Below are positions 1-64,000 of a stretch of DNA of 64,000 nucleotides, piece by piece (within the stretch, counting starts at the first letter, position 1; each line of letters opens with the position of its first letter). The notes beneath the pieces were generated by a model. The model was not told where the DNA came from. It worked only from the letters and a program-made list of their open reading frames with translations, and did no database searches. A program made the position numbers and the translations under genes. The stretch comes from Thermoleophilaceae bacterium. Its GTDB lineage: Bacteria > Actinomycetota > Thermoleophilia > Solirubrobacterales > Thermoleophilaceae. The stretch covers positions 186,001 through 250,000 of the forward strand of contig JBBDYQ010000002.1 in NCBI GenBank assembly GCA_040901445.1, given 5' to 3'.

Positions 1-446
1 AAGCCGGTGGCCTCGCCCTGGCTGATCTGGGCGATGCCTGCCAGCGCCGACAGCGCCATCGCCACGAGCGCCACGGCCACCAGCGCACGGCGGCCGTCGG
101 GCCGCGCCCGGGCAACGGCGAACGCGAGATAGAAGAGCGCCACGCTCTCCACCAGGAAGCGGTAGCGCGGCTCGGTGCCCCACTTGACCGTGGTCACCAG
201 GCCGGCCACCAGCAGCAGCACGAGCGGGATCTCGAGCCTCGTGCGGAAGAGCTCGCCGCGGGCGCCCTCGGTGAGGAGCAGCGCCGCGAGCCCCAGCAGG
301 ATCAGCAGCCGGGAGAGGGTGAGCTCGACCGGCCCGATGCCCACGATCGAGTCGTGGGGCAGGATGTCCGCCCCGGTGCCGAGCAGGAGAACGGCGACGA
401 CGAGCAGCGGCAGCGCCGCCGCGCCCCTGCGGAAGGCGTCAGACAG
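1..446 (-). CDS. Polytopic membrane protein, truncated by window edge
   Basis: An open frame runs leftward off the window edge with about 148 codons visible. The translation alternates hydrophobic segments (for example PLLVVAVLLLGTGADIL, LLGLAALLLTEGARG, IPLVLLLVAGLVTTVKWG) with short charged loops, and carries a WGTEPRYRFLVES stretch followed by another membrane helix. That pattern resembles the C-terminal membrane half of ArnT/PMT-like glycosyltransferases, but this is inference from a fragment. No ATG/GTG/TTG is available near the start. The frame is open back to the end of the upstream hydrolase gene, so a CTG near 446 or a start inside the upstream gene is likely, with translational coupling to it. 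Confidence 0.55.
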   Translation of the reverse strand, partial: MSDAFRRGAAALPLLVVAVLLLGTGADILPHDSIVGIGPVELTLSRLLILLGLAALLLTEGARGELFRTRLEIPLVLLLVAGLVTTVKWGTEPRYRFLVESVALFYLAFAVARARPDGRRALVAVALVAMALSALAGIAQISQGEATG

Positions 447-1116
447 TGTGGGTGCCGCCGGGATCGAGGACCACGACCTGCGACGACGTCTTCGACTCCA
501 CTTCGGTCCTGAACGCCTGCGCGTCCGTCTCGATGGGCGGGAAGGTGTCGTAGTGGCAGGGGATCACGGTCTTGGCCCCCACCAGCTCGGCGGCGGCCAC
601 GGCGTCGTGGCGGTCCATCGTGTAGTGACCGCCGATGCACATGAGCGCCACGTCGATGTCGTCGCGCCTGGCGGGCAGCGCGAGATCGGAGAAGAGGGCG
701 GTGTCGCCCAGGTGGTAGACGACCTTGCCGCCCAGGCCGATGACCATGCCGGCCGGCGTGTTGACGGTGCCGCCCGGGGTCGTCGAGGTGTGCCAGGCCG
801 GTGTGAGTCGCACCCAGACGCCGTCGAACTCGACCGTGCCGCCGATGTTGGGGTCGGAGACGTTCTCAACACCGGCGTCGGACAGCTCGTTGGCCACCTC
901 CACGATGGCCACCACCTGCGCGCCGGTGCGCTTGGCGATGTCGGCCACGTCGCCGATGTGGTCGGCGTGGCCGTGGGTTAGGAAGATGTGGGTGGGGTCG
1001 AGGTCCGACGCCGCGGCGGCGGCCTTGGGGTTCCCGGTGAGGAACGGGTCGATCAGGACGCGCGTGTCGCCGTCGGTCAGCTCGAAGCAGGCGTGGCCGA
1101 GAAAGCGGATGTCCAT
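439..1116 (-). CDS. UPF0173 metal-dependent hydrolase
   Basis: A 225-residue metallo-beta-lactamase-fold protein of the UPF0173 (YtkL-like) family. It opens with MDIRFLGHACFEL, has the metal-binding motif THGHADHIGD at about residues 47-56, and later IGGHYTMDRHDA and a histidine near IPCHYDTFPP, which supply the rest of the binuclear zinc site. Length and motif order match the family throughout. The family is assumed to be a hydrolase, but its substrate is not established. It is followed after 2 bp by a small hypothetical gene upstream and overlaps the truncated membrane-protein gene downstream. Confidence 0.93.
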   Translation of the reverse strand: MDIRFLGHACFELTDGDTRVLIDPFLTGNPKAAAAASDLDPTHIFLTHGHADHIGDVADIAKRTGAQVVAIVEVANELSDAGVENVSDPNIGGTVEFDGVWVRLTPAWHTSTTPGGTVNTPAGMVIGLGGKVVYHLGDTALFSDLALPARRDDIDVALMCIGGHYTMDRHDAVAAAELVGAKTVIPCHYDTFPPIETDAQAFRTEVESKTSSQVVVLDPGGTHTV

Positions 1117-1118
1117 GT

Positions 1119-1451
1119 CTAGTCCTCCCTTTCGTCCTTCGTGTCGAGTTCCCTGGCGAGCTCCCAGCCCACCGCCACGCCAACCAGCATTCCCATGCGC
1201 GTCTCCTCCGCGAGCAGCGTGCGCACCGCGGCGAGGCGCTCCTGCTCATCCGGCTCGGCGAGGGCCTGGCGCACGAGCGACTCGTGCGCGCCCTCGAAGT
1301 AGCCCCCCTCCTTCAGCGCCTGGATGAGCACGTGCTGGAGCTCCGGCGCCTTGGCGGCCACCCGCGCCTCCGCGTCGCGGAAGCGCTCGGGCTCCGTCAG
1401 CGCCCGGAGCGCGGCGTCGATCTCCTCGTCGCTGTACTCCCGGCCGGGCAC
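1119..1451 (-). CDS. Hypothetical helical protein
   Basis: A protein of about 110 residues with the conserved-looking core EYSDEEIDAALRALTEPERF and HVLIQALKEGGYFEGAH, ending in a helix (GMLVGVAVGWELARELDTK). I do not recognise the family. The open frame extends upstream to 1604, but that would cover the start of the divergent selD gene. GTG codons at 1451 and 1478 are the plausible starts, and I chose 1451 because it does not overlap selD. It sits 2 bp upstream of the UPF0173 gene on the same strand, so the two are probably co-transcribed. Confidence 0.6.
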   Translation of the reverse strand: MPGREYSDEEIDAALRALTEPERFRDAEARVAAKAPELQHVLIQALKEGGYFEGAHESLVRQALAEPDEQERLAAVRTLLAEETRMGMLVGVAVGWELARELDTKDERED

Positions 1452-1470
1452 CGTCGGGGATGATAGGTCG

Positions 1471-2487
1471 ATGGCCACGGTGAGGCTCACGGAGCTCTCC
1501 CACGGGGCGGGCTGCGCATGCAAGCTCGACCCCGGCGCGCTCTCCTCCCTGCTCGCGGGCCTCCCGCGATCCAGTGACCCCGACCTGCTGGTGGGCTTCG
1601 ACACCTCCGACGACGCGGCCGTCTACCGCGTCTCCGACGAGCTCGCGATCGTCACGACCACCGACTTCTTCACCCCGATCGTGGACGACCCCTACGACTT
1701 CGGGCGCATCGCGGCTGCCAACGCGCTATCCGACGTCTACGCGATGGGCGGCAGGCCGCTGACCGCGCTCAACCTCGTGGCGTGGTCGCTCGCGGAGCTC
1801 GGCGCCGAGCCGCTGGGCGAGGTGCTGCGTGGTGGCGCCGAGGTGGCGGCCACGGCCGGGGTGGCGATTGCCGGCGGTCACTCCATCGACGACCGCGAGC
1901 CCAAGTACGGGTTGGCCGTGACGGGGGTGGTGCACCCGGAGCGGGTGGTGCGCAACTCCGGTGGCTCGCCCGGGGATGAGCTGTGGTTGACCAAGCCGGT
2001 GGGCGGGGGCGTGTGCTCGACTGCCGCCAAGCGGGGGGTGGATCCGCCGGGGCTGATCGCTCGCTTCGTGGAGGTCGCGACGACGCTCAATTCTTCTGCT
2101 TCCGAGGCCGCGCTGAGGGTTGGAACTACGGCAATGACGGATGTCACGGGCTTCGGGTTGCTCGGGCACCTGCATGAGCTCTGCCTCTCGAGTGGCGTGG
2201 CGGCGGAGGTGAATGCGTCGGCCGTGCCGGCCATCGAGGGGGTGCTCGACCTGCTCGGGGCCGCGGACCCGCCCGTGGCCGGCGGCACGCGCCGCAACCG
2301 CGCCTGGGTGGAGCCGCACGTCTCGTGGGATGCCGGCGTGGCGGAACCGCTGCGCTGGCTGCTCTGCGACGCCATGACGTCCGGAGGGCTGCTGGTCGCG
2401 CTGCCCGCGGGCTCCGAGGGCGCGCCGGGTGTCCGCATCGGAAGGCTCTCAGAGGGTGAGCCCGGGGGGATCCGGGTCCTCCCGTGA
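1471..2487 (+). CDS. selD: Selenide, water dikinase (selenophosphate synthetase)
   Basis: Makes selenophosphate from selenide and ATP for selenocysteine and selenouridine synthesis. The 338-residue product begins MATVRLTELSHGAGCACKL. The catalytic pair lies in GAGCACK (Cys15 and Cys17, both encoded as TGC, so this is the cysteine form and not a selenoprotein). The ATP-binding region FDTSDDAAVYRVSD, the TTTDFFTPIVDDPYDFG segment and ANALSDVYAMGG follow in the family order, with AGGHSIDDREPKYGLAVTG and DVTGFGLLGHL in the C-terminal AIRS domain. Start at ATG 1471 because upstream sequence in this frame belongs to the divergent gene. No selA, selB or tRNA-Sec is visible in the window. Confidence 0.96.
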   Translation: MATVRLTELSHGAGCACKLDPGALSSLLAGLPRSSDPDLLVGFDTSDDAAVYRVSDELAIVTTTDFFTPIVDDPYDFGRIAAANALSDVYAMGGRPLTALNLVAWSLAELGAEPLGEVLRGGAEVAATAGVAIAGGHSIDDREPKYGLAVTGVVHPERVVRNSGGSPGDELWLTKPVGGGVCSTAAKRGVDPPGLIARFVEVATTLNSSASEAALRVGTTAMTDVTGFGLLGHLHELCLSSGVAAEVNASAVPAIEGVLDLLGAADPPVAGGTRRNRAWVEPHVSWDAGVAEPLRWLLCDAMTSGGLLVALPAGSEGAPGVRIGRLSEGEPGGIRVLP

Positions 2488-2511
2488 GGAGGCTGAGGCT
2501 TCGCCGCGCCG

Positions 2512-3261
2512 TCAGCGCCGGAAGACGCCCAGGATGAGGCCCGCGCCGGCGCCGCCCAGGGCGCCGGCCAGCCCGGCCGCCACGCTGGCGTCCTCGTCGG
2601 CGAGCGGGAGGAGCAGCAGCACGATGGCGATCACGTAGACGCCGAGCAGGTCGTTCTCGCGGTCGTCGCCGCGGCGGGCTGCCAGTCGGTCCTCCACAAG
2701 CCAGGCCACGAGCATGCCCAGCGCCGCGCCGTTGGCACCCAGCGCGGGCAGGTCGTCGAGCGCGACCGCGGCGGCGGCGCCGCCGGCCCCGGCGAGCGCG
2801 AAGATCGCGATCGGGGTGACGAGGCCGAAGCGGCGCTCCAGCATGACGCCGAAGATGCCGAGCGACAGGAGCGCCACGAACTGGTAGCCGAGGTTGTCGT
2901 GGATGAAGGGCGTGGTGATGAGCCGCCACGCCTCGTCGCCCGGGTCGATGAGCACCGCCCCGAGATCGTCCAGGGTCACGCCCGCGCTCCAGACGACGGT
3001 GGCGGCGAGCGACAGTGCCAGGAGCACGATCGTCGCGAGTGGGCGCGTGTCCGGGGCGATGCCCGGGATCTCGTCGCGCCGGATGCGGCCCAGCGACGGC
3101 GCGCGCACGCGCCGCTGCTTCTGCCCCGCCTCCTCGCCCCGACGCTCGATCTTGGGCGCCCGCTTGCGCACCCGCTGGCCGCAGTACGGGCATTCCGTGA
3201 CGTAGGGACTGACCTCGGAGCTGCAGTTCTTGCAGACGACGAACAGGTCCGGCTCGCTCAT
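2512..3261 (-). CDS. Zinc-ribbon rhomboid-like membrane protein, probably catalytically dead
   Basis: 249 residues. An N-terminal zinc ribbon (VCKNCSSEVS...CPYCGQR, residues about 9-30) and a basic linker precede a six-helix rhomboid-like membrane domain (from about residue 70). The layout FIHDNLGYQFVALLSLGIFG and VMLERRFG matches the family's L1/helix 2 region. The position of the catalytic GxSG motif reads GANGAALGM, so the serine is Asn. The last helix (AAGLAGALGGAGAGLILG) lacks the partner His. It is therefore more likely a pseudoprotease that binds membrane clients than an active intramembrane protease. Start ATG at 3261. Confidence 0.82.
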   Translation of the reverse strand: MSEPDLFVVCKNCSSEVSPYVTECPYCGQRVRKRAPKIERRGEEAGQKQRRVRAPSLGRIRRDEIPGIAPDTRPLATIVLLALSLAATVVWSAGVTLDDLGAVLIDPGDEAWRLITTPFIHDNLGYQFVALLSLGIFGVMLERRFGLVTPIAIFALAGAGGAAAAVALDDLPALGANGAALGMLVAWLVEDRLAARRGDDRENDLLGVYVIAIVLLLLPLADEDASVAAGLAGALGGAGAGLILGVFRR

Positions 3262-3293
3262 TCCCACCAAGGGTACTGCCGAGCGAAAGCCGC

Positions 3294-4403
3294 TCAGCCG
3301 GCCGCCGTGACCTCGACGATCTCGCGCATGACCTCGCGCAGGTCGTTGTTGGCCTCCCAGACCACCAGCTGGCGGGCGCCGCCGTTGCCGCGGGCGATGA
3401 TGTCGTCGAGGGCGTCGAAGGCCTCCTCGCCGCCCGCGTCCTGCGCGTGCTCCCTGAGCTCGTCGCCCAGCCGCTTGGCGAGCCCCTTGGCCGGCACGCG
3501 CTCGTTGCTGGGGAGATCGATGAGCTCGCCGGCGAGGCCGTGCCGGGCGGCGATCCACTTGTTCTCGTCGATGATCTCGAGCGGGATCTCGGGCAGCGGG
3601 CGCTCCGCCTCGAACTCCTCCGACAGCCGCATGGCGAGCGCCTGCACGACGCCCGCGAGCGCCACCGTGTGCTCGACCCTGGTCTGCGCGTCCATCACCC
3701 GGACCTCGACCGTGCCGAACTTCGGATGGGGCCGGGTGTCGTACCAGAGGTAGGTGTAGTCCTCGATCGTCCCGCTCTCGACCATGAACTCGATGCGGCG
3801 CTCGTACGCCGCCCAGTCGTCGTACACCGGCGGGATGCCCACGCGCGGGAACTGGCGGAAGATGGGCGTGCGGGTGGAGAGCAGCCCGGTGGCGTCCGCG
3901 CGCCAGAACGGCGAATTGCCCGACAGGGCCAGCAGCAGCGGGATCTGCAGCCGGAAACCGTTGCTGACGTAGATCGCCTTGTCCGGATCGTCGATGCCGA
4001 CGTGCACGTGGACGCCGAAGATCAGCTCCTGGCGGGCCACGAACTGGAGCGCGGCGATGAGGTCGCGGTAGCGCGGCCGCGCGACGATGCGCTGGTCCTC
4101 CCACATCGCGAAGGGATGGGTGCCGGCCGAGCCGATGGCCAGCCCGAGCTCGGACGCCGTGCGGGCGACGGTCGAGCGCAGGTTGCGGAGCTGCGCGCCC
4201 ACCTCGCCGATGGTCTTGCAGGGGGTGGTGGCGATCTCGCACACCGACTCCATCAGCTCGGGCTTGACCTCGCCCTCGGTCTCACCGACCCCCTCCAGCA
4301 GTGCCTCGATGGAGTTCGAGAGCTCGAGCGTCTCGGCATCGACGATCATCAACTCCTCCTCGATGCCGAGCGTGAAGGAGGGCCCCGTGAATCGGTGCTC
4401 CAC
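3294..4403 (-). CDS. YbdK-type carboxylate-amine ligase (glutamate-cysteine ligase GCS2 family)
   Basis: 369 residues of the GCS2/YbdK family, ATP-dependent ligases with weak glutamate-cysteine ligase activity in studied members. Visible hallmarks are FTLGIEEELMIVD (substrate and metal site near the N-terminus), GSAGTHPFA, QLIFGVHVHVGI-like FGVHVHVGIDDPDKAI, LLALSGNSPFWRA, and VEVRVMDAQT. I chose GTG 4403, giving VEHRFTGPSF, because family members begin just before the GIEEE motif. The frame could extend 11 codons upstream. Actinobacteria of this kind often use a related enzyme for other thiols, so the physiological product is uncertain. Confidence 0.88.
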   Translation of the reverse strand: MEHRFTGPSFTLGIEEELMIVDAETLELSNSIEALLEGVGETEGEVKPELMESVCEIATTPCKTIGEVGAQLRNLRSTVARTASELGLAIGSAGTHPFAMWEDQRIVARPRYRDLIAALQFVARQELIFGVHVHVGIDDPDKAIYVSNGFRLQIPLLLALSGNSPFWRADATGLLSTRTPIFRQFPRVGIPPVYDDWAAYERRIEFMVESGTIEDYTYLWYDTRPHPKFGTVEVRVMDAQTRVEHTVALAGVVQALAMRLSEEFEAERPLPEIPLEIIDENKWIAARHGLAGELIDLPSNERVPAKGLAKRLGDELREHAQDAGGEEAFDALDDIIARGNGGARQLVVWEANNDLREVMREIVEVTAAG

Positions 4404-4500
4404 GCGCGCATCGTAACCGCGTGCCCAGCGGCCCAAACCGAGCGGGGTCCGGGTAACCTCCGGGCGCTCCGCAAGCGACCAGGCAGGTGACCTCGACCAG

Positions 4501-5409
4501 ATGGCCCTCGGCTACGACGGCAAGCTCTTCATCCTCGCGTTCGACCATCGCGGCTCGTTCCAGAAGAAGATGTTCGGCATCCAGGGTGATCCCACCCCGG
4601 AGGAGACCCAGACGATCTCCGACGCCAAGCACCTGATCTACGAGGGGCTGGCCGTGGCCACCGACGACGGCGCGGAGGCGGGCGTCACCGGCGCGCTGGT
4701 GGACGAGCAGTTCGGCGGCTCCATCCCCGCCGACGCCAAGGGCAGGGGGCTCAAGCTGGCAATGCCGGTGGAGAAGAGCGGCCAGGACGAGTTCGACTTC
4801 CAGTACGGGGACGCCTTCGGCGACCACATCGAGCAGTTCGACCCCGACTTCTCAAAGGTGCTCGTCCGCTACAACCCGGACGCCGACCAGGAGATGAACC
4901 GGCGCCAGAACGAGCGGCTCAAGCGGCTCGCCGACTGGCTCCACGAGCACGACCGCAAGTTCCTCTTCGAGCTGCTGGTGCCCGCCACCGACGCCCAGCT
5001 CGAGCAGGTGGGCGGCGATGCCGGCCGCTACGACGCCGAGCTGCGCCCCGACCTCATGTGCCGCGCGATCAAGGAGTCCCAGGACGCGGGCATCGAGGTG
5101 GACATCTGGAAGATCGAGGGGGTGGACGCCCGGGAGGACTGCGAGCGCCTCGCCGCGCAGACGCGCGCCGGCGGCCGCGACGGCGTGGTGTGCGTGGTGC
5201 TCGGCCGCGGCGCGAACGACGAGAAGGTGGACGAGTGGCTCACCGCCGGAGCCCCGGTGCACGGCTACATCGGCTTCGCGATCGGCCGCAGCATCTGGTG
5301 GGACGCGCTCAAGGGCTTCCTCGACGGATCCATCGAGCGGGGGGACGCCGCGAAGCAGATCGCCCGGAACTACCTGCGCTTCGTCAAGGTCTACAACGAG
5401 GCCGAGTAG
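4501..5409 (+). CDS. DUF2090 (IolC C-terminal/aldolase-like) protein
   Basis: 302 residues matching the DUF2090 family, which also forms the C-terminal half of some IolC (5-dehydro-2-deoxygluconokinase) proteins and has the fold of class I 2-keto-sugar-phosphate aldolases. Features seen are LFILAFDHRGSFQKKMFG at the N-terminus, VLVRYNPDADQEMN, FLFELLVPAT, EVDIWKIEGVD (a candidate Lys-containing strand) and VVLGRGANDEKVDEWL. It ends GYIGFAIGRSIWWDALKGFL, resembling the phosphate-binding end of a TIM barrel. It stands alone here with no inositol genes nearby, so an aldolase on a sugar phosphate is a reasonable guess only. Confidence 0.85.
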   Translation: MALGYDGKLFILAFDHRGSFQKKMFGIQGDPTPEETQTISDAKHLIYEGLAVATDDGAEAGVTGALVDEQFGGSIPADAKGRGLKLAMPVEKSGQDEFDFQYGDAFGDHIEQFDPDFSKVLVRYNPDADQEMNRRQNERLKRLADWLHEHDRKFLFELLVPATDAQLEQVGGDAGRYDAELRPDLMCRAIKESQDAGIEVDIWKIEGVDAREDCERLAAQTRAGGRDGVVCVVLGRGANDEKVDEWLTAGAPVHGYIGFAIGRSIWWDALKGFLDGSIERGDAAKQIARNYLRFVKVYNEAE

Positions 5410-5447
5410 GGCCGGCGGGGGCTCCGGGCGCTACGCTGTCCGCCGCC

Positions 5448-5693
5448 ATGCGGATGCGCCAGAGCCTCGCGCAGTTCGAAGCTGCGTTCCGTGAGCAGAC
5501 CGTCGAGGACCGCGTCCGGAGGGACCGCCTGCGGCAGGAGGCCGTCGTGCGCTCGCGCACGCGGCGTGCGATACGGGTCGAGAAGCACGGCACGCTGCGA
5601 TTCGCGGCGCTCGTGTTCGCGATCCTCGCGACCACGGTGATCGTCACCGTGATCATGTTCGAGACCTTGGCGCTCCTGATAGGCGGAGGCTGA
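5448..5693 (+). CDS. Small single-pass membrane protein
   Basis: 81 residues. The first 50 are charged and helical (FEAAFREQTVEDRVRRDRLR), followed by a single transmembrane helix (FAALVFAILATTVIVTVIMF) and a short tail. There is no recognised domain. It follows the DUF2090 gene by 38 bp on the same strand and converges on csrA. The charged helix next to one membrane anchor suggests a coiled-coil or scaffold role, but I do not assign a function. Confidence 0.6.
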   Translation: MRMRQSLAQFEAAFREQTVEDRVRRDRLRQEAVVRSRTRRAIRVEKHGTLRFAALVFAILATTVIVTVIMFETLALLIGGG

Positions 5694-5700
5694 GAAGCGG

Positions 5701-5934
5701 CTACTCGACCGTCTTGAGACGGTCGAGAGCGCTGTCAACCTCCGCGCGGGCGTTTCCCGACTCGGCCTCCCGCTCACTCTGGATCTCGATGTAGACCTCC
5801 TTGCGGAAGACAGGGATCGAGCGCGGCGCCTGGATTCCGATACGCACCTTCTCACCCATGATGGCGAGGACCGTGACCTCGATCTCATCGCCGATCATGA
5901 TGCTCTGGTTGGACTTTCTCGTCAGGACGAGCAT
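5701..5934 (-). CDS. csrA: Carbon storage regulator CsrA
   Basis: 77 residues. [28 protein letters not shown] and [10 protein letters not shown] are the three blocks of the CsrA/RsmA dimer, including the conserved Arg/Leu residues at both ends that bind GGA motifs in mRNA leaders. The C-terminal tail to residue 77 is slightly longer than in E. coli. A good ribosome site (GGAGG, 9 bp before the ATG) is present. In Gram-positive bacteria CsrA normally sits beside fliW and flagellar genes; none are visible here, so its targets cannot be read from context. Confidence 0.95.
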
Positions 5935-6033
5935 GGGCGCCTCCGTGCCCTGGGGGTTGCCAGAGGTTCACTAAACCACACAGGGCTGTGGTGGATCAAC
6001 CGGTGAGGGTGCGCTGCTAGTCTTGCCGCCGCT

Positions 6034-6627
6034 TTGGCACGCCGATCGCTCAAGCCCCAGTTGAACCAGATCCGGACGTGGGTGCGGCAGGGCCGCACCG
6101 ACGCCTGGATCGCCCATCAGCTGCAGGTCACGGTCAAGGACATCGACTCCTTCAAGCACGAATACGACCTCGTGCCTGGTGACACCTCCAACGGCGAGGG
6201 CAGCCTCGTGGGCGCGCCCGACGAGGATCTCGACCTGCGTGCCGAGGACGACGCGCTGGTGGCCGCCGCGCTCGACGAGGAGGCGGATGACGAGGACGAG
6301 GACGAGCCCGAAGCCGAGGCCGGCGACGAGTCCGAGGACGATGGCGACGACAAGCCCAAGCGCCGGCGCCGGGGGCGTCGCGGCGGGCGTGGCCGCCCGG
6401 GCGGTGGCGGCGGCGGACGCCGCAAGGCGCTCGAGGGCACCTTCGACCACGGCGACGAGGGCTACGGGCTGTGGCTCGACCCCGCCATCCAGGACGATCC
6501 CGTCTACGCCGAGCACTGGGCAGGCCACCGCCCCGTGGCGATCGCGGTGGAGCCCGACCGGATCGTCATCCGCCGCCTGGGCGACAAGCCCGAGGACGAC
6601 GGGCGCGCCGGCTCCGACGGCGAGTAG
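6034..6627 (+). CDS. HTH-like protein with acidic linker and basic RG-rich segment
   Basis: 197 residues from a TTG start. The N-terminus (LNQIRTWVRQGRTDAWIAHQLQVTVKDIDSF, written here as LNQIRTWVRQGRTDAWIAH and QLQVTVKDIDSF) looks like a helix-turn-helix. It is followed by a long Glu/Asp-rich stretch (about residues 65-110), an Arg/Gly-rich basic block (about 112-130) and a folded C-terminal segment containing GYGLWLDPAIQDDPVYAEHW and PDRIVIRRLGD. The charged middle is low complexity. Family not recognised with certainty; a nucleic-acid-binding role is inferred from composition only. The TTG start is used because the HTH begins immediately after it. Confidence 0.62.
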   Translation: MARRSLKPQLNQIRTWVRQGRTDAWIAHQLQVTVKDIDSFKHEYDLVPGDTSNGEGSLVGAPDEDLDLRAEDDALVAAALDEEADDEDEDEPEAEAGDESEDDGDDKPKRRRRGRRGGRGRPGGGGGGRRKALEGTFDHGDEGYGLWLDPAIQDDPVYAEHWAGHRPVAIAVEPDRIVIRRLGDKPEDDGRAGSDGE

Positions 6628-6710
6628 GCCCGGCGCAGCCGGGCCGGTCAAGCCCGGCCGGATGCCGGGCACAGCATCAGAACGCGGGGCGGGACGCCCC
6701 GCGGGTCTAG
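6628..6710. repeat. Intergenic multi-hairpin repeat, copy 1
   Basis: Directly after the stop codon lie three hairpin modules: GGCCCGGC-GCA-GCCGGGCC, then CCCGGCCGGATGCCGGG, then GCGGGGCGGGACGCCCCGC. The same three-part layout recurs at 17350-17440 and, with a weaker first module, at 32500-32580. It also sits between convergent genes (stop at 6627, next gene ending at 6707), so it may act as a terminator. Confidence 0.6.
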
Positions 6711-7030
6711 CCCTGGGGTGGTCCGCCGCTGCGCCCGGGCCGCACGCGCCCGCCCGCGTAGTCCGTGGCCTCCCGGGCATAGCGGAAGAACGCGGCGTTG
6801 ACCGTGGCCGAGGCATCGCCGCCGCTTCCGCGCCGGGTGGCCACCTCCCAGGCCCAGTCCACACCCTCGGCGTAGAGCTCCGTGAGCTCGGACAGCGTGA
6901 ACGTGGAGCCGAGCCGCCGGCGCAGTTCGTCGACCACGGCATCCACTGCGCGCGGGCCCTCGGGAGCGTCGCGCACCCGGCGGGCGCCGTCCTGCCACTG
7001 GAACAGCGCGCTCTGGACTCCATAGGCCAC
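6707..7030 (-). CDS. Hypothetical protein
   Basis: 107 residues from a GTG start. The sequence contains VDAVVDELRRRLGSTFTLSELTELYAEG and a WAWEVATRRGSGGDASATV-type loop, then AAFFRYAREATDYAGG. It is compact, mostly helical and soluble. It is widespread-looking in style for actinobacteria, but I cannot name the family. It lies downstream of the FtsB-like gene on the same strand with a 43-bp gap, so co-transcription with ftsB and eno is possible. Confidence 0.55.
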   Translation of the reverse strand: MAYGVQSALFQWQDGARRVRDAPEGPRAVDAVVDELRRRLGSTFTLSELTELYAEGVDWAWEVATRRGSGGDASATVNAAFFRYAREATDYAGGRVRPGRSGGPPQG

Positions 7031-7073
7031 CGGCGCACCGTAGCGGCTGCCGCGGGCAGCGATGGCGCAGGCG

Positions 7074-7418
7074 CTACTCGCGCGGCAGCTTCTGCACCAC
7101 GTAGGCGCGCTCGCCCTGCTTGACCATCCCGAGGCGGCGGGCCTCGCGCTCGATGGCGTCCGAGCTCGTGAGATCCTTCGCCCGCTGTGCCAGGCGACCG
7201 TGCTCGGTCTCGAGCCGCTGCAGCTCGGCCGAGTGCTCGGACGCGGTTCGCTGCTGCTCGAACCAGTGCTGGAGGGGTGCCGCGTAGAGCAGCACGACCA
7301 CCGCGAGCACGGCCAGCAGCGCTGCCCGTGCCACGCGATCCCAGCGGATGCCCGCGGTGCCGGCGCGAGGCATGGGGCGCGCTCGAACGCGCGTGCGGGC
7401 GGCGGCGGACTGGGCCAT
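7074..7418 (-). CDS. FtsB/DivIC-type septum formation initiator
   Basis: 114 residues. A basic cytoplasmic N-terminus precedes one transmembrane helix (VARAALLAVLAVVVLLYAA, about residues 28-47) and a coiled coil (QQRTASEHSAELQRLETEHG). The family signature IEREARRLGMVKQGERAYVV follows at the C-terminus. This is the topology of FtsB/DivIC, which links FtsL and FtsQ in the divisome. It follows eno by 65 bp on the same strand, the order commonly seen in actinobacteria (eno then ftsB), which supports the call. Confidence 0.88.
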   Translation of the reverse strand: MAQSAAARTRVRARPMPRAGTAGIRWDRVARAALLAVLAVVVLLYAAPLQHWFEQQRTASEHSAELQRLETEHGRLAQRAKDLTSSDAIEREARRLGMVKQGERAYVVQKLPRE

Positions 7419-7483
7419 CCCGGGCGGTTTCGCCCCGCCGGCGAGCGTTCCTTCCGGCGGGGCGGGATCTTGCGGCGCGCCCG

Positions 7484-9438
<1,955 letters not shown>

Positions 9439-9471
9439 CGGTGGCAGGCTACACGCGGGGTGTTGGCGGGC

Positions 9472-10773
9472 CTACGGCTCCTGCGGGATCGGCACGGGCT
9501 GCCCACCCTGCGGCGCGCCGCCCTGGGGCGGAACGCCCTGCGGCGGGGCTCCCTGCGGCGGGACGCCCTGCGGCGGGACGCCCTGCGGGGGCACGCCCTG
9601 CGGCGGGACGCCCTGCTGGGGCACCTGCTGCGGGGCGCCCTGCGGGCTGCCGCCCGACGCCGGGCCGGTGTCCTCGGGCTCCGGCGCGTTCTCGCAGTCC
9701 TGGATCACGAAGCCGTCGGCGCAGGCCGTGTCGTCCTTGTACTTCTCGCGGAAGTCCTCGATGAAGTCGTCGAGGGCCTTCTGCTCGCGCTCGGCGCGCA
9801 GCAGGTTGCGGATCGTCTCCGCGGCCTCCTGGACGGTCTGCTGCTCGGCCTCGGTGACCTTCGTGACCTCGAACACGTACCAGCCGAACTGCGTCTCCAC
9901 CGGACCGGTGAGCTCCCCGCGCTCGGCGGAGAAGATGGCCTGGTCGAAGGCCTCCTCCTGCTGGCCCTGGGCCACGCCGGGCAGCTTGCCGCCCTGCGAC
10001 TTGGTGGCCTCGTCGATCGAGACGTCGGCGGCGACCTCCCTGAAGCTCTCCCCATCCTCCAGGCGCTCGTGCGCGCTGTCGGCCTGGGACTTGTTGCGGG
10101 TCAGGACGACGGCCAGGTCGCGCCGCTCGGGCTGGGCGAAGCGCTCCTTGTTCTCCTCGTAGTAGGCGCGGACGTCGTCGTTGGAGACCTCGCTCTTGCC
10201 CTCGAGGACCTCCTGGCGGACCTTGTTCGAGATCACGTCGAGACGGACGCGGAAGAGCAGGTCCTGCTCCGTCTGGCCGGAGACCTCGAGGAACTCCTTG
10301 TAGGCCTCGTCGTCCGGGAACGACTGCTCCTTCTGGTCCTCGAACTGCTGCATGACCTCGGCGTCGGTGACCTCGATGCCGCGATCGCCGGCCTCCTGCA
10401 GGATCCACTCGGCCGAGACGAGGAACTGCATGACCTGCTCCTTGAGCGAGTCGTACTCGGCCTTGCACTGGTCCTTGAGCTGCTGGTCGGTGGGCTGCTG
10501 CGCTCCCTCCGGGACCGGCTGCTCCTTCTTGGTCGCGGCGCACTTCGTGAAGTTGGGGGGATCCGGGACTGACACCTGAACCTCGGAGCCGGGCGGCTGC
10601 GAGCCGCGCGCCGCGGCGTTGAGCCAGCGGTCGAACTCGGACTTCTTGATGACTGTGTCCCCGACCTTGGCCACGGCGTTGGGCGGGACGTCGTTGCCGC
10701 AGCCGGTGACGACGAGGGCGGTGGCGGCGAGAGAGGCACCGACAGCGAGGAGCGAAAGCTTGCGGTGGGTCAT
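9472..10773 (-). CDS. PpiC/SurA-type peptidyl-prolyl isomerase lipoprotein
   Basis: 433 residues. A signal peptide with lipobox (ALVVTGCG) targets it to the outer face of the membrane. VAKVGDTVIKKSEFDRWL is the SurA-N-like start, and a long helical chaperone region (about 70-210) follows. The parvulin domain (SRDLAVVLTRNKSQADSA-like, then SQGGKLPGVAQGQ and FGWYVFEVTKV, about 220-310) is intact. A C-terminal tail is built from GVPPQ-type repeats. It is most like extracytoplasmic foldases of the PrsA/SurA group. It is a single gene between mazG and mfd. Confidence 0.9.
   Translation of the reverse strand: MTHRKLSLLAVGASLAATALVVTGCGNDVPPNAVAKVGDTVIKKSEFDRWLNAAARGSQPPGSEVQVSVPDPPNFTKCAATKKEQPVPEGAQQPTDQQLKDQCKAEYDSLKEQVMQFLVSAEWILQEAGDRGIEVTDAEVMQQFEDQKEQSFPDDEAYKEFLEVSGQTEQDLLFRVRLDVISNKVRQEVLEGKSEVSNDDVRAYYEENKERFAQPERRDLAVVLTRNKSQADSAHERLEDGESFREVAADVSIDEATKSQGGKLPGVAQGQQEEAFDQAIFSAERGELTGPVETQFGWYVFEVTKVTEAEQQTVQEAAETIRNLLRAEREQKALDDFIEDFREKYKDDTACADGFVIQDCENAPEPEDTGPASGGSPQGAPQQVPQQGVPPQGVPPQGVPPQGVPPQGAPPQGVPPQGGAPQGGQPVPIPQEP
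9525..9640 (-). repeat. 15-bp in-frame tandem repeat (GVPPQ tail)
   Basis: A 15-bp unit repeats about six times nearly perfectly, with degenerate copies on both sides, encoding GVPPQ/GAPPQ units at the C-terminus of the PpiC lipoprotein. Unit number is likely to vary between strains by slippage. Confidence 0.8.
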
Positions 10774-10861
10774 TGAGAGGGTGATAGGGGCCGGGGCTTA
10801 AGAGCGTCTGAAGACGGCGTCGGACGTCAGTGCGCGGACAGCCGCCGCGTGATGCTAGCGC

Positions 10862-13800
10862 CTATCCGCGCTCGGGCGGCTCACTCGCGACCTTGAGGAT
10901 GGCCTCGGCCGCGGCCACGACGCCGCCGAAGCGCGCCGCCGGGTCGTCGGGCACGCGCACCGCCACGCTGCTCTTGCCGGACTCGTAGATCGCGCCGGGC
11001 AGCTCGGCCCGGAGCGCCTTTGCCCCTCTGGAGTCCAGCTCGATCGGCGAGACGGCCAGCCGTCCGGCGCGGAACTCCACCACGCGCGCGCCGGCGTTGC
11101 CGAGCTTGATGCGGGCGTCCTGGAGCTTGATGAGGTTCTCGAGCGGGTTCGGGACCGGCCCGAAGCGGTCCTCGAGCTCCTCGCGCAGCACGATCAGGTC
11201 GGCCACCTCCCGCGCACCCGACACTCGACGGTGGACCTCGATCTTGGCGGCCTCGTACGGCACGTAGTCCGCGGGCACGAACGCGTCCACGGGAACGTCG
11301 AGGCGCACGGGCTCGGGGGCCTCTTCCGCCGAGTCGCCGGCCAGCAGCGCAACGGCCTCGTCCAGCATGGCCACGTACAGCTCGAACCCGACCGCCGCCA
11401 CGTGGCCCGACTGCTCGCCGCCAAGCAGGTTGCCCGCGCCGCGGATCTCCAGGTCGCGCATCGCGATCTTGAAGCCCGAGCCGAGCTCGGTGTAGTCGGA
11501 GAGCGTGGACAGGCGGGCGGCGGCCTCCTCGGTGAGCGCCGCGGCCGACGGGTACAGCAGGTAGGCGTACGCACGCTCGCGCGAGCGGCCCACGCGGCCC
11601 CGGATCTGGTACGCCTGCGCCAGTCCGAGCTGGTCGGCGCGCTCGACGACGAGCGTGTTGGCAGTGGGGATGTCCAGGCCCGCCTCCACGATCGTGGTGC
11701 ACACGAGCACGTCCGCGTCCCCGCGCAGGAAGCCGAGCATCACGTCCTCGAGCTGCTTCTCGTCCATCTGGCCGTGCGCCACCGACACCCGCGCCGCGGG
11801 CACCAATGCACGGACCCGCTCGGCCGTCTCGTCGATCGTGTCCACCCGGTTGTGGAGGAAGAACGTCTGGCCGTCGCGCGCGAGCTCGCGCTCGATCGCC
11901 GTCTTCACCAGCTCCTCGTCGTACTCCCCCACGTAGGTGCGCACGGGACGGCGGCCCTCGGGCGGGGTCTCGATCACCGAGATGTCGCGCAGGCCGGCCA
12001 GCGACATCTGGAGCGTGCGCGGGATCGGCGTGGCGGAGAGGCTGATGACATCCACGCGCAGCCGCAGCTGGCGCAGCAGCTCCTTCTGCTTGACGCCGAA
12101 GCGCTGCTCCTCGTCCACGATCAGCAGCCCGAGGTCCTTGGGCCGCACGTCGCGCGAGAGCAGGCGATGCGTGCCCACGATGATGTCCACCCTGCCCTCG
12201 GTGAAGCGCTTGAGCGCGGCGTTGACCTCCTTGGTGGAGCGGAAGCGGGAGACCATCTCCACCGTGAACGGGTAGTCGCGCAGGCGCTCGCTGAAGGTGC
12301 CGAAGTGCTGCTGGGCGAGCACGGTGGTGGGCACGAGCAGCATCACCTGCTTGCCGGCCTCGGCCGCCTTGAAGGCGGCGCGCAGCGCCACCTCGGTCTT
12401 GCCGTAACCCACGTCGCCGCAGATCAGGCGGTCCATCGGCCGGGCCTCCTCCATGTCCGCCTTGACGTGCTCGATCGCCTCGAGCTGGTCCGGCGTCTCC
12501 CGGTACGGGAAGGCGCCCTCGAAGTCCACGAGCCACTCGGAGTCCTGCGGGAACGCGTGGCCGGCGCGGCGGCGGCGCTCGGCATAGAGGTTGATCAGCT
12601 CGCCGGCGAGCGCCTGGGCGGCGCGGCGGGCGCGCATCTTCATCTGCTCCCACTGCTTGCCACCGAGCTTGGAGAGCGGCGGGTCGCCGGCGTCGGCGCC
12701 CACGTAGCGGCTGATCTTGTAGAGCTGGTCGCTGGGCACGAAGACCCGGTCGCCGCCCCTGTACTCGAGCTGGAGGTAGTCGCGGGTCACGCCGCCCACG
12801 GTCTTGGTCTCGAAGCCGGTGAAGAGGGCGATGCCGTGGTCCTCGTGCACCACGGCGTCGCCCGCGCGGAGGTCGCCGAAGGAGGCGATGGCCCCGCGGC
12901 CGGAGCCCGACCACGCGCCCGGGCGGCGCTCGCCGCGGCGGCGGCGCAGCAGCCGGTGCTCCGGCAGCACGGCCAGCTTGAGGCCGGGAGACACGAAGCC
13001 CTCGCGCAGGCTGGCGGAGGCGAACACCACGCCCGGCTCTGGCGGCGCCGGCGTGCCGTCCAGAAAGCGAGCCTGCACCCGGGCGAGGTTGTAGGCGGCC
13101 CGCTCGCCCTCCCCCTTGCGCGCCCACGCGACCACCGTGCGGTAGCCGGAGCGCACGAGCTTCTCGAGCTCCGGCTCGGCCTCCTTGAGCGAGCGTGCGG
13201 CGGAGTCGGCTCCCTGGGCGCGGAAGGCGTGCGGCTGGTCCCCGGAGATGGCGCTGAGCGTCAGGGAGACGCGCTGCGCGAGCGCGTCGGTGAGCTCGTC
13301 CGGGTTGACGTAGAGATGGTGGGCGTCGGTGTCGTGAAAGCTCGTGGTCACGTCCTGCCACATGTCGGCGAGCGACGGCGGGATCTCCTCCTCGGCGGCC
13401 ACGGCCACGAGTGCGTGCTCGGGGAGGAGCGAGAGCACGTCACGGAAGCGATCCACGGGCAGCAGCTCGGCCACGTCGGGGCGGTCCCCCTCCTCCTGCG
13501 TCGCGGCGATCTCGGCCAGCTCGCGGTGCTCGGCGGCCAGCTCGGCCGCCGGTGCGACGTCCACCCGCTCGGCCTCGTCCAGGGAGCGCTGCGTGAAGGT
13601 GGAGAACCAGCTGAGCCGCTCGACCTCGATGTCGAACAGCTCGCAGCGCACCGCGCGCTCCTCGGTGGCCGGGTAGAGGTCGAGGATGTCGCCACGGATG
13701 GCGAACTGGCCGCGGTCCTCGACCTGGTCCACCCGCTCGTAGCCGCAGCCCACGAGCCGCGCCGCGGTCTCGTCGAGGTCGAGCAGCTCGCCCTTCTCGA

Positions 13801-14221
13801 TCGCGAAGCCGTGGGGGCGCAGCTCGGGGTCGGGCACCTTCTCGGCCAGCGCGGAGGCGGAGATCACGACGACGGCGGCCTCGCCTTCGAGCAGGGCGTC
13901 GAGCGCGGCCACGCGCAGGCCCACCAGATGCGGCGGCGGCGCGAGATGCGACTCGTACTGCACGCCGCGGGCCGGGTAGAAGCGCACCGGACGCGGGCCG
14001 AGGAAGGTCTTGAGGTCGGCGGCCAGGTCGCGCGCGGCGCGGTCGTCGCCCGCCACCACAAGCGCGGGGCGGCCGGGCTCTGCGTCGAGCAGCGCGGACA
14101 GCAGGTAGGGCCGCAGGCTTGCGCTCACGAACGCGCGCTGGGGCGCCTGGCGGGCGGCGTCGGCGAGCGCGCAGACCGCGTCGTCGTCGTGGGCGTAGGT
14201 GAGCAGCTGGCGCAGAGACAT
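10862..14221 (-). CDS. mfd: Transcription-repair coupling factor
   Basis: 1119 residues. Releases RNA polymerase stalled at DNA lesions and recruits UvrA. Seen in order are the UvrB-homology region (PVRFYPARGVQYESHLAPPP), the RNA-polymerase-interacting domain (DAVVHEDHGIALFTGFETK, then LEYRGGDRVFVPSDQL), and the RecG-like helicase with Walker A ICGDVGYGKTEVALRAAF. Next come DEEQRFGVKQKE, SLSATPIPRTLQMSL, the translocation TRG block and QIRGRVGRS. The C-terminal TRCF domain is complete. ATG 14221 (MSLRQLLTY) is preferred over an upstream in-frame ATG at 14257; neither has a strong ribosome site. Confidence 0.97.
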   Translation of the reverse strand: MSLRQLLTYAHDDDAVCALADAARQAPQRAFVSASLRPYLLSALLDAEPGRPALVVAGDDRAARDLAADLKTFLGPRPVRFYPARGVQYESHLAPPPHLVGLRVAALDALLEGEAAVVVISASALAEKVPDPELRPHGFAIEKGELLDLDETAARLVGCGYERVDQVEDRGQFAIRGDILDLYPATEERAVRCELFDIEVERLSWFSTFTQRSLDEAERVDVAPAAELAAEHRELAEIAATQEEGDRPDVAELLPVDRFRDVLSLLPEHALVAVAAEEEIPPSLADMWQDVTTSFHDTDAHHLYVNPDELTDALAQRVSLTLSAISGDQPHAFRAQGADSAARSLKEAEPELEKLVRSGYRTVVAWARKGEGERAAYNLARVQARFLDGTPAPPEPGVVFASASLREGFVSPGLKLAVLPEHRLLRRRRGERRPGAWSGSGRGAIASFGDLRAGDAVVHEDHGIALFTGFETKTVGGVTRDYLQLEYRGGDRVFVPSDQLYKISRYVGADAGDPPLSKLGGKQWEQMKMRARRAAQALAGELINLYAERRRRAGHAFPQDSEWLVDFEGAFPYRETPDQLEAIEHVKADMEEARPMDRLICGDVGYGKTEVALRAAFKAAEAGKQVMLLVPTTVLAQQHFGTFSERLRDYPFTVEMVSRFRSTKEVNAALKRFTEGRVDIIVGTHRLLSRDVRPKDLGLLIVDEEQRFGVKQKELLRQLRLRVDVISLSATPIPRTLQMSLAGLRDISVIETPPEGRRPVRTYVGEYDEELVKTAIERELARDGQTFFLHNRVDTIDETAERVRALVPAARVSVAHGQMDEKQLEDVMLGFLRGDADVLVCTTIVEAGLDIPTANTLVVERADQLGLAQAYQIRGRVGRSRERAYAYLLYPSAAALTEEAAARLSTLSDYTELGSGFKIAMRDLEIRGAGNLLGGEQSGHVAAVGFELYVAMLDEAVALLAGDSAEEAPEPVRLDVPVDAFVPADYVPYEAAKIEVHRRVSGAREVADLIVLREELEDRFGPVPNPLENLIKLQDARIKLGNAGARVVEFRAGRLAVSPIELDSRGAKALRAELPGAIYESGKSSVAVRVPDDPAARFGGVVAAAEAILKVASEPPERG

Positions 14222-14313
14222 GGGCAGCGAAAGCGACCGCGCGGGACACGCGGCCATGCGCCAGATTCTAGGTGGGGCCGTTTCCCGGCCGGGGCACCGG
14301 GTAGGCGAGCCAC

Positions 14314-14535
14314 ATGCTGATCGCCCTCGCAGACGGCGGCTGGATCCTCGTGGTCGTCGCCGTGCTCATGATCCTGGCCGTCGCCTACGGCTTCTTCACC
14401 CGTAGCGGAAGCGGCATCGAGTCGCATCCGCGCGGCAGGCGGCGCGGCGGCACCACGCCCGGGGCGAAGGGACGCAGCGAGGCCAGCGGGCAGGACCAGG
14501 GCGAGAGCGCGCCCATGCAGCACGGCACGAAGTAG
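14314..14535 (+). CDS. Small membrane protein with charged tail
   Basis: 73 residues. One N-terminal transmembrane helix (WILVVVAVLMILAVAYGFF, about 10-28) is followed by a basic, Gly/Ser/Gln-rich tail (HPRGRRRGGTTPGAKGRSEA). Divergent from mfd (58 bp from its farthest start) and convergent with pth. Not recognised; likely a short actinobacterial membrane protein of unknown function. Confidence 0.55.
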   Translation: MLIALADGGWILVVVAVLMILAVAYGFFTRSGSGIESHPRGRRRGGTTPGAKGRSEASGQDQGESAPMQHGTK

Positions 14536-14547
14536 CCCCCGCCACGA

Positions 14548-14593
14548 TGAACGTCCCGCGCTCCCCCGCTAGCCGGGGGGTTCGGGGACGTTC
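14548..14593. terminator. Hairpin between convergent genes, family copy 1
   Basis: Outer arms GAACGTCCC (14549-14557) and GGGACGTTC (14585-14593) pair perfectly, with an inner CCCCCGCTAGCCGGGGG stem that contains the pth stop codon. A near-identical element lies at 60588-60634, also between convergent genes. It probably terminates transcription in both directions, although there is no T-tract. Confidence 0.65.
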
Positions 14594-15174
14594 GAGGGTG
14601 CGTTTGGGGCGGTGACGAGGTCCTCGACGGCGCGGGTCCCGCTCTCGATGAGCCCGGCCACATCCTCCCGCGGCTCGGCGAAGCGGCCGAGCACGTAGCC
14701 GGCCACGACCTCCGGGTCCGTGGAGTCCGGGCGGCCCACTCCCACCCGCACGCGGTGGAAGTCCGCGCTGCCCAGCTCGCGCTTGAGCGACTTCAGGCCG
14801 TTGTTGCCCGCCAGGCCCCCGCCCAGGCGCGGCTGCACGGTGCCGAACGGCAGGTCGATCTCGTCGTGCACCACCACGATCCGGTCGAGGTCGAGATGGA
14901 GCGAGCCGCGGGCGGGCCCGGCGGAGCGGCCCGCCTCGTTGTAGAACGTCTGGGGGAGAAGCACGCCCACCCGCGGGCCGCCGGGGGCGATGCGGCCGTC
15001 GGTGTAGAGGCCGGCGAACTTCTTCTTGGCGCGCGGGAGCTCCCAGCGCGTGGCGAGGAGGTTGGCCACCTCGAAGCCCACGTTGTGGCGGGAGCGGGCG
15101 TAGCGGTCGCCCGGGTTGCCCAGTCCGACGATGAGCCAGTCGACGGGAGCGCCGCCGCGGCGGAGCAGGCCCAG
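14569..15174 (-). CDS. pth: Peptidyl-tRNA hydrolase, apparent CTG start
   Basis: About 201 residues. Hydrolyses peptidyl-tRNA released from stalled ribosomes. The essential N-terminal blocks WLIVGLGNPGDRYARSRHN (substrate-binding Asn and catalytic His) lie upstream of the first ATG/GTG/TTG in the frame, a GTG at 15081. The gene must therefore begin earlier. The frame is open back to the rplY stop codon (15178-15180). CTG at 15174 lies 6 bp after GAGGAG, which overlaps the rplY stop, so I take it as the start. Later motifs (QTFYNEAGRSAGP, VHDEIDLPFGTVQPRLGGG, GNNGLKSL) are normal. Confidence 0.9.
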   Translation of the reverse strand: MGLLRRGGAPVDWLIVGLGNPGDRYARSRHNVGFEVANLLATRWELPRAKKKFAGLYTDGRIAPGGPRVGVLLPQTFYNEAGRSAGPARGSLHLDLDRIVVVHDEIDLPFGTVQPRLGGGLAGNNGLKSLKRELGSADFHRVRVGVGRPDSTDPEVVAGYVLGRFAEPREDVAGLIESGTRAVEDLVTAPNAPSNVPEPPG

Positions 15175-15177
15175 CGC

Positions 15178-15885
15178 CTACTCCTCGGACTCGGCGGCTT
15201 CCTGGCCCTTTGCCTCGGCCTCTTCGCCGGTGGCGCCCTCGGCGCCGGCCTCGGCCTCGGCATCCTCGCCCACGAGCTCGGTCTCCTCCTCGATCTCCTC
15301 GGGCTCCTCCTCCACGCGCGGCGGGGTGAGGGTGGCCACGACGGTCTCCTCGACGTCGTCGAGGAAGTCGACGCCATCGGGGGGAGGGACGTCCGACAGC
15401 GGAATGGTGTCGTTCATCTCCATGGCGGAGACGTCCACCACGATCCGCTCGGGGATGTTGGTGGGAAGGGTCTCGATGTTGAGCTCGCGGGTGATGTGCT
15501 CGAGCACGCCGCCCTCCTTGACGCCGGGAGCCTCCTCGCCGCCCTCGAGCTCGAGCGCGACGGTGGTGTGGATCTTCTCGTCGAGGCGCACCTGCAGCAG
15601 GTCGATGTGCATGACCTCGCCGCGGACCGGGTGCGTCTGCTGCTCCTTGACGATGACCGGCAGCGCCTTGCCCGAGCCGATCTTGAGATCGATGAGCGCG
15701 GAGCTGTCGTGAAGGAAGTTGCGCAGCGTGCGGGCGTTGACCTTGAAGGCGGTGGCGTCGCTCTCGCCGGTGCGGCCACCGTAGACGACGCCCGGCACGT
15801 AGCCGGTGCGGCGCAGGCGGCGGGTCTCGCGTGAGCCGCGCTCGTCGCGCTCCTCGGCTTCAAGTGTGGGACGTGGGTCTGCCAT
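15178..15885 (-). CDS. rplY: Ribosomal protein bL25, CTC form
   Basis: 235 residues, the long (CTC/TL5) form of bL25 that binds 5S rRNA. The N-terminal 5S-binding domain (RLRRTGYVPGVVYGG, then FLHDSSALIDLKIG) is followed by the beta-rich TL5 domain (MHIDLLQVRLDEKIHTTVAL, EVEG-type repeats, DVSAMEMNDTIPLSDV). A strongly acidic tail of about 50 residues rich in Glu and Ala closes it. The stop codon overlaps the ribosome site of pth, the usual gene order (rplY-pth). Confidence 0.95.
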   Translation of the reverse strand: MADPRPTLEAEERDERGSRETRRLRRTGYVPGVVYGGRTGESDATAFKVNARTLRNFLHDSSALIDLKIGSGKALPVIVKEQQTHPVRGEVMHIDLLQVRLDEKIHTTVALELEGGEEAPGVKEGGVLEHITRELNIETLPTNIPERIVVDVSAMEMNDTIPLSDVPPPDGVDFLDDVEETVVATLTPPRVEEEPEEIEEETELVGEDAEAEAGAEGATGEEAEAKGQEAAESEE

Positions 15886-15932
15886 GGCGACGCGCCAGTT
15901 TAGCGAGGGCGCGCCGCTAAGCTCCGGCTCGC

Positions 15933-17360
15933 ATGGCCAAGGATGACCGCTCCATCCCGACCGGGAGGGTCCGGCGCACCGCGAAGGTGGGCACGGTGAT
16001 CGGATCGCAGGGCGCGCGATACGCAGGGACGCGGGCCGCCAACCTCGCGCGCTCGGAGGAGGACCGGGTGACGGCGCTCGACGCGCGCCACCTCGAGGCG
16101 GTCGAGCGGATGGTGGATGTGCTCGGCACGATGAAGGGGGCGGCGATGAAGGTCGCGCAGCTCGCCTCGTTCATCGACACGGACTTCATCCCCGAGGAGT
16201 ACCGCGAGCTCTACCAGGAGAAGCTCGGCAAGCTGCGCTCCGAGGCGCCCGCGATGCCGTGGAAGAAGGTGCGGGCCGTGCTGGACGAGGAGTGGGACGA
16301 GCCCGTGGAGGAGCTGTTCGAGGACTTCGACCACGAGGCCTCGGCAGCCGCCTCGATCGGCCAGGTGCACAAGGCCGTGCTGCCCGACGGCCGGCGCGTG
16401 GCGGTGAAGATCCAGTACCCGGGCATCGCGGAGGCGCTGCGGGCGGACCTGCAGAACGCCGGCATGATCCTGCGGCTGGCCAAGGCGCTGGCGCCCGGGC
16501 TCGACGCCAAGGCGGCCGCGGAGGAGCTCAAGGAGCGGGTGCTCGAGGAGCTGGACTACGAGTACGAGGCCCAGAATCAGCGCGCGTTCGCGCGCGCCTA
16601 CCGCGGCCACCCCTTCATCTACGTGCCGGACGTGATCACGCGCCTGTCGCGCACGCGCGTGCTCGTGACCGAATGGGTGGACGGGCGCAAGTTCGACGAG
16701 ATCAAGGCGCTGCCGCAGGACGAGAAGGACCGCTTCGCCGAGATCATCTTCCGCTTCTGCTTCGGCTCGATCTACCACATCCAGCACTTCAACGCCGACG
16801 CCCACCCGGGCAACTACCTGCTGCTCGACGACGGCAAGGTGGCGTTCCTCGACTTCGGCATGACCAAGCAGCTCGACAAGGAGCAGATCGAGCTCGAGAT
16901 CGCCGCGCTCGAGGCGGTCTTCGCCGACGACCCCGAGCGCGTGCGCGTGGCGCTGCACGACCTGGGCTTTCTCTCCAATCCCAAGCGCGTGGACGCCGAG
17001 AAGCTCATGAAGCACGTGAAGGCCGTGGGCGGCTGGTACATGCGGGACGAGGACGTGACGGTGGACTCGCTGCTGGTGATGCGCGCCATCGCCGCGGTGT
17101 CCGATCCGCGCGCGGGCTTCTACGAGCTGTGGCGGCGCGAGAACGTGCCCGCGAACGAGCTCATGGGCCGGCGGATGGAGACCGGTGTGCTCGCCGTGCT
17201 CGGCCAGCTCGAGGCCACGCGCAACTGGTACCGCATCGGCCGCGAGTGGTGGTTCGCCGACGACCCCGCGACCGAGCTCGGCCGCGAGGAGTGGGACTAC
17301 TTCGAGTCGAAGGGCGAGAAGCGGGTCAGGAAGTTCTCGGCGCGGCTGGGCCCGGCGTAG
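15933..17360 (+). CDS. ABC1/AarF/UbiB-family atypical kinase
   Basis: 475 residues. The family motifs are in order: the KxGQ-like helix reads GTMKGAAMKVAQLASF (Ala replacing the usual Gly), then AAASIGQVHKAVLPDGRRVA, the lysine in VKIQYPG, LEELDYEYEAQNQ, the catalytic loop DAHPGNYLL and the metal site FLDFGM. Family members are ADP/ATP-binding proteins tied to quinone or isoprenoid-lipid metabolism. There is no ubiquinone or menaquinone gene beside it, so its pathway is not shown. Start ATG at 15933, divergent from rplY. Confidence 0.93.
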   Translation: MAKDDRSIPTGRVRRTAKVGTVIGSQGARYAGTRAANLARSEEDRVTALDARHLEAVERMVDVLGTMKGAAMKVAQLASFIDTDFIPEEYRELYQEKLGKLRSEAPAMPWKKVRAVLDEEWDEPVEELFEDFDHEASAAASIGQVHKAVLPDGRRVAVKIQYPGIAEALRADLQNAGMILRLAKALAPGLDAKAAAEELKERVLEELDYEYEAQNQRAFARAYRGHPFIYVPDVITRLSRTRVLVTEWVDGRKFDEIKALPQDEKDRFAEIIFRFCFGSIYHIQHFNADAHPGNYLLLDDGKVAFLDFGMTKQLDKEQIELEIAALEAVFADDPERVRVALHDLGFLSNPKRVDAEKLMKHVKAVGGWYMRDEDVTVDSLLVMRAIAAVSDPRAGFYELWRRENVPANELMGRRMETGVLAVLGQLEATRNWYRIGREWWFADDPATELGREEWDYFESKGEKRVRKFSARLGPA

Positions 17361-17440
17361 CCGGGCCGGTCTCGCGAGGCCGGAGGCCGAGAGTTCGATC
17401 GGCACCGCGGGCGGGATGCCCCGCGGAGGTATTCAGCCGG
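17350..17440. repeat. Intergenic multi-hairpin repeat, copy 2
   Basis: Modules GGCCCGGC-GTA-GCCGGGCC (17350-17368, with the stop codon of the kinase gene in its loop), GGCCGGAGGCCGAG and CCGCGGGCGGGATGCCCCG follow one another as at 6628. The element separates convergent genes ending at 17360 and 17433. Confidence 0.6.
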
Positions 17441-18173
17441 AGGCCGGCAGCCAGTCTGCCGGGAGGGCGCCCGCCGGGATTCGGCCGGGGTAGTCGGGCA
17501 CGAGGCTGCGGGCGTGGGCGGCCGCCGGGCGGCCGTCGATCAGCGGCAGCACATCGTCGAGCGTCATGAGCAGGCGCACGCAGCTGGCCACCTGGTAGTC
17601 GGCGAGGTTGGGCTCGGAACCGCCGATCGTGCCGTCGGCGAGGAAGCTGTCGACCCGGTCGATCGCGGCCGGCAGGCCGGCGAGGTCGCGCTGGACGTTC
17701 TCGTCGGTGGCCTTGTTGAAACGCGCCGACAGCGCGACGACCGGCTGGCCCGTCTTCACCGCGAGGCTGACCGGGACGCCCATGCGGGCGCCTTCCGCGT
17801 AGGTGGCCATGGGGGCGCGATCGTGCTTGAGCGCCCACCACAGGGTGCGGCGAGCCTGCTCCTGGAGCTCGGTGTCGGCCCAGCGGTCGGCCTCGTCCAC
17901 CTTCGCTCGCCGGTCCGGGTCGGCCGGGATGAGCGGAGGTTCGGGGCGCAGCTCGTCGAGGGCCGCGGCTATATCCCTGGTGCCCTGCACGCGGCGGCCG
18001 TCGAGCTTGAGCGCCGGCACCGTGACCGCTGGGAAGCGCTGCGCCTTGAGCACCGCCTTGGAGACCACCGGGATGAGGTCCACCCGCTTGTACTCGATGC
18101 CCTTGCTCTCGAGCATCAGGCGAGCGGCCACGCATGGGTGCGACCCCGGGATGACGAAGAGGGTGGCCTTCAC
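17433..18173 (-). CDS. Glutathione S-transferase-like protein
   Basis: 246 residues. A thioredoxin-fold N-terminal domain (ATLFVIPGSHPCVAARLMLE; the P-G-S-H-P-C motif sits where GSTs bind their thiol) continues with YKRVDLIPVV and the cis-Pro region FPAVTVPALKLDGRRVQGTRDIA-like (VPALKLDG). An all-helical C-terminal domain has SEPNLADYQVASCVRLLM, typical of GSTs. Most actinobacteria lack glutathione, so the substrate or thiol is uncertain. GTG start, 1 bp from the prs stop codon, so it is translationally linked to prs. Confidence 0.8.
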   Translation of the reverse strand: MKATLFVIPGSHPCVAARLMLESKGIEYKRVDLIPVVSKAVLKAQRFPAVTVPALKLDGRRVQGTRDIAAALDELRPEPPLIPADPDRRAKVDEADRWADTELQEQARRTLWWALKHDRAPMATYAEGARMGVPVSLAVKTGQPVVALSARFNKATDENVQRDLAGLPAAIDRVDSFLADGTIGGSEPNLADYQVASCVRLLMTLDDVLPLIDGRPAAAHARSLVPDYPGRIPAGALPADWLPASG

Positions 18174-18174
18174 G

Positions 18175-19197
18175 TCAGAACAGCTGGTTCTCGCCCGCGA
18201 AGATCTCGGACACCGAGTCGTCGGTGAAGATGCGGCGCACGGAGTCCGTGAGGATGTCCGCGCAGGAGAGCACGCGGATGATGTCCGGGGCGTCGTCGCG
18301 CAGGGGCACCGTGTCGGTGACGACGATGCTCTTGAGCGGCGAGTCGCCGAGCGTCTCCATCGCGTGCCCGGAGAAGAGGCCGTGGGTGGCCACGGCGTGC
18401 ACCTCCCGGGCGCCCTCGTCGAGCACGGTCTGGGCGGCGGCGGCCAGCGTGCCGCCGGTGTCGATCATGTCGTCCACGATCACGGCCACCTTGTCCCTGA
18501 CGTCGCCGATCACGTAGCCGATCTCCGCCACCTGCTGGGCGGGGCGCTCCTTCTCCAGGACGGCGTAGTTCGAGCCCACCTTCTGGGCGAACTTGGAGGC
18601 CAGCTTCACCCGGCCGGTGTCGGCCGAGACGATGACGAGGTCGCCGTTGACGGCCAGCTGGTCGCTGACGTACTGGGCCAGCGCCGGCATGGCGGTCATG
18701 TGGTCCACGGGCTTCTGGAAGAAGCCCTGGACCTGGCCGGCGTGGAGGTCCATCGTGAGCAGGCGGTCGATGCCGGCGGTCTCGAGCATCCTCGCCACGA
18801 GGCGGGCGGTGATGGGCTCGCGCGGCGCGGACTTCTTGTCCTGACGGCTGTAGCCGTACCAGGGCGTGACGGCGATGACGCGGTGTGCGGACGCGCCCAC
18901 CGCGGCGTCCACCATGCAGAGGAGCTCCATCAGGGCGTCGTTGGCGGTGAGCCCGGGAGCGCTGGCGGTGGACTGGATGATGAAGAGGTCGGCCCCGCGG
19001 ATGGAGTCCGCGTAGCGGCAGTAGACCTCGCCGTTCGTGAACGTCTTGAGGCCCGGGTCGGTGAGGCCGACGCTGAGCTTCTCGGCGATCTTCATGCCCA
19101 GCTCCTGGCTGGCGCGGCCGGCCGCGACCATCAGCCGCTTGTCGTAGCCGGTGGGGAGGCTGGTGGGGGTTGGGCGCGTTTCGGTCTCGAGGGTCAT
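18175..19197 (-). CDS. prs: Ribose-phosphate pyrophosphokinase
   Basis: 340 residues. Makes PRPP from ribose 5-phosphate and ATP. LMVAAGRASQELGMKIAEKL is the N-terminal block, followed by FTNGEVYCRYADSIRGADLF, the ATP flag region YGYSRQDKKSAPREPI, TMDLHAGQVQGFF, and the PRPP-binding loop VIVDDMIDTGGTLAAAA. It lies directly after glmU with a 4-bp overlap, the classic glmU-prs order. Confidence 0.97.
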   Translation of the reverse strand: MTLETETRPTPTSLPTGYDKRLMVAAGRASQELGMKIAEKLSVGLTDPGLKTFTNGEVYCRYADSIRGADLFIIQSTASAPGLTANDALMELLCMVDAAVGASAHRVIAVTPWYGYSRQDKKSAPREPITARLVARMLETAGIDRLLTMDLHAGQVQGFFQKPVDHMTAMPALAQYVSDQLAVNGDLVIVSADTGRVKLASKFAQKVGSNYAVLEKERPAQQVAEIGYVIGDVRDKVAVIVDDMIDTGGTLAAAAQTVLDEGAREVHAVATHGLFSGHAMETLGDSPLKSIVVTDTVPLRDDAPDIIRVLSCADILTDSVRRIFTDDSVSEIFAGENQLF

Positions 19198-20567
19198 GTG
19201 CGCTTCTTCGCTCGGTCGGCGTATCCCTCGATGTTCTTCTGACGCGACCGCGCGATGCCGAGAGCGCCGGGTGGCACGTCCTCGGTGATCACCGATCCGG
19301 CCCCAGTGTACGCACCGTCCCCGACGCGCACCGGCGCCACGAACGTGGTGTCGACGCTGGTACGGACGTTTGCCCCGATCGTCGTGCGGTGCTTGCTGGC
19401 GCCGTCGTAGTTGGCGGTGATGTTGCCCGCGCCGATGTTGGTGCCCTCCCCCACGTCGGCGTCGCCGATGTAGGAGAGGTGCGGCACCTTGGCGCCGCGG
19501 CCGATGCGCGAGTTCTTCACCTCCACGTAGGTGCCCACCTTCGCGCCCTCCTCGATCACCGCGCCGGGGCGCAGGTAGGCGAAGGGGCCGATGGTGGCCT
19601 CGGCGTGGACCTCGGCCTCGACCGCGTAGGTGTGCAGGACCGTGGCGCGCTCACCGACGCTGGTGTCGATCAGCGTGGCGTGCGGGCCCACCCTCGCGCC
19701 GGCGCCGATGATGGTTGCGCCGCGCAGCGTGACTCCGGCCTCGATCGTGGCGTCCTCGCCGATCTGGATGCCGGGCTCGATCGCGACGGTGTCGGGGGCG
19801 GTGAAGCTGACGCCGTTGATCGCGTGCTCCCTCACGAGGCGGTCGCGGGCGGTGCGCTCGACGTCGAGCAGGTCGGCGCGGGAGTTGACGCCCATGGCGC
19901 TGCTCGTGTCGCTGGTGGGGTGGGCGGCGATCTTGTGCCCCTTGTCGCGCAAGAGTGGAAAGACGCCGGTGAGGTAGAGCTCGCCGCCTGTCTCCTGCAC
20001 CGTGTCGAGCGCCGCGTAGAGCTCGCCCGCCGCGAACGCGTAGGCGCCGATGTTGATCTCGCGGATGGCGAGCTCCTCCGGCGGGACGCCGTCGGGGTGC
20101 TTGGTCTCCACGATCCGCTCCACCGAGCCGTCGCCGGCGCGGAGCACGCGGCCGTAGCCCGTGGGGTCGAGCTCCTCTGTGGTGAGAAGCGTGGCCGCGG
20201 CGCCCTCGCGCTCGTGGGTGGCGGCGAGGTCGGCGATCAGGCGGGGCGAGACGAGCGGATGGTCGCCGGATAGGACGACGACGGTGGCGTCGGGATCGAC
20301 GTGGTCGCGCGCCGCCAGCAGCGCCGCGCCCGTGCCTTCCCCCTCGCTCTGCTCGGCTGTCTCGAGGCCGATCGGTAGGTGCTCGGCGACACCCGCGCCA
20401 GGCCGGGTGACGCAGACGACGCGGGCGGCCCCCGCCTCCAGCGCGGCATCGACGATCCAGGCGATCATCGGCTTGCCGCAGACCGGGTGTAGCACCTTGG
20501 GCAGGGACGAGCGCATGCGCGTCCCGTGGCCCGCGGCCATGATGAGCACGGTGGGCTGCTCGGGCAC
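19194..20567 (-). CDS. glmU: Bifunctional GlmU (GlcN-1-P acetyltransferase / GlcNAc-1-P uridyltransferase)
   Basis: 457 residues. Makes UDP-GlcNAc for peptidoglycan. The N-terminal nucleotidyltransferase begins with IMAAGHGTRMRSSLPKVLHP and has VLSGDHPLVSPRLI and TGYGRVLRAGDGSVERIVE. The C-terminal left-handed beta-helix shows hexapeptide repeats (GVTLRGATIIGAGARVGPHA) and the acetyl-CoA region SYIGDADVGEGTNIGAGNIT. Full length for the family. First gene of a glmU-prs-GST unit. Confidence 0.97.
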   Translation of the reverse strand: MPEQPTVLIMAAGHGTRMRSSLPKVLHPVCGKPMIAWIVDAALEAGAARVVCVTRPGAGVAEHLPIGLETAEQSEGEGTGAALLAARDHVDPDATVVVLSGDHPLVSPRLIADLAATHEREGAAATLLTTEELDPTGYGRVLRAGDGSVERIVETKHPDGVPPEELAIREINIGAYAFAAGELYAALDTVQETGGELYLTGVFPLLRDKGHKIAAHPTSDTSSAMGVNSRADLLDVERTARDRLVREHAINGVSFTAPDTVAIEPGIQIGEDATIEAGVTLRGATIIGAGARVGPHATLIDTSVGERATVLHTYAVEAEVHAEATIGPFAYLRPGAVIEEGAKVGTYVEVKNSRIGRGAKVPHLSYIGDADVGEGTNIGAGNITANYDGASKHRTTIGANVRTSVDTTFVAPVRVGDGAYTGAGSVITEDVPPGALGIARSRQKNIEGYADRAKKRT

Positions 20568-20616
20568 GCCGGGAGCGTAGCGGGGGAGGCCGCAGGCCCT
20601 ATATTCCGGGCGGCCC

Positions 20617-20689
20617 TGGGGGGTCGTCCAACGGGCTAGGACGCCAGGTTTTGGTCCTGGTAATCGGGGTTCGAGTCCTCGCCCCCCAG
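20617..20689 (+). tRNA. tRNA-Gln (anticodon TTG)
   Basis: A full cloverleaf is readable. The acceptor stem is TGGGGGG (20617-20623) with CCCCCCA and discriminator G at 20689. The D-stem is GTCC/GGAC. The anticodon stem CCAGG/CCTGG has loop TTTTGGT giving anticodon TTG, and the T-arm contains GTTCGAGT. The 3' CCA is not encoded. The 95 bp between it and the next gene contain no recognisable gene. Confidence 0.95.
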
Positions 20690-20784
20690 TTCGATTGAAT
20701 CAACGCTCAGCGCCGGGGCGCCGTGATGACCCAGCTGACCTCGCCGTCACGTCGGGCCGTGATCGTGCGGCGGACGCTCCAGCT

Positions 20785-22050
20785 CTAGCCCCGGTCCTTC
20801 CCCTCGCTGGGCACGCGCCCGGCCTCGGCGCCGGGCTCGGAGGCCGGGCCGTTGTGCACGGCGATGCCGAGCACGCGCATCGACTTGAGGCCCAGGCCGA
20901 GCCGCTCGCGCCCGTCGGTGGAGCCCACGTCGAGGCCGCTGAGCTCGCGCACGCGGTCGAGCCTGTAGCGGATGGTGTGGCGGTGCGTGAAGAGGCGCTG
21001 TGCGGTCTGGGCCACGTTGCCGTCGGCGTCGAGGAAGGTCTCCAGCGTGCGGAGGAGCTCGGTCTCGTACTGGTCGTCGTAGGCCACGAGCGGCGCCACC
21101 GTCTCGTCGTAGAAGCGGCGCAGCTCCCCGGGGTCCTCGCTCATCGCAGGCAGGAGCAGGCGGTAGGCCCCCGTCTCCTCGAAGGCGATGGCGCTCTCGC
21201 CGCGCGCCTCGGCGACGTTGACGGCCAGCAGCGCCTCGGCGCCCGCGCGATGGAGGTCGGCGGCGTCGCCCGCCGGCCGGCTGCGGGCCACGGCGAAGGC
21301 GAAGCCCGCAAGCCCGGCCTCGAGCTCGCGGCGCACCGCCTCGGCCACCCGCGCCACGCGCTCGCCTTCGGACGACGGCACCACCATGACCAGCTCGCCG
21401 GGAGGATTGGCCGCCGGGTCGCGCTCGGCCCAGCGGGAGCCCTGCATGAGGTCCGAGGCGGCGGCCAGCACCCCGGTGTCCACCGACCGCGCGCCACGCT
21501 CCGCCACGCTCAGGACGCGCGCGCGCCAGTCGCCCTCCTCCGGGTGGAGCGGGCGGGCGCGCGCCACGATCACGGCGCCGCCTGCGGAGAGGTCCGCCCC
21601 GAGCTCGTTGCCACGGGCCACGATGTTCTCGCGGTCGGTGACCTTGCGGTCGAGCAGATCGGCCAGGAACCCGCCGACCGCCGCCTCGCTGGCACGCTCG
21701 GGCGCGCGCGAGCGCTCCACCTCGAGCGCGATGAGCGTGCCCACCATCCGCAGCAGCGCGGGGGGCGGCGGCTCCCCCCGGGCCCGGTAGCGCAGCTGGC
21801 CCACCTCGGCGTCCGCCACCCGCAGGTCGAGGGCCTCGGCGCCGGCCTTCAGCCCCAGCACCGCGCGCTCGTCCTCCGGCGAGGCGCAGGCGACGGCGAG
21901 CACGCTGCCCGCGGCGTCCACGACCGCCACGCTGGCGTCCAGCGCCCGGCTCGTGGCGCGCGCCACCTCGGGCAGGCCGGCGCCCGCCTCCACCGCCTCC
22001 GAGACGCCCCCGAAGGCCTCGAGGAAGTCCGACGTGACCGGCTCGGCCAT
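20785..22050 (-). CDS. PucR/CdaR-type transcriptional regulator
   Basis: 421 residues. An N-terminal GAF-like sensory region (VARATSRALDASVAVVDAAG and VLAVACASPEDERAVL), a central GGDEF-like domain and a C-terminal PucR helix-turn-helix are seen. The HTH reads LETFLDADGNVAQTAQRLF, then THRHTIRYRLDRVRELSGLD, followed by GRERLGLGLKSMRVLG. Family members respond to small metabolites such as purines, carboxylates or fatty acids. The ligand is not indicated by the neighbours, which are housekeeping. Confidence 0.88.
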   Translation of the reverse strand: MAEPVTSDFLEAFGGVSEAVEAGAGLPEVARATSRALDASVAVVDAAGSVLAVACASPEDERAVLGLKAGAEALDLRVADAEVGQLRYRARGEPPPPALLRMVGTLIALEVERSRAPERASEAAVGGFLADLLDRKVTDRENIVARGNELGADLSAGGAVIVARARPLHPEEGDWRARVLSVAERGARSVDTGVLAAASDLMQGSRWAERDPAANPPGELVMVVPSSEGERVARVAEAVRRELEAGLAGFAFAVARSRPAGDAADLHRAGAEALLAVNVAEARGESAIAFEETGAYRLLLPAMSEDPGELRRFYDETVAPLVAYDDQYETELLRTLETFLDADGNVAQTAQRLFTHRHTIRYRLDRVRELSGLDVGSTDGRERLGLGLKSMRVLGIAVHNGPASEPGAEAGRVPSEGKDRG

Positions 22051-22054
22051 CGGC

Positions 22055-22276
22055 CTAGGCCGAGTCGGCGTAGATGAGGAAGATCGCCGCCCCGATGCCC
22101 CCGCCGACCGCGACGAGCGCCACGAGGATGTAGAGCGAGAGGAAGCCGGCGGCGAGCCTTTCCCACACGCGGCCGTACGACCCCCAAGCGGGTCGCAGGA
22201 CGAAGATGAGATACCCGATCAGCGTGACGAGGACGGCAACGCCGATCGCGATCTGGGTGACGCTGAGATCAGCCAT
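22055..22276 (-). CDS. Small two-helix membrane protein
   Basis: 73 residues with two transmembrane helices (VTQIAIGVAVLVTLIGYLIF and AALVAVGGGIGAAIFLIYA-like segments) separated by GSYGRVWERLAAGF. Its ATG overlaps the 3' end of the DedA-PAP2 gene by 8 bp, so it is translated from the same message. Not recognised; presumably accessory to the membrane protein upstream. Confidence 0.65.
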   Translation of the reverse strand: MADLSVTQIAIGVAVLVTLIGYLIFVLRPAWGSYGRVWERLAAGFLSLYILVALVAVGGGIGAAIFLIYADSA

Positions 22277-23819
22277 GGTCGGTCGGAGCGGGGACTCTCC
22301 CATTGTGACGCACGTGCGTGACGATGAGCGCGACGGCGCCGCAGGCCGCGAAGATCCCGGCGCCCAGGCCCCAGCCCCCGGCGACGTCCGACCAGTAGTG
22401 GGCGCGGAGGTAGACGCGCGACAGCCCCAGGAGCGTGGCAAGTCCCACCATGGCCCCCACGAACGCCGCGCGGCTCGCGAAGTTGGGCAACACTCGGCCG
22501 GCCACCAGCGCGAGCGCCACGTACGTGGTGGCATATGCAGCGTGGCCGCTCGGGTAGCTCTGGCCATCGGTCCCGATGAGCCCGTCGGCGGGGCGGGGGC
22601 GGTCCACTCCCGCCTTGGCCGCCTGAACGGAGATCCAGAGGAGCACGAATGCCGATACGAGCGTGACGCTCTCCAGCGGCTTGTGCCGCCAGAGCAGCAG
22701 GAGCGCGGCCACGAGCACGAGCCCTCCCGCGACGGGCGAGGCTGCCAGCTCGGTGAACACCTTCGCGAGGTCCACTGCCCAGCCCGCCCGCATGTCGCCC
22801 GCCACGTCGAACGCGAGGCGGTCCCCCGTGGTCAGGCTCGTGCCGCTCTCGAGCAGGAAGGCGTACCCGCCGAAGACGTAGAGGCCCGCCACCCCCACCG
22901 CGATCGCCGTGGTGAACTCGATCCCGAGGTTGCCGGGGGTCAGCCGGTCGCGCGCGAACCGCAACCGCGGCAGGGCGGCCCGCCAGGCGGGGCGCACGAC
23001 GCGCTGCCAGAGCGGCCGCAGCAGCGGCTGCCGCTCGATCCACGCCACCATGCGGTCGCGCTCCTCCTCGTGTCGCAGGCGCCGGTACGCCCACACGGTT
23101 CCGACGACGACACCGACGACGATGCCGAAGGCGAGCGTGGCGCGGCCGGCGATCTCCGTCACGCGGCTGAACGAGCGCCAGAAGAGGTAGCCGAGGACGC
23201 AGAACGTGGCCGCCCACAGCCCGGTGCCGAGCACGCTGTAGGGGAGGAAGCGGCGATACCGCATCCGCGACGACCCGGCGATGAACGGCGCGAGGGCACG
23301 CACGAGGCCGACGAAGCGGCCGATGAGGATGGTCTTGCCGCCGTGGCGGTCGAAGTAGTCCTCCACCTGCTCGAGCCGCTCGCGTGTGATCTTCATCCGC
23401 GGGCCGTGGCGGAGCACGAAGCCGCGCCCCAGCCTGCGGCCGACGAAGAAGCTCGTGGTGTCGCCCAGAACGGCTCCGCCCCACACGATCCCGATCAGCA
23501 GCACCAGCTCGATCTCGCCCTGTCCGGCGATCACCCCGCCCGCGATCACGGCCGTCTCCCCCGGCGCCACCAAACCCACGAACGCGCCGGTCTCCAGGAA
23601 GGCCAGCCCGCCCACGAGCAGGTAGGTCCACTGCCCGAGCGCCGTGGCGAGATCCTCGATGGCCTTCTCCGGGTCGGGCAGGAGGTCGAGCAGGCCACCC
23701 GCGTACACACCGAGCGCCGCGGCCGCCACCAGCAGGAGGGCGGTGTGGCGCCGGCGCCACACCGCAATCGCGACGAGCGCCACGGCGGCGACGGCTGCGG
23801 TGATCTGCCCGGCGCTCAC
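22269..23819 (-). CDS. DedA-family / PAP2 phosphatase fusion protein
   Basis: 516 residues. The N-terminal half (about 20-230) is a DedA (SNARE-associated/VTT) membrane domain, with ETGAFVGLVAPGETAVIAGG, GDTTSFFVGRRLGRGFV and the arginine-rich motif GRFVGLVRALAPFIAG. The C-terminal half is a PAP2 lipid phosphatase with all three motifs: KAGVDRPRP, PSGHAAY and SRVYLRAHYWSDV. It is therefore a lipid scramblase/transporter-like domain joined to a phosphatase, probably acting on undecaprenyl pyrophosphate or phosphatidate at the membrane. GTG start overlaps the ispE stop. Confidence 0.9.
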   Translation of the reverse strand: MSAGQITAAVAAVALVAIAVWRRRHTALLLVAAAALGVYAGGLLDLLPDPEKAIEDLATALGQWTYLLVGGLAFLETGAFVGLVAPGETAVIAGGVIAGQGEIELVLLIGIVWGGAVLGDTTSFFVGRRLGRGFVLRHGPRMKITRERLEQVEDYFDRHGGKTILIGRFVGLVRALAPFIAGSSRMRYRRFLPYSVLGTGLWAATFCVLGYLFWRSFSRVTEIAGRATLAFGIVVGVVVGTVWAYRRLRHEEERDRMVAWIERQPLLRPLWQRVVRPAWRAALPRLRFARDRLTPGNLGIEFTTAIAVGVAGLYVFGGYAFLLESGTSLTTGDRLAFDVAGDMRAGWAVDLAKVFTELAASPVAGGLVLVAALLLLWRHKPLESVTLVSAFVLLWISVQAAKAGVDRPRPADGLIGTDGQSYPSGHAAYATTYVALALVAGRVLPNFASRAAFVGAMVGLATLLGLSRVYLRAHYWSDVAGGWGLGAGIFAACGAVALIVTHVRHNGRVPAPTDHG

Positions 23820-24631
23820 GACCGGAGCGTAGACACGAGCGCGCCGGGGACCGTCGCGGCGGCACCCTCTGCCTCCGCGGCGCTCGCGAACACGCCGAAC
23901 GTCGTCGGGCCCGAGCCGGTGACCAACGCGGCCAGCGCTCCCGCCGCGCGCAACGCGTCCAGGGGCCGAGTCAGGCCGGGACGCAACGAGAGCGCCGCCG
24001 CCTGCAGGTCGTTCTCGAGCGCGGCGGCGAGCTCGGGCAGCGGCGCGTCTGCGAGCGCGCGGACGGCCTCCACGCCGAGCACCGAGCGGGTGGAGCCGAG
24101 GCGGTCGGCCTCCGCATAGACCGCCGCCGTGGAGAGCCCCGCGGTCTGGGGGACGAGCACGAGCGCCATCGGCGGGAGGCCGAGCGGCTCCACCTCCTCC
24201 CCCGCGCCGGTCACGAGGGCGTGGCGGGGCTCCACCTGGCTCGGCACGTCGGCCCCCAGGCGCGCGCCGATCGCGCGCAGCGCGTCCGGGCCGAGCGGCC
24301 GCTCGGAGAGCGCGTCGAGCACGCGCAGCACGGCGGCGGCGTCAGCGCTGCCGCCGCCGAGCCCCGCCGCCACCGGTATGTGCTTCTCGATCGCGATGCG
24401 CAGCGGCGGCGGAGCGTCTGCACCTGCCTCCTCGCGGTAGGCGGCAAGCGCTCGCTCCGCGAGGTTGGGGCCCTCCACGCCGGGGCAGCGCACCTCGTCG
24501 GAATCCGCGGGCTCGGCCGCGACCTCGTCCGCCAGATCGATCGAGGCGAACAGCGAGCAGAGCGGGTGCAGGCCGTCCGCCCGCGGCGGCGCCACGTGCA
24601 ACAGCAGGTTGACCTTGGCCGGCGCGATCAC
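23816..24631 (-). CDS. ispE: 4-diphosphocytidyl-2-C-methyl-D-erythritol kinase
   Basis: 271 residues. GHMP kinase of the MEP isoprenoid pathway. IAPAKVNLLLHVAPPRADGL at the N-terminus contains the active-site Lys, and IPVAAGLGGGSADAAAVLR is the ATP-binding GHMP motif. LGADVPSQVEPRHALVTGAG carries the catalytic Asp, and LVTGSGPTTFGVF the C-terminal GHMP motif. The start is GTG at 24631, overlapping the rsmA stop (GTGA), which excludes a longer N-terminus. Part of the metG-tatD-rsmA-ispE run seen in many Gram-positive bacteria. Confidence 0.95.
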   Translation of the reverse strand: MIAPAKVNLLLHVAPPRADGLHPLCSLFASIDLADEVAAEPADSDEVRCPGVEGPNLAERALAAYREEAGADAPPPLRIAIEKHIPVAAGLGGGSADAAAVLRVLDALSERPLGPDALRAIGARLGADVPSQVEPRHALVTGAGEEVEPLGLPPMALVLVPQTAGLSTAAVYAEADRLGSTRSVLGVEAVRALADAPLPELAAALENDLQAAALSLRPGLTRPLDALRAAGALAALVTGSGPTTFGVFASAAEAEGAAATVPGALVSTLRS

Positions 24632-25443
24632 GCGAGCCGCTCCGCGAGCGCCGCGAAGTCCGCCGGGGGCAGCCGCTCCGCACGGGCGTCCGGCGGATGG
24701 CCCAGCTCCTGGAGTGCGGCGCGGGCGCGCTCCCGCACGCCGCCGGGGGCGTCCGGCGCCAGCGCCAGCGAGCCCGCGAGGGCCTTGCGCCGGTGCGCGA
24801 AGGCCGCGTGCACCAGCGCCACGACCGCCCGGTCCGGCGGCGGGGCCGTGCGCCGCAGCAGCACCAGCGCCGACTCCACGTTGGGGACGGGGTGGAAGAC
24901 GCTGCGCGACACCTTCCGCAGCGAGCGCACCTCGCACGAGAGCTGGGCGATCACCGACGTTGCCCCGTACACCTTCGACCCGGGTGGCGATGCCAGCCGC
25001 TCGGCCACCTCGCGCTGAACCATCGCCACCCAGAGCGTGGCGTCCGGCAGCTCCTCCACCGACTTCAGCACCACCGTGGCGGCCACGCCGTAGGGCAGGT
25101 TGGCCACCACCTTGCCGGGCGCGGGGTCGAGCGAGCGCAGGTCGAGCGTGACCGCGTCGGCCAGATGCAGCGTGGCGTTGGGGAACGGGTCCAGCGCGTC
25201 GCGCAGCGGCGGCTCCAGCGTCTCGTCCACCTCCACCACGTGCAGGTGCGCCACGCGCGGCGCGAGGTACTCCGACAGCACGCCCAGCCCGCCGCCGACC
25301 TCGAGCACGACGTCGGCGGGGTCGAGCTCTGCCGCCCTCCCGATCACGCCGAGGATGTTGTCGTCCACCAGGAAGTTCTGGCCCAGCTCACGGTTGGGCC
25401 GGACGCCGAAGCGACGCATCCGGTCCAGGCTGGCCTGGCTCAC
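24628..25443 (-). CDS. rsmA: 16S rRNA dimethyladenosine transferase
   Basis: 271 residues. Dimethylates A1518/A1519 of 16S rRNA (KsgA). RPNRELGQNFLVDDNILGVI is the N-terminal signature, VVLEVGGGLGVLSEYLA the SAM-binding motif I, and VANLPYGVAATVVLK contains the catalytic NLPY motif. A C-terminal helical domain with VFHPVPNVESALVLL follows. Starts at GTG 25443, overlapping the tatD stop. Confidence 0.96.
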   Translation of the reverse strand: MSQASLDRMRRFGVRPNRELGQNFLVDDNILGVIGRAAELDPADVVLEVGGGLGVLSEYLAPRVAHLHVVEVDETLEPPLRDALDPFPNATLHLADAVTLDLRSLDPAPGKVVANLPYGVAATVVLKSVEELPDATLWVAMVQREVAERLASPPGSKVYGATSVIAQLSCEVRSLRKVSRSVFHPVPNVESALVLLRRTAPPPDRAVVALVHAAFAHRRKALAGSLALAPDAPGGVRERARAALQELGHPPDARAERLPPADFAALAERLA

Positions 25444-26189
25444 GAGCCCAGGACGCGGGCGGCGTTGGCCTCCACCACGCGCTCGAGCTCGGCGTACTCC
25501 ACGCCGCGCAGCCCGGCCACCCAGCGCGCCGTGTGCACCACGTTGGCGGGCTCGTTGGGCCTGCCCCGCCGGGGCTGGGGGGAGAGGTAGGGCGCGTCGG
25601 TCTCCACCAGCAGCAGCTCCGCCGGCACGTCGCGCGCCGCGGCGTGCAGCTCCTGCGCCTTGGGATAGGTGACGTTGCCGGCGAAAGAGCACAGGTAGCC
25701 GCACTCCACGCACTCCTCCAGCCGCCCGGGCGCCGAGAAGCAGTGGAGGATCACGGTGACCCCGCCCGCTCGCTCGTGCAGCATCGCGAACGTGTCCTCC
25801 TCCGCCTCGCGCGTGTGGATGACCAGCGGCAGCTCGAGCTTGGCCGCCAGGTCGATCTGCGCCTCGAACGCACGCAGCTGGTCCTCGCGCGGCGCGCGGT
25901 CGCGGTAGTAGTCCAGGCCGGTCTCGCCGATGGCCCGCACCAGCGGGTCCGCCGCGGCCAGCTCGATCTCGGCCAGGGCCTCGTCGTCGAAGCCCTCGGC
26001 CAGGTTGGGATGGCGACCCGCGACGACCACCACGCCCTCGTGCTCGCCCGCGATGGCGAGCGAGCGCTCGATGGACGGGCCGTCCATCCCCACCGTGGCG
26101 ATACGCCCCACGCCGGCCTCGCGCGCCGCCGCCACGAGCTCGCCCGCGTCGGGCTCGCAGGAGTCGAGGTGGCAGTGGGTGTCGATCAC
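25440..26189 (-). CDS. tatD: TatD-family metal-dependent deoxyribonuclease
   Basis: 249 residues. VIDTHCHLDSCEPDAGEL holds the first metal-binding HxH, and RAIGETGLDYYRDRAPREDQ the bridging Glu. LPLVIHTREAEEDTF and ILHCFSAPGRLEE give the later histidines, and VETDAPYLSPQPRRGRPNEP is the C-terminal signature with the catalytic Asp. Family members are 3'-5' DNases, including roles in DNA repair. Starts at GTG 26189, overlapping the metG stop. Confidence 0.95.
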   Translation of the reverse strand: MIDTHCHLDSCEPDAGELVAAAREAGVGRIATVGMDGPSIERSLAIAGEHEGVVVVAGRHPNLAEGFDDEALAEIELAAADPLVRAIGETGLDYYRDRAPREDQLRAFEAQIDLAAKLELPLVIHTREAEEDTFAMLHERAGGVTVILHCFSAPGRLEECVECGYLCSFAGNVTYPKAQELHAAARDVPAELLLVETDAPYLSPQPRRGRPNEPANVVHTARWVAGLRGVEYAELERVVEANAARVLGS

Positions 26190-27688
26190 GACTCGATCCG
26201 CGGGAACAGCGGGGCGAGCTCGCCGATGCGCCGCCCGCCGTCGACCGCTCCGATCGTGGCGGTGTCGAGCGCGTCGTCGGCGCCCAGGGCCTCGAGCAGC
26301 TTGCCGCAGGCCTCCGGCATGAAGGGCTGGGTGAGCACCGCCACCACACGCAGCCCCTCGGCCAGGGTGTAGAGGACGATGTCGAGCTCCCCCGCCCTCT
26401 CCGGGTCCTTGGCGAGCTGCCAGGGCTCGCGCTCCTGGACGTAGCCGTTGAGCCGCCGAACGAGCTGCCAGATGTCGCCGAGCGCGCCGCTGAGGTTGGC
26501 CTGGTCGAGGCGTTCGATCACGCGCTCCCGGTGGTTCTCCAGATCGGACGGCCCCAGCGCCGGGTCGAGCGAGGCCTCGGGGATCACGCCGTCGCGGTAG
26601 CGGTTGACCATCGCGAGCGAGCGGCTGGCGAGGTTGCCGAACTCGTTGGCCAGCTCGGACGTGTAGCGCTGCTCGAAGTCCTCCCGCGAGACGCTGCCGT
26701 CCTGCCCGAAGCCCACCGCGGCGAACAGGTAGTGGCGCAGGGCGTCGGTCCCATAGACGTCGATCACCTCGAACGGGTCGATCACGTTGCCCAGCGACTT
26801 GGACATCTTGTGCTCGCCCTGGAGCAGGTAGCCGTGGATGTAGAGGCGGTCGGGCACCTCCAGCTCGGCGGCCATGAGCAGCGCCGGCCAGATGACGGCG
26901 TGGAACTTGAGGATGTCCTTGCCGATGATGTGCAGGCTGGCCGGCCAGTAGCGCTCGGTGACGTCCTCGTCGCGCGCGTAGGAGAGCGCCGTGTAGTAGT
27001 TGAGGAGCGCGTCGAACCAGACGTAGAAGACCTGCGACTCGTCCCACGGCACCTTCACCCCCCAGGACAGGCGCGCGCGCGAGAGGGAGATGTCGTTGAG
27101 CCCCTGCTTGATGAACGACAGCGCCTCGTTGTGGCGGTTGCGCGGCAGCACCCACTCGGGCCGTTCGGCGTAGAGGCGCTCGAGCGGCTCCTGAAACGAC
27201 GAGAGGCGGAAGAACCAGTTGTCCTCCTTCTCCCGCTCGAGCTCGATCAGGTGGACCGGGCACCGGTTGCCGTCGATGAGCTCGGCGTCGGTCTTGAAGT
27301 CCGCGCAGCGGGGGCAGTAGAAGCCCTCGTAGTGGCCGGCATAGACGTGGCCGGCGTCGTGCACCCGCTGCAGCACCTCGCGCACGCGCTGCTCGTGCTC
27401 CGGGTCGCTCGTGCGGATGAAGAAGTCGTTGGTGGCGTCCATGCGGGCAACCAGGTCCTTGAAGCGCTGGGCGTTCTTGTCGGCCAGCTCGCGCGGGCCC
27501 ACCCCGAGCTTCTCGGCGGCCTGCGCCACCGGCTCGCCGTGCTCGTCGGTGCCCGTGAGGAAGAAGACGTCCTCGCCTCGCTGGCGCATGTGCCGGGCCA
27601 GCACGTCGGCGGCGATCGTGGTGTACGCGTGACCGAGGTGCGGCTCGGCGTTGACGTAGTAGATCGGGGTGGTCACGTAGTAGGGCAT
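26186..27688 (-). CDS. metG: Methionyl-tRNA synthetase
   Basis: 500 residues, class I synthetase. PIYYVNAEPHLGHAYTTIAA carries the HIGH-type motif (HLGH). The zinc-knuckle region FYCPRCADFKTDAELIDGN continues into CPVH, and the second signature KMSKSLGN is intact. No C-terminal tRNA-binding EMAP domain is present, the short form. ATG 27688 directly precedes PYYVTTPIYY and is the natural start, although the frame stays open upstream. Confidence 0.97.
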   Translation of the reverse strand: MPYYVTTPIYYVNAEPHLGHAYTTIAADVLARHMRQRGEDVFFLTGTDEHGEPVAQAAEKLGVGPRELADKNAQRFKDLVARMDATNDFFIRTSDPEHEQRVREVLQRVHDAGHVYAGHYEGFYCPRCADFKTDAELIDGNRCPVHLIELEREKEDNWFFRLSSFQEPLERLYAERPEWVLPRNRHNEALSFIKQGLNDISLSRARLSWGVKVPWDESQVFYVWFDALLNYYTALSYARDEDVTERYWPASLHIIGKDILKFHAVIWPALLMAAELEVPDRLYIHGYLLQGEHKMSKSLGNVIDPFEVIDVYGTDALRHYLFAAVGFGQDGSVSREDFEQRYTSELANEFGNLASRSLAMVNRYRDGVIPEASLDPALGPSDLENHRERVIERLDQANLSGALGDIWQLVRRLNGYVQEREPWQLAKDPERAGELDIVLYTLAEGLRVVAVLTQPFMPEACGKLLEALGADDALDTATIGAVDGGRRIGELAPLFPRIES

Positions 27689-27701
27689 CGGGCCGCCGAT
27701 G

Positions 27702-28523
27702 CTATCCACGGGCCTGAAGCGCCCGGTAGAGCGCGTTGGCGGAGGAGCCGGTGAGCTCGGCCACCACCCCGGCGGCGGGGCGCGGCTTGGCGCCGGCCTC
27801 CACGAGCCGGGCGAGCGCGTCCACCGCGGCCGGGTCGGGCCGCTCCGGCGCGGGCGCCCGCGCGGGCGGGGCCACCACGAGCACGACCTCGCCCTTCGGC
27901 GGCGCCCCCTCGTAGCGGGAGGCCAGCTCGGCCGCGCTGCCGCGCACCACCTCCTCGTTGAGCTTCGTGAGCTCGCGGCAGACCGCCGCCTGGCGCTCGG
28001 GGTCAAGCGCCGCGAGCGCCGCGAGGGTGGCCGGCAGGCGCTTGGGGGACTCGAACGCCACCAGCGTCCCGCCGGGCCCACCCAGGACGCGCTCGAGCTC
28101 CGAGCGCTTGCGCGGCAGGAAGCCCACGAAGCGCCAGGCGTCGGACGGGAGCGCGCTGGCAACCAGCGCGGCAAGCGCGGCCGACGGCCCCGGCAGCACC
28201 TCGACCTCGAGCCCCGCCGCCACGCACGCGCGCACGAGCACGAAGCCGGGGTCGGACACGAGCGGCATGCCGGCGTCGGAGACGAGCGCCACCGTCTCCC
28301 CGGCGCGCATGCGCTCCACGAGCTCGGCGGAGCGCGACTCCTCGTTGTGCTCGTGGTAGGAGACGAGCTTCGCGCTCACGCCGTAGCGGTCGAGCAGCAC
28401 GCGCGTGCGGCGGGTGTCCTCGCACGCCACCACGTCGGCGTCGCGCAGGGCCGACAGAACGCGCAGCGTGATGTCCTCGAGGTTGCCGATCGGCGTGGGG
28501 CAAACCACCAGCCGGCCGCTCAC
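27702..28523 (-). CDS. rsmI: 16S rRNA (cytidine-2'-O)-methyltransferase RsmI
   Basis: 273 residues, tetrapyrrole-methylase fold. RLVVCPTPIGNLEDITLRVL, ACEDTRRTRVLLDRYG, LVSYHEHNEESRSAELVERM, LVSDAGMPLVSDPGFVLV and VLPGPSAALAALVAS are the family blocks, and FVGFLPRKRSEL follows. Methylates C1402 of 16S rRNA. It lies between metG (13 bp) and the ROK kinase gene (4-bp overlap), all on the minus strand. Confidence 0.95.
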   Translation of the reverse strand: MSGRLVVCPTPIGNLEDITLRVLSALRDADVVACEDTRRTRVLLDRYGVSAKLVSYHEHNEESRSAELVERMRAGETVALVSDAGMPLVSDPGFVLVRACVAAGLEVEVLPGPSAALAALVASALPSDAWRFVGFLPRKRSELERVLGGPGGTLVAFESPKRLPATLAALAALDPERQAAVCRELTKLNEEVVRGSAAELASRYEGAPPKGEVVLVVAPPARAPAPERPDPAAVDALARLVEAGAKPRPAAGVVAELTGSSANALYRALQARG

Positions 28524-29473
28524 GAGCGCCCCTCCTCGAGGGCGAACAGGGCCGCGCCGAGCATCCCGGACTCGTCGCCGAAGAACGCCCGCTCGATCCG
28601 GACGAGGTCGCGGCTCGGTGGAAGCGCCCGCTCACGCATCACCTCGCGGGCGGGATCCAGCAGGAGATCGCCCGCCGCCGACGCTCCCCCTCCCACCACT
28701 ACGACCTCGGGGTTGAAGACGTTCACGAGGTTGGCGATGCCCACGCCGAGCTTGCGGCCGGCCTCCGCCAGCACGGCGCGCGCGGTCTCGTCGCCCTCGT
28801 GGGCCAGCTCGGTGACGAGCGGGCCGGTGACCTCGCGCCCGCCCGCCTGCGCGCGGCCGAGGGCGGAGCCGGGCGCGCGCCCGGCTGCCTCGGCACCCGC
28901 CCGGCCGATGGCCTGGCCCGACGCGAACGCCTCCAGGCAGCCGCGGTTGGGGCAGGAGCCCTGACACGGCGGGCCGTCGAGGTCCACCACCATGTGGCCG
29001 AGCTCTCCGCCCGCGCCCATCGAGCCGCGGTAGAGCCTGCCTCCGAGCACGAGGCCGCCGCCGATGCCCGTGCCGAGGGTGAGCATGGCCACGTGCTCGG
29101 CGCCTCGCGCGGCGCCCCGGCGCTGCTCGGCGAGCACCGCCATGTTCGCGTCGTTGTCCACGTGCACGGGCAGGCCGAGGCGCTCGTTGAGCACGTCGCG
29201 CACCGGCACGTCGGCGAGCGGCAGGTGCACCGAGCTGATCGAGCTGCCGCTGCGGGCGTCCACCAGCGACGGGATGCCCACGCCCACGGCGGCGACGTCC
29301 GGCGCGGCTGCGCGCACCTCCTCGATCGCCTCCACGAGCACGTCGAGCACCTCCTGTGTGTCCCCGCCCCGCCAGAGGCGATGCACCCGGTTGTGCACCG
29401 TCAGCTCCTCGTCCACCACGCCGCCGAGCAGCTTCGTCCCACCTGCGTCGATCCCGATCACGCGCCTGCTCAT
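28520..29473 (-). CDS. ROK-family sugar kinase (glucokinase-like)
   Basis: 317 residues. IGIDAGGTKLLGGVVDEEL is the ATP-binding phosphate-1 motif. VHVDNDANMAVLAEQRRGA contains the catalytic Asp region, and GTGIGGGLVLGGRLYRGSMG follows. A zinc-binding loop (CQGSCPNRGCLEAFASG) marks the ROK family. Most likely a glucokinase acting on cytosolic glucose, but ROK kinases for N-acetyl sugars look similar. It overlaps rsmI by 4 bp, and the divergent LCP gene starts 27 bp away. Confidence 0.9.
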   Translation of the reverse strand: MSRRVIGIDAGGTKLLGGVVDEELTVHNRVHRLWRGGDTQEVLDVLVEAIEEVRAAAPDVAAVGVGIPSLVDARSGSSISSVHLPLADVPVRDVLNERLGLPVHVDNDANMAVLAEQRRGAARGAEHVAMLTLGTGIGGGLVLGGRLYRGSMGAGGELGHMVVDLDGPPCQGSCPNRGCLEAFASGQAIGRAGAEAAGRAPGSALGRAQAGGREVTGPLVTELAHEGDETARAVLAEAGRKLGVGIANLVNVFNPEVVVVGGGASAAGDLLLDPAREVMRERALPPSRDLVRIERAFFGDESGMLGAALFALEEGRS

Positions 29474-29500
29474 GAGGCGGGGACGCTATACACAGGGGCC

Positions 29501-30592
29501 ATGGAAGCCGGCCCCCCGGGCGGTCAGCCCCCCCGGGGCGACCGCCCTGAGTACAAGGTCTACCGCGCGCGCCGCAACCCGCTCGACCGCTTCAAGCCGA
29601 GCGAGGAGCTGCAGCGGCTGCGCTCGATGCGCCGCCGCCGTGACCGCGGGGAGCAGCCCGAGCGGCCGCGTCGCCGGCGGCGGATCAGCCTCGGGCGGGT
29701 CGTGAAGTGGGTGCTGCTCGCCGCCGTCGCCTGGGTGCTGCTCTCGACGGTCGTCTTCTTCGTGAGCGCGCAGACGAGCGAGGGGGTATCAGAGCGCACG
29801 AAGGCCGCGCTTTCGGACGGCGGCAGCCTGCTCTCGGGCAGCACGATCCTCGTGATCGGCTCCGACCAGCGGCCCGAGGGCACTCAGGAGCCGGGCGCGC
29901 AGACCAACATCGGCCGCGCCGACAGCATCCTGCTGCTGCGGGCGGGCTTCGGCAGCGTGCGGCGGCTCTCGATCCTGCGCGACTCGTTCGCCCAGATCCC
30001 CGGCAGCGAGCCCCAGAAGATCAATGCCGCCCAGGCAATCGGGGGGACCGCGCTCACGGTGGAGACGGTGGAGCAGTTCATGGGCAACGGACTGCGGGTC
30101 AACCACGTGATCGAGGTGGACTTCGAGCAGTTCCCGGAGTTCATCGACGCGCTCGGCGGCATCGACATCGAGCTCGACAACTGCATCCGCGCGGCTCCCT
30201 TCGGCGGCCGCAAGTTCAGCCTCTCGCGCGGCGAGCACCACCTGAACGGCCGCCAGGCGCTCGCGTTCGCGCGCGTGCGCCAGAACCGCTGCGCCCGTAA
30301 CGAGGACGACCGCGCGCGAGCGCGCCGGCAGCAGCAGGTGCTCGCCGCCATCCGCGACCAGGTGATCTCGCCGAGCACGTTCTTCCGCCTGCCCCTGGTG
30401 AGCTGGGAGGCACCCCGCACGCTGAAGACCGACATGAAGGGCGTCGCCCTGGCGGGCCTCTTCACCGACCTCCTGACCGGCGGCTCGGGCGAGCCCAACG
30501 TGCTGCTGCCGAGCGGCTTCGGCCCCGGCGGGAGCCTCACCGTCGCGGAGGACGAGAAGGCGGCTGCCGTGGCGGACCTGCTCGGCCGCTAA
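29501..30592 (+). CDS. LytR-CpsA-Psr (LCP) family cell-wall glycopolymer ligase
   Basis: 363 residues. A long basic cytoplasmic N-terminus (about 70 residues, Arg-rich) precedes one membrane anchor (VVKWVLLAAVAWVLLSTVVFF). The extracytoplasmic LCP domain has GSTILVIGSDQRPEG, ADSILLLRAGFGSVRRLSIL-type and RDSFAQIPGSEPQKINAA motifs. The acidic pocket continues with IDALGGIDIELDNCI and LNGRQALAFARVRQNRC, and DDRARARRQQQVLAAI follows. The family transfers lipid-linked glycopolymers such as teichoic acid, arabinogalactan or capsule to peptidoglycan. ATG 29501 chosen. Confidence 0.92.
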   Translation: MEAGPPGGQPPRGDRPEYKVYRARRNPLDRFKPSEELQRLRSMRRRRDRGEQPERPRRRRRISLGRVVKWVLLAAVAWVLLSTVVFFVSAQTSEGVSERTKAALSDGGSLLSGSTILVIGSDQRPEGTQEPGAQTNIGRADSILLLRAGFGSVRRLSILRDSFAQIPGSEPQKINAAQAIGGTALTVETVEQFMGNGLRVNHVIEVDFEQFPEFIDALGGIDIELDNCIRAAPFGGRKFSLSRGEHHLNGRQALAFARVRQNRCARNEDDRARARRQQQVLAAIRDQVISPSTFFRLPLVSWEAPRTLKTDMKGVALAGLFTDLLTGGSGEPNVLLPSGFGPGGSLTVAEDEKAAAVADLLGR

Positions 30593-30879
30593 CCGGACTT
30601 CTTGGCGTCCGGCTTCTTGGCGTCCGGCTTCTTCGCGCCGGACGAATTCGATTCGGCCGGGGACGACGCCGGCTCCTTCTCCGCCGTGGCGCCGCCCCTC
30701 TGCTTCTTGCCGTAGTCCGTGTTGTAGAAGCCCGAGCCCTTGAAGTGCACCGCGACGGGGTGGAAGACGCGCTGGGCCGGCGCGCCGCAGGTCTCGCAGG
30801 CGTTGAGCGCGTCGTCGGTCATGCGCTGCATCACCTCGAAGGTGTGCCCCTTCTCGCAGCGGTACTCGTAGATCGGCAT
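30589..30879 (-). CDS. FmdB-type zinc-ribbon regulatory protein
   Basis: 96 residues. MPIYEYRCEKGHTFEVMQRM, ALNACETCGAPAQRVFHPVAV and KGSGFYNTDYGKK are the FmdB/CxxC-CxxC zinc-ribbon pattern. The C-terminus is low-complexity Lys/Ala/Pro with a repeated KKPDA unit. The role of the family is not well established. It overlaps the 3' end of the convergent LCP gene by 4 bp. Confidence 0.88.
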   Translation of the reverse strand: MPIYEYRCEKGHTFEVMQRMTDDALNACETCGAPAQRVFHPVAVHFKGSGFYNTDYGKKQRGGATAEKEPASSPAESNSSGAKKPDAKKPDAKKSG

Positions 30880-30923
30880 TGGCACTCCGAGTATAGGAGT
30901 GCCAGCGAACGTCTGGCCGCGCG

Positions 30924-31052
30924 TCAGTCCGCGGCCGGCGGGCGCGGCGAGTCCAGATCGTCGAGCAGCGAGATCCGGGCGGACTGCCACACCAGCCAGG
31001 CGGCCAGATGGCCGATCGGCTTCAGTGCCAGGGTGACCATGCGGGCCACCAT
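30924..31052 (-). CDS. Small hydrophobic protein, 42 residues
   Basis: A short open frame from ATG 31052 to TGA 30924-30926, with an amphipathic or membrane-like core (LALKPIGHLAAWLVWQSARI) and a polar end rich in Asp and Pro. It fills most of the gap between the zinc-ribbon gene and glyS. Too short for homology judgement by eye, so it is a possible small membrane protein only. Confidence 0.4.
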   Translation of the reverse strand: MVARMVTLALKPIGHLAAWLVWQSARISLLDDLDSPRPPAAD

Positions 31053-31131
31053 AGCCAAGGGCCGCGACGCCGCAAGCATCGTTCCCGCTCGTTCCGGCCT
31101 TTGCTGGACGAATAGCTAGGGTTCCGCGCCG

Positions 31132-32496
31132 ATGCCCGAAGAGCCCGCGACAGACGCCGTGACCATGGACAAGATCGTCGCGCTCTGCAAGCGGCGCGGC
31201 TTCATCTTCCAGTCCTCTGAGATCTACGGCGGCCTTGCCTCCACCTACGACTACGGCCACTACGGCGTACTGCTCAAGTCCAACGTCAAGGCCGAGTGGT
31301 GGCGTTCGGTCGTGCAGGAGCGCGACGACGTGGTGGCGCTGGACGCGGCCATCCTCATGCACCCGCGCACGTGGGAGGCGTCGGGCCACCTCGAGGGCTT
31401 CACCGACCCGCTCGTGCAGTGCCTGGGCGAGTGCAAGAAGCGATGGCGCGAGGACCACCTGCGCGAGGCTCAGCCGGAGGGCGAGCTGCGCTGCCCGCAG
31501 TGCGGCGGCGAGCTCTCGGAGCCGCGCAACTTCAACCTCATGTTCGAGACCCACATGGGCCCGGTGCAGGACGAGGGCTCGCAGGTGTTCCTGCGCCCGG
31601 AGACGGCCCAGGGCATCTTCGTGAACTTCAAGAACGTCCTGCAGTTCTCGCGCAAGCGGCCGCCGTTCGGCATCGCCCAGGTGGGCAAGTCGTTCCGCAA
31701 CGAGATCACGCCCGGCAACTTCATCTTCCGCACGCGGGAGTTCGAGCAGATGGAGATCGAGTTCTTCGTGCCGCCCGCCGAGGCCGACGAGTGGTTCGAG
31801 CACTGGAAGAACGCTCGGATGCGCTGGTACACGGACCTCGGCATCCGGCCCGGCCTGCTCCAGCTGCGCGCCCACGGCGAGGACGAGCTGTCGCACTACT
31901 CGAGCGCCACGAGCGACGTCGAATACCGGTTCCCGATGGGCTGGTCCGAGCTCGAGGGCATCGCCAACCGGGGCGACTTCGACCTCACCCGGCACGCGCA
32001 GTTCTCCGGCGAGAAGCTCGACTACGTGGACTCCGCCAGCGGAGACCGCTACGTGCCGCACGTGATCGAGCCCTCCGCGGGCGCCGACCGGGCCACGCTC
32101 GCGTTCATGGTCGACGCCTACGACGAGGAGGAGGTGGAGGGACGCCAGCGCGTGCTGCTGCGGCTGCACCCCCGGCTCGCCCCGGTGAAGGTGTCCGTGC
32201 TCCCGCTCCTGAACAAGGACGGCCAGCCGGAGCGGGCGCGAGAGATCTACGAGGACCTGCGCCGCCGCATGCCCGCGGAGTACGACGCCGGCGGGTCGAT
32301 CGGCAAGCGCTACCGGCGCCAGGACGAGATCGGCACGCCCTGGGGAGTGACGGTGGACCACCAGACAATGGAGGACGCAACGGTCACGCTGCGCGACCGC
32401 GACTCGCTCGAGCAGTCGCGGATCGCGATCGACGAGCTGGGTGCGGAGCTGGAGCGCCGGCTGGCTGCCCCGTGGAGCTCGCCGAAGCTCGACTGA
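31132..32496 (+). CDS. glyS: Glycyl-tRNA synthetase, alpha2 (class II) form
   Basis: 454 residues. RGFIFQSSEIYGGLASTYDY is the family opening, with HYGVLLKSNVKAEWW after it. A Zn-like CPQCGG insert sits between motif 1 and motif 2. RPETAQGIFVNFKNVLQ and GKSFRNEITPGNFIFRTREF form motif 2, and the anticodon-binding domain (VKVSVLPLLNKDGQPERA) and motif 3 region complete it. Start ATG 31132. Single-gene unit, convergent with the upstream small protein's region. Confidence 0.97.
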   Translation: MPEEPATDAVTMDKIVALCKRRGFIFQSSEIYGGLASTYDYGHYGVLLKSNVKAEWWRSVVQERDDVVALDAAILMHPRTWEASGHLEGFTDPLVQCLGECKKRWREDHLREAQPEGELRCPQCGGELSEPRNFNLMFETHMGPVQDEGSQVFLRPETAQGIFVNFKNVLQFSRKRPPFGIAQVGKSFRNEITPGNFIFRTREFEQMEIEFFVPPAEADEWFEHWKNARMRWYTDLGIRPGLLQLRAHGEDELSHYSSATSDVEYRFPMGWSELEGIANRGDFDLTRHAQFSGEKLDYVDSASGDRYVPHVIEPSAGADRATLAFMVDAYDEEEVEGRQRVLLRLHPRLAPVKVSVLPLLNKDGQPERAREIYEDLRRRMPAEYDAGGSIGKRYRRQDEIGTPWGVTVDHQTMEDATVTLRDRDSLEQSRIAIDELGAELERRLAAPWSSPKLD

Positions 32497-32499
32497 GCT

Positions 32500-32580
32500 G
32501 CGATCCGGCCGGCAGCGGCCCCGCTAACGAGGCTGGACGCCGAGCCGATAATCAGAATGCGGGGCAGGAGGCCCCGCAGA
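32500..32580. repeat. Intergenic multi-hairpin repeat, copy 3
   Basis: After the glyS stop come CCGGCCGGCAGCGG (weak first module), GAGGCTGGACGCCGAGC and GCGGGGCAGGAGGCCCCGC. The second and third modules share the GGAnGCC core with copies at 6628 and 17350, and the sequence preceding the last hairpin (ATCAGAAT) matches copy 1 (ATCAGAAC). Confidence 0.55.
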
Positions 32581-32589
32581 GCCATCACC

Positions 32590-33444
32590 ATGGAGCCGCT
32601 GTTCGAGCACCGCCTGAAGCTCGCCGGGTACGAGACCCGGGCGCTCGAGCTGGAGGGCGAGGGCCCGCCGCTGCTGCTGCTCCACGGCTTCTCCGACAGC
32701 GCCGACACCTGGCGCTTCACGCTCGACGCGCTGGGCCGGCGCGGCCGGCGGGCCGTGGCCGTGGACCTGCCGGGCTTCGCCACCGCCTCCCCCCTGCGAG
32801 AGGGGCCGGTGCTGCCGCAGCTCGACCGCTTCGGTTCCGCGCTGGTCAAGCGCTTCGCGCCCGGCGGAGGCGCCGTGGTGGCCGGCAACTCGCTGGGCGG
32901 CGCCATGGCCATGCGGCTGGCCGAGCGCGAGGCGCTCGGCATCGCCGGGATCGTGCCGGTTGCGCCCGCCGGCCTGGACATGGCGCGCTGGATGACCATC
33001 ATCGAGCGCGATCCGGTGGCGCGCTTCGTCCTCGCCTCCCCGCTGCCCATCCCGCGGCCGGTGCTGCACGCAGCGGTGAGCCAGATCTACCGCCGCGCCG
33101 CCTTTCATCGTCCAGGGTCGGTGGACCCGAAGGTGGTGCGCGCCTTCTGCGCCCACTTCAGCGACCGCGCCACCACCGCCCGCTTCCTGGGCAACGGACG
33201 GCGCATGTTCGGTGAGCTGGCCGACCCCTTCCGGCTCGAGCGCATCGCCTGCCCCGTGCTCGTGGTCTGGGGCCGGCAGGACAGAATGGTCTACGCGTCG
33301 GGCGCCAAGCGCGTGGTGGACGCCGTGCCCGGCGCCCGCGCGGAGATCATCGAGGACTGCGGCCACTGCCCCCAGCTCGAGGCGCCCGAGCGCTTTGCGG
33401 AGCTGCTGCTGGCTTTCGACCCGGAAGTCGCGCGTGCGGCCTAG
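32590..33444 (+). CDS. Alpha/beta hydrolase
   Basis: 284 residues from ATG 32590. Canonical fold: LLLLHGFSDSADTWRFTLDAL (HG oxyanion motif), VAVDLPGFATASP, the nucleophile elbow AGNSLGGAMAMRLAE (Ser in GNSLGG), CPVLVVWGRQDRMV (acid region) and EDCGHCPQLEAPERFAELL (catalytic His). No cap domain is distinctive enough to fix a substrate. The gene ends 20 bp before the toxin-antitoxin pair. Confidence 0.9.
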   Translation: MEPLFEHRLKLAGYETRALELEGEGPPLLLLHGFSDSADTWRFTLDALGRRGRRAVAVDLPGFATASPLREGPVLPQLDRFGSALVKRFAPGGGAVVAGNSLGGAMAMRLAEREALGIAGIVPVAPAGLDMARWMTIIERDPVARFVLASPLPIPRPVLHAAVSQIYRRAAFHRPGSVDPKVVRAFCAHFSDRATTARFLGNGRRMFGELADPFRLERIACPVLVVWGRQDRMVYASGAKRVVDAVPGARAEIIEDCGHCPQLEAPERFAELLLAFDPEVARAA

Positions 33445-33481
33445 TGACCGGTATACTGGTCATGTGACCAGAATACTGACC
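33445..33481 (+). promoter_or_regulatory. Leaderless promoter and operator of the antitoxin gene
   Basis: A near-palindrome TGACCGGTATACTGGTCA (33445-33462) is followed by a second related site TGACCAGAATACTGACC (33465-33481). The first contains a TATACT -10 (33452-33457), placing the transcript start at about 33464, the GTG codon itself. Antitoxins of this class bind such repeats to repress themselves. Confidence 0.6.
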
Positions 33482-33691
33482 GCAAGCGAGGCCAAGGCCA
33501 AGCTCCTGGCCCTGCTGGACGACGCAGCGGCCGGCGAGGAGATCGAGATCACCAAGCACGGGCGCACGGTGGCCCGGCTCGTCCCGGCGGCGGGCGCACA
33601 GTCGCTGAGGGGCAGGCTCGCGGGCGTGGCGATGACGGCAGCCGACGACGAGGACCTGTTCGCCACCGGAGCCACCTGGGAGATGTCATGA
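33464..33691 (+). CDS. Phd/YefM-family antitoxin
   Basis: 75 residues from GTG 33464. The opening TRILTASEAKAKLLALLDDA and the ITKHGRTVARLVPA segment are the Phd/YefM DNA-binding domain. The acidic and aromatic C-terminus (DDEDLFATGATWEM) is the toxin-binding tail. Its stop codon overlaps the ATG of the toxin gene. The start is supported by the palindrome and -10 element immediately upstream. It probably represses its own promoter together with the toxin. Confidence 0.88.
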   Translation: MTRILTASEAKAKLLALLDDAAAGEEIEITKHGRTVARLVPAAGAQSLRGRLAGVAMTAADDEDLFATGATWEMS

Positions 33692-34077
33692 CCGTGCTCC
33701 TGGACACGCACGTCGTCCACTGGTGGTCGGCGGAACCGGAGCGCCTCAGCGATACGGCCACGAGCGCGCTCGCCCAAGCCGATGAGCTGGCGGTCGCGGC
33801 GATCTCCTGGTACGAGCTGGCGTGGCTCGCCAAGCACGAGCGGATCGTGGTCTCGATCCCGATCCGCTCGTGGTTGCAGCAGCTCGCAGCACATGTGCGG
33901 ACGATCGCAGCCGGTCCCGCGATCGCGGACACGGCGGTATCGCTGCCCTCGTCGTTCCCCGGCGATCCCGCCGACCGGTTGATCTTCGCCACGGCGGTCG
34001 AGCACGGCTGGCGTCTCGTGAGCAAGGACCGGAGGGTCCGCGACCATCCTCATCCCAAGCCGCTCGTCGTCTGGTGA
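33688..34077 (+). CDS. PIN-domain toxin (VapC-type ribonuclease)
   Basis: 129 residues. The acidic residues of the PIN active site are present: Asp6 (VLLDTHVVHWW), Glu43 (SWYELAWLAKH), and Asp93/Asp96 in PGDPADRLIFATA. PIN toxins cleave tRNA or rRNA when freed from the antitoxin. It overlaps the antitoxin gene by 4 bp, as expected for a coupled pair. Pairing of a Phd-type antitoxin with a PIN toxin is common in actinobacteria. Confidence 0.92.
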   Translation: MTVLLDTHVVHWWSAEPERLSDTATSALAQADELAVAAISWYELAWLAKHERIVVSIPIRSWLQQLAAHVRTIAAGPAIADTAVSLPSSFPGDPADRLIFATAVEHGWRLVSKDRRVRDHPHPKPLVVW

Positions 34078-34102
34078 GCAGCCCGCGCCTAAGCTCTTAC
34101 CC

Positions 34103-35197
34103 GTGAAGCTGGGACTGCCTTCACCCGACACGCTGGTGGACGCGGGGGCCAACGCCTGGGACATGTTCGTCCGCGGTGGGGTGGCCGACACCAGCCCGCT
34201 GCCCGCCTCGATCGTGGCCGAGGGCCCGCAGCGCACGATCTACCGCTACCACGCGCCGGGCGGGCGCCGGGTGCGCCACGCGCCGGTGCTGCTCGTGCCG
34301 CCGCTGGCCGCCCCCGCGAGCTGCTTCGACCTCCACCGCGGCTGCTCGATGGCCGAGCACCTCGCGCAGCTCGGCTATCCGCTCTACCTGCTCGACTACG
34401 GCCCGATCGCGTTCAGCGACCGCGAGCTCGGGCTCGAGCACTGGGTCGAGGAGGTGATCCCCACCGCCGTGCGCGACGTGTCCGAGGACGCCGGCGGCCG
34501 CCCGGTGCAGGTGGTGGGGTGGTGCCTCGGCGGCATCATGGCGCTGCTCGCGGTGGCCGGCGAGCGCAGCCTGCCCGTGAACTCGGTGGCGATGGTGGCC
34601 AGCCCGTTCGACTTCACCCGGGTGCGCATGCTCGCCCCGTTCCGCGCCATCGGGGAGATCACCGGCGGTGCGCTGGTGGGCTCGCTCTACCGCATCCTCG
34701 GCGGGGCGCCGGCGCCGCTGGTGAGCCTGGGGTTCCGGCTATCGGCGATCGACAAGCTCGTCACCAAGCCGCTCGTGCTGGCCACGCGCATGCACGACCG
34801 CGACTTCCTCGCCCAGGTGGAGGCGGTGGACGAGTACATGGCCAACATGCTGGCCTACCCGGGCCGGACGTTCGGGCAGCTGTACCACCGCTTCTTCCGG
34901 GTGAACGAGCTCGCGCGCGGCACGATGACCTTCGGGGAGCGAGAGATCGACCTGGCCGCCGTGCGCGTGCCGGTGCTGTCGGTGGCGGGCGAGGGCGACG
35001 TGCTCGCGCCGCAGGCCGCCGTGCACCATGTGGGAGGGCTGCTGCCCAACGCGCCCGACGTGCGGCTCGAGACCGCGCCCGGCGGCCATCTCGGCGTTCT
35101 GGCGGGCCGCTCCGCGCGCCGCACTACGTGGGCCCACCTCGACGACTTCCTGCTCGAGAACGACGCGCGCCCGCTGGCGGACGCGCGCGCCGCGTAA
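34103..35197 (+). CDS. PHA-synthase-like alpha/beta hydrolase (Cys nucleophile)
   Basis: 364 residues from GTG 34103. It resembles class III PhaC/PhaC-related proteins: APVLLVPPLAAPASCFDLHRG, a lipase-box-like elbow VVGWCLGGIMALL with Cys as nucleophile, SVAMVASPFDFTRV, and a late catalytic His in ETAPGGHLGVLAG. A true polyhydroxyalkanoate synthase needs a partner or phasin, and none is nearby. A related thioester or lipid hydrolase is equally possible. The next gene is an R2lox-SCP2 fusion 10 bp downstream on the same strand, suggesting a joint role in lipid oxidation. Confidence 0.82.
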   Translation: MKLGLPSPDTLVDAGANAWDMFVRGGVADTSPLPASIVAEGPQRTIYRYHAPGGRRVRHAPVLLVPPLAAPASCFDLHRGCSMAEHLAQLGYPLYLLDYGPIAFSDRELGLEHWVEEVIPTAVRDVSEDAGGRPVQVVGWCLGGIMALLAVAGERSLPVNSVAMVASPFDFTRVRMLAPFRAIGEITGGALVGSLYRILGGAPAPLVSLGFRLSAIDKLVTKPLVLATRMHDRDFLAQVEAVDEYMANMLAYPGRTFGQLYHRFFRVNELARGTMTFGEREIDLAAVRVPVLSVAGEGDVLAPQAAVHHVGGLLPNAPDVRLETAPGGHLGVLAGRSARRTTWAHLDDFLLENDARPLADARAA

Positions 35198-35207
35198 GCT
35201 CCGGCCC

Positions 35208-36470
35208 ATGGCACCCACCGTGCTCGACCAGATCTCCTACGGCGACCTCTACGCGCGCTGGGAGAAGGGCAACTGGCGCGCCATGGAGATCGACTTCTCC
35301 GAGGACAAGCGCCAGTGGCACCAGGCGTTCGGCGACGTCGAGCGCCGGGCGGCGCTCTGGAACTACGCGATGTTCTTCCACGGCGAGGACTCCGTGGCGG
35401 ACAACCTCTCCCCCTACATCGACGCCGCGCCGCGCGAGGAGCAGAAGTACTTCCTCGCCACCCAGCAGGCCGACGAGGCCCGCCACGCCGTCTTCTTCGG
35501 CCGTTTCATGCACGAGGTCGTGGGCGCCGGCGACAGCGTGGCGGGCGCGCTCGAGGCCACCCGGCCCGAGCTGACGTGGGGCTTCCGGAAGGTGTTCGAG
35601 CGGCTCGACCAGATGGCCGACGAGCTGCGCCGCGACCGCTCGCTGCCCAAGCTCGCCGCCGCCATCACGCTCTATCACCTCTTCATCGAGGCCGCCCTCG
35701 CCCAGCCCGGCCAGCACTTCATCGAGCGCTCCCTCGAGAAGCGCGAGCTGCTGCCCGGCTTCCGCTCCGGCATGGCCAACGTCGCCCTGGGCGAGCAGCG
35801 CCACATCGGCTTCGGGGTGAAGATGCTGTCGGAGCTGATCGCGGAGGACCCGGACTGCCGCGACGCATCGCTGGGCCTCCTGCGCGAGGTGCTCTCCTAC
35901 GGACTCGCGGTGTTCGTGCCGCCGAACTGGGACCGCTCCTACACCGAGTGCTTCGGCTTCACGCTCGAGGAGATCTACGCCGAGGGCTCCCAGTCGCTGT
36001 GGACCAAGATGCGCACCGCGGGCTTCAGCGAGGAGGAGCTCACCACCAGCCTGCGCCTCCCGGCCGACCTCACACCCGAGGAGCGGGCGAAGCGGGCGCT
36101 CACGCTGCTGGAGGCCGGCATACTCGGGGAGAAGACCGGCCCGCCCCGGCGCGACCCGGAGGTCATGGAGCTGTTCTTCGACAGCCTCCGCCTGGCCGTC
36201 GATCCGGGCGCGGCGCCCAGCGGGCCCGTCACCGTGCAATGGGACTTCACCGACGCCGATCCCTGGCACCTGCACATCGACAACGGGTCAACCCGCGCCG
36301 AGCAGGGTCGCGTGGAGACGCCGGACCTCGTCTTCCGCTGCCGCTTCGAGGACTTCGTCGACGCCGCCGCCGGCCGCGAGGACCCGCGCCTGGCGGTGCT
36401 GCGCGGCCGGATCCGGCCCAGGGGCAGCCTGAAGATGCTCTGGCGCTCGCAGAAGCTGTTCGCGCGCTGA
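35208..36470 (+). CDS. R2lox (ligand-binding oxidase) fused to an SCP2-like sterol-carrier domain
   Basis: 420 residues from ATG 35208. The ferritin-like domain carries the di-metal ligands in the R2lox order: Glu60, Glu90, His93, Glu161, Glu196 and His199. Residues Val63 and Tyr156 sit where the mycobacterial R2lox forms its Val-Tyr ether crosslink. The spacing of each motif agrees with that protein. The last 110 residues (VTVQWDFTDADPWHLHIDNG, then VFRCRFEDFVDAAAGRED and RIRPRGSLKMLW) are an SCP2-type lipid-binding fold. It is thus a Mn/Fe oxidase of a long-chain lipid joined to a lipid carrier. The substrate is unknown. Confidence 0.9.
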   Translation: MAPTVLDQISYGDLYARWEKGNWRAMEIDFSEDKRQWHQAFGDVERRAALWNYAMFFHGEDSVADNLSPYIDAAPREEQKYFLATQQADEARHAVFFGRFMHEVVGAGDSVAGALEATRPELTWGFRKVFERLDQMADELRRDRSLPKLAAAITLYHLFIEAALAQPGQHFIERSLEKRELLPGFRSGMANVALGEQRHIGFGVKMLSELIAEDPDCRDASLGLLREVLSYGLAVFVPPNWDRSYTECFGFTLEEIYAEGSQSLWTKMRTAGFSEEELTTSLRLPADLTPEERAKRALTLLEAGILGEKTGPPRRDPEVMELFFDSLRLAVDPGAAPSGPVTVQWDFTDADPWHLHIDNGSTRAEQGRVETPDLVFRCRFEDFVDAAAGREDPRLAVLRGRIRPRGSLKMLWRSQKLFAR

Positions 36471-36495
36471 GCGGGCTCGAACGCGCGAGGCGGGC

Positions 36496-38745
36496 TCAGG
36501 CTCGCGAGAGCGCCTCGCCCGCGCGCCCGCTCGACTCGAAGCTCGCGCGCGGCAGCACCCGCGCCAGCGGGCGCGGCAGCCACCAGTTCCAGCGGCCCAG
36601 CAGCTCCATCGTGGCGGGCACGAGCACGAGCCGCACGATCGTGGCGTCGAGCGCGATCGCCACCGCCAGGCCAAGGCCGATCTCCTTGATCGAGGGCACG
36701 CCCGTGCCCGCGAACACGCTGAACACGGCGACCATGATCAATGCGGCGCTGGTGATGGTCTTCGCGCTCGCGCGCAGCCCCTCGGCCACGGCCGTGCGGG
36801 TGTCGCCGGTGGCGTCGTAGCGCTCGCGGATGCGAGACAGCAGGAACACCTCGTAGTCCATCGACAGCCCGAAGACGATGGCGAGCAGGAACGGCGGCGT
36901 CATCGTGTTGATGTATCCCAGGGACTGGAAGCCGAGGAAGCCGTCGATCCAGCCCCACTGGAAGACGGCCACGAGCACGCCGTAGGCGGCTCCCACCGAC
37001 AGCAGGTTCATGACGACGGCTTTGAGCGGCAGCACGGCCGAGCGCAGCAGAACGAGCAGCACGAGGTAGCTGAACGCCGCGACGAACAGGAGGATCTTCC
37101 ACATCGAGCCGGAGACGAGGTCCTTGAAGTCCTCGACGTGTGCGGTCGCGCCGCCCACGCTCACCCCGGCCACGCGGTCGAGCTGCCCGCCCCCCGCGCT
37201 GCCGTCGCGCAGGCGATCCACGAGGGAGCGCGACACGGGACTCTCAGGATCGGCGCCCGGCACCACGGTGACGAGCACGCTGCGGCCGTCGCGCGATGGC
37301 TGAGGCCGCTCCACGCTCGCCACCGCCGGGTCGCGCTGCACCGCGGCGATCCACCCGGCCACCGCGTCGCGGTTCGCGGGGTCGGAGAAGCTGCCGGAGT
37401 CGAGCTCGGCCACCACCTGCGTGGGGCCGGCCGCGCCGGGGCCGGTGACCTGGGCGGCGAGCTCGGCGCCCACCCGCGTCTCGTGGCCCTCGGGGAACTG
37501 GCGCAGCGCACCGTCACCCCACTCGAGCGAGAGCGCGGGGATGGCGAGCGCCAGCAGCAGCGCTGCGCTCAACCCGGCGGAGAGGATGGGACGGCGCATC
37601 ACGCGCGCGGTCCAGCGCTGCCAGAAGTCGCCACGGCGCTGCTCGGGCGCGGTGGAGCCGGGGCGCCGGCGCCGGCTGCGCAGGCGCCGCGCTACGAGCC
37701 CGCTCATGATCGAGAGGCGGCCGCGGGCGTAGGCGCGGTGGCCGAGCAGGCGGATGAGCACCGGCAGCAGCGTGACCGCGGCGAGCACCGACACGGCCAC
37801 CACGATGATCGCGCCGGTGGCCATCGAGCGGATCGTCTGGCTCTGCACGAGGAACAGGCCGGCGAGCGAGATCATCACCGTGAGGCCGGAGAACGCCACC
37901 GCCAGGCCGGAGGTGCGCAGCGCCACCCTTTGCGCCTCGTCTGGCTCGAGTCCGGCGCGCACCTCCTCGCGGTAGCGGGCCAGGACGAACAGCGAGTAGT
38001 CCACAGCCACGCCGATGCCGATCATCGATGCCACGTTCGTGACGAAGACCGACATCTCGGTGGCCTGGGAGAGGAAGAAGATCTCTGCGCCGGTGACCAC
38101 CACGCTGGCGAAGCCGAGCGCGAGCGGCAGCGCCGCGGCGGCGAGCGAGCCGAAGACCGCCAGCAGGATGAGGAGCACGATCGGGAAGCCCGTGGTCTCC
38201 GCCGCCTCGAGATCCTCCTTCGTGAGGTCCTGCATGCCGGCCCACAGCGCCTGCTGGCCCACCAGGTAGACCTGGACCCCGGCGCGCGGGCCCTCACCCA
38301 CGCCGAGCCCGTCACGGAGGTCGGCGGCCACGTCGGCGGTCTCGTCGGTGCTGCCCTGCACCTCGAGCTGCACGAGCGTGATGGGCGCGTTGGCGGCGTC
38401 GCGCTTGGCGGCCGCCTCGGCGCGGTCGGAGAGCTCCACGTGCGGCAACTCCGCCGCCGCGGCGTCCACGCGGTCCACCGCGGCACGCACCCCGGCGGCG
38501 TCACCGCCCTCGCGCAGCCCGATGACCACGGCCAGCGGCTCGCTCTGGGCGCGCTCGAAGCCCGCGAGCGCCTCGTCCACGGCGGCCGAGCCCGAGCCCG
38601 GCACCTGAAAGCCGCCGCTCGTGAGGTGCTCGGTCTGGCGCAGTGCGAACGGCACGGCGGCGGCGAGCGCGACGAGCCAGGCGACGAGCACGATCCTGCG
38701 CCGCCGCTCCAGCATCTCCCCGAGCCGATCCATCGCCGCCTGCAT
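36496..38745 (-). CDS. MMPL-family RND transporter
   Basis: 749 residues with 12 membrane helices: VLVAWLVALAAAVPFALRQ first, a large periplasmic loop, then VYLVGQQALW, GVAVDYSLFVLARYREEVRA and SVAVDYS-like motifs, repeated after a second loop (VFGLSMDYEVFLLSRIRERY). The repeated GLSMDYEVFLLSRIRE/GVAVDYSLFVLARYRE Asp-Tyr motif is the proton-relay site of MMPL/HpnN proteins, which export lipids or hopanoids. A palindromic site upstream (38775-38793) matches one near the TetR gene, so the regulator at 38892 probably controls it. Confidence 0.93.
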   Translation of the reverse strand: MQAAMDRLGEMLERRRRIVLVAWLVALAAAVPFALRQTEHLTSGGFQVPGSGSAAVDEALAGFERAQSEPLAVVIGLREGGDAAGVRAAVDRVDAAAAELPHVELSDRAEAAAKRDAANAPITLVQLEVQGSTDETADVAADLRDGLGVGEGPRAGVQVYLVGQQALWAGMQDLTKEDLEAAETTGFPIVLLILLAVFGSLAAAALPLALGFASVVVTGAEIFFLSQATEMSVFVTNVASMIGIGVAVDYSLFVLARYREEVRAGLEPDEAQRVALRTSGLAVAFSGLTVMISLAGLFLVQSQTIRSMATGAIIVVAVSVLAAVTLLPVLIRLLGHRAYARGRLSIMSGLVARRLRSRRRRPGSTAPEQRRGDFWQRWTARVMRRPILSAGLSAALLLALAIPALSLEWGDGALRQFPEGHETRVGAELAAQVTGPGAAGPTQVVAELDSGSFSDPANRDAVAGWIAAVQRDPAVASVERPQPSRDGRSVLVTVVPGADPESPVSRSLVDRLRDGSAGGGQLDRVAGVSVGGATAHVEDFKDLVSGSMWKILLFVAAFSYLVLLVLLRSAVLPLKAVVMNLLSVGAAYGVLVAVFQWGWIDGFLGFQSLGYINTMTPPFLLAIVFGLSMDYEVFLLSRIRERYDATGDTRTAVAEGLRASAKTITSAALIMVAVFSVFAGTGVPSIKEIGLGLAVAIALDATIVRLVLVPATMELLGRWNWWLPRPLARVLPRASFESSGRAGEALSRA

Positions 38746-38774
38746 CCGCGTCTCCTCTGCCGATCCGTCACCTT

Positions 38775-38793
38775 GACTGGCTGGCCAGCCAAC
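38775..38793. promoter_or_regulatory. TetR-type operator upstream of the MMPL gene
   Basis: Contains the perfect 14-bp palindrome TGGCTGGCCAGCCA (38778-38791), centred 39 bp upstream of the exporter ATG. A related palindrome lies at 39511-39529 in front of the TetR gene, and both match GTTGGCYGGCCAGCY on the minus strand. Confidence 0.72.
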
Positions 38794-38891
38794 TTTGCGT
38801 CAGGCTAACTCGGCGACGAATGCCCGCTGTGTGAATGGCGTCACACCAATGGCTGCGCGTCCCGCGCAGCGGGGCGCAGGCGCTCGGGCGC

Positions 38892-39500
38892 TTACGCGCG
38901 GAGCAGGAACCCAGCCGTCTGGATGCCCGTCTCGAACGTCGGCGCGCTGTCCCAGGAGGGGTCGGACAGCCGCTGCAGGGCGATCCCGTCGCCCAGGGCG
39001 AAGAGGATCGACGCGACGGCCTCGGCGTCGCCTCGCAGCCTCACGACCCCTTGGCGCTCCTTCTCCTCCAGCACTCCGGCCACGTGCGAGCGCACCTCGC
39101 GGTAGAGCTCGGCCATCGCCTCCTGAAGGTCCTCGTTGTGGCGCGATGCGGTGAAGAGCTCGTAGACCAGGGCCGAGGCGGCGGGGTCCTGCTCGAGGAA
39201 GTCCTCGAGGTGGCTGACGAGCACGTCGATGATCCCGTCCACGGAGTCGGCCCCGGCAAGGCGCTCCTCGAGCCTGCCGAGACGGATGTCGCAGTCGCGG
39301 CGCACGACCTCGACGAGCAGCCGCTCCTTCGAGCCGAAGTAGTAGTGGAGGAGGCCGCGCGACACGCCGGCCTCCTGGGCGACGTGGTCGAACGTGGCGC
39401 CGGCGGCGCCGCGGACGCCGACGCTCGCGCGCATCGCCTCGACGATGCGCTGCGCCTTCTCGCTGTCGAGCTTGCGCGGGGTGCGGACGGAAGCCTCCAT
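38892..39500 (-). CDS. TetR-family transcriptional regulator
   Basis: 202 residues. The helix-turn-helix is GAAGATFDHVAQEAGVSRG, then LLHYYFGSKERLLVEVVRRD, the canonical TetR N-terminal domain. The helical C-terminal ligand domain (VLEEKERQGVVRLRGDAEAV, then GDGIALQRLSDPSWD) follows. It lies 146 bp upstream of the MMPL exporter on the same strand, and matching palindromes flank it, so it is probably an autoregulated repressor of the exporter. Confidence 0.93.
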   Translation of the reverse strand: MEASVRTPRKLDSEKAQRIVEAMRASVGVRGAAGATFDHVAQEAGVSRGLLHYYFGSKERLLVEVVRRDCDIRLGRLEERLAGADSVDGIIDVLVSHLEDFLEQDPAASALVYELFTASRHNEDLQEAMAELYREVRSHVAGVLEEKERQGVVRLRGDAEAVASILFALGDGIALQRLSDPSWDSAPTFETGIQTAGFLLRA

Positions 39501-39510
39501 GGCCCGCCGA

Positions 39511-39529
39511 GTCTAGCTGGCCGGCCAAC
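39511..39529. promoter_or_regulatory. TetR-type operator upstream of the TetR gene
   Basis: Palindromic core TGGCCGGCCA within GTCTAGCTGGCCGGCCAAC, 11 bp before the TetR start codon. Matches the exporter operator at 38775-38793 (shared GTTGGCYGGCCAGCY read on the minus strand), supporting autoregulation. Confidence 0.72.
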
Positions 39530-39579
39530 CAGGCTCAATCGGGGCCAGCGCGGACCGGCGTGCTCAAGCGCGGCCCCGC

Positions 39580-40899
39580 ATGCGCCGATCCGCCAAGGGG
39601 AACGATACCCTCGCCCGCGACGTGACGCTGACGAAGACAACCGCGCTGCTCGCCGCCCTCGGAGCCGCGGTCGTCGCCGCATTCGCCCTCGCCGGCGGTG
39701 AGGATGCCCGCGGCGCGGCCACCGCCACGGCGAAGGCGGAGGCCTTCTCGCGCAGCGGCTCCACCGGCGAGTCCGGGCGCATCTCGATCGACGGCACCGG
39801 CTCGAAGGCCGGCGACGGCACCAGCGTCTCGGCCTCGATCGACGGCGGCCGGGGCACGGCGGACTCCACCGCCTCGGTTGGCCGCGTGAACGTCTTCGGC
39901 GGCCTGGTGACCGCGGGCCCGGTGGCCGTCACCGCCACGGCTTCCGCGAAGGGCACCACGCTCTCGGGCAGCGTTCAGGGTCTCGCGGTGGAAGGCCAGC
40001 CGGTCGGATCGTTCACGTCCGCCGCCTCCCACGACCTCAACGGCTACGGGACGGTTCAGGTGCTCGGCTCCGACGGCTCCGGCATCACCGCGCTGCGCGT
40101 GACTCTCACCAAGGACTACAAGGGCCATCCGGCGGGCTCCACGATGGCGGTGGCCTACGCGAGCGCCGCGGCCACCGACGGCGCGGTGCCGAGCGACGAG
40201 CCGAGCGGCACCACGAGCGAGCCCGCCGAGAAGCCCGAGCGCGGGCAACCGCGCAAGCGCCGCGAGCCCGCGGCCGAGCGCTCGGCCGACGACGGCGGCG
40301 CGGCCGAGGAGGCCGAGGCCACAGAGGGCGCGCCCACCGGCGAGCGCGCCGAGCGCCGGCGCGCCCCCTCGCTGGACGCGCTGCCCACCGGGCGCGGCTA
40401 CGTGTTCCCGGTCTACGGCGCCTCCGGCTACTCCAACGACTGGGGAGCGCCACGCCAGCACACCGGCACCCACGAGGGCACGGACGTCTTCGCCCCCACC
40501 GGCACGCCGGTGCTGGCCGTCACCGGCGGCAGGCTCTACCGGGTGGGCACGCGCGAGGTGCCGGGCAACCGCATGTGGCTGCGCAGCCCGGACGGCGACA
40601 CGTTCTTCTACGGTCACCTCGCCGCCTTCGCGCACGACGCGCGCAACGGCAAGCGCGTGCGCCCAGGCGACGTCATCGGCTTCGTGGGCTCCACCGGCGA
40701 CGCCGAGCTCACCCCGCCCCACCTCCACTTCGAGATCCACCCGCAGGACGGTGAGGCCGTGAACCCCTACCCGTTCCTGCGCGCGTGGGAGGCGCGCCGC
40801 GACGTGCCCCAAGCCGCCTGGCTCGCCCGCTACGGCAACGACCCCGGGTCGCGGCCGGGCGCGCTCGTCGTGCTCGAGGACTGGCTGGAGCGCCGCTGA
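39580..40899 (+). CDS. M23-family peptidase, secreted
   Basis: 439 residues. A secretion signal (LTKTTALLAALGAAVVAAFA) precedes a Gly/Ser/Thr-rich region with beta-like repeats and a charged linker (about 195-260, rich in Glu, Arg and Ala). The M23 lysostaphin-like domain follows: HTGTHEGTDVFAPTGTPVL, FFYGHLAAFAHDA and PHLHFEIHPQDGEAVNPYPF give the zinc ligands. It probably cuts peptidoglycan cross-links. A GTG at 39622 would place the signal peptide at the very N-terminus and is an alternative start. Confidence 0.85.
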   Translation: MRRSAKGNDTLARDVTLTKTTALLAALGAAVVAAFALAGGEDARGAATATAKAEAFSRSGSTGESGRISIDGTGSKAGDGTSVSASIDGGRGTADSTASVGRVNVFGGLVTAGPVAVTATASAKGTTLSGSVQGLAVEGQPVGSFTSAASHDLNGYGTVQVLGSDGSGITALRVTLTKDYKGHPAGSTMAVAYASAAATDGAVPSDEPSGTTSEPAEKPERGQPRKRREPAAERSADDGGAAEEAEATEGAPTGERAERRRAPSLDALPTGRGYVFPVYGASGYSNDWGAPRQHTGTHEGTDVFAPTGTPVLAVTGGRLYRVGTREVPGNRMWLRSPDGDTFFYGHLAAFAHDARNGKRVRPGDVIGFVGSTGDAELTPPHLHFEIHPQDGEAVNPYPFLRAWEARRDVPQAAWLARYGNDPGSRPGALVVLEDWLERR

Positions 40900-40919
40900 G
40901 CGGCTCGCCCCGGGTCCAC

Positions 40920-41897
40920 GTGATCGGCCTGGGCGGCACGATCGCGATGACCGGCTCGCCGGCCCGGCCGGCACGCAGCGCGGAGGAGCTGGTGGCCGCG
41001 GCGCCCGGACTCGGCGAGATCGCCGCCGTGGGTGTCCAGCAGCTCGCCAACGTGCCGGGGGCCCACCTCTCTCCGGCCGACCTGGCGCGCGCCGTGGCCG
41101 CCGCGGCCGCCGCGGTGGACGAGGGCGCCGCGGGCGCCGTGATCCTCCAGGGCACAGACACGATCGAGGAGACCGCCGACCTGGCCGCGCTGGTGTGGGA
41201 CCGCGAGGCGCCGCTGGCCGTGACGGGGGCCATGCGCCCGGGCGGCGCCGCGAGTGCGGACGGGCCCGCCAACCTGCTCGACGCGGTGGTGCTGGCCGCC
41301 TCCCCCGACGCACGCGGCGCCGGCGCCGTGGTGGTGTTCGACGGCCTGGTGCACGACGGGGCGGAGGCGATCAAGGCGCACACGTGGCGGACCGGCGCCT
41401 TCTGGTCGCCGGCGCCGCTCGGCGAGGTGCGCGAGGGCATGGCCCATCTGCAGCCGGCGCCCCGCGGCGCGCCGGTGGCGACCCCGGCCGAGGCCGCCGC
41501 CGCGGCGCTCGACGCCTACGTGCCGGTGGTCACGGCCGCCGCGGGCATGGACTCGCGCCCGCTGGACGCGTTGCGCGAGCAGGGCGCCGTCGCGGTGGTG
41601 TTGCTGGCGCTGGGCGCCGGACACGTGCCGGCGGGGATGCTGGCGGGCGTCGACCGGGCGCTGGCGGCAGGCCTTCCCGTGGCGGTCTGCGCACGGCCGC
41701 CGTTCGGCGGAACGCTCGAGCGAACCTACGGCTTCGAGGGCTCGGAGACCGACCTCGCGGACCGCGGCGCGCTGCTGGCGGGCCGGGCGTCGCCCTGGAA
41801 GGCCCGCATCCGCCTGCTGCTGGCGCTCGGGCTCGCGCTCGACCCGGCCACGGTGCTGGTCGGCCGGCCGCCGCCGCCGCCACCACCAGAGACGTAA
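40920..41897 (+). CDS. L-asparaginase family amidohydrolase
   Basis: About 325 residues. The first catalytic block is [13 protein letters not shown] (Thr nucleophile in GGTIA). [18 protein letters not shown] carries the second, and [20 protein letters not shown] and [12 protein letters not shown] follow, as in the type I/II asparaginase fold. The C-terminal region has [19 protein letters not shown] short Pro-rich tail ends it. The start is ambiguous: GTG 40920 is used, while a CTG at 40896 overlapping the M23 stop, with GGAGCG upstream, would add 8 residues. Confidence 0.85.
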
Positions 41898-41911
41898 CCG
41901 ACATCCGGGGT

Positions 41912-41932
41912 TACCGACATCGAATGTCGGTA
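41912..41932. promoter_or_regulatory. Perfect inverted repeat over an ATG (operator-like)
   Basis: TACCGACAT (41912-41920) and ATGTCGGTA (41924-41932) form perfect 9-bp arms around CGA. A third half-site TAACCGACAT lies about 17 bp upstream (41895-41904). The right arm includes the ATG that begins the ATPase remnant, so it was probably an autoregulatory operator or promoter site of that gene. Confidence 0.5.
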
Positions 41933-42597
41933 CCTCTCGGCATGTTCGTAAATCGCGCCGTGGAGCTCGCGACCCTTGAGCGCTGGTGGGACGCACTCTG
42001 AGCGGCACAGCAGGATGCGCAGCTTCGTCCGGCCGCGAGCGCGATCCCAGAAGGCGCGCAGGACTCCGGGAAGAGTGGGCATCGCCCCGGTGAGCTGCTG
42101 GAACTCGTCGAGTACCAGCAGCACCCGCTTGTGTGCGGCTGCGGCAGCAAGCGTGTCGAGCGCGTCGTCCCAGTCCGCGAAGGGCCGCCGCCCGAGGTCC
42201 CTCGTGCCGGATCGATCACGGCGGAGGCCGCGCGTGCGAGCAGACAAAGCTCGTACGCTGGGAAGCCACGTTCCGCGACCACGTGGGCCGCCTGGCCGAC
42301 GCGGGCGAGCTCGGCCCCGAGATCTTAGACGTCGGCCCCTGGTGGCGGGACGCACCGCCGGTGGAGATCGACGCCGTCGCGCTCGCCGGACGGCAGCGCA
42401 CCGCGGTACGCGCCGGCGAGGCGAAGTGGAGCAGGCGGATGGACGGGGCGCGGCTGCGCCGCGGGCTGGAGCACAAGGCAGAGGTGCTGCCGCGGCCGGC
42501 TCCGGACCTTCGCTACGCGGTCTGCGCGCGGGAGGAGGTCACGAACGCCGAGGGTGTGCTCGCGGTCACGGCGCGCGACGTGTTCTCGCCGGCGTGA
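41924..42597. pseudogene. Shattered DUF234-type archaeal-style ATPase gene with inverted middle
   Basis: Three pieces of one family can be read. On the plus strand, 41924-42001 begins [20 protein letters not shown] and ends at TGA. On the minus strand, about 42240 down to 42002, are the central parts: [18 protein letters not shown], the Walker [15 protein letters not shown] and [19 protein letters not shown]. On the plus strand again, about 42241-42597, is the C-terminal nuclease-like domain ([43 protein letters not shown]). The P-loop is missing. The order is plus-minus-plus, so the middle was inverted and partly deleted, making it non-functional. Confidence 0.75.
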
Positions 42598-42625
42598 AGC
42601 CTCCTTACGGCCCCTTCGCGGTTGG

Positions 42626-42660
42626 TTGCGAGCGAATTCCTGACCTGATAGCGTCAGGTC
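42626..42660 (+). promoter_or_regulatory. Candidate promoter P1 of the pseudo-repeat RNA and cas operon
   Basis: TTGCGA (-35, 42626-42631), a 17-bp spacer, and TAGCGT (-10, 42649-42654) give a start near 42661. The -10 lies in the centre of a perfect inverted repeat GACCTGA-TAGCG-TCAGGTC (42642-42660), a possible repressor site. The first pseudo-repeat begins about 19 bp downstream. Confidence 0.4.
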
Positions 42661-42679
42661 GAGCAGGCGAGTGCTGTTC

Positions 42680-42780
42680 GATACCGGCGTAGCCCAAAGC
42701 CGGCTCCATTGCAGGGATACAGCCGTAGCCCACGCGCGTCCGACCGAACCACCCGGGTCTCGGCCCGGCTCCGTTGCACC
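42680..42780 (+). ncRNA. Degenerate CRISPR-like mini-array (pseudo-repeat, pseudo-spacer, pseudo-repeat)
   Basis: Two 36-nt sequences at 42680-42715 and 42745-42780 align without gaps to the array repeat (22/36 identities each by eye). The second keeps 13 contiguous bases CCCGGCTCCGTTG. Each keeps the repeat hairpin by compensatory change: CCGGC/GCCGG in the first, CCGGG/CCCGG in the second, against CCGGGGC/GCCCCGG in the array. The hairpin is followed by CTCC and then the ATTG or GTTG of the handle. The 29-nt pseudo-spacer (42716-42744) matches 15 of 17 nt with 42680-42696, which is preceded by TTC. I infer a crRNA-like regulatory RNA; it could also be decayed remnants of an array. Confidence 0.55.
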
Positions 42781-42820
42781 GCCTGACTGTCAGCTCGGCA
42801 CCGGGCGGCGCGACTTACCT

Positions 42821-42849
42821 TTACGAATCACCCATCCGTCGCATAGGTT
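42821..42849 (+). promoter_or_regulatory. Possible second promoter P2 directly before cas3
   Basis: A weak TTACGA (42821-42826) and TAGGTT (42844-42849) with 17-bp spacing would start transcription about 20 bp before the cas3 ATG. Weak match only; a perfect palindrome CTGACTGTCAG lies upstream at 42783-42793. No open reading frame is visible between 42781 and 42877. Confidence 0.25.
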
Positions 42850-42877
42850 CGCCCCATCTTCGTCCGGCCCCTCAGTC

Positions 42878-45265
42878 ATGAGTGACGTTCCCCGGCTCCA
42901 CCTCCCCACCGACTTCGCTGAATTCTTCCGGCACGCGACGGGCAATCACCCGTATGAGTACCAGCGAAAGCTGGGGGGCCTAGACCGGCCGCCGAGCGTC
43001 CTGGAGATCCCAACGGGCGCCGGTAAGACCGAGGCGCTGCTCGCACCGTGGCTCCATGAGCGCATCGTTCGCGGTACCGGTCCACGCCGCCTCGTCTACG
43101 CCCTGCCGATGCGTACGCTGGTCGAGCAGACTCGCGACGTTGCGCGCGAAATGCGCAAGCGACTGGGAATCGGCTCGGAGCACGTTGCGATCCACACGCT
43201 GATGGGCGGCCAAGCGTCCCGAGACTGGCGCGACAACCCGGAGCTGCCGCAGGTCTTGGTCGGCACGATCGACATGCTCCTCTCGCGCGCGCTCGGGCGC
43301 GGGTACGCCGAGAGCCGGTACGACTGGCCGGTCTCGTTCGGCCTGCTCAACTCGGACTGCCGCTGGGTCTTCGACGAGGTGCAGCTCATGGGGCCGGCGC
43401 GCGGAACGTCGGCGCAGCTGGCCGGGCTCCGGGACTCGCTCGGCACCGCCCTGCCGTGCGAGACGATCTGGGCCTCGGCGACGATCGACCGCAAGGCACT
43501 CGAGACGTTCGACCACCCTCGACTCGGCCCGGTCCACGGGCTCGCCGACGAGGACCGCGCCGGGCAGCTCGGCGCGCGTCTCACAGCGCGCAAGATCCTG
43601 GAGCGGCTCGACCTGTCGGATGAGAGCCCGGCCAATCTCCCTCGGACGATCGCCCGCGCGCTCCTCGAACGGCACGCCTCCGGCTCACGATCGATCGTGG
43701 TGCTGAACACCGTCGGTACCGCGCAGGCGGTGTTCGATGCTCTACGCCGCCGCCTCGCGCGTGTCGATGAGCCGCCCGAGGTCGTGCTCCTCCATTCACG
43801 CTTTCGCCCGCCCGACCGAGCGGAGCGGATGGCGGAGGCGCTCGCCCCGCTCGAGGACGGGCCTGGAAGGATCGTTGTCGCCACCCAGGTGATCGAGGCC
43901 GGCGTCGACACCTCGGCGCGGCTGCTCGCGACGGAGACGGCGCCCTTCTCGTCGGTCGTCCAGCGTCTCGGCCGTTGCAACCGCGCAGCCGAGTACGACG
44001 ACGCCAGCGTGCTATGGCTCGACCGCGGCGAGCCTTCGGAGCGAACCGCAGCGCCCTACCGTTCCGAAGACCTCGAGACCGCCCGGGCGGAACTCGCCGA
44101 GCTGATCGGGTCGTCGCTGTCGCCGGAGACCGTCGCGGCCCGGTCTGTGCCCGAACGGAGAATCGAGACCGCGATCCTGCGGCGACGTGACCTGCTCGAC
44201 CTGTTCGACACCAGCCCTGATCTGTCGGGCATGGACGTGGACGTCTCCGGCTTCATCCGGGAGGACGACGAGCGGAGCGTGTCCGTCTTCTTCCGCGACC
44301 TCCGGGCGGATCACGCGAGCGGCGTGGCGCCGGAGGATCAACCCGCCCCCGGGCGGGACGAGCTCGTGGCCGTTCCGCTCGGAAAGTTTGGCCGTCGGCG
44401 CGTCTGGCGCCTCGATCACCTCGACGGCGTCTGGCGCCCCGGCTCGCCGGCGCCCGGGGAGGCGGTCCTACTCGACAGCGGCGAGGGAGGCTACTCGTCG
44501 GCGACCGGCTGGGACCCCCGCCTGGGTGACTTCGTCGATCCGGCCGGGCCACCACCGGATCCCGAGCGTGCTGAGGGGTACGACCACGACGGCAAGAGCG
44601 TCGCCCAGCGCTCGTGGGCGACCATCGCGGATCACCTCTCGGACGCCCGCACGACGGCGAGCGAGCTGCTCTCGGCGATCGGGCCCATCGACGGCGACCG
44701 GAGGACGGCGGAAACGGTCGTAACCGCAGCGGCGGTTCACGACCTCGGCAAGGCCCATCCGGCCTTCCAGGACATGCTGCTCGCGGGCGTGGCGGACGAG
44801 CCCGAGCGCGAGCTGCGCCGCGGCCAGCTCTGGGCGAAGAGCGACCACCGGGGCGGTCGCCACCGTCGGCGGCACTTCCGCCACGAGCTGGCCAGCGCGC
44901 TGGCGCTGCGTGCCGGAAACGGTGCCAGTGCGCCTTCGGACCTCGCCGTCTACCTCGTGGCGGCCCATCACGGCCGCGTGCGGCTCTCGATCCGCCCCGC
45001 CCCGGACGAGCGGGCACCGGACGACAGTCCCGACACCCCGCGCTTTGCCCTCGGCATTGCCGAGGGCGATGAGCTGCCAGCCGTCGAGACGCCGCTTGGC
45101 ACGTGGCCCCAGACCCAGCTCGCCCTCGGCTGCATGGAGCTCGGCGCTCCCGACGCGTGGGCCGAGATGGCGTGCGGGCTTCGCGACGATCCCGCGCTCG
45201 GGCCCTTCCGCCTGGCCTATCTCGAGGCGCTCGTGCGCATCGCGGACTGGAGGGCGAGTGACTGA
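42878..45265 (+). CDS. cas3: Cas3 helicase-nuclease, type I-G
   Basis: 795 residues. The SF2 helicase is N-terminal: Walker A VLEIPTGAGKTEALLA (about 42-57), DEVQ (166-169, WVFDEVQLMG), SAT (about 200, WASATID), and the C-terminal motif VVATQVIEAGVDTSARLLA, then LGRCNR. The HD nuclease is at the C-terminal end (AAVHDLGKAHPAFQ, His621-Asp622), the arrangement of subtype I-U/I-G in which HD follows the helicase. It unwinds and degrades target DNA after recognition by the complex. First gene of the cas operon; its 3' end overlaps csx17 by 8 bp. Confidence 0.95.
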   Translation: MSDVPRLHLPTDFAEFFRHATGNHPYEYQRKLGGLDRPPSVLEIPTGAGKTEALLAPWLHERIVRGTGPRRLVYALPMRTLVEQTRDVAREMRKRLGIGSEHVAIHTLMGGQASRDWRDNPELPQVLVGTIDMLLSRALGRGYAESRYDWPVSFGLLNSDCRWVFDEVQLMGPARGTSAQLAGLRDSLGTALPCETIWASATIDRKALETFDHPRLGPVHGLADEDRAGQLGARLTARKILERLDLSDESPANLPRTIARALLERHASGSRSIVVLNTVGTAQAVFDALRRRLARVDEPPEVVLLHSRFRPPDRAERMAEALAPLEDGPGRIVVATQVIEAGVDTSARLLATETAPFSSVVQRLGRCNRAAEYDDASVLWLDRGEPSERTAAPYRSEDLETARAELAELIGSSLSPETVAARSVPERRIETAILRRRDLLDLFDTSPDLSGMDVDVSGFIREDDERSVSVFFRDLRADHASGVAPEDQPAPGRDELVAVPLGKFGRRRVWRLDHLDGVWRPGSPAPGEAVLLDSGEGGYSSATGWDPRLGDFVDPAGPPPDPERAEGYDHDGKSVAQRSWATIADHLSDARTTASELLSAIGPIDGDRRTAETVVTAAAVHDLGKAHPAFQDMLLAGVADEPERELRRGQLWAKSDHRGGRHRRRHFRHELASALALRAGNGASAPSDLAVYLVAAHHGRVRLSIRPAPDERAPDDSPDTPRFALGIAEGDELPAVETPLGTWPQTQLALGCMELGAPDAWAEMACGLRDDPALGPFRLAYLEALVRIADWRASD

Positions 45266-47399
45266 GCTGCGACTACCAGGCTGCCGGTCGCGTCCCTTGC
45301 TCGGCTACCTCAAGGCGCTCGGTGTGCTGCGCGTGGTCGCCCGCCAGGCCGACACCGGGGCGCGCGGCCGCTTCTCCGGCGGGGTGCTCGAGCTCTCCTC
45401 CGAGCTGGATCGCGACGCGATCGGCACGTTCCTCCTCGAGGACTACATGCCCACGCCAGTCCTGTCTCCCTGGAACGGCCGCGGCGGCTTCTACGCGAAG
45501 ACAAACGCATCGATGGAGACCATCAACACCTCCGCCGAGCCGCGACTCCAGGGCTATCAGGAGGCATTCGCGCGAGCTGGCGACGTCGTGGAGCGGCTCG
45601 GACTAAGCGAGCAACCGAGGGCGAAGGAGAAGGGCCGCCTGCTCGCCGCCCTGCGCAACGAGTTGTCCGACGACGCGGTCGAGTGGGTCGACGCAGCAGT
45701 GGTCATCGTGGGGTCCGAGCTTCGCTTCCCGCCGCTCCTCGCCTCGGGCGGCGCCGACGGGAGCTATGACTTCTCGAAGAACTTCGCGGACGCCCTGGTG
45801 CCTGCGCTGGGGATCGGCCCCAGACCAGAGTCCGGCGAGACCCGAGCCACGTGGCTCGACGCGGCGCTCGACGCGACACCTGCTGAGCTGGTCCGCGGGC
45901 TGAGCGGCGCTCACTTCCACCGCGACGCCTCGCCCGTGAACTCCCCGCTCGGCGAGGCTGACGCGCTCGGCAACCCGTGGGACGTGGTCCTCGCGATCGA
46001 GGGATGTCTGCTGCTGGCGCCAGGCGCCGGACGCCGCCACGAGAGCTCGCTCCCCGGAAGCCTCGTCGCACCGTTCACCGTACGCGCGACGGCCGCGGGA
46101 TACGGCTCGGCACTGGCCGGCGAGAAGGGCCGAGCCGAGCTCTGGCTGCCGCTCTGGTCCGGCTGGGCAACGCTGCGCGAGCTCGAGACGGTGGTGCGCG
46201 AGGCGCGTGCCCAGGTGGGTCGCCGAAGTGCCCACACCGGTCTCGACTTCGTGCGCTCGGCGGGCGAGCTCGGCGTCGCCCGCGGCATCGAGAGCTTCGA
46301 GCGCTACGCCATCCTCGAGCGAGCGGGTCAGTCCGGTCTCGCCGTACCCGCCGGCCGCATCTCAGTGCGCCCGCGACCCGCCGCACGTGCGATCGCGAGC
46401 CTGGACGACTGGTTCTCGCGCGCGGTGTCGGTCCGTGGGCGGCTGCCACGGGCAGCGGCCGAGCCGGTGTCCGCCCTCGAACGGGCGCTCTTCGCCTTCG
46501 CCGATGCCTCGGCCGACGCCGAGACGCGAGCCAACGCGTGCGGCGTGCTGGAGCGGCTCGGGGCAGCCGAGGGCGCGCTGGCCGCGGCCGCGACGCGTGC
46601 CGGCAAGCTGGGCCTCGCACCGCTACGCGGGGCGCCCGCGGGACCCTGGCTGGCGGCGGCCGACGACGGAAGCCCCGAGTTCGCCGTGGCGTGCGGTCTC
46701 GCCTCTCTCCACGACACGACACCGTCAAGCCTGCCGGCCCTCCGCGACTACCTACACGGCACCGAGTGGGATCCCGATCGCCGCCGCAGGCGCTACGAGG
46801 CCGGCGTCAAGCGCCCGATCCCGAGACGTGGAGATGCGATCGTTCGACTCGCCGCGCTGCACGTGCGCCGGCATCTCGAGGCCGCTCATGCGCGCCAGCA
46901 CTCGAACGGCCACGAGGACCGTGTCGGGCTCAGCTTCGATGCCGGACTGAGCTGCCCGCTCGCGGCCGTGCGCGCCTTCGCCCGGGGACAGCTCGACGAC
47001 GAACGAGTGCTCCGGCTCGTTGAGGGGCTCGCTTTGCTCTCGTTCGGCGGAACGCGCTGGGAGCCCCGTTTCAGGCATGCCGAGGCCGCGGCGCCGGTCC
47101 CCGCTTACGAGCTGCTGGCGCTCGTCTGGGACGGACGGGCGGGCATGCCGGGAGCCAGGCCTGGATGGGCCGCGCGGCTCGCGACGGGCCACCCCAAGCC
47201 GGTCATCGACGATGCGCTGCTGCGGCTGCGCCTGCTCTCGATCGAGCCGCTCGCCGGCTCAGGTGACCTGCTCGCCGGATGCCCACCCGGTCCGCGGCTC
47301 GCCGCGGCACTGCTCGTGCGGCTGCCCGCCGGCGGGCACGACGCCCTGCTGCACCGCCTCACGCGTTCCAGTCCAGCTACCGAAGGAGCCACGCCATGA
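45258..47399 (+). CDS. csx17: Csx17 / Cas8u2 large subunit, type I-G
   Basis: 713 residues from GTG 45258. The opening TELRLPGCRSRPLLGYLKAL and the segments YMPTPVLSPWNGRGGFYAK and FPPLLASGGADGSYDFSKNF are characteristic of Csx17, the large subunit of the I-G surveillance complex. It likely does PAM recognition, as Cas8 does. It lies between cas3 and csb1 with overlaps on both sides (8 bp and 4 bp), exactly as in the Geobacter I-U operon. Start supported by the cas3 overlap. Confidence 0.9.
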   Translation: MTELRLPGCRSRPLLGYLKALGVLRVVARQADTGARGRFSGGVLELSSELDRDAIGTFLLEDYMPTPVLSPWNGRGGFYAKTNASMETINTSAEPRLQGYQEAFARAGDVVERLGLSEQPRAKEKGRLLAALRNELSDDAVEWVDAAVVIVGSELRFPPLLASGGADGSYDFSKNFADALVPALGIGPRPESGETRATWLDAALDATPAELVRGLSGAHFHRDASPVNSPLGEADALGNPWDVVLAIEGCLLLAPGAGRRHESSLPGSLVAPFTVRATAAGYGSALAGEKGRAELWLPLWSGWATLRELETVVREARAQVGRRSAHTGLDFVRSAGELGVARGIESFERYAILERAGQSGLAVPAGRISVRPRPAARAIASLDDWFSRAVSVRGRLPRAAAEPVSALERALFAFADASADAETRANACGVLERLGAAEGALAAAATRAGKLGLAPLRGAPAGPWLAAADDGSPEFAVACGLASLHDTTPSSLPALRDYLHGTEWDPDRRRRRYEAGVKRPIPRRGDAIVRLAALHVRRHLEAAHARQHSNGHEDRVGLSFDAGLSCPLAAVRAFARGQLDDERVLRLVEGLALLSFGGTRWEPRFRHAEAAAPVPAYELLALVWDGRAGMPGARPGWAARLATGHPKPVIDDALLRLRLLSIEPLAGSGDLLAGCPPGPRLAAALLVRLPAGGHDALLHRLTRSSPATEGATP

Positions 47400-48358
47400 T
47401 CGATGCGCTCGCGAGCGAGCCTCGTCTGATCGTCGACGTCCGCCTGAAGCCACTCGCCGGCTCGACGTTCCAGCCGACAGGCTTCCCGGACTTGGGAGCC
47501 GCCACGTTCCAGCGCCCGGGCGATCAGCCCGCGCTCCTCGTCGAGTCGGTGCAGTCGATGACGAACCGACTCGAGGACCTCGGCTGGGACGCACCGGCGG
47601 GCGAGCCGATCGAGACGCTGTCACGACTGCCTTACGTCGAGGTCGTCTCAGCAAACGGGGGCGATCTCCTCACTTCGTCACGTCTCGAGCCCCACCGCCT
47701 CGCCGCCGCCTACATACGTGACGCGACCATCGACGGCTCGAAGGGCACGGACTGGATCGGCGAGCGGCTCGGGCTGCGCAAGGGCCATCCGCTCGACTGG
47801 GCCGCCATCTACAGGGCGGTGTTCGAGCTCGACCCGCTGTGCCTCCTGCACGGGGTCTTTTTCTCGGACCAGGCGTGGCACGGCAACCCCAAGGTGAGGC
47901 GGGCCGTCACGGCGGTGATCGAGGCGCTGGACGTCAGCCCGGTCGTCTCGGGCGGCGTCAAGCGCGACGATGTCCAGATCAGCGTTGATAAGGAAACGGG
48001 AGGACGCGGCGCAGAGGAGGGCTACGGCTTCGTGCCGTTCGGCCGCACAGAGTTCAGCGCGCGCGAGATTCTGCTCACGGCCGTGGTGGATCTCGAGCAG
48101 ATCCGCGGGTACGGGCTCGCCGCGGAGGAGGGCGAGCTGCTCGAGTTGCTCGCGCTCTGGGAGCTCGGCACGCTCGTCTCCGGGCCGCTGCGGCTCCGAA
48201 CCGCATGCGACCTCGACGTCACCGAGATCGACGTCCGGCGCCCTAGGGACTTCGAGCTGCCGGATGCGGCGCAGCTCGCCGAACGCATTGCGGAGTCACC
48301 CGCGAAGTTCGACCACCAGGGTGCGCGCTCGGCCACGTGGCCGGCGCCGAAGGGATAA
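47396..48358 (+). CDS. csb1: Csb1 (Cas7-family backbone subunit), type I-G
   Basis: 320 residues from ATG 47396, behind an AAGGAG ribosome site. Csb1/GSU0053-type Cas7: VDVRLKPLAGSTFQPTGFPD, LVESVQSMTNRLE, then RLGLRKGHPLDWAAIYRAVF, DPLCLLHGVFFSDQAWHGNP, and VKRDDVQISVDKETGG. The FGRTEFSAREILLTAVVDLEQI segment is also family-typical. Cas7 subunits form the helical backbone along the crRNA spacer. The start codon overlaps the csx17 stop (ATGA), and csb2 follows after 2 bp. Confidence 0.93.
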   Translation: MIDALASEPRLIVDVRLKPLAGSTFQPTGFPDLGAATFQRPGDQPALLVESVQSMTNRLEDLGWDAPAGEPIETLSRLPYVEVVSANGGDLLTSSRLEPHRLAAAYIRDATIDGSKGTDWIGERLGLRKGHPLDWAAIYRAVFELDPLCLLHGVFFSDQAWHGNPKVRRAVTAVIEALDVSPVVSGGVKRDDVQISVDKETGGRGAEEGYGFVPFGRTEFSAREILLTAVVDLEQIRGYGLAAEEGELLELLALWELGTLVSGPLRLRTACDLDVTEIDVRRPRDFELPDAAQLAERIAESPAKFDHQGARSATWPAPKG

Positions 48359-48360
48359 CG

Positions 48361-49755
48361 GTGGTCGGGCTCGCCGTCCGCTTCGACCTGGGGCGCTATC
48401 ACGCCACTCCGTGGGGCGCACACGTCAACGACGGGCGCGTGGAGTGGCCGCCGAGCGCGTGGCGGATCCTGCGAGCGCTCTACGCGGTATCCCGGAGCCA
48501 TGTTGGTCTGGCATCCCGCCGCGCCGACGCCGATGCCGTGCTCGTCCGTCTCGCCGCCGCGCCGCCTCCAACGTACGAGATGCCGGCCTCGGCCGCAGCC
48601 CACACGCGTCACTACTTCCCCAGCCGGCTCCAGTCGCCATCCCGGCCCGGCAAGACGGATCGCGTGCTTGACGCGTTCCACGCCGTGGATCCCGAGGCCG
48701 AGCTGCGCGTCTGGTGGGAGGCCGACCTCCATGACGCCGAACGCGAGGCGCTCGCCGCGCTCACGCGAACGCTCGGCTACCTCGGGAGATCGGAGTCGGT
48801 CTGCAGCGCCCGATTGCTCGCGGAGGAGCCCCCCGGCGAGCCCGATGCGCTACCGCGTGCGCAGCTGGCGGCCGACGAGCCCGGCGAGGTAGTGGAATTG
48901 CTCTGCCTGGACGGCGGCGAGGGGACGATCGACGCCTTGACCTGCTCCGTCGGCGACCTTCGACGTCGGCGGCGACTGGTCCCGAGCGGAACCCGCCTCG
49001 TCGAATACGCGCTTCGCCACCACTGGCCGTCGCCGGCTGCTAGACCCGCACCGGAGCGGCCGACGCTTGCCCGCTACCGGCTTCATGGCGGCTCCCGCCC
49101 CGGCATCCGGGAGGCCGTCGCCATCGGAGAGGCGCTTCGGGCGGCCGTCCAAGGTCGCCACGGGCGGCGACATGATGGTGCCGCCTCGCCCGTCTTCAGC
49201 GGAAGGGCGGGGGAGCGCCCGCGGGCCGATCAGCATCGGCACGCGCACTACATCGCCACGCCCGGCGCCGACGGACGCCGGATCGATCACCTCGTGGTCT
49301 GGGCACCCGAGGGCTTCGGACCAGCGGAGGTGGACAGCCTCGCGTCCCTGACGGAGATCCGCACGCGCGGACTCCCGGAGCCCCTGCGGATCGCGCTCAC
49401 AGCCGTGGGCTCGACCGAGCTCGTACTGCCGGAGCTCATGGGCCCGAGCAGGCGCTGGACATCGCTGACCCCCTTTGGTCTCACGCGGCATCCGAAGCGT
49501 CGCGGCGGGCGAATCGTCGACGCACCCGAGGACCAGATCCGCCGGGAGCTCGCCCTGCGCGACCTCCCAGAGCCGGTCGAGATCGAGCTCGTGAGGGGCG
49601 GGTGGAGCGAGTTTCGGCGCTCGCGCATCTTCGACTCCCGCCTGGGTGCCCCACGGGTCGTCGGGGCGACGGTCCGCTTCGAGGAGGAATTGGGCGGGCC
49701 GATAGCTCTCGGTGCCCTCAGCCATTTCGGCCTCGGCCTGTTCCTTCCGGCATGA
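48361..49755 (+). CDS. csb2: Csb2 (Cas5-Cas6-like fusion), type I-G
   Basis: 464 residues from GTG 48361, preceded by AAGGGAT. The N-terminus VVGLAVRFDLGRYHATPWGA with VEWPPSAWRILRALYAV is the Cas5-type RAMP domain. The C-terminal half, with RHAHYIATPGADGRRIDHLV and the Gly-rich loop LGALSHFGLGLF near the end, is Cas6-like. In this subtype Csb2 both caps the complex and processes the repeat. It ends 4 bp inside the cas4-cas1 start. Confidence 0.9.
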   Translation: MVGLAVRFDLGRYHATPWGAHVNDGRVEWPPSAWRILRALYAVSRSHVGLASRRADADAVLVRLAAAPPPTYEMPASAAAHTRHYFPSRLQSPSRPGKTDRVLDAFHAVDPEAELRVWWEADLHDAEREALAALTRTLGYLGRSESVCSARLLAEEPPGEPDALPRAQLAADEPGEVVELLCLDGGEGTIDALTCSVGDLRRRRRLVPSGTRLVEYALRHHWPSPAARPAPERPTLARYRLHGGSRPGIREAVAIGEALRAAVQGRHGRRHDGAASPVFSGRAGERPRADQHRHAHYIATPGADGRRIDHLVVWAPEGFGPAEVDSLASLTEIRTRGLPEPLRIALTAVGSTELVLPELMGPSRRWTSLTPFGLTRHPKRRGGRIVDAPEDQIRRELALRDLPEPVEIELVRGGWSEFRRSRIFDSRLGAPRVVGATVRFEEELGGPIALGALSHFGLGLFLPA

Positions 49756-51404
49756 GCGGCGCGGGCAGCGCGGTTCCCGACCTCGTCCCCGCCCGCATGC
49801 TCAACGAGCACGTCTACTGTCCTCGCCTCGCCTACCTGGAATGGGTCAACCAGGGCTTCCAGGACAGCGCGGACACCGTCGAGGGACGCTTCGTCCACCG
49901 CAGGGTCGACCAGCCTCGTGGCCGCCCTGCTCATGTGGACGGCGAGGACGAGCGCCCGCCGAGCACGTCGGTCACCGTCGGCTCCGAGCGGCTCGGGCTG
50001 ATCGCCAAGATCGATCTCATCGAGTCCGACGGCAAGACCGTCGTCCCGGTCGAGTACAAGCGCGGGCGACCGCGCGACGGCGACCCTCCGCTGTGGGAGC
50101 CGGAGCTCGTCCAGCTCTGTGCGCAGGTGCTGCTGCTGCGCGACGAGGGCTACACGGTGGAGCGCGCCGAGGCGTACTTCAGCGAGACGCGCACACGGCA
50201 TCCGATCGCGATCAGCGATGACCTGGTGGCTCGCACCCGCGTGGCGATCGCCGAGTTGCGCACCACCGCCACCCAGGACGAGGCCCCGCCGCCGCTCGTC
50301 GACAGCCCGAAATGCCCTCGCTGCTCGCTCGTCAGCATCTGCCTGCCCGACGAGGTGAACACGCTGCGGGGCGCGCGCGAGCAGGCGCCCCGCCGTCTCG
50401 TGGCCTCCGACTCCGCCGCCACTCCCCTGTACGCATCGACGCCTGGATCTCGACTCTCGAAGCGGGGCGGTCGCGTCGTGCTGCTCGAGGATCGAGAGGA
50501 GAAGGCCTCACGGCGGCTGATCGACGTCTCGCATGTGTCCGTCTTCGGAAACGTGACCGTTGGGAGCGCGGTGTTACGTGCGTGCTTCGAGGCGGGGACT
50601 CCGGTCCTCTGGTTCACGGCCGGCGGATGGTTCAGCGGAGTCGCGACGGGGATGCCCTCCAAGAACATCCAGGTCCGCGTGCGACAGCACCGCGCATCAG
50701 CGGTCGGCTCGCCGGAGCTTGCCGGTGCCTTCGTCTCCGGGAAGATTCGCAACGCGCGGACGCTGGTCCGACGCCACAGCGACGGCAACGCAGCCCCGGC
50801 GCTCGCGCAGCTCGCTGCCCTCGCCCGCCAAGCCGGGTCGGAGCGCCGGCTCGAATCGCTGCTCGGCATCGAGGGAACGGCCGCCCGGATCTACTTCCAG
50901 CAGCTCGCGAAGCTGCTTTCGGGCCCGTTCGGCGGCTTCGACTTCGACGGCCGCAACCGGCGTCCGCCGCGCGACCGCGTGAACGCGATGCTCTCGTTCG
51001 TCTACGCACTGCTCTTGAAGGACGCCGTCGTGGCCGTCCTCGCCGCCGGACTCGAGCCGTACCTGGGTCTCTACCACCGGCCGGGATTCGGGCGCCCCGC
51101 ACTCGCGCTCGATCTGGCCGAGGAGTTCAGGCCCCTGGTCGGCGACTCCGTGGTCCTGACCGCGATCAACAACGGTGAGGTCGGACCCGACGACTTCGTC
51201 GAGCGCGCCGGCGCGGTGGCATTGACTCAGGGCGGCCGACGTAGTCTGATCAGAACCTACGAACGCCGGATGGCGACCGAGCTCGTGCACCCGCTGTTCA
51301 AGTATCGGGCCAGCTACCGGCGGAGCCTGGAGATCCAGGCTCGGTTGCTCGCGGCTGTGCTGGTAGGCGACATCCCTTCGTATCGGCCTTTGACAACTCG
51401 ATAG
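49752..51404 (+). CDS. cas4-cas1: Cas4-Cas1 fusion, type I-G adaptation protein
   Basis: 550 residues from ATG 49752. Cas4 domain (about 1-200): VYCPRLAYLEW with Cys23, VEGRFVHRR, LGLIAKIDLIESDGKTV, VPVEYKRGRP and CPRCSLVSIC (Cys188, 191, 197) give the RecB-type nuclease with an Fe-S cluster. Cas1 domain (about 215-550): VSVFGNVTVGSAVLRACFEA, IEGTAARIYFQQLAKLL with its Glu, and LYHRPGFGRPALALDLAEEF. Fusion with Cas1 is a hallmark of I-U/I-G systems and is reported to fix TTN-type PAM selection. It overlaps csb2 by 4 bp. Confidence 0.95.
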   Translation: MSGAGSAVPDLVPARMLNEHVYCPRLAYLEWVNQGFQDSADTVEGRFVHRRVDQPRGRPAHVDGEDERPPSTSVTVGSERLGLIAKIDLIESDGKTVVPVEYKRGRPRDGDPPLWEPELVQLCAQVLLLRDEGYTVERAEAYFSETRTRHPIAISDDLVARTRVAIAELRTTATQDEAPPPLVDSPKCPRCSLVSICLPDEVNTLRGAREQAPRRLVASDSAATPLYASTPGSRLSKRGGRVVLLEDREEKASRRLIDVSHVSVFGNVTVGSAVLRACFEAGTPVLWFTAGGWFSGVATGMPSKNIQVRVRQHRASAVGSPELAGAFVSGKIRNARTLVRRHSDGNAAPALAQLAALARQAGSERRLESLLGIEGTAARIYFQQLAKLLSGPFGGFDFDGRNRRPPRDRVNAMLSFVYALLLKDAVVAVLAAGLEPYLGLYHRPGFGRPALALDLAEEFRPLVGDSVVLTAINNGEVGPDDFVERAGAVALTQGGRRSLIRTYERRMATELVHPLFKYRASYRRSLEIQARLLAAVLVGDIPSYRPLTTR

Positions 51405-51409
51405 GACAG

Positions 51410-51706
51410 ATGGCGGACCGCACGCGCTACCTGCTCGCGCACGACATCCGCCACCCGCGGCGCCTACGGCGGGTCCACAAGGTGGCCACGGGGTACGGAG
51501 AGCCGCTGCAGTACTCGGTCTTCGTGTGCGATCTCAGCGGGATCGAGCTGCTCGATCTCAAGACAGCTCTTTTCGCGGAGATGAACACGCGCGAGGACAG
51601 CGTCGGCATCTTCGACCTCGGGCCACCTTCGGGACGCGGCCTCCAGTGCATCGAGTTCATCGGGACACGGAGGCCGCTCCCGAGCGGTGAGGCGGCCGTG
51701 TGGTGA
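51410..51706 (+). CDS. cas2: Cas2 endonuclease-fold adaptation protein
   Basis: 98 residues. YLLAHDIRHPRRLRRVHKVA, GYGEPLQYSVFVCDLSGIEL and TREDSVGIFDLGPPSG are Cas2 family segments: a ferredoxin-fold dimer that bridges Cas1 dimers in spacer integration. The first strand ends AHDIRHPRR, where many Cas2 have YDI.D. It lies 5 bp after cas4-cas1, last gene of the operon, and is followed by the array leader. Confidence 0.93.
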   Translation: MADRTRYLLAHDIRHPRRLRRVHKVATGYGEPLQYSVFVCDLSGIELLDLKTALFAEMNTREDSVGIFDLGPPSGRGLQCIEFIGTRRPLPSGEAAVW

Positions 51707-51884
51707 CGCGAGGGCTGAGATCGTGCGCGATCCGCCGCGAGTGCTCGCTCTCTGCTTTCTCCTGCAAAAGGGGCAGATTCAGGTGCGAGGGGCCGCGGCG
51801 GACTGCCGTGCGGTCGGTTGCATGTCGACACCGCTCGAAACCCGCCTCAAAATGCCTGCAAACAGGCCATAGAATCTGCGAGCA
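51707..51884 (+). promoter_or_regulatory. CRISPR leader with promoter
   Basis: 178 bp between cas2 and the first repeat, AT-richer near its end. A hairpin GCCTG-CAAA-CAGGC (51854-51867) is followed by a TAGAAT -10 candidate (51870-51875), which would start transcription near 51882 at the first repeat. The leader side is set by the intact first repeat here and the truncated repeat at the other end. No gene is visible inside. Confidence 0.75.
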
Positions 51885-54657
51885 GTCACCGGGGCTATCC
51901 CGCCCCGGCTCCGTTGAAGCACGGCCTCGAGCCGCTCGGCCAGCACGACGGTCATGTCACCGGGGCTATCCCGCCCCGGCTCCGTTGAAGCCCGACCACC
52001 CGGATCGTTGAGCGGTGGTGGGACCGGGTCACCGGGGCTATCCCGCCCCGGCTCCGTTGAAGCCACCCTCCCGACGACCGTGACCGCCGCCCTGGACGCG
52101 GTCACCGGGGCTATCCCGCCCCGGCTCCGTTGAAGCATGACCGCCGCGAGCACCTCAACCTCCTCCTTGACGTCACCGGGGCTATCCCGCCCCGGCTCCG
52201 TTGAAGCGTTCCCGTCGCGGCGGTGGTATCGGGCGCAGCCGAGTCACCGGGGCTATCCCGCCCCGGCTCCGTTGAAGCTCGAGCTCGTCGGCAGCCTCGC
52301 GTACCCACGCGACGTCACCGGGGCTATCCCGCCCCGGCTCCGTTGAAGCTACGCGGCCTGGGGGCGGGCTTCGGACGGTCCTGCCGTCACCGGGGCTATC
52401 CCGCCCCGGCTCCGTTGAAGCACCCAGTCCTTCGCGGTGGCGCGCGACACGTCCAGCGGGTCACCGGGGCTATCCCGCCCCGGCTCCGTTGAAGCCGGTT
52501 CGCCGGCCCCCGCTACCGCGCGAAGCTGATGTCACCGGGGCTATCCCGCCCCGGCTCCGTTGAAGCTCGTCCTGCCACATCTCCGGCTTGAGCGTGCGAA
52601 TGTCACCGGGGCTATCCCGCCCCGGCTCCGTTGAAGCACGCCGAGCGTCTTCAGGTCGGCGGCGTGAGCGTGCAGTCACCGGGGCTATCCCGCCCCGGCT
52701 CCGTTGAAGCACCGCAGACGTGAACCGGCCGGGCAGCGACCGGACGAGTCACCGGGGCTATCCCGCCCCGGCTCCGTTGAAGCCGCCGGAGGCACACGGC
52801 GCTCCACCACCAACTCGCGAGTCACCGGGGCTATCCCGCCCCGGCTCCGTTGAAGCGCCAACGCAGCCTCGTACGGCTCCGGGATCCGCGGCGTCACCGG
52901 GGCTATCCCGCCCCGGCTCCGTTGAAGCCACTTCCGCCTCGGACGGCTCCTGTCGCGCAGGGATGCACGTCACCGGGGCTATCCCGCCCCGGCTCCGTTG
53001 AAGCGGCGCGGCTCGGTGCGGCTAGGCCGAGTGCCGCCGTCACCGGGGCTATCCCGCCCCGGCTCCGTTGAAGCGCGTTGTCCTCGTCGAGCTTGGCCGC
53101 GTCGGGGCTGTCACCGGGGCTATCCCGCCCCGGCTCCGTTGAAGCCCTATGTCTGTTTCTCGCCATAGGAATAGGTGCGTGGCGTCACCGGGGCTATCCC
53201 GCCCCGGCTCCGTTGAAGCTCCCGCTCCAACTCGCGCGCAGAATCATCAATCGAGGTCACCGGGGCTATCCCGCCCCGGCTCCGTTGAAGCCGCAAGTTC
53301 CGGATCATCGACGACGACGGCGCGATGTCACCGGGGCTATCCCGCCCCGGCTCCGTTGAAGCCGTGAGTGGAATAAAAGGAGCAGCCGTGACTGAAATCG
53401 TCACCGGGGCTATCCCGCCCCGGCTCCGTTGAAGCACGTCGAAGGTCGAGGCGAGCATCCGCACCGTGCTCGTCACCGGGGCTATCCCGCCCCGGCTCCG
53501 TTGAAGCAACATGCCCGCCTCGCTGCTCAACGCCCCGACCGGCGATGTCACCGGGGCTATCCCGCCCCGGCTCCGTTGAAGCGCGCGCGCCCCGGTCAGG
53601 TTGTGCTCGCCGAGAGCGGTCACCGGGGCTATCCCGCCCCGGCTCCGTTGAAGCATCGACATCGACGGCAAGTGCGCGGGCTGCGGCCACGTCACCGGGG
53701 CTATCCCGCCCCGGCTCCGTTGAAGCCGCCGCACGCCGTTGCTGTGGGCGAGCCCGGAGTGGTCACCGGGGCTATCCCGCCCCGGCTCCGTTGAAGCCCC
53801 GCGGCAGCCGCGGCGGCGGTCGTTCCGAGCGCGTCACCGGGGCTATCCCGCCCCGGCTCCGTTGAAGCTACACCTGCCCGCAGGGGCATACGTGCATTCC
53901 CGGTGTCACCGGGGCTATCCCGCCCCGGCTCCGTTGAAGCCAGGGTCTCTCCCGCGAGGTGCTCAACCTCGCCGGCGTCACCGGGGCTATCCCGCCCCGG
54001 CTCCGTTGAAGCCCTTGTCGAGCCCCCCAGGGGGAGCGGCCTCCGCCGCGTCACCGGGGCTATCCCGCCCCGGCTCCGTTGAAGCCTGTCTACCTGCAAC
54101 AGTTCGACCACGCACGGGAACGTCACCGGGGCTATCCGGCCCCGGCTCCGTTGAAGCCGAGAGCTGTTCGGGGACGCCGTGTCGAACGACGAGTCACCGG
54201 GGCTATCCGGCCCCGGCTCCGTTGAAGCTGGAATGGCCGGCCGGTGTCCTACGCGAAGATCTTCGGTCACCGGGGCTATCCGGCCCCGGCTCCGTTGAAG
54301 CTCCCCCACCCCGCTCACGAGGAAGCCACCTCCTCGAGTCACCGGGGCTATCCGGCCCCGGCTCCGTTGAAGCGCGATCAGCGGGTGCATCCCCGTCGGC
54401 GGCATCGGCGGTCACCGGGGCTATCCGGCCCCGGCTCCGTTGAAGCTCACCGAGGCCAAGAATGCCATTGGCGCGGTCAACGCCGTCACCGGGCTATCCG
54501 GCCCCGGCTCCGTTGAAGCGACGAGGACTCCGACTACGGCGGGATGCTCGGCGACGTCACCGGGGCTATCCGGCCCCGGCTCCGTTGAAGCGTGGTATCT
54601 GCTGCGCTCTCCGTACTCCGTGTGAGCGCCTAGTCACCGGGGCTATCCGGCTCTGAA
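51885..54657 (+). CRISPR. Type I-G CRISPR array: 38 full repeats, one truncated, 38 spacers
   Basis: Repeats of 36 bp begin GTCACCGGGGCTATCC and end CCCCGGCTCCGTTGAAGC, at a period of 71-75 bp (spacers about 34-39 nt, all different by eye). Starts include 51885, 51956, 52028, 52101, 52172, 53110, 53400, 54050 and 54556. Each repeat folds as CCGGGGC-TATCCC-GCCCCGG, followed by the GTTGAAGC handle. The first 31 repeats are identical by eye. From 54122 on, all carry C to G in the loop (CCGGCC), and the one at 54485 also lacks one G. The last (54633-54657) is truncated with an internal deletion, marking the old end. Confidence 0.98.
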
Positions 54658-54685
54658 AGAAGACGGCGGAAGCCAGGTCCCGCCG

Positions 54686-54820
54686 CTACGCGGCACGCGG
54701 ATCGGTGCGGCGTCGTTCGAGTCCCTCCTCGACCAGCCGCTGCACCGCATCGATCGGTGTGATGCCTCGCTCCCGGGCGATTCGCTCGAGCGCGGTGAGC
54801 TGGGTGCCGGTGAAGGGCAC
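54686..54820 (-). CDS. Small ribbon-helix-helix-like protein (antitoxin remnant?)
   Basis: 44 residues from GTG 54820. FTGTQLTALERIARERGITP, then IDAVQRLVEEGLERRRTD, resembles a CopG/RHH-type DNA-binding helix pair. It is short, has no partner intact and lies beside the truncated repeat, so it may be a toxin-antitoxin remnant instead of a working gene. Confidence 0.45.
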   Translation of the reverse strand: MPFTGTQLTALERIARERGITPIDAVQRLVEEGLERRRTDPRAA

Positions 54821-54944
54821 GGCCGGTCGCCTCCCAACCGGTCATGACATGCCACACGGCATCCTCTTCATGGTCTGGCTGGATGACGAGCTCGACAAAC
54901 GGCTTCACCGCGACGGTAAGGCGCGCGCGCCACGCACTTCGCCC
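54821..54944 (-). pseudogene. Toxin-like fragment next to the small RHH gene
   Basis: An open frame encodes WRARLTVAVKPFVELVIQPD, then HEEDAVWHVMTGWEATGR, without an upstream start (preceded by TAG at 54945-54947). The WHVMTGWEAT ending resembles the C-terminus of small BrnT/DUF4258-type toxins. It merges into the antitoxin-like frame, so I read it as a truncated toxin gene. The rest, 54945-55000, holds no gene. Confidence 0.4.
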
Positions 54945-55000
54945 CTACGAAGAGAGGCGCCCCGGAGGGCGCCTCTCAATGCGTCAGATGCGGGCGGAGG

Positions 55001-55465
55001 CTACGACGTGGAACCGGCGACCGGCTCCGCCTGCTGTGCGCCCGGGGAGGTGGTCGAGGTGTACTCGAACTCCTCCTCGGCGCCGAACAGCGCGTCGAGC
55101 ACCTTCTTGCGCAGGCCCTCGCTGAGCGCCAGCGCGAGCCCGGCCCCGACGAGGACGAGCAGCAGCCCACGGCCGCGGCCCTTCTTCCGCTTGCTCTTGC
55201 CGCGCAGGCTTTCGGCCGCCTCACGCAGGGACGACGCCGCCTCCTTCAGCTCCTTCTGCATCTTCTTGTCGTCCATGACCCGGGACGGGCCCTTGCCGTT
55301 CATGCGCGAATAGGCCTTGCGCGCCGACTCGAACGCCGTGCGCAGGTTGTCGCGCAGCTCGTCGTCGTCGACCAGACGCTGCACGTAGGGGTTCGAGCGA
55401 GCAGCCTTGCCCGCCGCGTACGCCCCGGCCCCGGCCTTCGCGACCTTCTTCTTCTTCGCTGCCAT
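55001..55465 (-). CDS. Hypothetical protein with basic N-terminus and C-terminal helix
   Basis: 154 residues. A Lys-rich start (AAKKKKVAKAGAGAYAAGKA) is followed by SNPYVQRLVDDDELRDNLRT, then FESARKAYSRMNGKG. One hydrophobic helix (GLLLVLVGAGLALALSEGLR) lies near residue 115. A GAGGAG ribosome site precedes the ATG. Family not recognised in detail; similar short proteins with a DUF-type helix-basic pattern are common in Thermoleophilia. The gene is read toward the array. Confidence 0.6.
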   Translation of the reverse strand: MAAKKKKVAKAGAGAYAAGKAARSNPYVQRLVDDDELRDNLRTAFESARKAYSRMNGKGPSRVMDDKKMQKELKEAASSLREAAESLRGKSKRKKGRGRGLLLVLVGAGLALALSEGLRKKVLDALFGAEEEFEYTSTTSPGAQQAEPVAGSTS

Positions 55466-55537
55466 AGCTCTCCTCGGGGTCGGCTTTGCCTGAGCGCAAC
55501 GATACCCGCCGGGCAGCGTCCGGTCACCTCCAACCTG

Positions 55538-55590
55538 GGGGTCAGGTCTTGCATTCCAACATCGTGATGTTGGAATGCAAGACCTGACCC

Positions 55591-55591
<1 letters not shown>
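55538..55591. repeat. Perfect 26-bp inverted repeat (REP/IS-associated-like palindrome)
   Basis: Arms of 26 bp (55538-55563 and 55566-55591) are perfectly complementary, separated by GT. The left arm starts GGGGTCAGGTCTTGCATT. Its right end touches the lon stop codon. I remember similar GGGGTCAGGTCTTG palindromes near REP-type or IS200-like elements in other genomes, but cannot verify this here. It could also serve as a terminator for lon. Confidence 0.75.
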
Positions 55592-57956
<2,365 letters not shown>

Positions 57957-57960
<4 letters not shown>

Positions 57961-58400
57961 TGTTCGGGGTGTATCGGGATCTGCCGCGCCGTCTCCTCCG
58001 GTGCGGCCAGCGGGATCTCGACCCGCAGGATCCCGTCCACGTAGGCGGCGCGGGCCTCGCCGGCCACCACGTCGGCGCCGAGCTCCACCAGCCGCCGGAA
58101 CGGTCCCTGCTGCACCTCGACCTGCTGGTAGAGACGGCCCTCCGGATCCTGCCCGCGCCGCTCGCCCGCGATCAGGAGCTGGCGCCCGCGGATCTCGAGC
58201 GCCACCTCGTCAACGTCCACTCCGGCGAGCTCCACCTCCACCACCGCCCGGGCGGGCGCGCCCTGGTAGTACACGTCGACGCGCGGGGAGAAGCCGCGCC
58301 GCGGGGCCAGCCCGCTGCGCTCGAACACGTCGCCGAACAGCTCGTCGATCTCCCGGCGCATGCGCTCGAAGTTGGCGAAGACGTCTCTGTCGCGCGGCAC
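57957..58400 (-). CDS. Small heat-shock protein (Hsp20/alpha-crystallin)
   Basis: 147 residues from GTG 58400. The alpha-crystallin domain starts at about residue 40: RVDVYYQGAPARAVVEVELA, GVDVDEVALEIRGRQLLIAG, RRGQDPEGRLYQQVEVQQGP and FRRLVELGADVVAGEARAAY, with the VDGILRVEIPLA end strand. The N-terminal arm has MRREIDELFGDVFERSG. It is directly upstream of lon with a 4-bp overlap, a natural chaperone-protease pairing under stress. Confidence 0.95.
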
Positions 58401-58425
58401 GGGCGAAGTTATAGCTGCGCCGGGC

Positions 58426-59220
58426 CTATACCTCGTACACGGCGCCCTCGCTCGCGACGTCCACGGGAGCGCCGAAGGTCTCGGCGGCCTCGCGCCTGGC
58501 CCACAGCTCGTCCAGCTCGTCGGAGATGTGGGTGAGCACGAGCCGGCGCGCCTGGGCGCGGCGAGCGTGGTCGCCGGCCTCGGCCGGCGTGAGGTGGCCG
58601 CGCATGCCGGTGCGCTCAGGGCGCGGCAGCGTGGCCTCCATCAGCAGCAGGTCGGCGCCCTTGGCGAACTGGACGATCTCCTCGGTGGGGCTGCAGTCGG
58701 CCCCGTAGGCCAGGCGCCCCCCGCCGTTGGACGAGCTGGCGCAGATCGCGAACGTCTCGGTGAAGTGCGGGACCGAATGGAAGCGCAGGCGGATCGAGCC
58801 CACCTCCGGCACGCTGGCGGCGTCGTACTCCTCCACGCGGAAGGCGTTGTCGATCAGGTCCTCCTGGATCACCGCCGCGCACACCTGGCGGAACACGTCG
58901 GTGGCCCCCGGCGGCACGATCAGGCGCGGGCGCGCAGGGGTGTCGGTGCCGGGCCAGCGATCCACGGGCACGGGCTGCTGGCGCGGCGCGTACTTGAGGG
59001 CGCAGGCGAACGGGATGAGGTCGAGCACGTGGTCCGCGTGCAGGTGCGAGATGACCACCGCGTCGACGCGCGTGTAGTCGCGGAAGCGGCGGAGCTTGGA
59101 GAAGACGCCGTTGCCGCAGTCGATCAGCAGGCAGGCGTCGCCGTCCTCGAGCAGGTAACCGGAGCAGGCACCGCCGGCGTCCTGCCACGACGGCGACTTG
59201 CCGAGCACGGTGAGGCGCAT
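58426..59220 (-). CDS. Metallo-beta-lactamase-fold hydrolase (RNase Z-like)
   Basis: 264 residues. LTVLGKSPSWQDAGGACSGY, the zinc motif VISHLHADHVLDLIPF, LIVPPGATDVFRQVC, LRFHSVPHFTETFAICAS, YGADCSPTEEIVQFAKGADL and LLMEATLPRPERTGM, then HLTPAEAGDHARRAQARRLVL-like segments. This pattern resembles RNase Z and related phosphodiesterases of cyclic nucleotides or tRNA. A ribonuclease Z role is not proven. Faces the HxlR gene downstream across an 88-bp gap at 59221-59308 without visible genes. Confidence 0.85.
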   Translation of the reverse strand: MRLTVLGKSPSWQDAGGACSGYLLEDGDACLLIDCGNGVFSKLRRFRDYTRVDAVVISHLHADHVLDLIPFACALKYAPRQQPVPVDRWPGTDTPARPRLIVPPGATDVFRQVCAAVIQEDLIDNAFRVEEYDAASVPEVGSIRLRFHSVPHFTETFAICASSSNGGGRLAYGADCSPTEEIVQFAKGADLLLMEATLPRPERTGMRGHLTPAEAGDHARRAQARRLVLTHISDELDELWARREAAETFGAPVDVASEGAVYEV

Positions 59221-59308
59221 CCACCGGGACTCTAACCCTGCCGCCGTGCCGGCGCGCCGAGAACGTGCGCAATGTCACGCAGCGCCTGGCAGGGCGCGGC
59301 GGGAGCGG

Positions 59309-59809
59309 TCAGCCCTCGGCCAGCAGGCTCGCGCGCCCGTGCTCCGGATCGGCCCGCAGCCCGGGGCCGGCCTGGGGGCGCACCGCGCGGGGGTCGAGCT
59401 CCTCGCCGCAGTGCGAGCACGCCAGGAACGGCTCCGTCTCGTGCCCGCAGTCCTCGTGGACGAGCGTGACCGGGGCCCCCGCCTCGCACGCGTACTTGTC
59501 TCCCCACTGCATGAGCGCGATGACGGCCGGGTAGAGGTCGCGGCCCTTCTGCGTGAGGCGGTACTCGTGGCGCGGCGGGCGCTCGCTGTAGAGGACCCGA
59601 TCGAGGATCCCGTGCTCCGTGAGCCGCTCGAGCCGGTCTGCCAGCACGTTGCGCGCGATGCCGAGGTTGCGCTGCATCTGGTCGAAGCGCCTGACCCGGA
59701 AGAAGGCCTCCCGGATCACGAGCAGGGTCCAGGTGTCGCCCACGATGGCGACGCTCCTGGCCACCGAGCAGTTCTGGCAGGCGACCGCGTCTCGCTTCGA
59801 ATCACGCAT
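59309..59809 (-). CDS. HxlR-family transcriptional regulator
   Basis: 166 residues from ATG 59809. CQNCSVARSVAIVGDTWTLL, then VIREAFFRVRRFDQMQRNLG, RNVLADRLERLTEHGILDRV and YRLTQKGRDLYPAVIALMQW are the HxlR winged helix. A C-terminal extension carries cysteines (EDCGHETEPFLACSHCGEEL), possibly a zinc site or thiol switch. It diverges from the thioesterase pair, and two direct repeats in the shared promoter are probably its operators. Earlier in-frame starts would run into those operators. Confidence 0.9.
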   Translation of the reverse strand: MRDSKRDAVACQNCSVARSVAIVGDTWTLLVIREAFFRVRRFDQMQRNLGIARNVLADRLERLTEHGILDRVLYSERPPRHEYRLTQKGRDLYPAVIALMQWGDKYACEAGAPVTLVHEDCGHETEPFLACSHCGEELDPRAVRPQAGPGLRADPEHGRASLLAEG

Positions 59810-59831
59810 CCTCCCGGTCGATGATAGCGGC

Positions 59832-59886
59832 GTCAGTTGCGTAATGAAACCCACTCTTGTAGAGTCAGTTGCGTAATGCAACCCAC
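59832..59886. promoter_or_regulatory. Two HxlR operator repeats
   Basis: Two copies of a 23-bp sequence beginning GTCAGTTGCGTAATG (59832-59854 and 59864-59886, one mismatch between them), spaced 32 bp apart. The second contains the perfect inverted repeat GTTGC-GTAAT-GCAAC; the first has GAAAC in the right arm. They lie between the divergent regulator and thioesterase genes, so HxlR probably regulates both. Confidence 0.72.
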
Positions 59887-59905
59887 CCACCGGACGGAGG
59901 ACCCC

Positions 59906-60079
59906 ATGACGCCCGAGTCGATCAACGGCCTGTCCATCCCGCGCGAGCTGGTGCTGGGCGTGCTCCGCGGCGAGGAGCGCGTGAGCGACATGCGCCGGCT
60001 GCGCGTGATCGCAGCGCTCGCGACCAGCGATCGGCGCGAGAGCGACCGCGACCCCGGCGAAGTCGGCGAGGCCGCGTGA
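59906..60079 (+). CDS. Small protein upstream of the thioesterase
   Basis: 57 residues from ATG 59906, behind CGGAGG 5 bp upstream. INGLSIPRELVLGVLRGEER and MRRLRVIAALATSDRRESDR are helical and amphipathic. No family recognised. Its stop overlaps the GTG of the thioesterase, so the two are translated together under the HxlR-type operator. Confidence 0.6.
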   Translation: MTPESINGLSIPRELVLGVLRGEERVSDMRRLRVIAALATSDRRESDRDPGEVGEAA

Positions 60080-60579
60080 CCGCCTCCGCCGAGCGGGTCC
60101 GCACCCGCACGATCGCGTGGGAGGACCCGGTGGCCGCGTTCGAGCGGGGCCGCGAGCTGAGCGGCATCGACTACCTGCGCGCGATCATGGACGGCGAGCT
60201 GCCACCGCCACCCATCGCTGCCCTCATGGGCTTTGCGCCGGTTGAGGCCGAGGAGGGCCGCGTGGTGTTCGCCGTCGAACCGGGCGAGCACCACTACAAC
60301 CCCATCGGCGTGGTGCACGGCGGCCTTGCCGCCACCCTGCTCGACTCCGCGATGGGCTGTGCCGTGCAGACGCTCCTGCCCGCCGGCGTGGGCTACACCA
60401 CGCTCGAGGTGAAGGTGAACTACGTGCGCCCGATGACTCGCGACACCGGCCGCGTGCTGGCCGAGGCCACGGTGCTGCACCGCGGCGGCCGGGTGGCCAC
60501 CGCCGAGGGCCGGGTGTTCGCGCAGGACACGGGCAAGCTGCTGGCCCACGCCACCACGACCTGCCTCATCCTCCCGTAA
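60076..60579 (+). CDS. PaaI-type hotdog thioesterase
   Basis: 167 residues from GTG 60076. IAALMGFAPVEAEEGRVVFA, VEPGEHHYNPIGVVHGGLAA (the Asn/His-Gly-Gly catalytic loop), ATLLDSAMGCAVQTLLPAGV and VKVNYVRPMTRDTGRVLAEA are the PaaI/YbgC hotdog pattern. Hydrolyses acyl or aryl CoA thioesters; the substrate is not shown by the neighbours. Coupled to the small upstream gene. Confidence 0.9.
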   Translation: MTASAERVRTRTIAWEDPVAAFERGRELSGIDYLRAIMDGELPPPPIAALMGFAPVEAEEGRVVFAVEPGEHHYNPIGVVHGGLAATLLDSAMGCAVQTLLPAGVGYTTLEVKVNYVRPMTRDTGRVLAEATVLHRGGRVATAEGRVFAQDTGKLLAHATTTCLILP

Positions 60580-60587
60580 CGACGCGG

Positions 60588-60634
60588 TGAACGTCCCGGA
60601 AGCCCCCGCTACACGTGGGTGCGCGGGACGTTCA
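60588..60634. terminator. Hairpin between convergent genes, family copy 2
   Basis: TGAACGTCCC (60588-60597) pairs with GGGACGTTCA (60625-60634) around GAAGCCCCCGCT. The inner CCCCCGCTA and overall length match the element at 14548-14593. It lies between the convergent thioesterase and cyclase genes. Confidence 0.65.
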
Positions 60635-60653
60635 TGCTTGGCCGGGGGCGGGG

Positions 60654-62156
60654 CTAGAGCTCGCTGCGCGGGTAGGCCATGCCGGTGGCCACCGCGCGTC
60701 CGCGCAGCACCGCGGACTCGGTGACGTTCCACGCCCCGCTCTCGGCCTCGGCCGCCCTGGCCAGCGCCGCCTCCGACGCCAGCACGCGCTCCGGCCGCTC
60801 CTTGGCGAGCTCCGACAGCCGGGCCGCCTCGTTCACGGGGTCGCCGATGACGGTGTATTCGAAGCGGTGCTCGGCACCCACGTTGCCGGCCACGGCGATC
60901 CCCGCGGAGATGCCGATGCCGAAGTCGATCTCCGGCAGGTCGCGCGAGAGGCGAATGGCCAGCACACGCGCGCAGCGCAGGGCGTCACCCGCAGGGTCGT
61001 CACGCGGCGCCGGCGCCCCGAAGACGCAGAGCGCGGCGTCCCCCTCGAACTTGTCGACGAGCCCGCCCTCGGCCTCCACCACGTCCACCACCACGCGGAA
61101 GAAGCGGTTGAGCAGCCGCACCACCTCGGTGGGCGGCATTGCCATGGCCATCGACGTCGAGCCCACGAGGTCCACGAACAGAGCCCCGATCTCGCGCTCC
61201 TCGCCGCCGAGCCGCGTGCCGTCGCGCAGCGCCGCCCGCGCCACGTCCTCGCCCACCGAGCGCCCGAAGAGGTCGCGGATCCGCTCGCGCTCGCGCAGGC
61301 CCTCGGCCATGCGGTTGAAGCCGGCCTGGAGCTGGCCGACCTCGCTGCCGTCGTCCACAGCCACGTGGACGTCGAGGTCCCCGCCCTCGACGCGCTCGAG
61401 CCCCGCCCGCACGGCGGTCACCGGGTGGGCGATGGCCTTGGCTGCGAACAGGGTGGCCAGCAGCCCGGTGATGGACGCCACACCACCGAGGAAGACGACC
61501 GCGGCCGCCACGTATTCCGCATCCACGTCCGGCTTGGTGAGGCCCACGATCCCCACGACGAGCACTCCCAGCAGCGGCACGCCCGTGCCCAGGGCCCACG
61601 CCATCACGAGCCGCGCGCGCACCCCGGGCGCCACGGTCGCGCCGGCCGGACGGGCCGCGAGCGCGAGAGCGGTGATCGGGCGCAGGATGCGCTCGGAGAC
61701 GAGGTAGATGAGGGCGCAGGTGGTCTCCCCGCCGAGCCAGATGGTCGCGCCCACCACCGCGCCGAACTCCCACGAGTGCGCGACGCCGTTCAAGAGTGCG
61801 AAGAGGACACCCGCCGCGGCCCAGCCGCTCGCCATGAGCTTCACGCCGTAGAGCGCGAGCCCCAGTGTGAGGCGGTGCTCGCGCTCATCCGGCGCGCGCC
61901 CCTCGATGAGCCACCCGAGCGCCGCGGGGAAGTGGCGGTTGGAGTGCCACGTGAGGGCGACTCCCTCCACGATGATCGCGATGGCAATCGCCAGCGCGTT
62001 GAACAGGACGAGGTCGGGCTGCTCGCCCTCGTCGATGAAGATCGGCGTGAGGAACGCCACCGAGGCGAACACAACTGCCGCGCCGGCGGTGCCGGCGCCC
62101 CAGCCCATCCATGTCAGGCGGAGCCGGATGTCGCGGACGAGGCCTTCGTGGCTCAC
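60654..62156 (-). CDS. Membrane-bound class III adenylate/guanylate cyclase
   Basis: 500 residues from GTG 62156. A multi-helix membrane region (about 15-250: GAAVVFASVAFLTPIFI, ALAIAIAIIVEGVALTW, VLFALLNGVAHSW and others) is followed by a HAMP domain (HPVTAVRAGLERVEGGDLDV). The catalytic domain has metal Asp in LFVDLVGSTSMAMAM, the purine/metal region LVDKFEGDAALCVFGAP, and GISAGIAVAGNVGAEHRFEY, TVIGDPVNEAARLSEL. This is the mycobacterial Cya-like arrangement. Overlaps the P450 stop codon by 4 bp. Confidence 0.93.
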   Translation of the reverse strand: MSHEGLVRDIRLRLTWMGWGAGTAGAAVVFASVAFLTPIFIDEGEQPDLVLFNALAIAIAIIVEGVALTWHSNRHFPAALGWLIEGRAPDEREHRLTLGLALYGVKLMASGWAAAGVLFALLNGVAHSWEFGAVVGATIWLGGETTCALIYLVSERILRPITALALAARPAGATVAPGVRARLVMAWALGTGVPLLGVLVVGIVGLTKPDVDAEYVAAAVVFLGGVASITGLLATLFAAKAIAHPVTAVRAGLERVEGGDLDVHVAVDDGSEVGQLQAGFNRMAEGLRERERIRDLFGRSVGEDVARAALRDGTRLGGEEREIGALFVDLVGSTSMAMAMPPTEVVRLLNRFFRVVVDVVEAEGGLVDKFEGDAALCVFGAPAPRDDPAGDALRCARVLAIRLSRDLPEIDFGIGISAGIAVAGNVGAEHRFEYTVIGDPVNEAARLSELAKERPERVLASEAALARAAEAESGAWNVTESAVLRGRAVATGMAYPRSEL

Positions 62157-63487
62157 GCTGCAACCGCCTCCCGCTCGCCCAGCACCACCCGGGCGCCCGC
62201 CGCCGGGCGGATGGTGATGTTGCGCCGCCGGGCCAGCTCGACGTCGCCACCGGCGGGGCGCAGGTCGCACTCCGAGAGCACGGCGCGGAGCACGACCTTC
62301 ATCTCCAGCATCGCGAAGCTCGCCCCCAGGCAGCGGCGCCGGCCGCCGCCGAAGGGGATCCACGTGTAGGTGCCCGGCGACCCGTCGAGGAAGCGCTCGG
62401 GGCGGAACGCGTAGGGGTCCGGGTAGATGGCCGGGTCGTGGTGGATGAGGTAGGCGTTGGGCACCAGGCACACGCCCTCCGGGTATTGCCAGCCTCCCAC
62501 CTCGATCGGCTTCGCCACCATCCGCGGGGCGTTGTTGGGCAGCACGGGGCGGCGGCGCAGCGTCTCGTGGATGGTGGCCGTGAGGTAGTCGTCGCCGTCG
62601 CCGTCGCCGATCTCGGCGCCCAGCCTGTGCATCACGTCGGGATGATGGGGAAGGCGGGAGAAGGCCCAGGCGAGTGTGGACGCCGTGGTCTCGTGGCCGG
62701 CCACCAGCAGGGTCATCAGCTCGTCTCGCAGCTCCTGCTCGGACATCGGCGAACCGTCCTCGTGGCGCGCCTCGAGCAACATCGCCAGGATGTCGTCACG
62801 CTCGCCGCCGGCCTCGCGCCGGCGCTCCTCGATCAGCTCGAAGATGAGCCTGTCCGCCTGCTCCTGAAGGCGCAGGAACTTGGCGAACGGGCCGATCCGC
62901 TGCCCCACCTTGGCCGCCAGGCTCTCCGGGGGCGGCGGCATGAGGCTGATCGGCTTGTCGCCGAACGCGAGGGTGGCCTGAAGCCGGTCGCGCAGCGCAT
63001 CGAGCCGCGGGCCCGGATCGAGTCCGAAGACGGCCCGCAGGATGATCTCCAGCGTGAGCGCCTGCGTGCGCGGATGCAGCTCGATCGGCGCGCCGCGCGG
63101 CCAAGCCGCCACCTCGCGCTCGGCCACCTCCTCCATCAGCCCGGTGAGCCGCGCCATCTTCTCGCCGTGGAAGGCGGGGAGCATGAGCTTGCGCTGCTCC
63201 ATGTGCGCGCCGCCGTCGAGCAGGATCACCGAGTTGCCGCCCACCACCGGCTCGAGCACCCGTGCCCCCTCGCCGGGGCGCAGCACGTCGGCCGGCGCCG
63301 TGAAGACCTCCTTCACCTCCGCCGGGTCGGCGAGCATCACGAACGGCGGAGCCAGCGGCAGGCGGATCGTGAAGCGCCTGCCGTAGCGGGCGCGGCAGCG
63401 CTCCAGGTAGGCGAGCGGCCGGGTCCAGAAGGCCATGCCCTGGACGGCGGACGGGTACGGCGGTCCCGGCGGAATGCCAGCGCGCAA
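62153..63487 (-). CDS. Cytochrome P450
   Basis: 444 residues. The I-helix AGHETTASTLAWAFS, the ExxR motif ETLRRRPVLPNNAPR, the PERF-like region FRPERFLDGSPGTYT and the haem loop WIPFGGGRRRCLGASFAM (Cys ligand) are all clear. The N-terminus lacks a membrane anchor (starts RAGIPPGPPYPSAVQG), so it is a soluble bacterial P450, probably of the CYP110/fatty-acid-like group, substrate unknown. Upstream of the cyclase with a 4-bp overlap. Confidence 0.96.
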   Translation of the reverse strand: MRAGIPPGPPYPSAVQGMAFWTRPLAYLERCRARYGRRFTIRLPLAPPFVMLADPAEVKEVFTAPADVLRPGEGARVLEPVVGGNSVILLDGGAHMEQRKLMLPAFHGEKMARLTGLMEEVAEREVAAWPRGAPIELHPRTQALTLEIILRAVFGLDPGPRLDALRDRLQATLAFGDKPISLMPPPPESLAAKVGQRIGPFAKFLRLQEQADRLIFELIEERRREAGGERDDILAMLLEARHEDGSPMSEQELRDELMTLLVAGHETTASTLAWAFSRLPHHPDVMHRLGAEIGDGDGDDYLTATIHETLRRRPVLPNNAPRMVAKPIEVGGWQYPEGVCLVPNAYLIHHDPAIYPDPYAFRPERFLDGSPGTYTWIPFGGGRRRCLGASFAMLEMKVVLRAVLSECDLRPAGGDVELARRRNITIRPAAGARVVLGEREAVAA

Positions 63488-63574
63488 GGCAACCTCTCCC
63501 TCGTCGCTCTCCTTGTTCAGGAGTGCCTACCCGCAAGGGTACGGCGACTGTGTGAGGCAGCGCACAGAGGCGTG

Positions 63575-63784
63575 TCAGACGCTCGCCCGCGGTGGGCTGA
63601 AGGCGTGCAGCGCGTTCGTGCGCTCGGTGCGGAAGACGAACGCCAGCTGACGCTCGGGCGCCAGCCCGCGCTCGGCGGGCCTGAAGGTCGGGCAGGGCCC
63701 GTCGCACTTCAGCGCACAGAGCATGTTCTGGTGGAAGAAGCAGTCCTTGCAGGTGACGCGCTTTGCCTTGGCCATGAGGGCCAT
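63575..63784 (-). CDS. Small cysteine-rich protein
   Basis: 69 residues from ATG 63784 (an inner ATG at 63775 is also possible). The core VTCKDCFFHQNMLCALKCDG, then PCPTFRPAERG, has five cysteines (CKDC, CALKC, CP) and probably binds a zinc or iron-sulfur cluster. No family named. It lies upstream of the P450 on the same strand, 87 bp before its start. Confidence 0.6.
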   Translation of the reverse strand: MALMAKAKRVTCKDCFFHQNMLCALKCDGPCPTFRPAERGLAPERQLAFVFRTERTNALHAFSPPRASV

Positions 63785-63925
63785 CCTGCAACATTCGCCC
63801 CCCCTCTGCAGGGGCCGTTCTCGCAAATCGCAGCTTTTGGGTTTCCGACTTTCTCGCGGCCTTCGCACAGCTCCCGCTAGCTGCGATCTTTTTCTCGTCC
63901 GGGCGCGGGACGACCATGGGGCGAG

Positions 63926-64000
63926 GTGGATCCGAAGCAGCTCCCGCCGTGCGACCTCGTCATGAAGGGCGGGATCACCAGCGGGGTGGTTTACCCGGGC
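63926..64000 (+). CDS. Patatin-like phospholipase, truncated by window edge
   Basis: Only 25 codons are visible from GTG 63926: VDPKQLPPCDLVMKGGITSG, then VVYPG, running off the window. CDLVMKGGITSGVVYP is the opening of patatin-like proteins (oxyanion GGxxG, here KGGITSG). The serine motif GxSxG would lie outside. Upstream ATG 63915 is in another frame. The rest is not visible, so substrate and size are unknown. Confidence 0.8.
   Translation, partial: MDPKQLPPCDLVMKGGITSGVVYPG

What the first reader, a model, noticed from the sequence alone, without database searches (positions are those of the whole stretch)
42680..42780. Crypto-CRISPR mini-array in front of cas3, possibly a self-regulating crRNA-like RNA
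Two 36-nt pseudo-repeats (42680-42715, 42745-42780) align without gaps to the array repeat (22/36 each, by eye). The second shares 13 contiguous bases CCCGGCTCCGTTG. Both keep a hairpin at the same place as the true repeat, with compensatory changes (CCGGC/GCCGG; CCGGG/CCCGG), and the CTCCnTTG segment that gives the 8-nt handle. Established comparison: CreA antitoxin RNAs and cas-regulating CreR-type RNAs are degenerate mini-arrays near cas genes. I know of none described for type I-G. No small toxin ORF is visible between this element and cas3, so a cas-autoregulation role fits better than a toxin-antitoxin role. The alternative is a decayed remnant of an array.
Basis: partly seen in the sequence, partly recalled or inferred. 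Interest (0 to 1): 0.9.

Follow-up and report, generated by a model that had tools for sequence, protein, structure and literature searches.

The report
CRISPR guide that silences cas genes
In front of the cas3 gene of an actinobacterium sits a tiny worn-down CRISPR array whose single "spacer" matches, with a correct PAM, DNA just upstream in the same unit, so it most likely makes a guide RNA with which this type I-G CRISPR system turns down its own genes; I found no report of such a guide for this subtype in the papers I could read.

Summary
Both pseudo-repeats are at the stated coordinates. Each is 22/36 identical to the array repeat, which alone is chance-level, but the pair with its spacing and conserved 3' module is not. 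Its first 17 bases match 42680-42696 at 15/17, directly behind a TTC PAM; type I-G uses TTN. The mismatches are at positions 6 and 8, and base 6 is flipped out and unpaired. The same anatomy precedes cas3 in four more I-G loci: G306, G429, G107 and, in another order, G693. A sixth locus (G837) has it on the other strand, aimed upstream of a 43-aa membrane-peptide ORF. In all six the best nearby match sits directly behind TTN, and position 6 is mismatched in five. No genuine array spacer matches comparably. In G306/G429 guide and target co-vary. Most likely this is a CreR-type cas-autorepressor guide, a kind reported for types I-B, I-E and V-A. Transcription, Csb2 processing and repression are inferred, not shown. 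Most I-G loci examined (19 of 25) have no detectable element.

The parts
42626..42654 (+). candidate promoter TTGCGA - 17 nt - TAGCGT (weak; by eye)
   Evidence: Read; the consensus scan reports none at its threshold, so this is a guess.
42677..42679 (+). PAM TTC of the target site
   Evidence: I-G uses TTN (PMC9638904).
42680..42696 (+). target (protospacer) of the guide, GATACCGGCGTAGCCCA, 15/17 match to the pseudo-spacer; it lies inside the 5' half of psiR1
42680..42715 (+). pseudo-repeat 1 (psiR1), stem CCGGC/GCCGG, then CTCC, then handle
42708..42715 (+). predicted 8-nt 5' handle ATTGCAGG of the guide RNA
   Evidence: Position by the I-G cutting rule (PMC9638904); cutting not shown.
42716..42744 (+). 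pseudo-spacer (psiS) GATACAGCCGTAGCCCACGCGCGTCCGAC; positions 1-17 pair with the target except 6 and 8
42745..42780 (+). pseudo-repeat 2 (psiR2); stem 42753-42758/42763-42768, CTCC 42769-42772, predicted cut after 42772
42708..42772 (+). predicted mature crRNA-like RNA (65 nt)
   Evidence: Inference from the I-G cutting geometry.
42878..45265 (+). cas3g, first gene of the type I-G operon, the presumed regulated operon
   Evidence: TIGR02621, 689 bits.
45270..51706 (+). rest of the I-G operon: csx17/cas8g (ends 47399), csb1 (47279-48358), csb2 (48337-49755), cas4-cas1 fusion (ends 51404), cas2 (51410-51706); exact starts of csx17 and cas4-1 not settled
51885..54668 (+). the genuine CRISPR array, about 39 repeats

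Best explanation
It is a CreR-type gene: a one-spacer, two-repeat degenerate mini-CRISPR that makes a crRNA-like guide for the cell's own type I-G effector. (1) A transcript from a promoter upstream of 42680 reads through the mini-array towards cas3 (inferred). (2) Csb2 cuts 4 nt after each pseudo-repeat stem and releases about 65 nt with the handle ATTGCAGG (geometry shown, cutting inferred). (3) The I-G effector loaded with this RNA binds TTC-GATACCGGCGTAGCCCA at 42677-42696 (match and PAM shown, binding inferred). (4) Pairing is confined to the first 17 nt, so Cas3 should not destroy the DNA; the bound complex instead blocks transcription of the mini-array and of the cas3 operon (inferred by analogy with CreA and CreR). 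When array crRNAs compete for the effector, or an anti-CRISPR inactivates it, repression should lift.
For: psiS matches 42680-42696 at 15/17 directly behind TTC, the best match within 700 nt on either strand with no PAM demanded; 0 of 3000 shuffled upstream regions, 0 of 202 genuine array spacers and 0 of 2000 other stretches of the window reach the score. The same arrangement precedes cas3 in G306, G429, G107 and G693. Counting G837, six of six targets follow TTN, and five of six mismatch at position 6, the base that is flipped out in I-G (P = 3e-4; PMC9638904). G306 and G429 keep promoter-like block, handle plus seed and psiR2 hairpin, with guide and target changing together at positions 13 and 15. 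Stem - 4 nt - 8-nt handle fits Csb2 cutting. CreA with two degenerate repeats and a 1-5/7-11 seed match is proven in type I-B (PMC8501985).
Against: No RNA or protein data. The window's guide has a seed mismatch at position 8, and in haloarchaeal CreA any change in the ten seed bases abolished activity (PMC8501985). The promoter in the window is not recognised by the consensus scan. The hairpins fold no better than shuffled sequence. 19 of 25 I-G loci show no such element.
Confidence: 0.8

Rival explanations
1. Antitoxin guide (CreA of a CreTA or CrePA pair): the guide represses an RNA or peptide toxin rather than the cas genes.
For: CreA has the same anatomy (PMC8501985). The related element in G837 points at a small membrane-peptide ORF.
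Against: In the window the target lies inside psiR1 and only the mini-array and cas3 lie downstream of it; no room for a separate toxin unit between target and guide, and no small toxin-like ORF was seen. In G306, G429, G107 and G693 only the element lies between target and cas3.
Confidence: 0.07
2. Decayed remnant of an old array, or a 36-nt tandem duplication, without function; the guide/target match is a by-product.
For: The repeats are degenerate, and in the window the target lies exactly 36 nt before the guide, as a tandem duplication would give.
Against: In the other loci the target lies at other distances (73 and 83 nt) or on the other strand, so duplication cannot explain them. The TTN PAM in six of six, the mismatches at position 6 and the co-variation between G306 and G429 need selection.
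Confidence: 0.06
3. cis-acting leader of cas3: the hairpins are a Csb2 binding or cutting site in the cas mRNA, giving feedback by mRNA cleavage without a guide.
For: Csb2 binds and cuts such hairpins (PMC9638904), and the element lies in the presumed leader of cas3.
Against: It does not explain the seed/target match, the PAM or the mismatches at position 6. It could act in addition to the guide.
Confidence: 0.05

Closest known systems
CreR, cas-regulating RNAs (Liu et al. 2023, Cell Host Microbe, not held; read through the reviews PMC12737573 and PMC13131331)
   Same: crRNA-like RNA beside a cas operon, partial match to a site at the cas promoter, correct PAM, no toxin.
   Different: Reported for types I-B, I-E and V-A; here type I-G with Csb2, TTN PAM and Cas3 as a stable part of the effector. 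In the window the target lies within the guide gene's own first pseudo-repeat. No expression data.
CreA antitoxin RNAs of CreTA (PMC8501985, PMC9458426)
   Same: Two divergent degenerate repeats around one pseudo-spacer, seed at 1-5 and 7-11 with 6 and 12 free, PAM beside the target.
   Different: CreA represses a toxin; no toxin is seen in the window. The G837 element resembles this kind more.
Racr, phage RNA anti-CRISPRs (PMC10651486, abstract only)
   Same: Repeat mimics outside arrays.
   Different: Racrs are solitary repeats in viral genomes; this is a chromosomal element with a matching target beside its own cas operon.
Standalone-repeat mini-arrays surveyed by Shmakov et al. 2023 (from memory; not held)
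   Same: Mini-arrays whose spacer partly matches cas promoters, in many type I systems.
   Different: I could not check whether that survey already lists type I-G.

Membership tests
CreR | degenerate mini-CRISPR next to the cas operon of the same system | tested here: met
   recurs in four other loci.
CreR | pseudo-spacer partly complementary to a site controlling the cas operon, starting at position 1 behind a correct PAM | tested here: met
   That the site controls the operon is inferred from its place upstream of cas3.
CreR | target overlaps the cas promoter | tested here: inconclusive
   Promoter-like motifs by eye in G306, G429 and G107; in the window no consensus promoter found and the target lies downstream of the best candidate.
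CreR | RNA is made and processed by the system's own Cas6 (here Csb2) | not testable with these tools
   Only the cutting geometry (stem, 4 nt, 8-nt handle) was checked and fits.
CreR | effector-dependent repression of cas genes | not testable with these tools
   Needs an experiment.
CreA / CreTA | guide targets the promoter of an adjacent toxin | tested here: not met
   No toxin-like unit at the window's target.
Type I-G CRISPR-Cas (host system) | Cas3g, Csx17/Cas8g, Csb1/Cas7g, Csb2, Cas4-Cas1 fusion, Cas2, 36-nt repeats | tested here: met

The most novel reading that the evidence does not exclude
Type I-G systems of actinobacteria use one module, a degenerate two-repeat mini-array read by the I-G effector, for two jobs: cas autorepression (window, G306, G429, G107, G693) and, in G837, control of a small membrane-peptide toxin. 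In the window the guide binds inside its own first pseudo-repeat, so the guide gene silences itself together with the cas operon.
Probability: 0.4. Interest if true: 0.75.

Novelty: new member of a known kind. Interest (0 to 1): 0.62.

Why it matters
How type I-G systems control their own genes is not described in the papers I could search. A built-in guide would couple cas expression to the amount of crRNA and to anti-CRISPR attack. Because Cas3 is a stable part of the I-G effector even without target DNA (PMC9638904), it would also imply that this effector can sit on host DNA without cutting when pairing stops at 11 to 17 nt, which can be tested directly with the purified complex.

Tried and rejected
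Rfam scan of 42300-43000: nothing. Phage collection for the region: no match. Consensus promoter/terminator scan: nothing. Hairpin stability as evidence: rejected for this locus. Search for the element in 19 other I-G loci (Actinomycetota and one archaeal locus): nothing above background outside the arrays; my first scan also missed the G837 element because its target lies 366 nt away, so further misses are possible. G208 lacks it; G053's contig begins 237 nt before cas3, so absence there is uncertain. The single genome-contig scan returned four loci, three of them already held. The 2023 CreR paper and a DOI recalled for the Shmakov survey are not held. A 36-nt tandem duplication as the source of the match was considered and rejected because offsets and strands differ among loci. 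Pfam for the 43-aa ORF of L066: no family. Position-6 mismatches counted on matches found with a score that ignores 6 and 12 would be biased, so the count was repeated on sites chosen with all positions weighted equally.

Full report
What is there. The window carries a complete type I-G operon: cas3g (42878-45265), csx17, csb1, csb2, a cas4-cas1 fusion and cas2, followed by an array of about 39 repeats at 51885-54668. The genome (G000) has 3.5 Mb; relatives in its order are labelled Solirubrobacterales or Solirubrobacteraceae, in Actinomycetota. That similarity alone is unremarkable, since eight non-array sites reach it, but a same-strand pair at array-like spacing that keeps the repeat's 3' module appeared in none of 200 simulated windows, and the 15-nt core CCCGGCTCCRTTGMA occurs nowhere else in the genome outside the array.

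Type I-G cuts its repeat 4 nt after the stem, leaving an 8-nt handle, and uses a TTN PAM (PMC9638904). Applied here, the handle is ATTGCAGG (42708-42715) and the guide starts at 42716: GATACAGCCGTAGCCCA. Its best match within 700 nt on either strand, with no PAM demanded, is GATACCGGCGTAGCCCA at 42680-42696 (15/17), directly behind TTC. None of 3000 dinucleotide shuffles of the upstream region, none of 202 genuine array spacers and none of 2000 other stretches of the window reaches this score. The match ends after position 17. The mismatches are at 6 and 8; in I-G the sixth base of each six-base segment is flipped out and does not pair (PMC9638904).

Relatives. All 232 held genomes of the order were searched with cas3g: six have it. 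Three besides the window have the element in front of cas3: G306 (L022), G429 (L051) and G107 (L025). G208 lacks it; G053's contig is cut 237 nt upstream. Outside the order, G693 (L044) has it, with a handle that follows its own, different repeat (GTTGCGGC against ATTGCGGC). Guide and target, each target right after TTN: G306 GTGCTCGTGTGGATAGC / TTT|GTGCTAGTCTGCATAGC; G429 GTGCTCGCATGAGTTGC / TTG|GTGATAGTATGCGTTGC; G107 AGCGCCGAAAG / TTT|AGCGCGGAAAG (minus strand); G693 GCTCGAAGCGTTGCTTG / TTG|GCTAGAAGCATTGCTAG (minus strand). Across six loci, counting G837 below, 11 of 66 cells in positions 1-11 are mismatched and five of the 11 are at position 6 (P = 3e-4). The choice of sites did not force this: the same sites come out on top when all positions count equally and no PAM is demanded, apart from a tie in G429 with a site that lacks a TTN PAM. 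G306 and G429 are of one genus; aligned, they keep the promoter-like block, handle plus seed and the psiR2 hairpin, while guide and target change together at positions 13 and 15.

Promoters. In G306 and G429 the target begins on an extended -10-like motif (TGCTAGTCT, TGATAGTAT); in G107 it lies between TTGCTG and TAAAGT, 17 nt apart (by eye). In the window the best candidate is TTGCGA-17-TAGCGT at 42626-42654, so the target would lie early in the transcript; the consensus scan finds no promoter at its threshold. In G107 psiR1 is almost lost and the handle lies about where transcription should start, so the transcript start itself may set the 5' end of the guide (inference).

Mechanism. The simplest account is a CreR: the guide RNA, cut out by Csb2 and loaded on the I-G effector, binds with limited pairing and blocks transcription of the mini-array and the cas operon. 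Shown: anatomy, seed match, PAM, recurrence, co-variation. Inferred: transcription, cutting, binding, repression. The seed mismatch at position 8 is a real weakness, since haloarchaeal CreA tolerated no change in its ten seed bases (PMC8501985).

A toxin-type relative. In G837 (L066) the mini-array is on the strand opposite to cas3. Its guide CAGTGCGTCCGTATGAG matches TTC|CAGTGTGTCCGAAGGAG (mismatches 6, 12, 14), the best site in the 19-kb locus, about 130 nt before a 43-aa ORF with one hydrophobic stretch (MPSGEYADRYNHLVGVVLYVITLVIVIRLLQPQPEWLLGVGGR). This looks like a CreTA- or CrePA-like pair attached to type I-G. It is a lead, not a result.

Known or new. CreR guides are reported for types I-B, I-E and V-A (PMC13131331). 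No paper found in the library describes one for I-G, but the key 2023 papers are not held, so priority cannot be claimed. It is a new member of a known kind, apparently in a new subtype. Of 25 I-G loci examined, six carry such an element, five of them CreR-type, so it is a recurrent but minority feature of the sample.

Noticed in passing
L066 (G837:C47:90000-109000), about 16730-17095; guide and target positions are 16726 and 17091, ORF 16829-16960 minus: Divergent I-G mini-array upstream of cas3 whose guide matches a TTC-flanked site about 130 nt before a 43-aa ORF with one hydrophobic stretch; a perfect 10-bp hairpin separates the two. Possible I-G CreTA/CrePA-like toxin-antitoxin pair.
   Followed up: partly
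L025 (G107:C49), 3679-3791: First pseudo-repeat reduced to the handle, which lies about where transcription should start from TTGCTG-17-TAAAGT; the guide's 5' end may be set by transcription rather than by cutting.
   Followed up: partly
window 42639-42658: Palindrome CCTGAC-N8-GTCAGG over the candidate -10 element; possible operator of a protein regulator.
   Followed up: no
window 54122-54668: From 54122 to the end of the array the repeats carry CCGG instead of CCCG in the loop, and the last repeat (54633) is broken off after 19 nt: the trailer end of the array.
   Followed up: no
window 42133-42597: ORF just upstream of the element matches the DUF234 family; neighbouring sequence on both strands looks like pieces of a larger ATPase-type gene, perhaps broken.
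   Followed up: no
L020 (G223:C14), about 4062-4464: An ORF that looks HEPN-like by eye (not searched) runs directly into cas3g; this I-G operon has no mini-array there.
   Followed up: no
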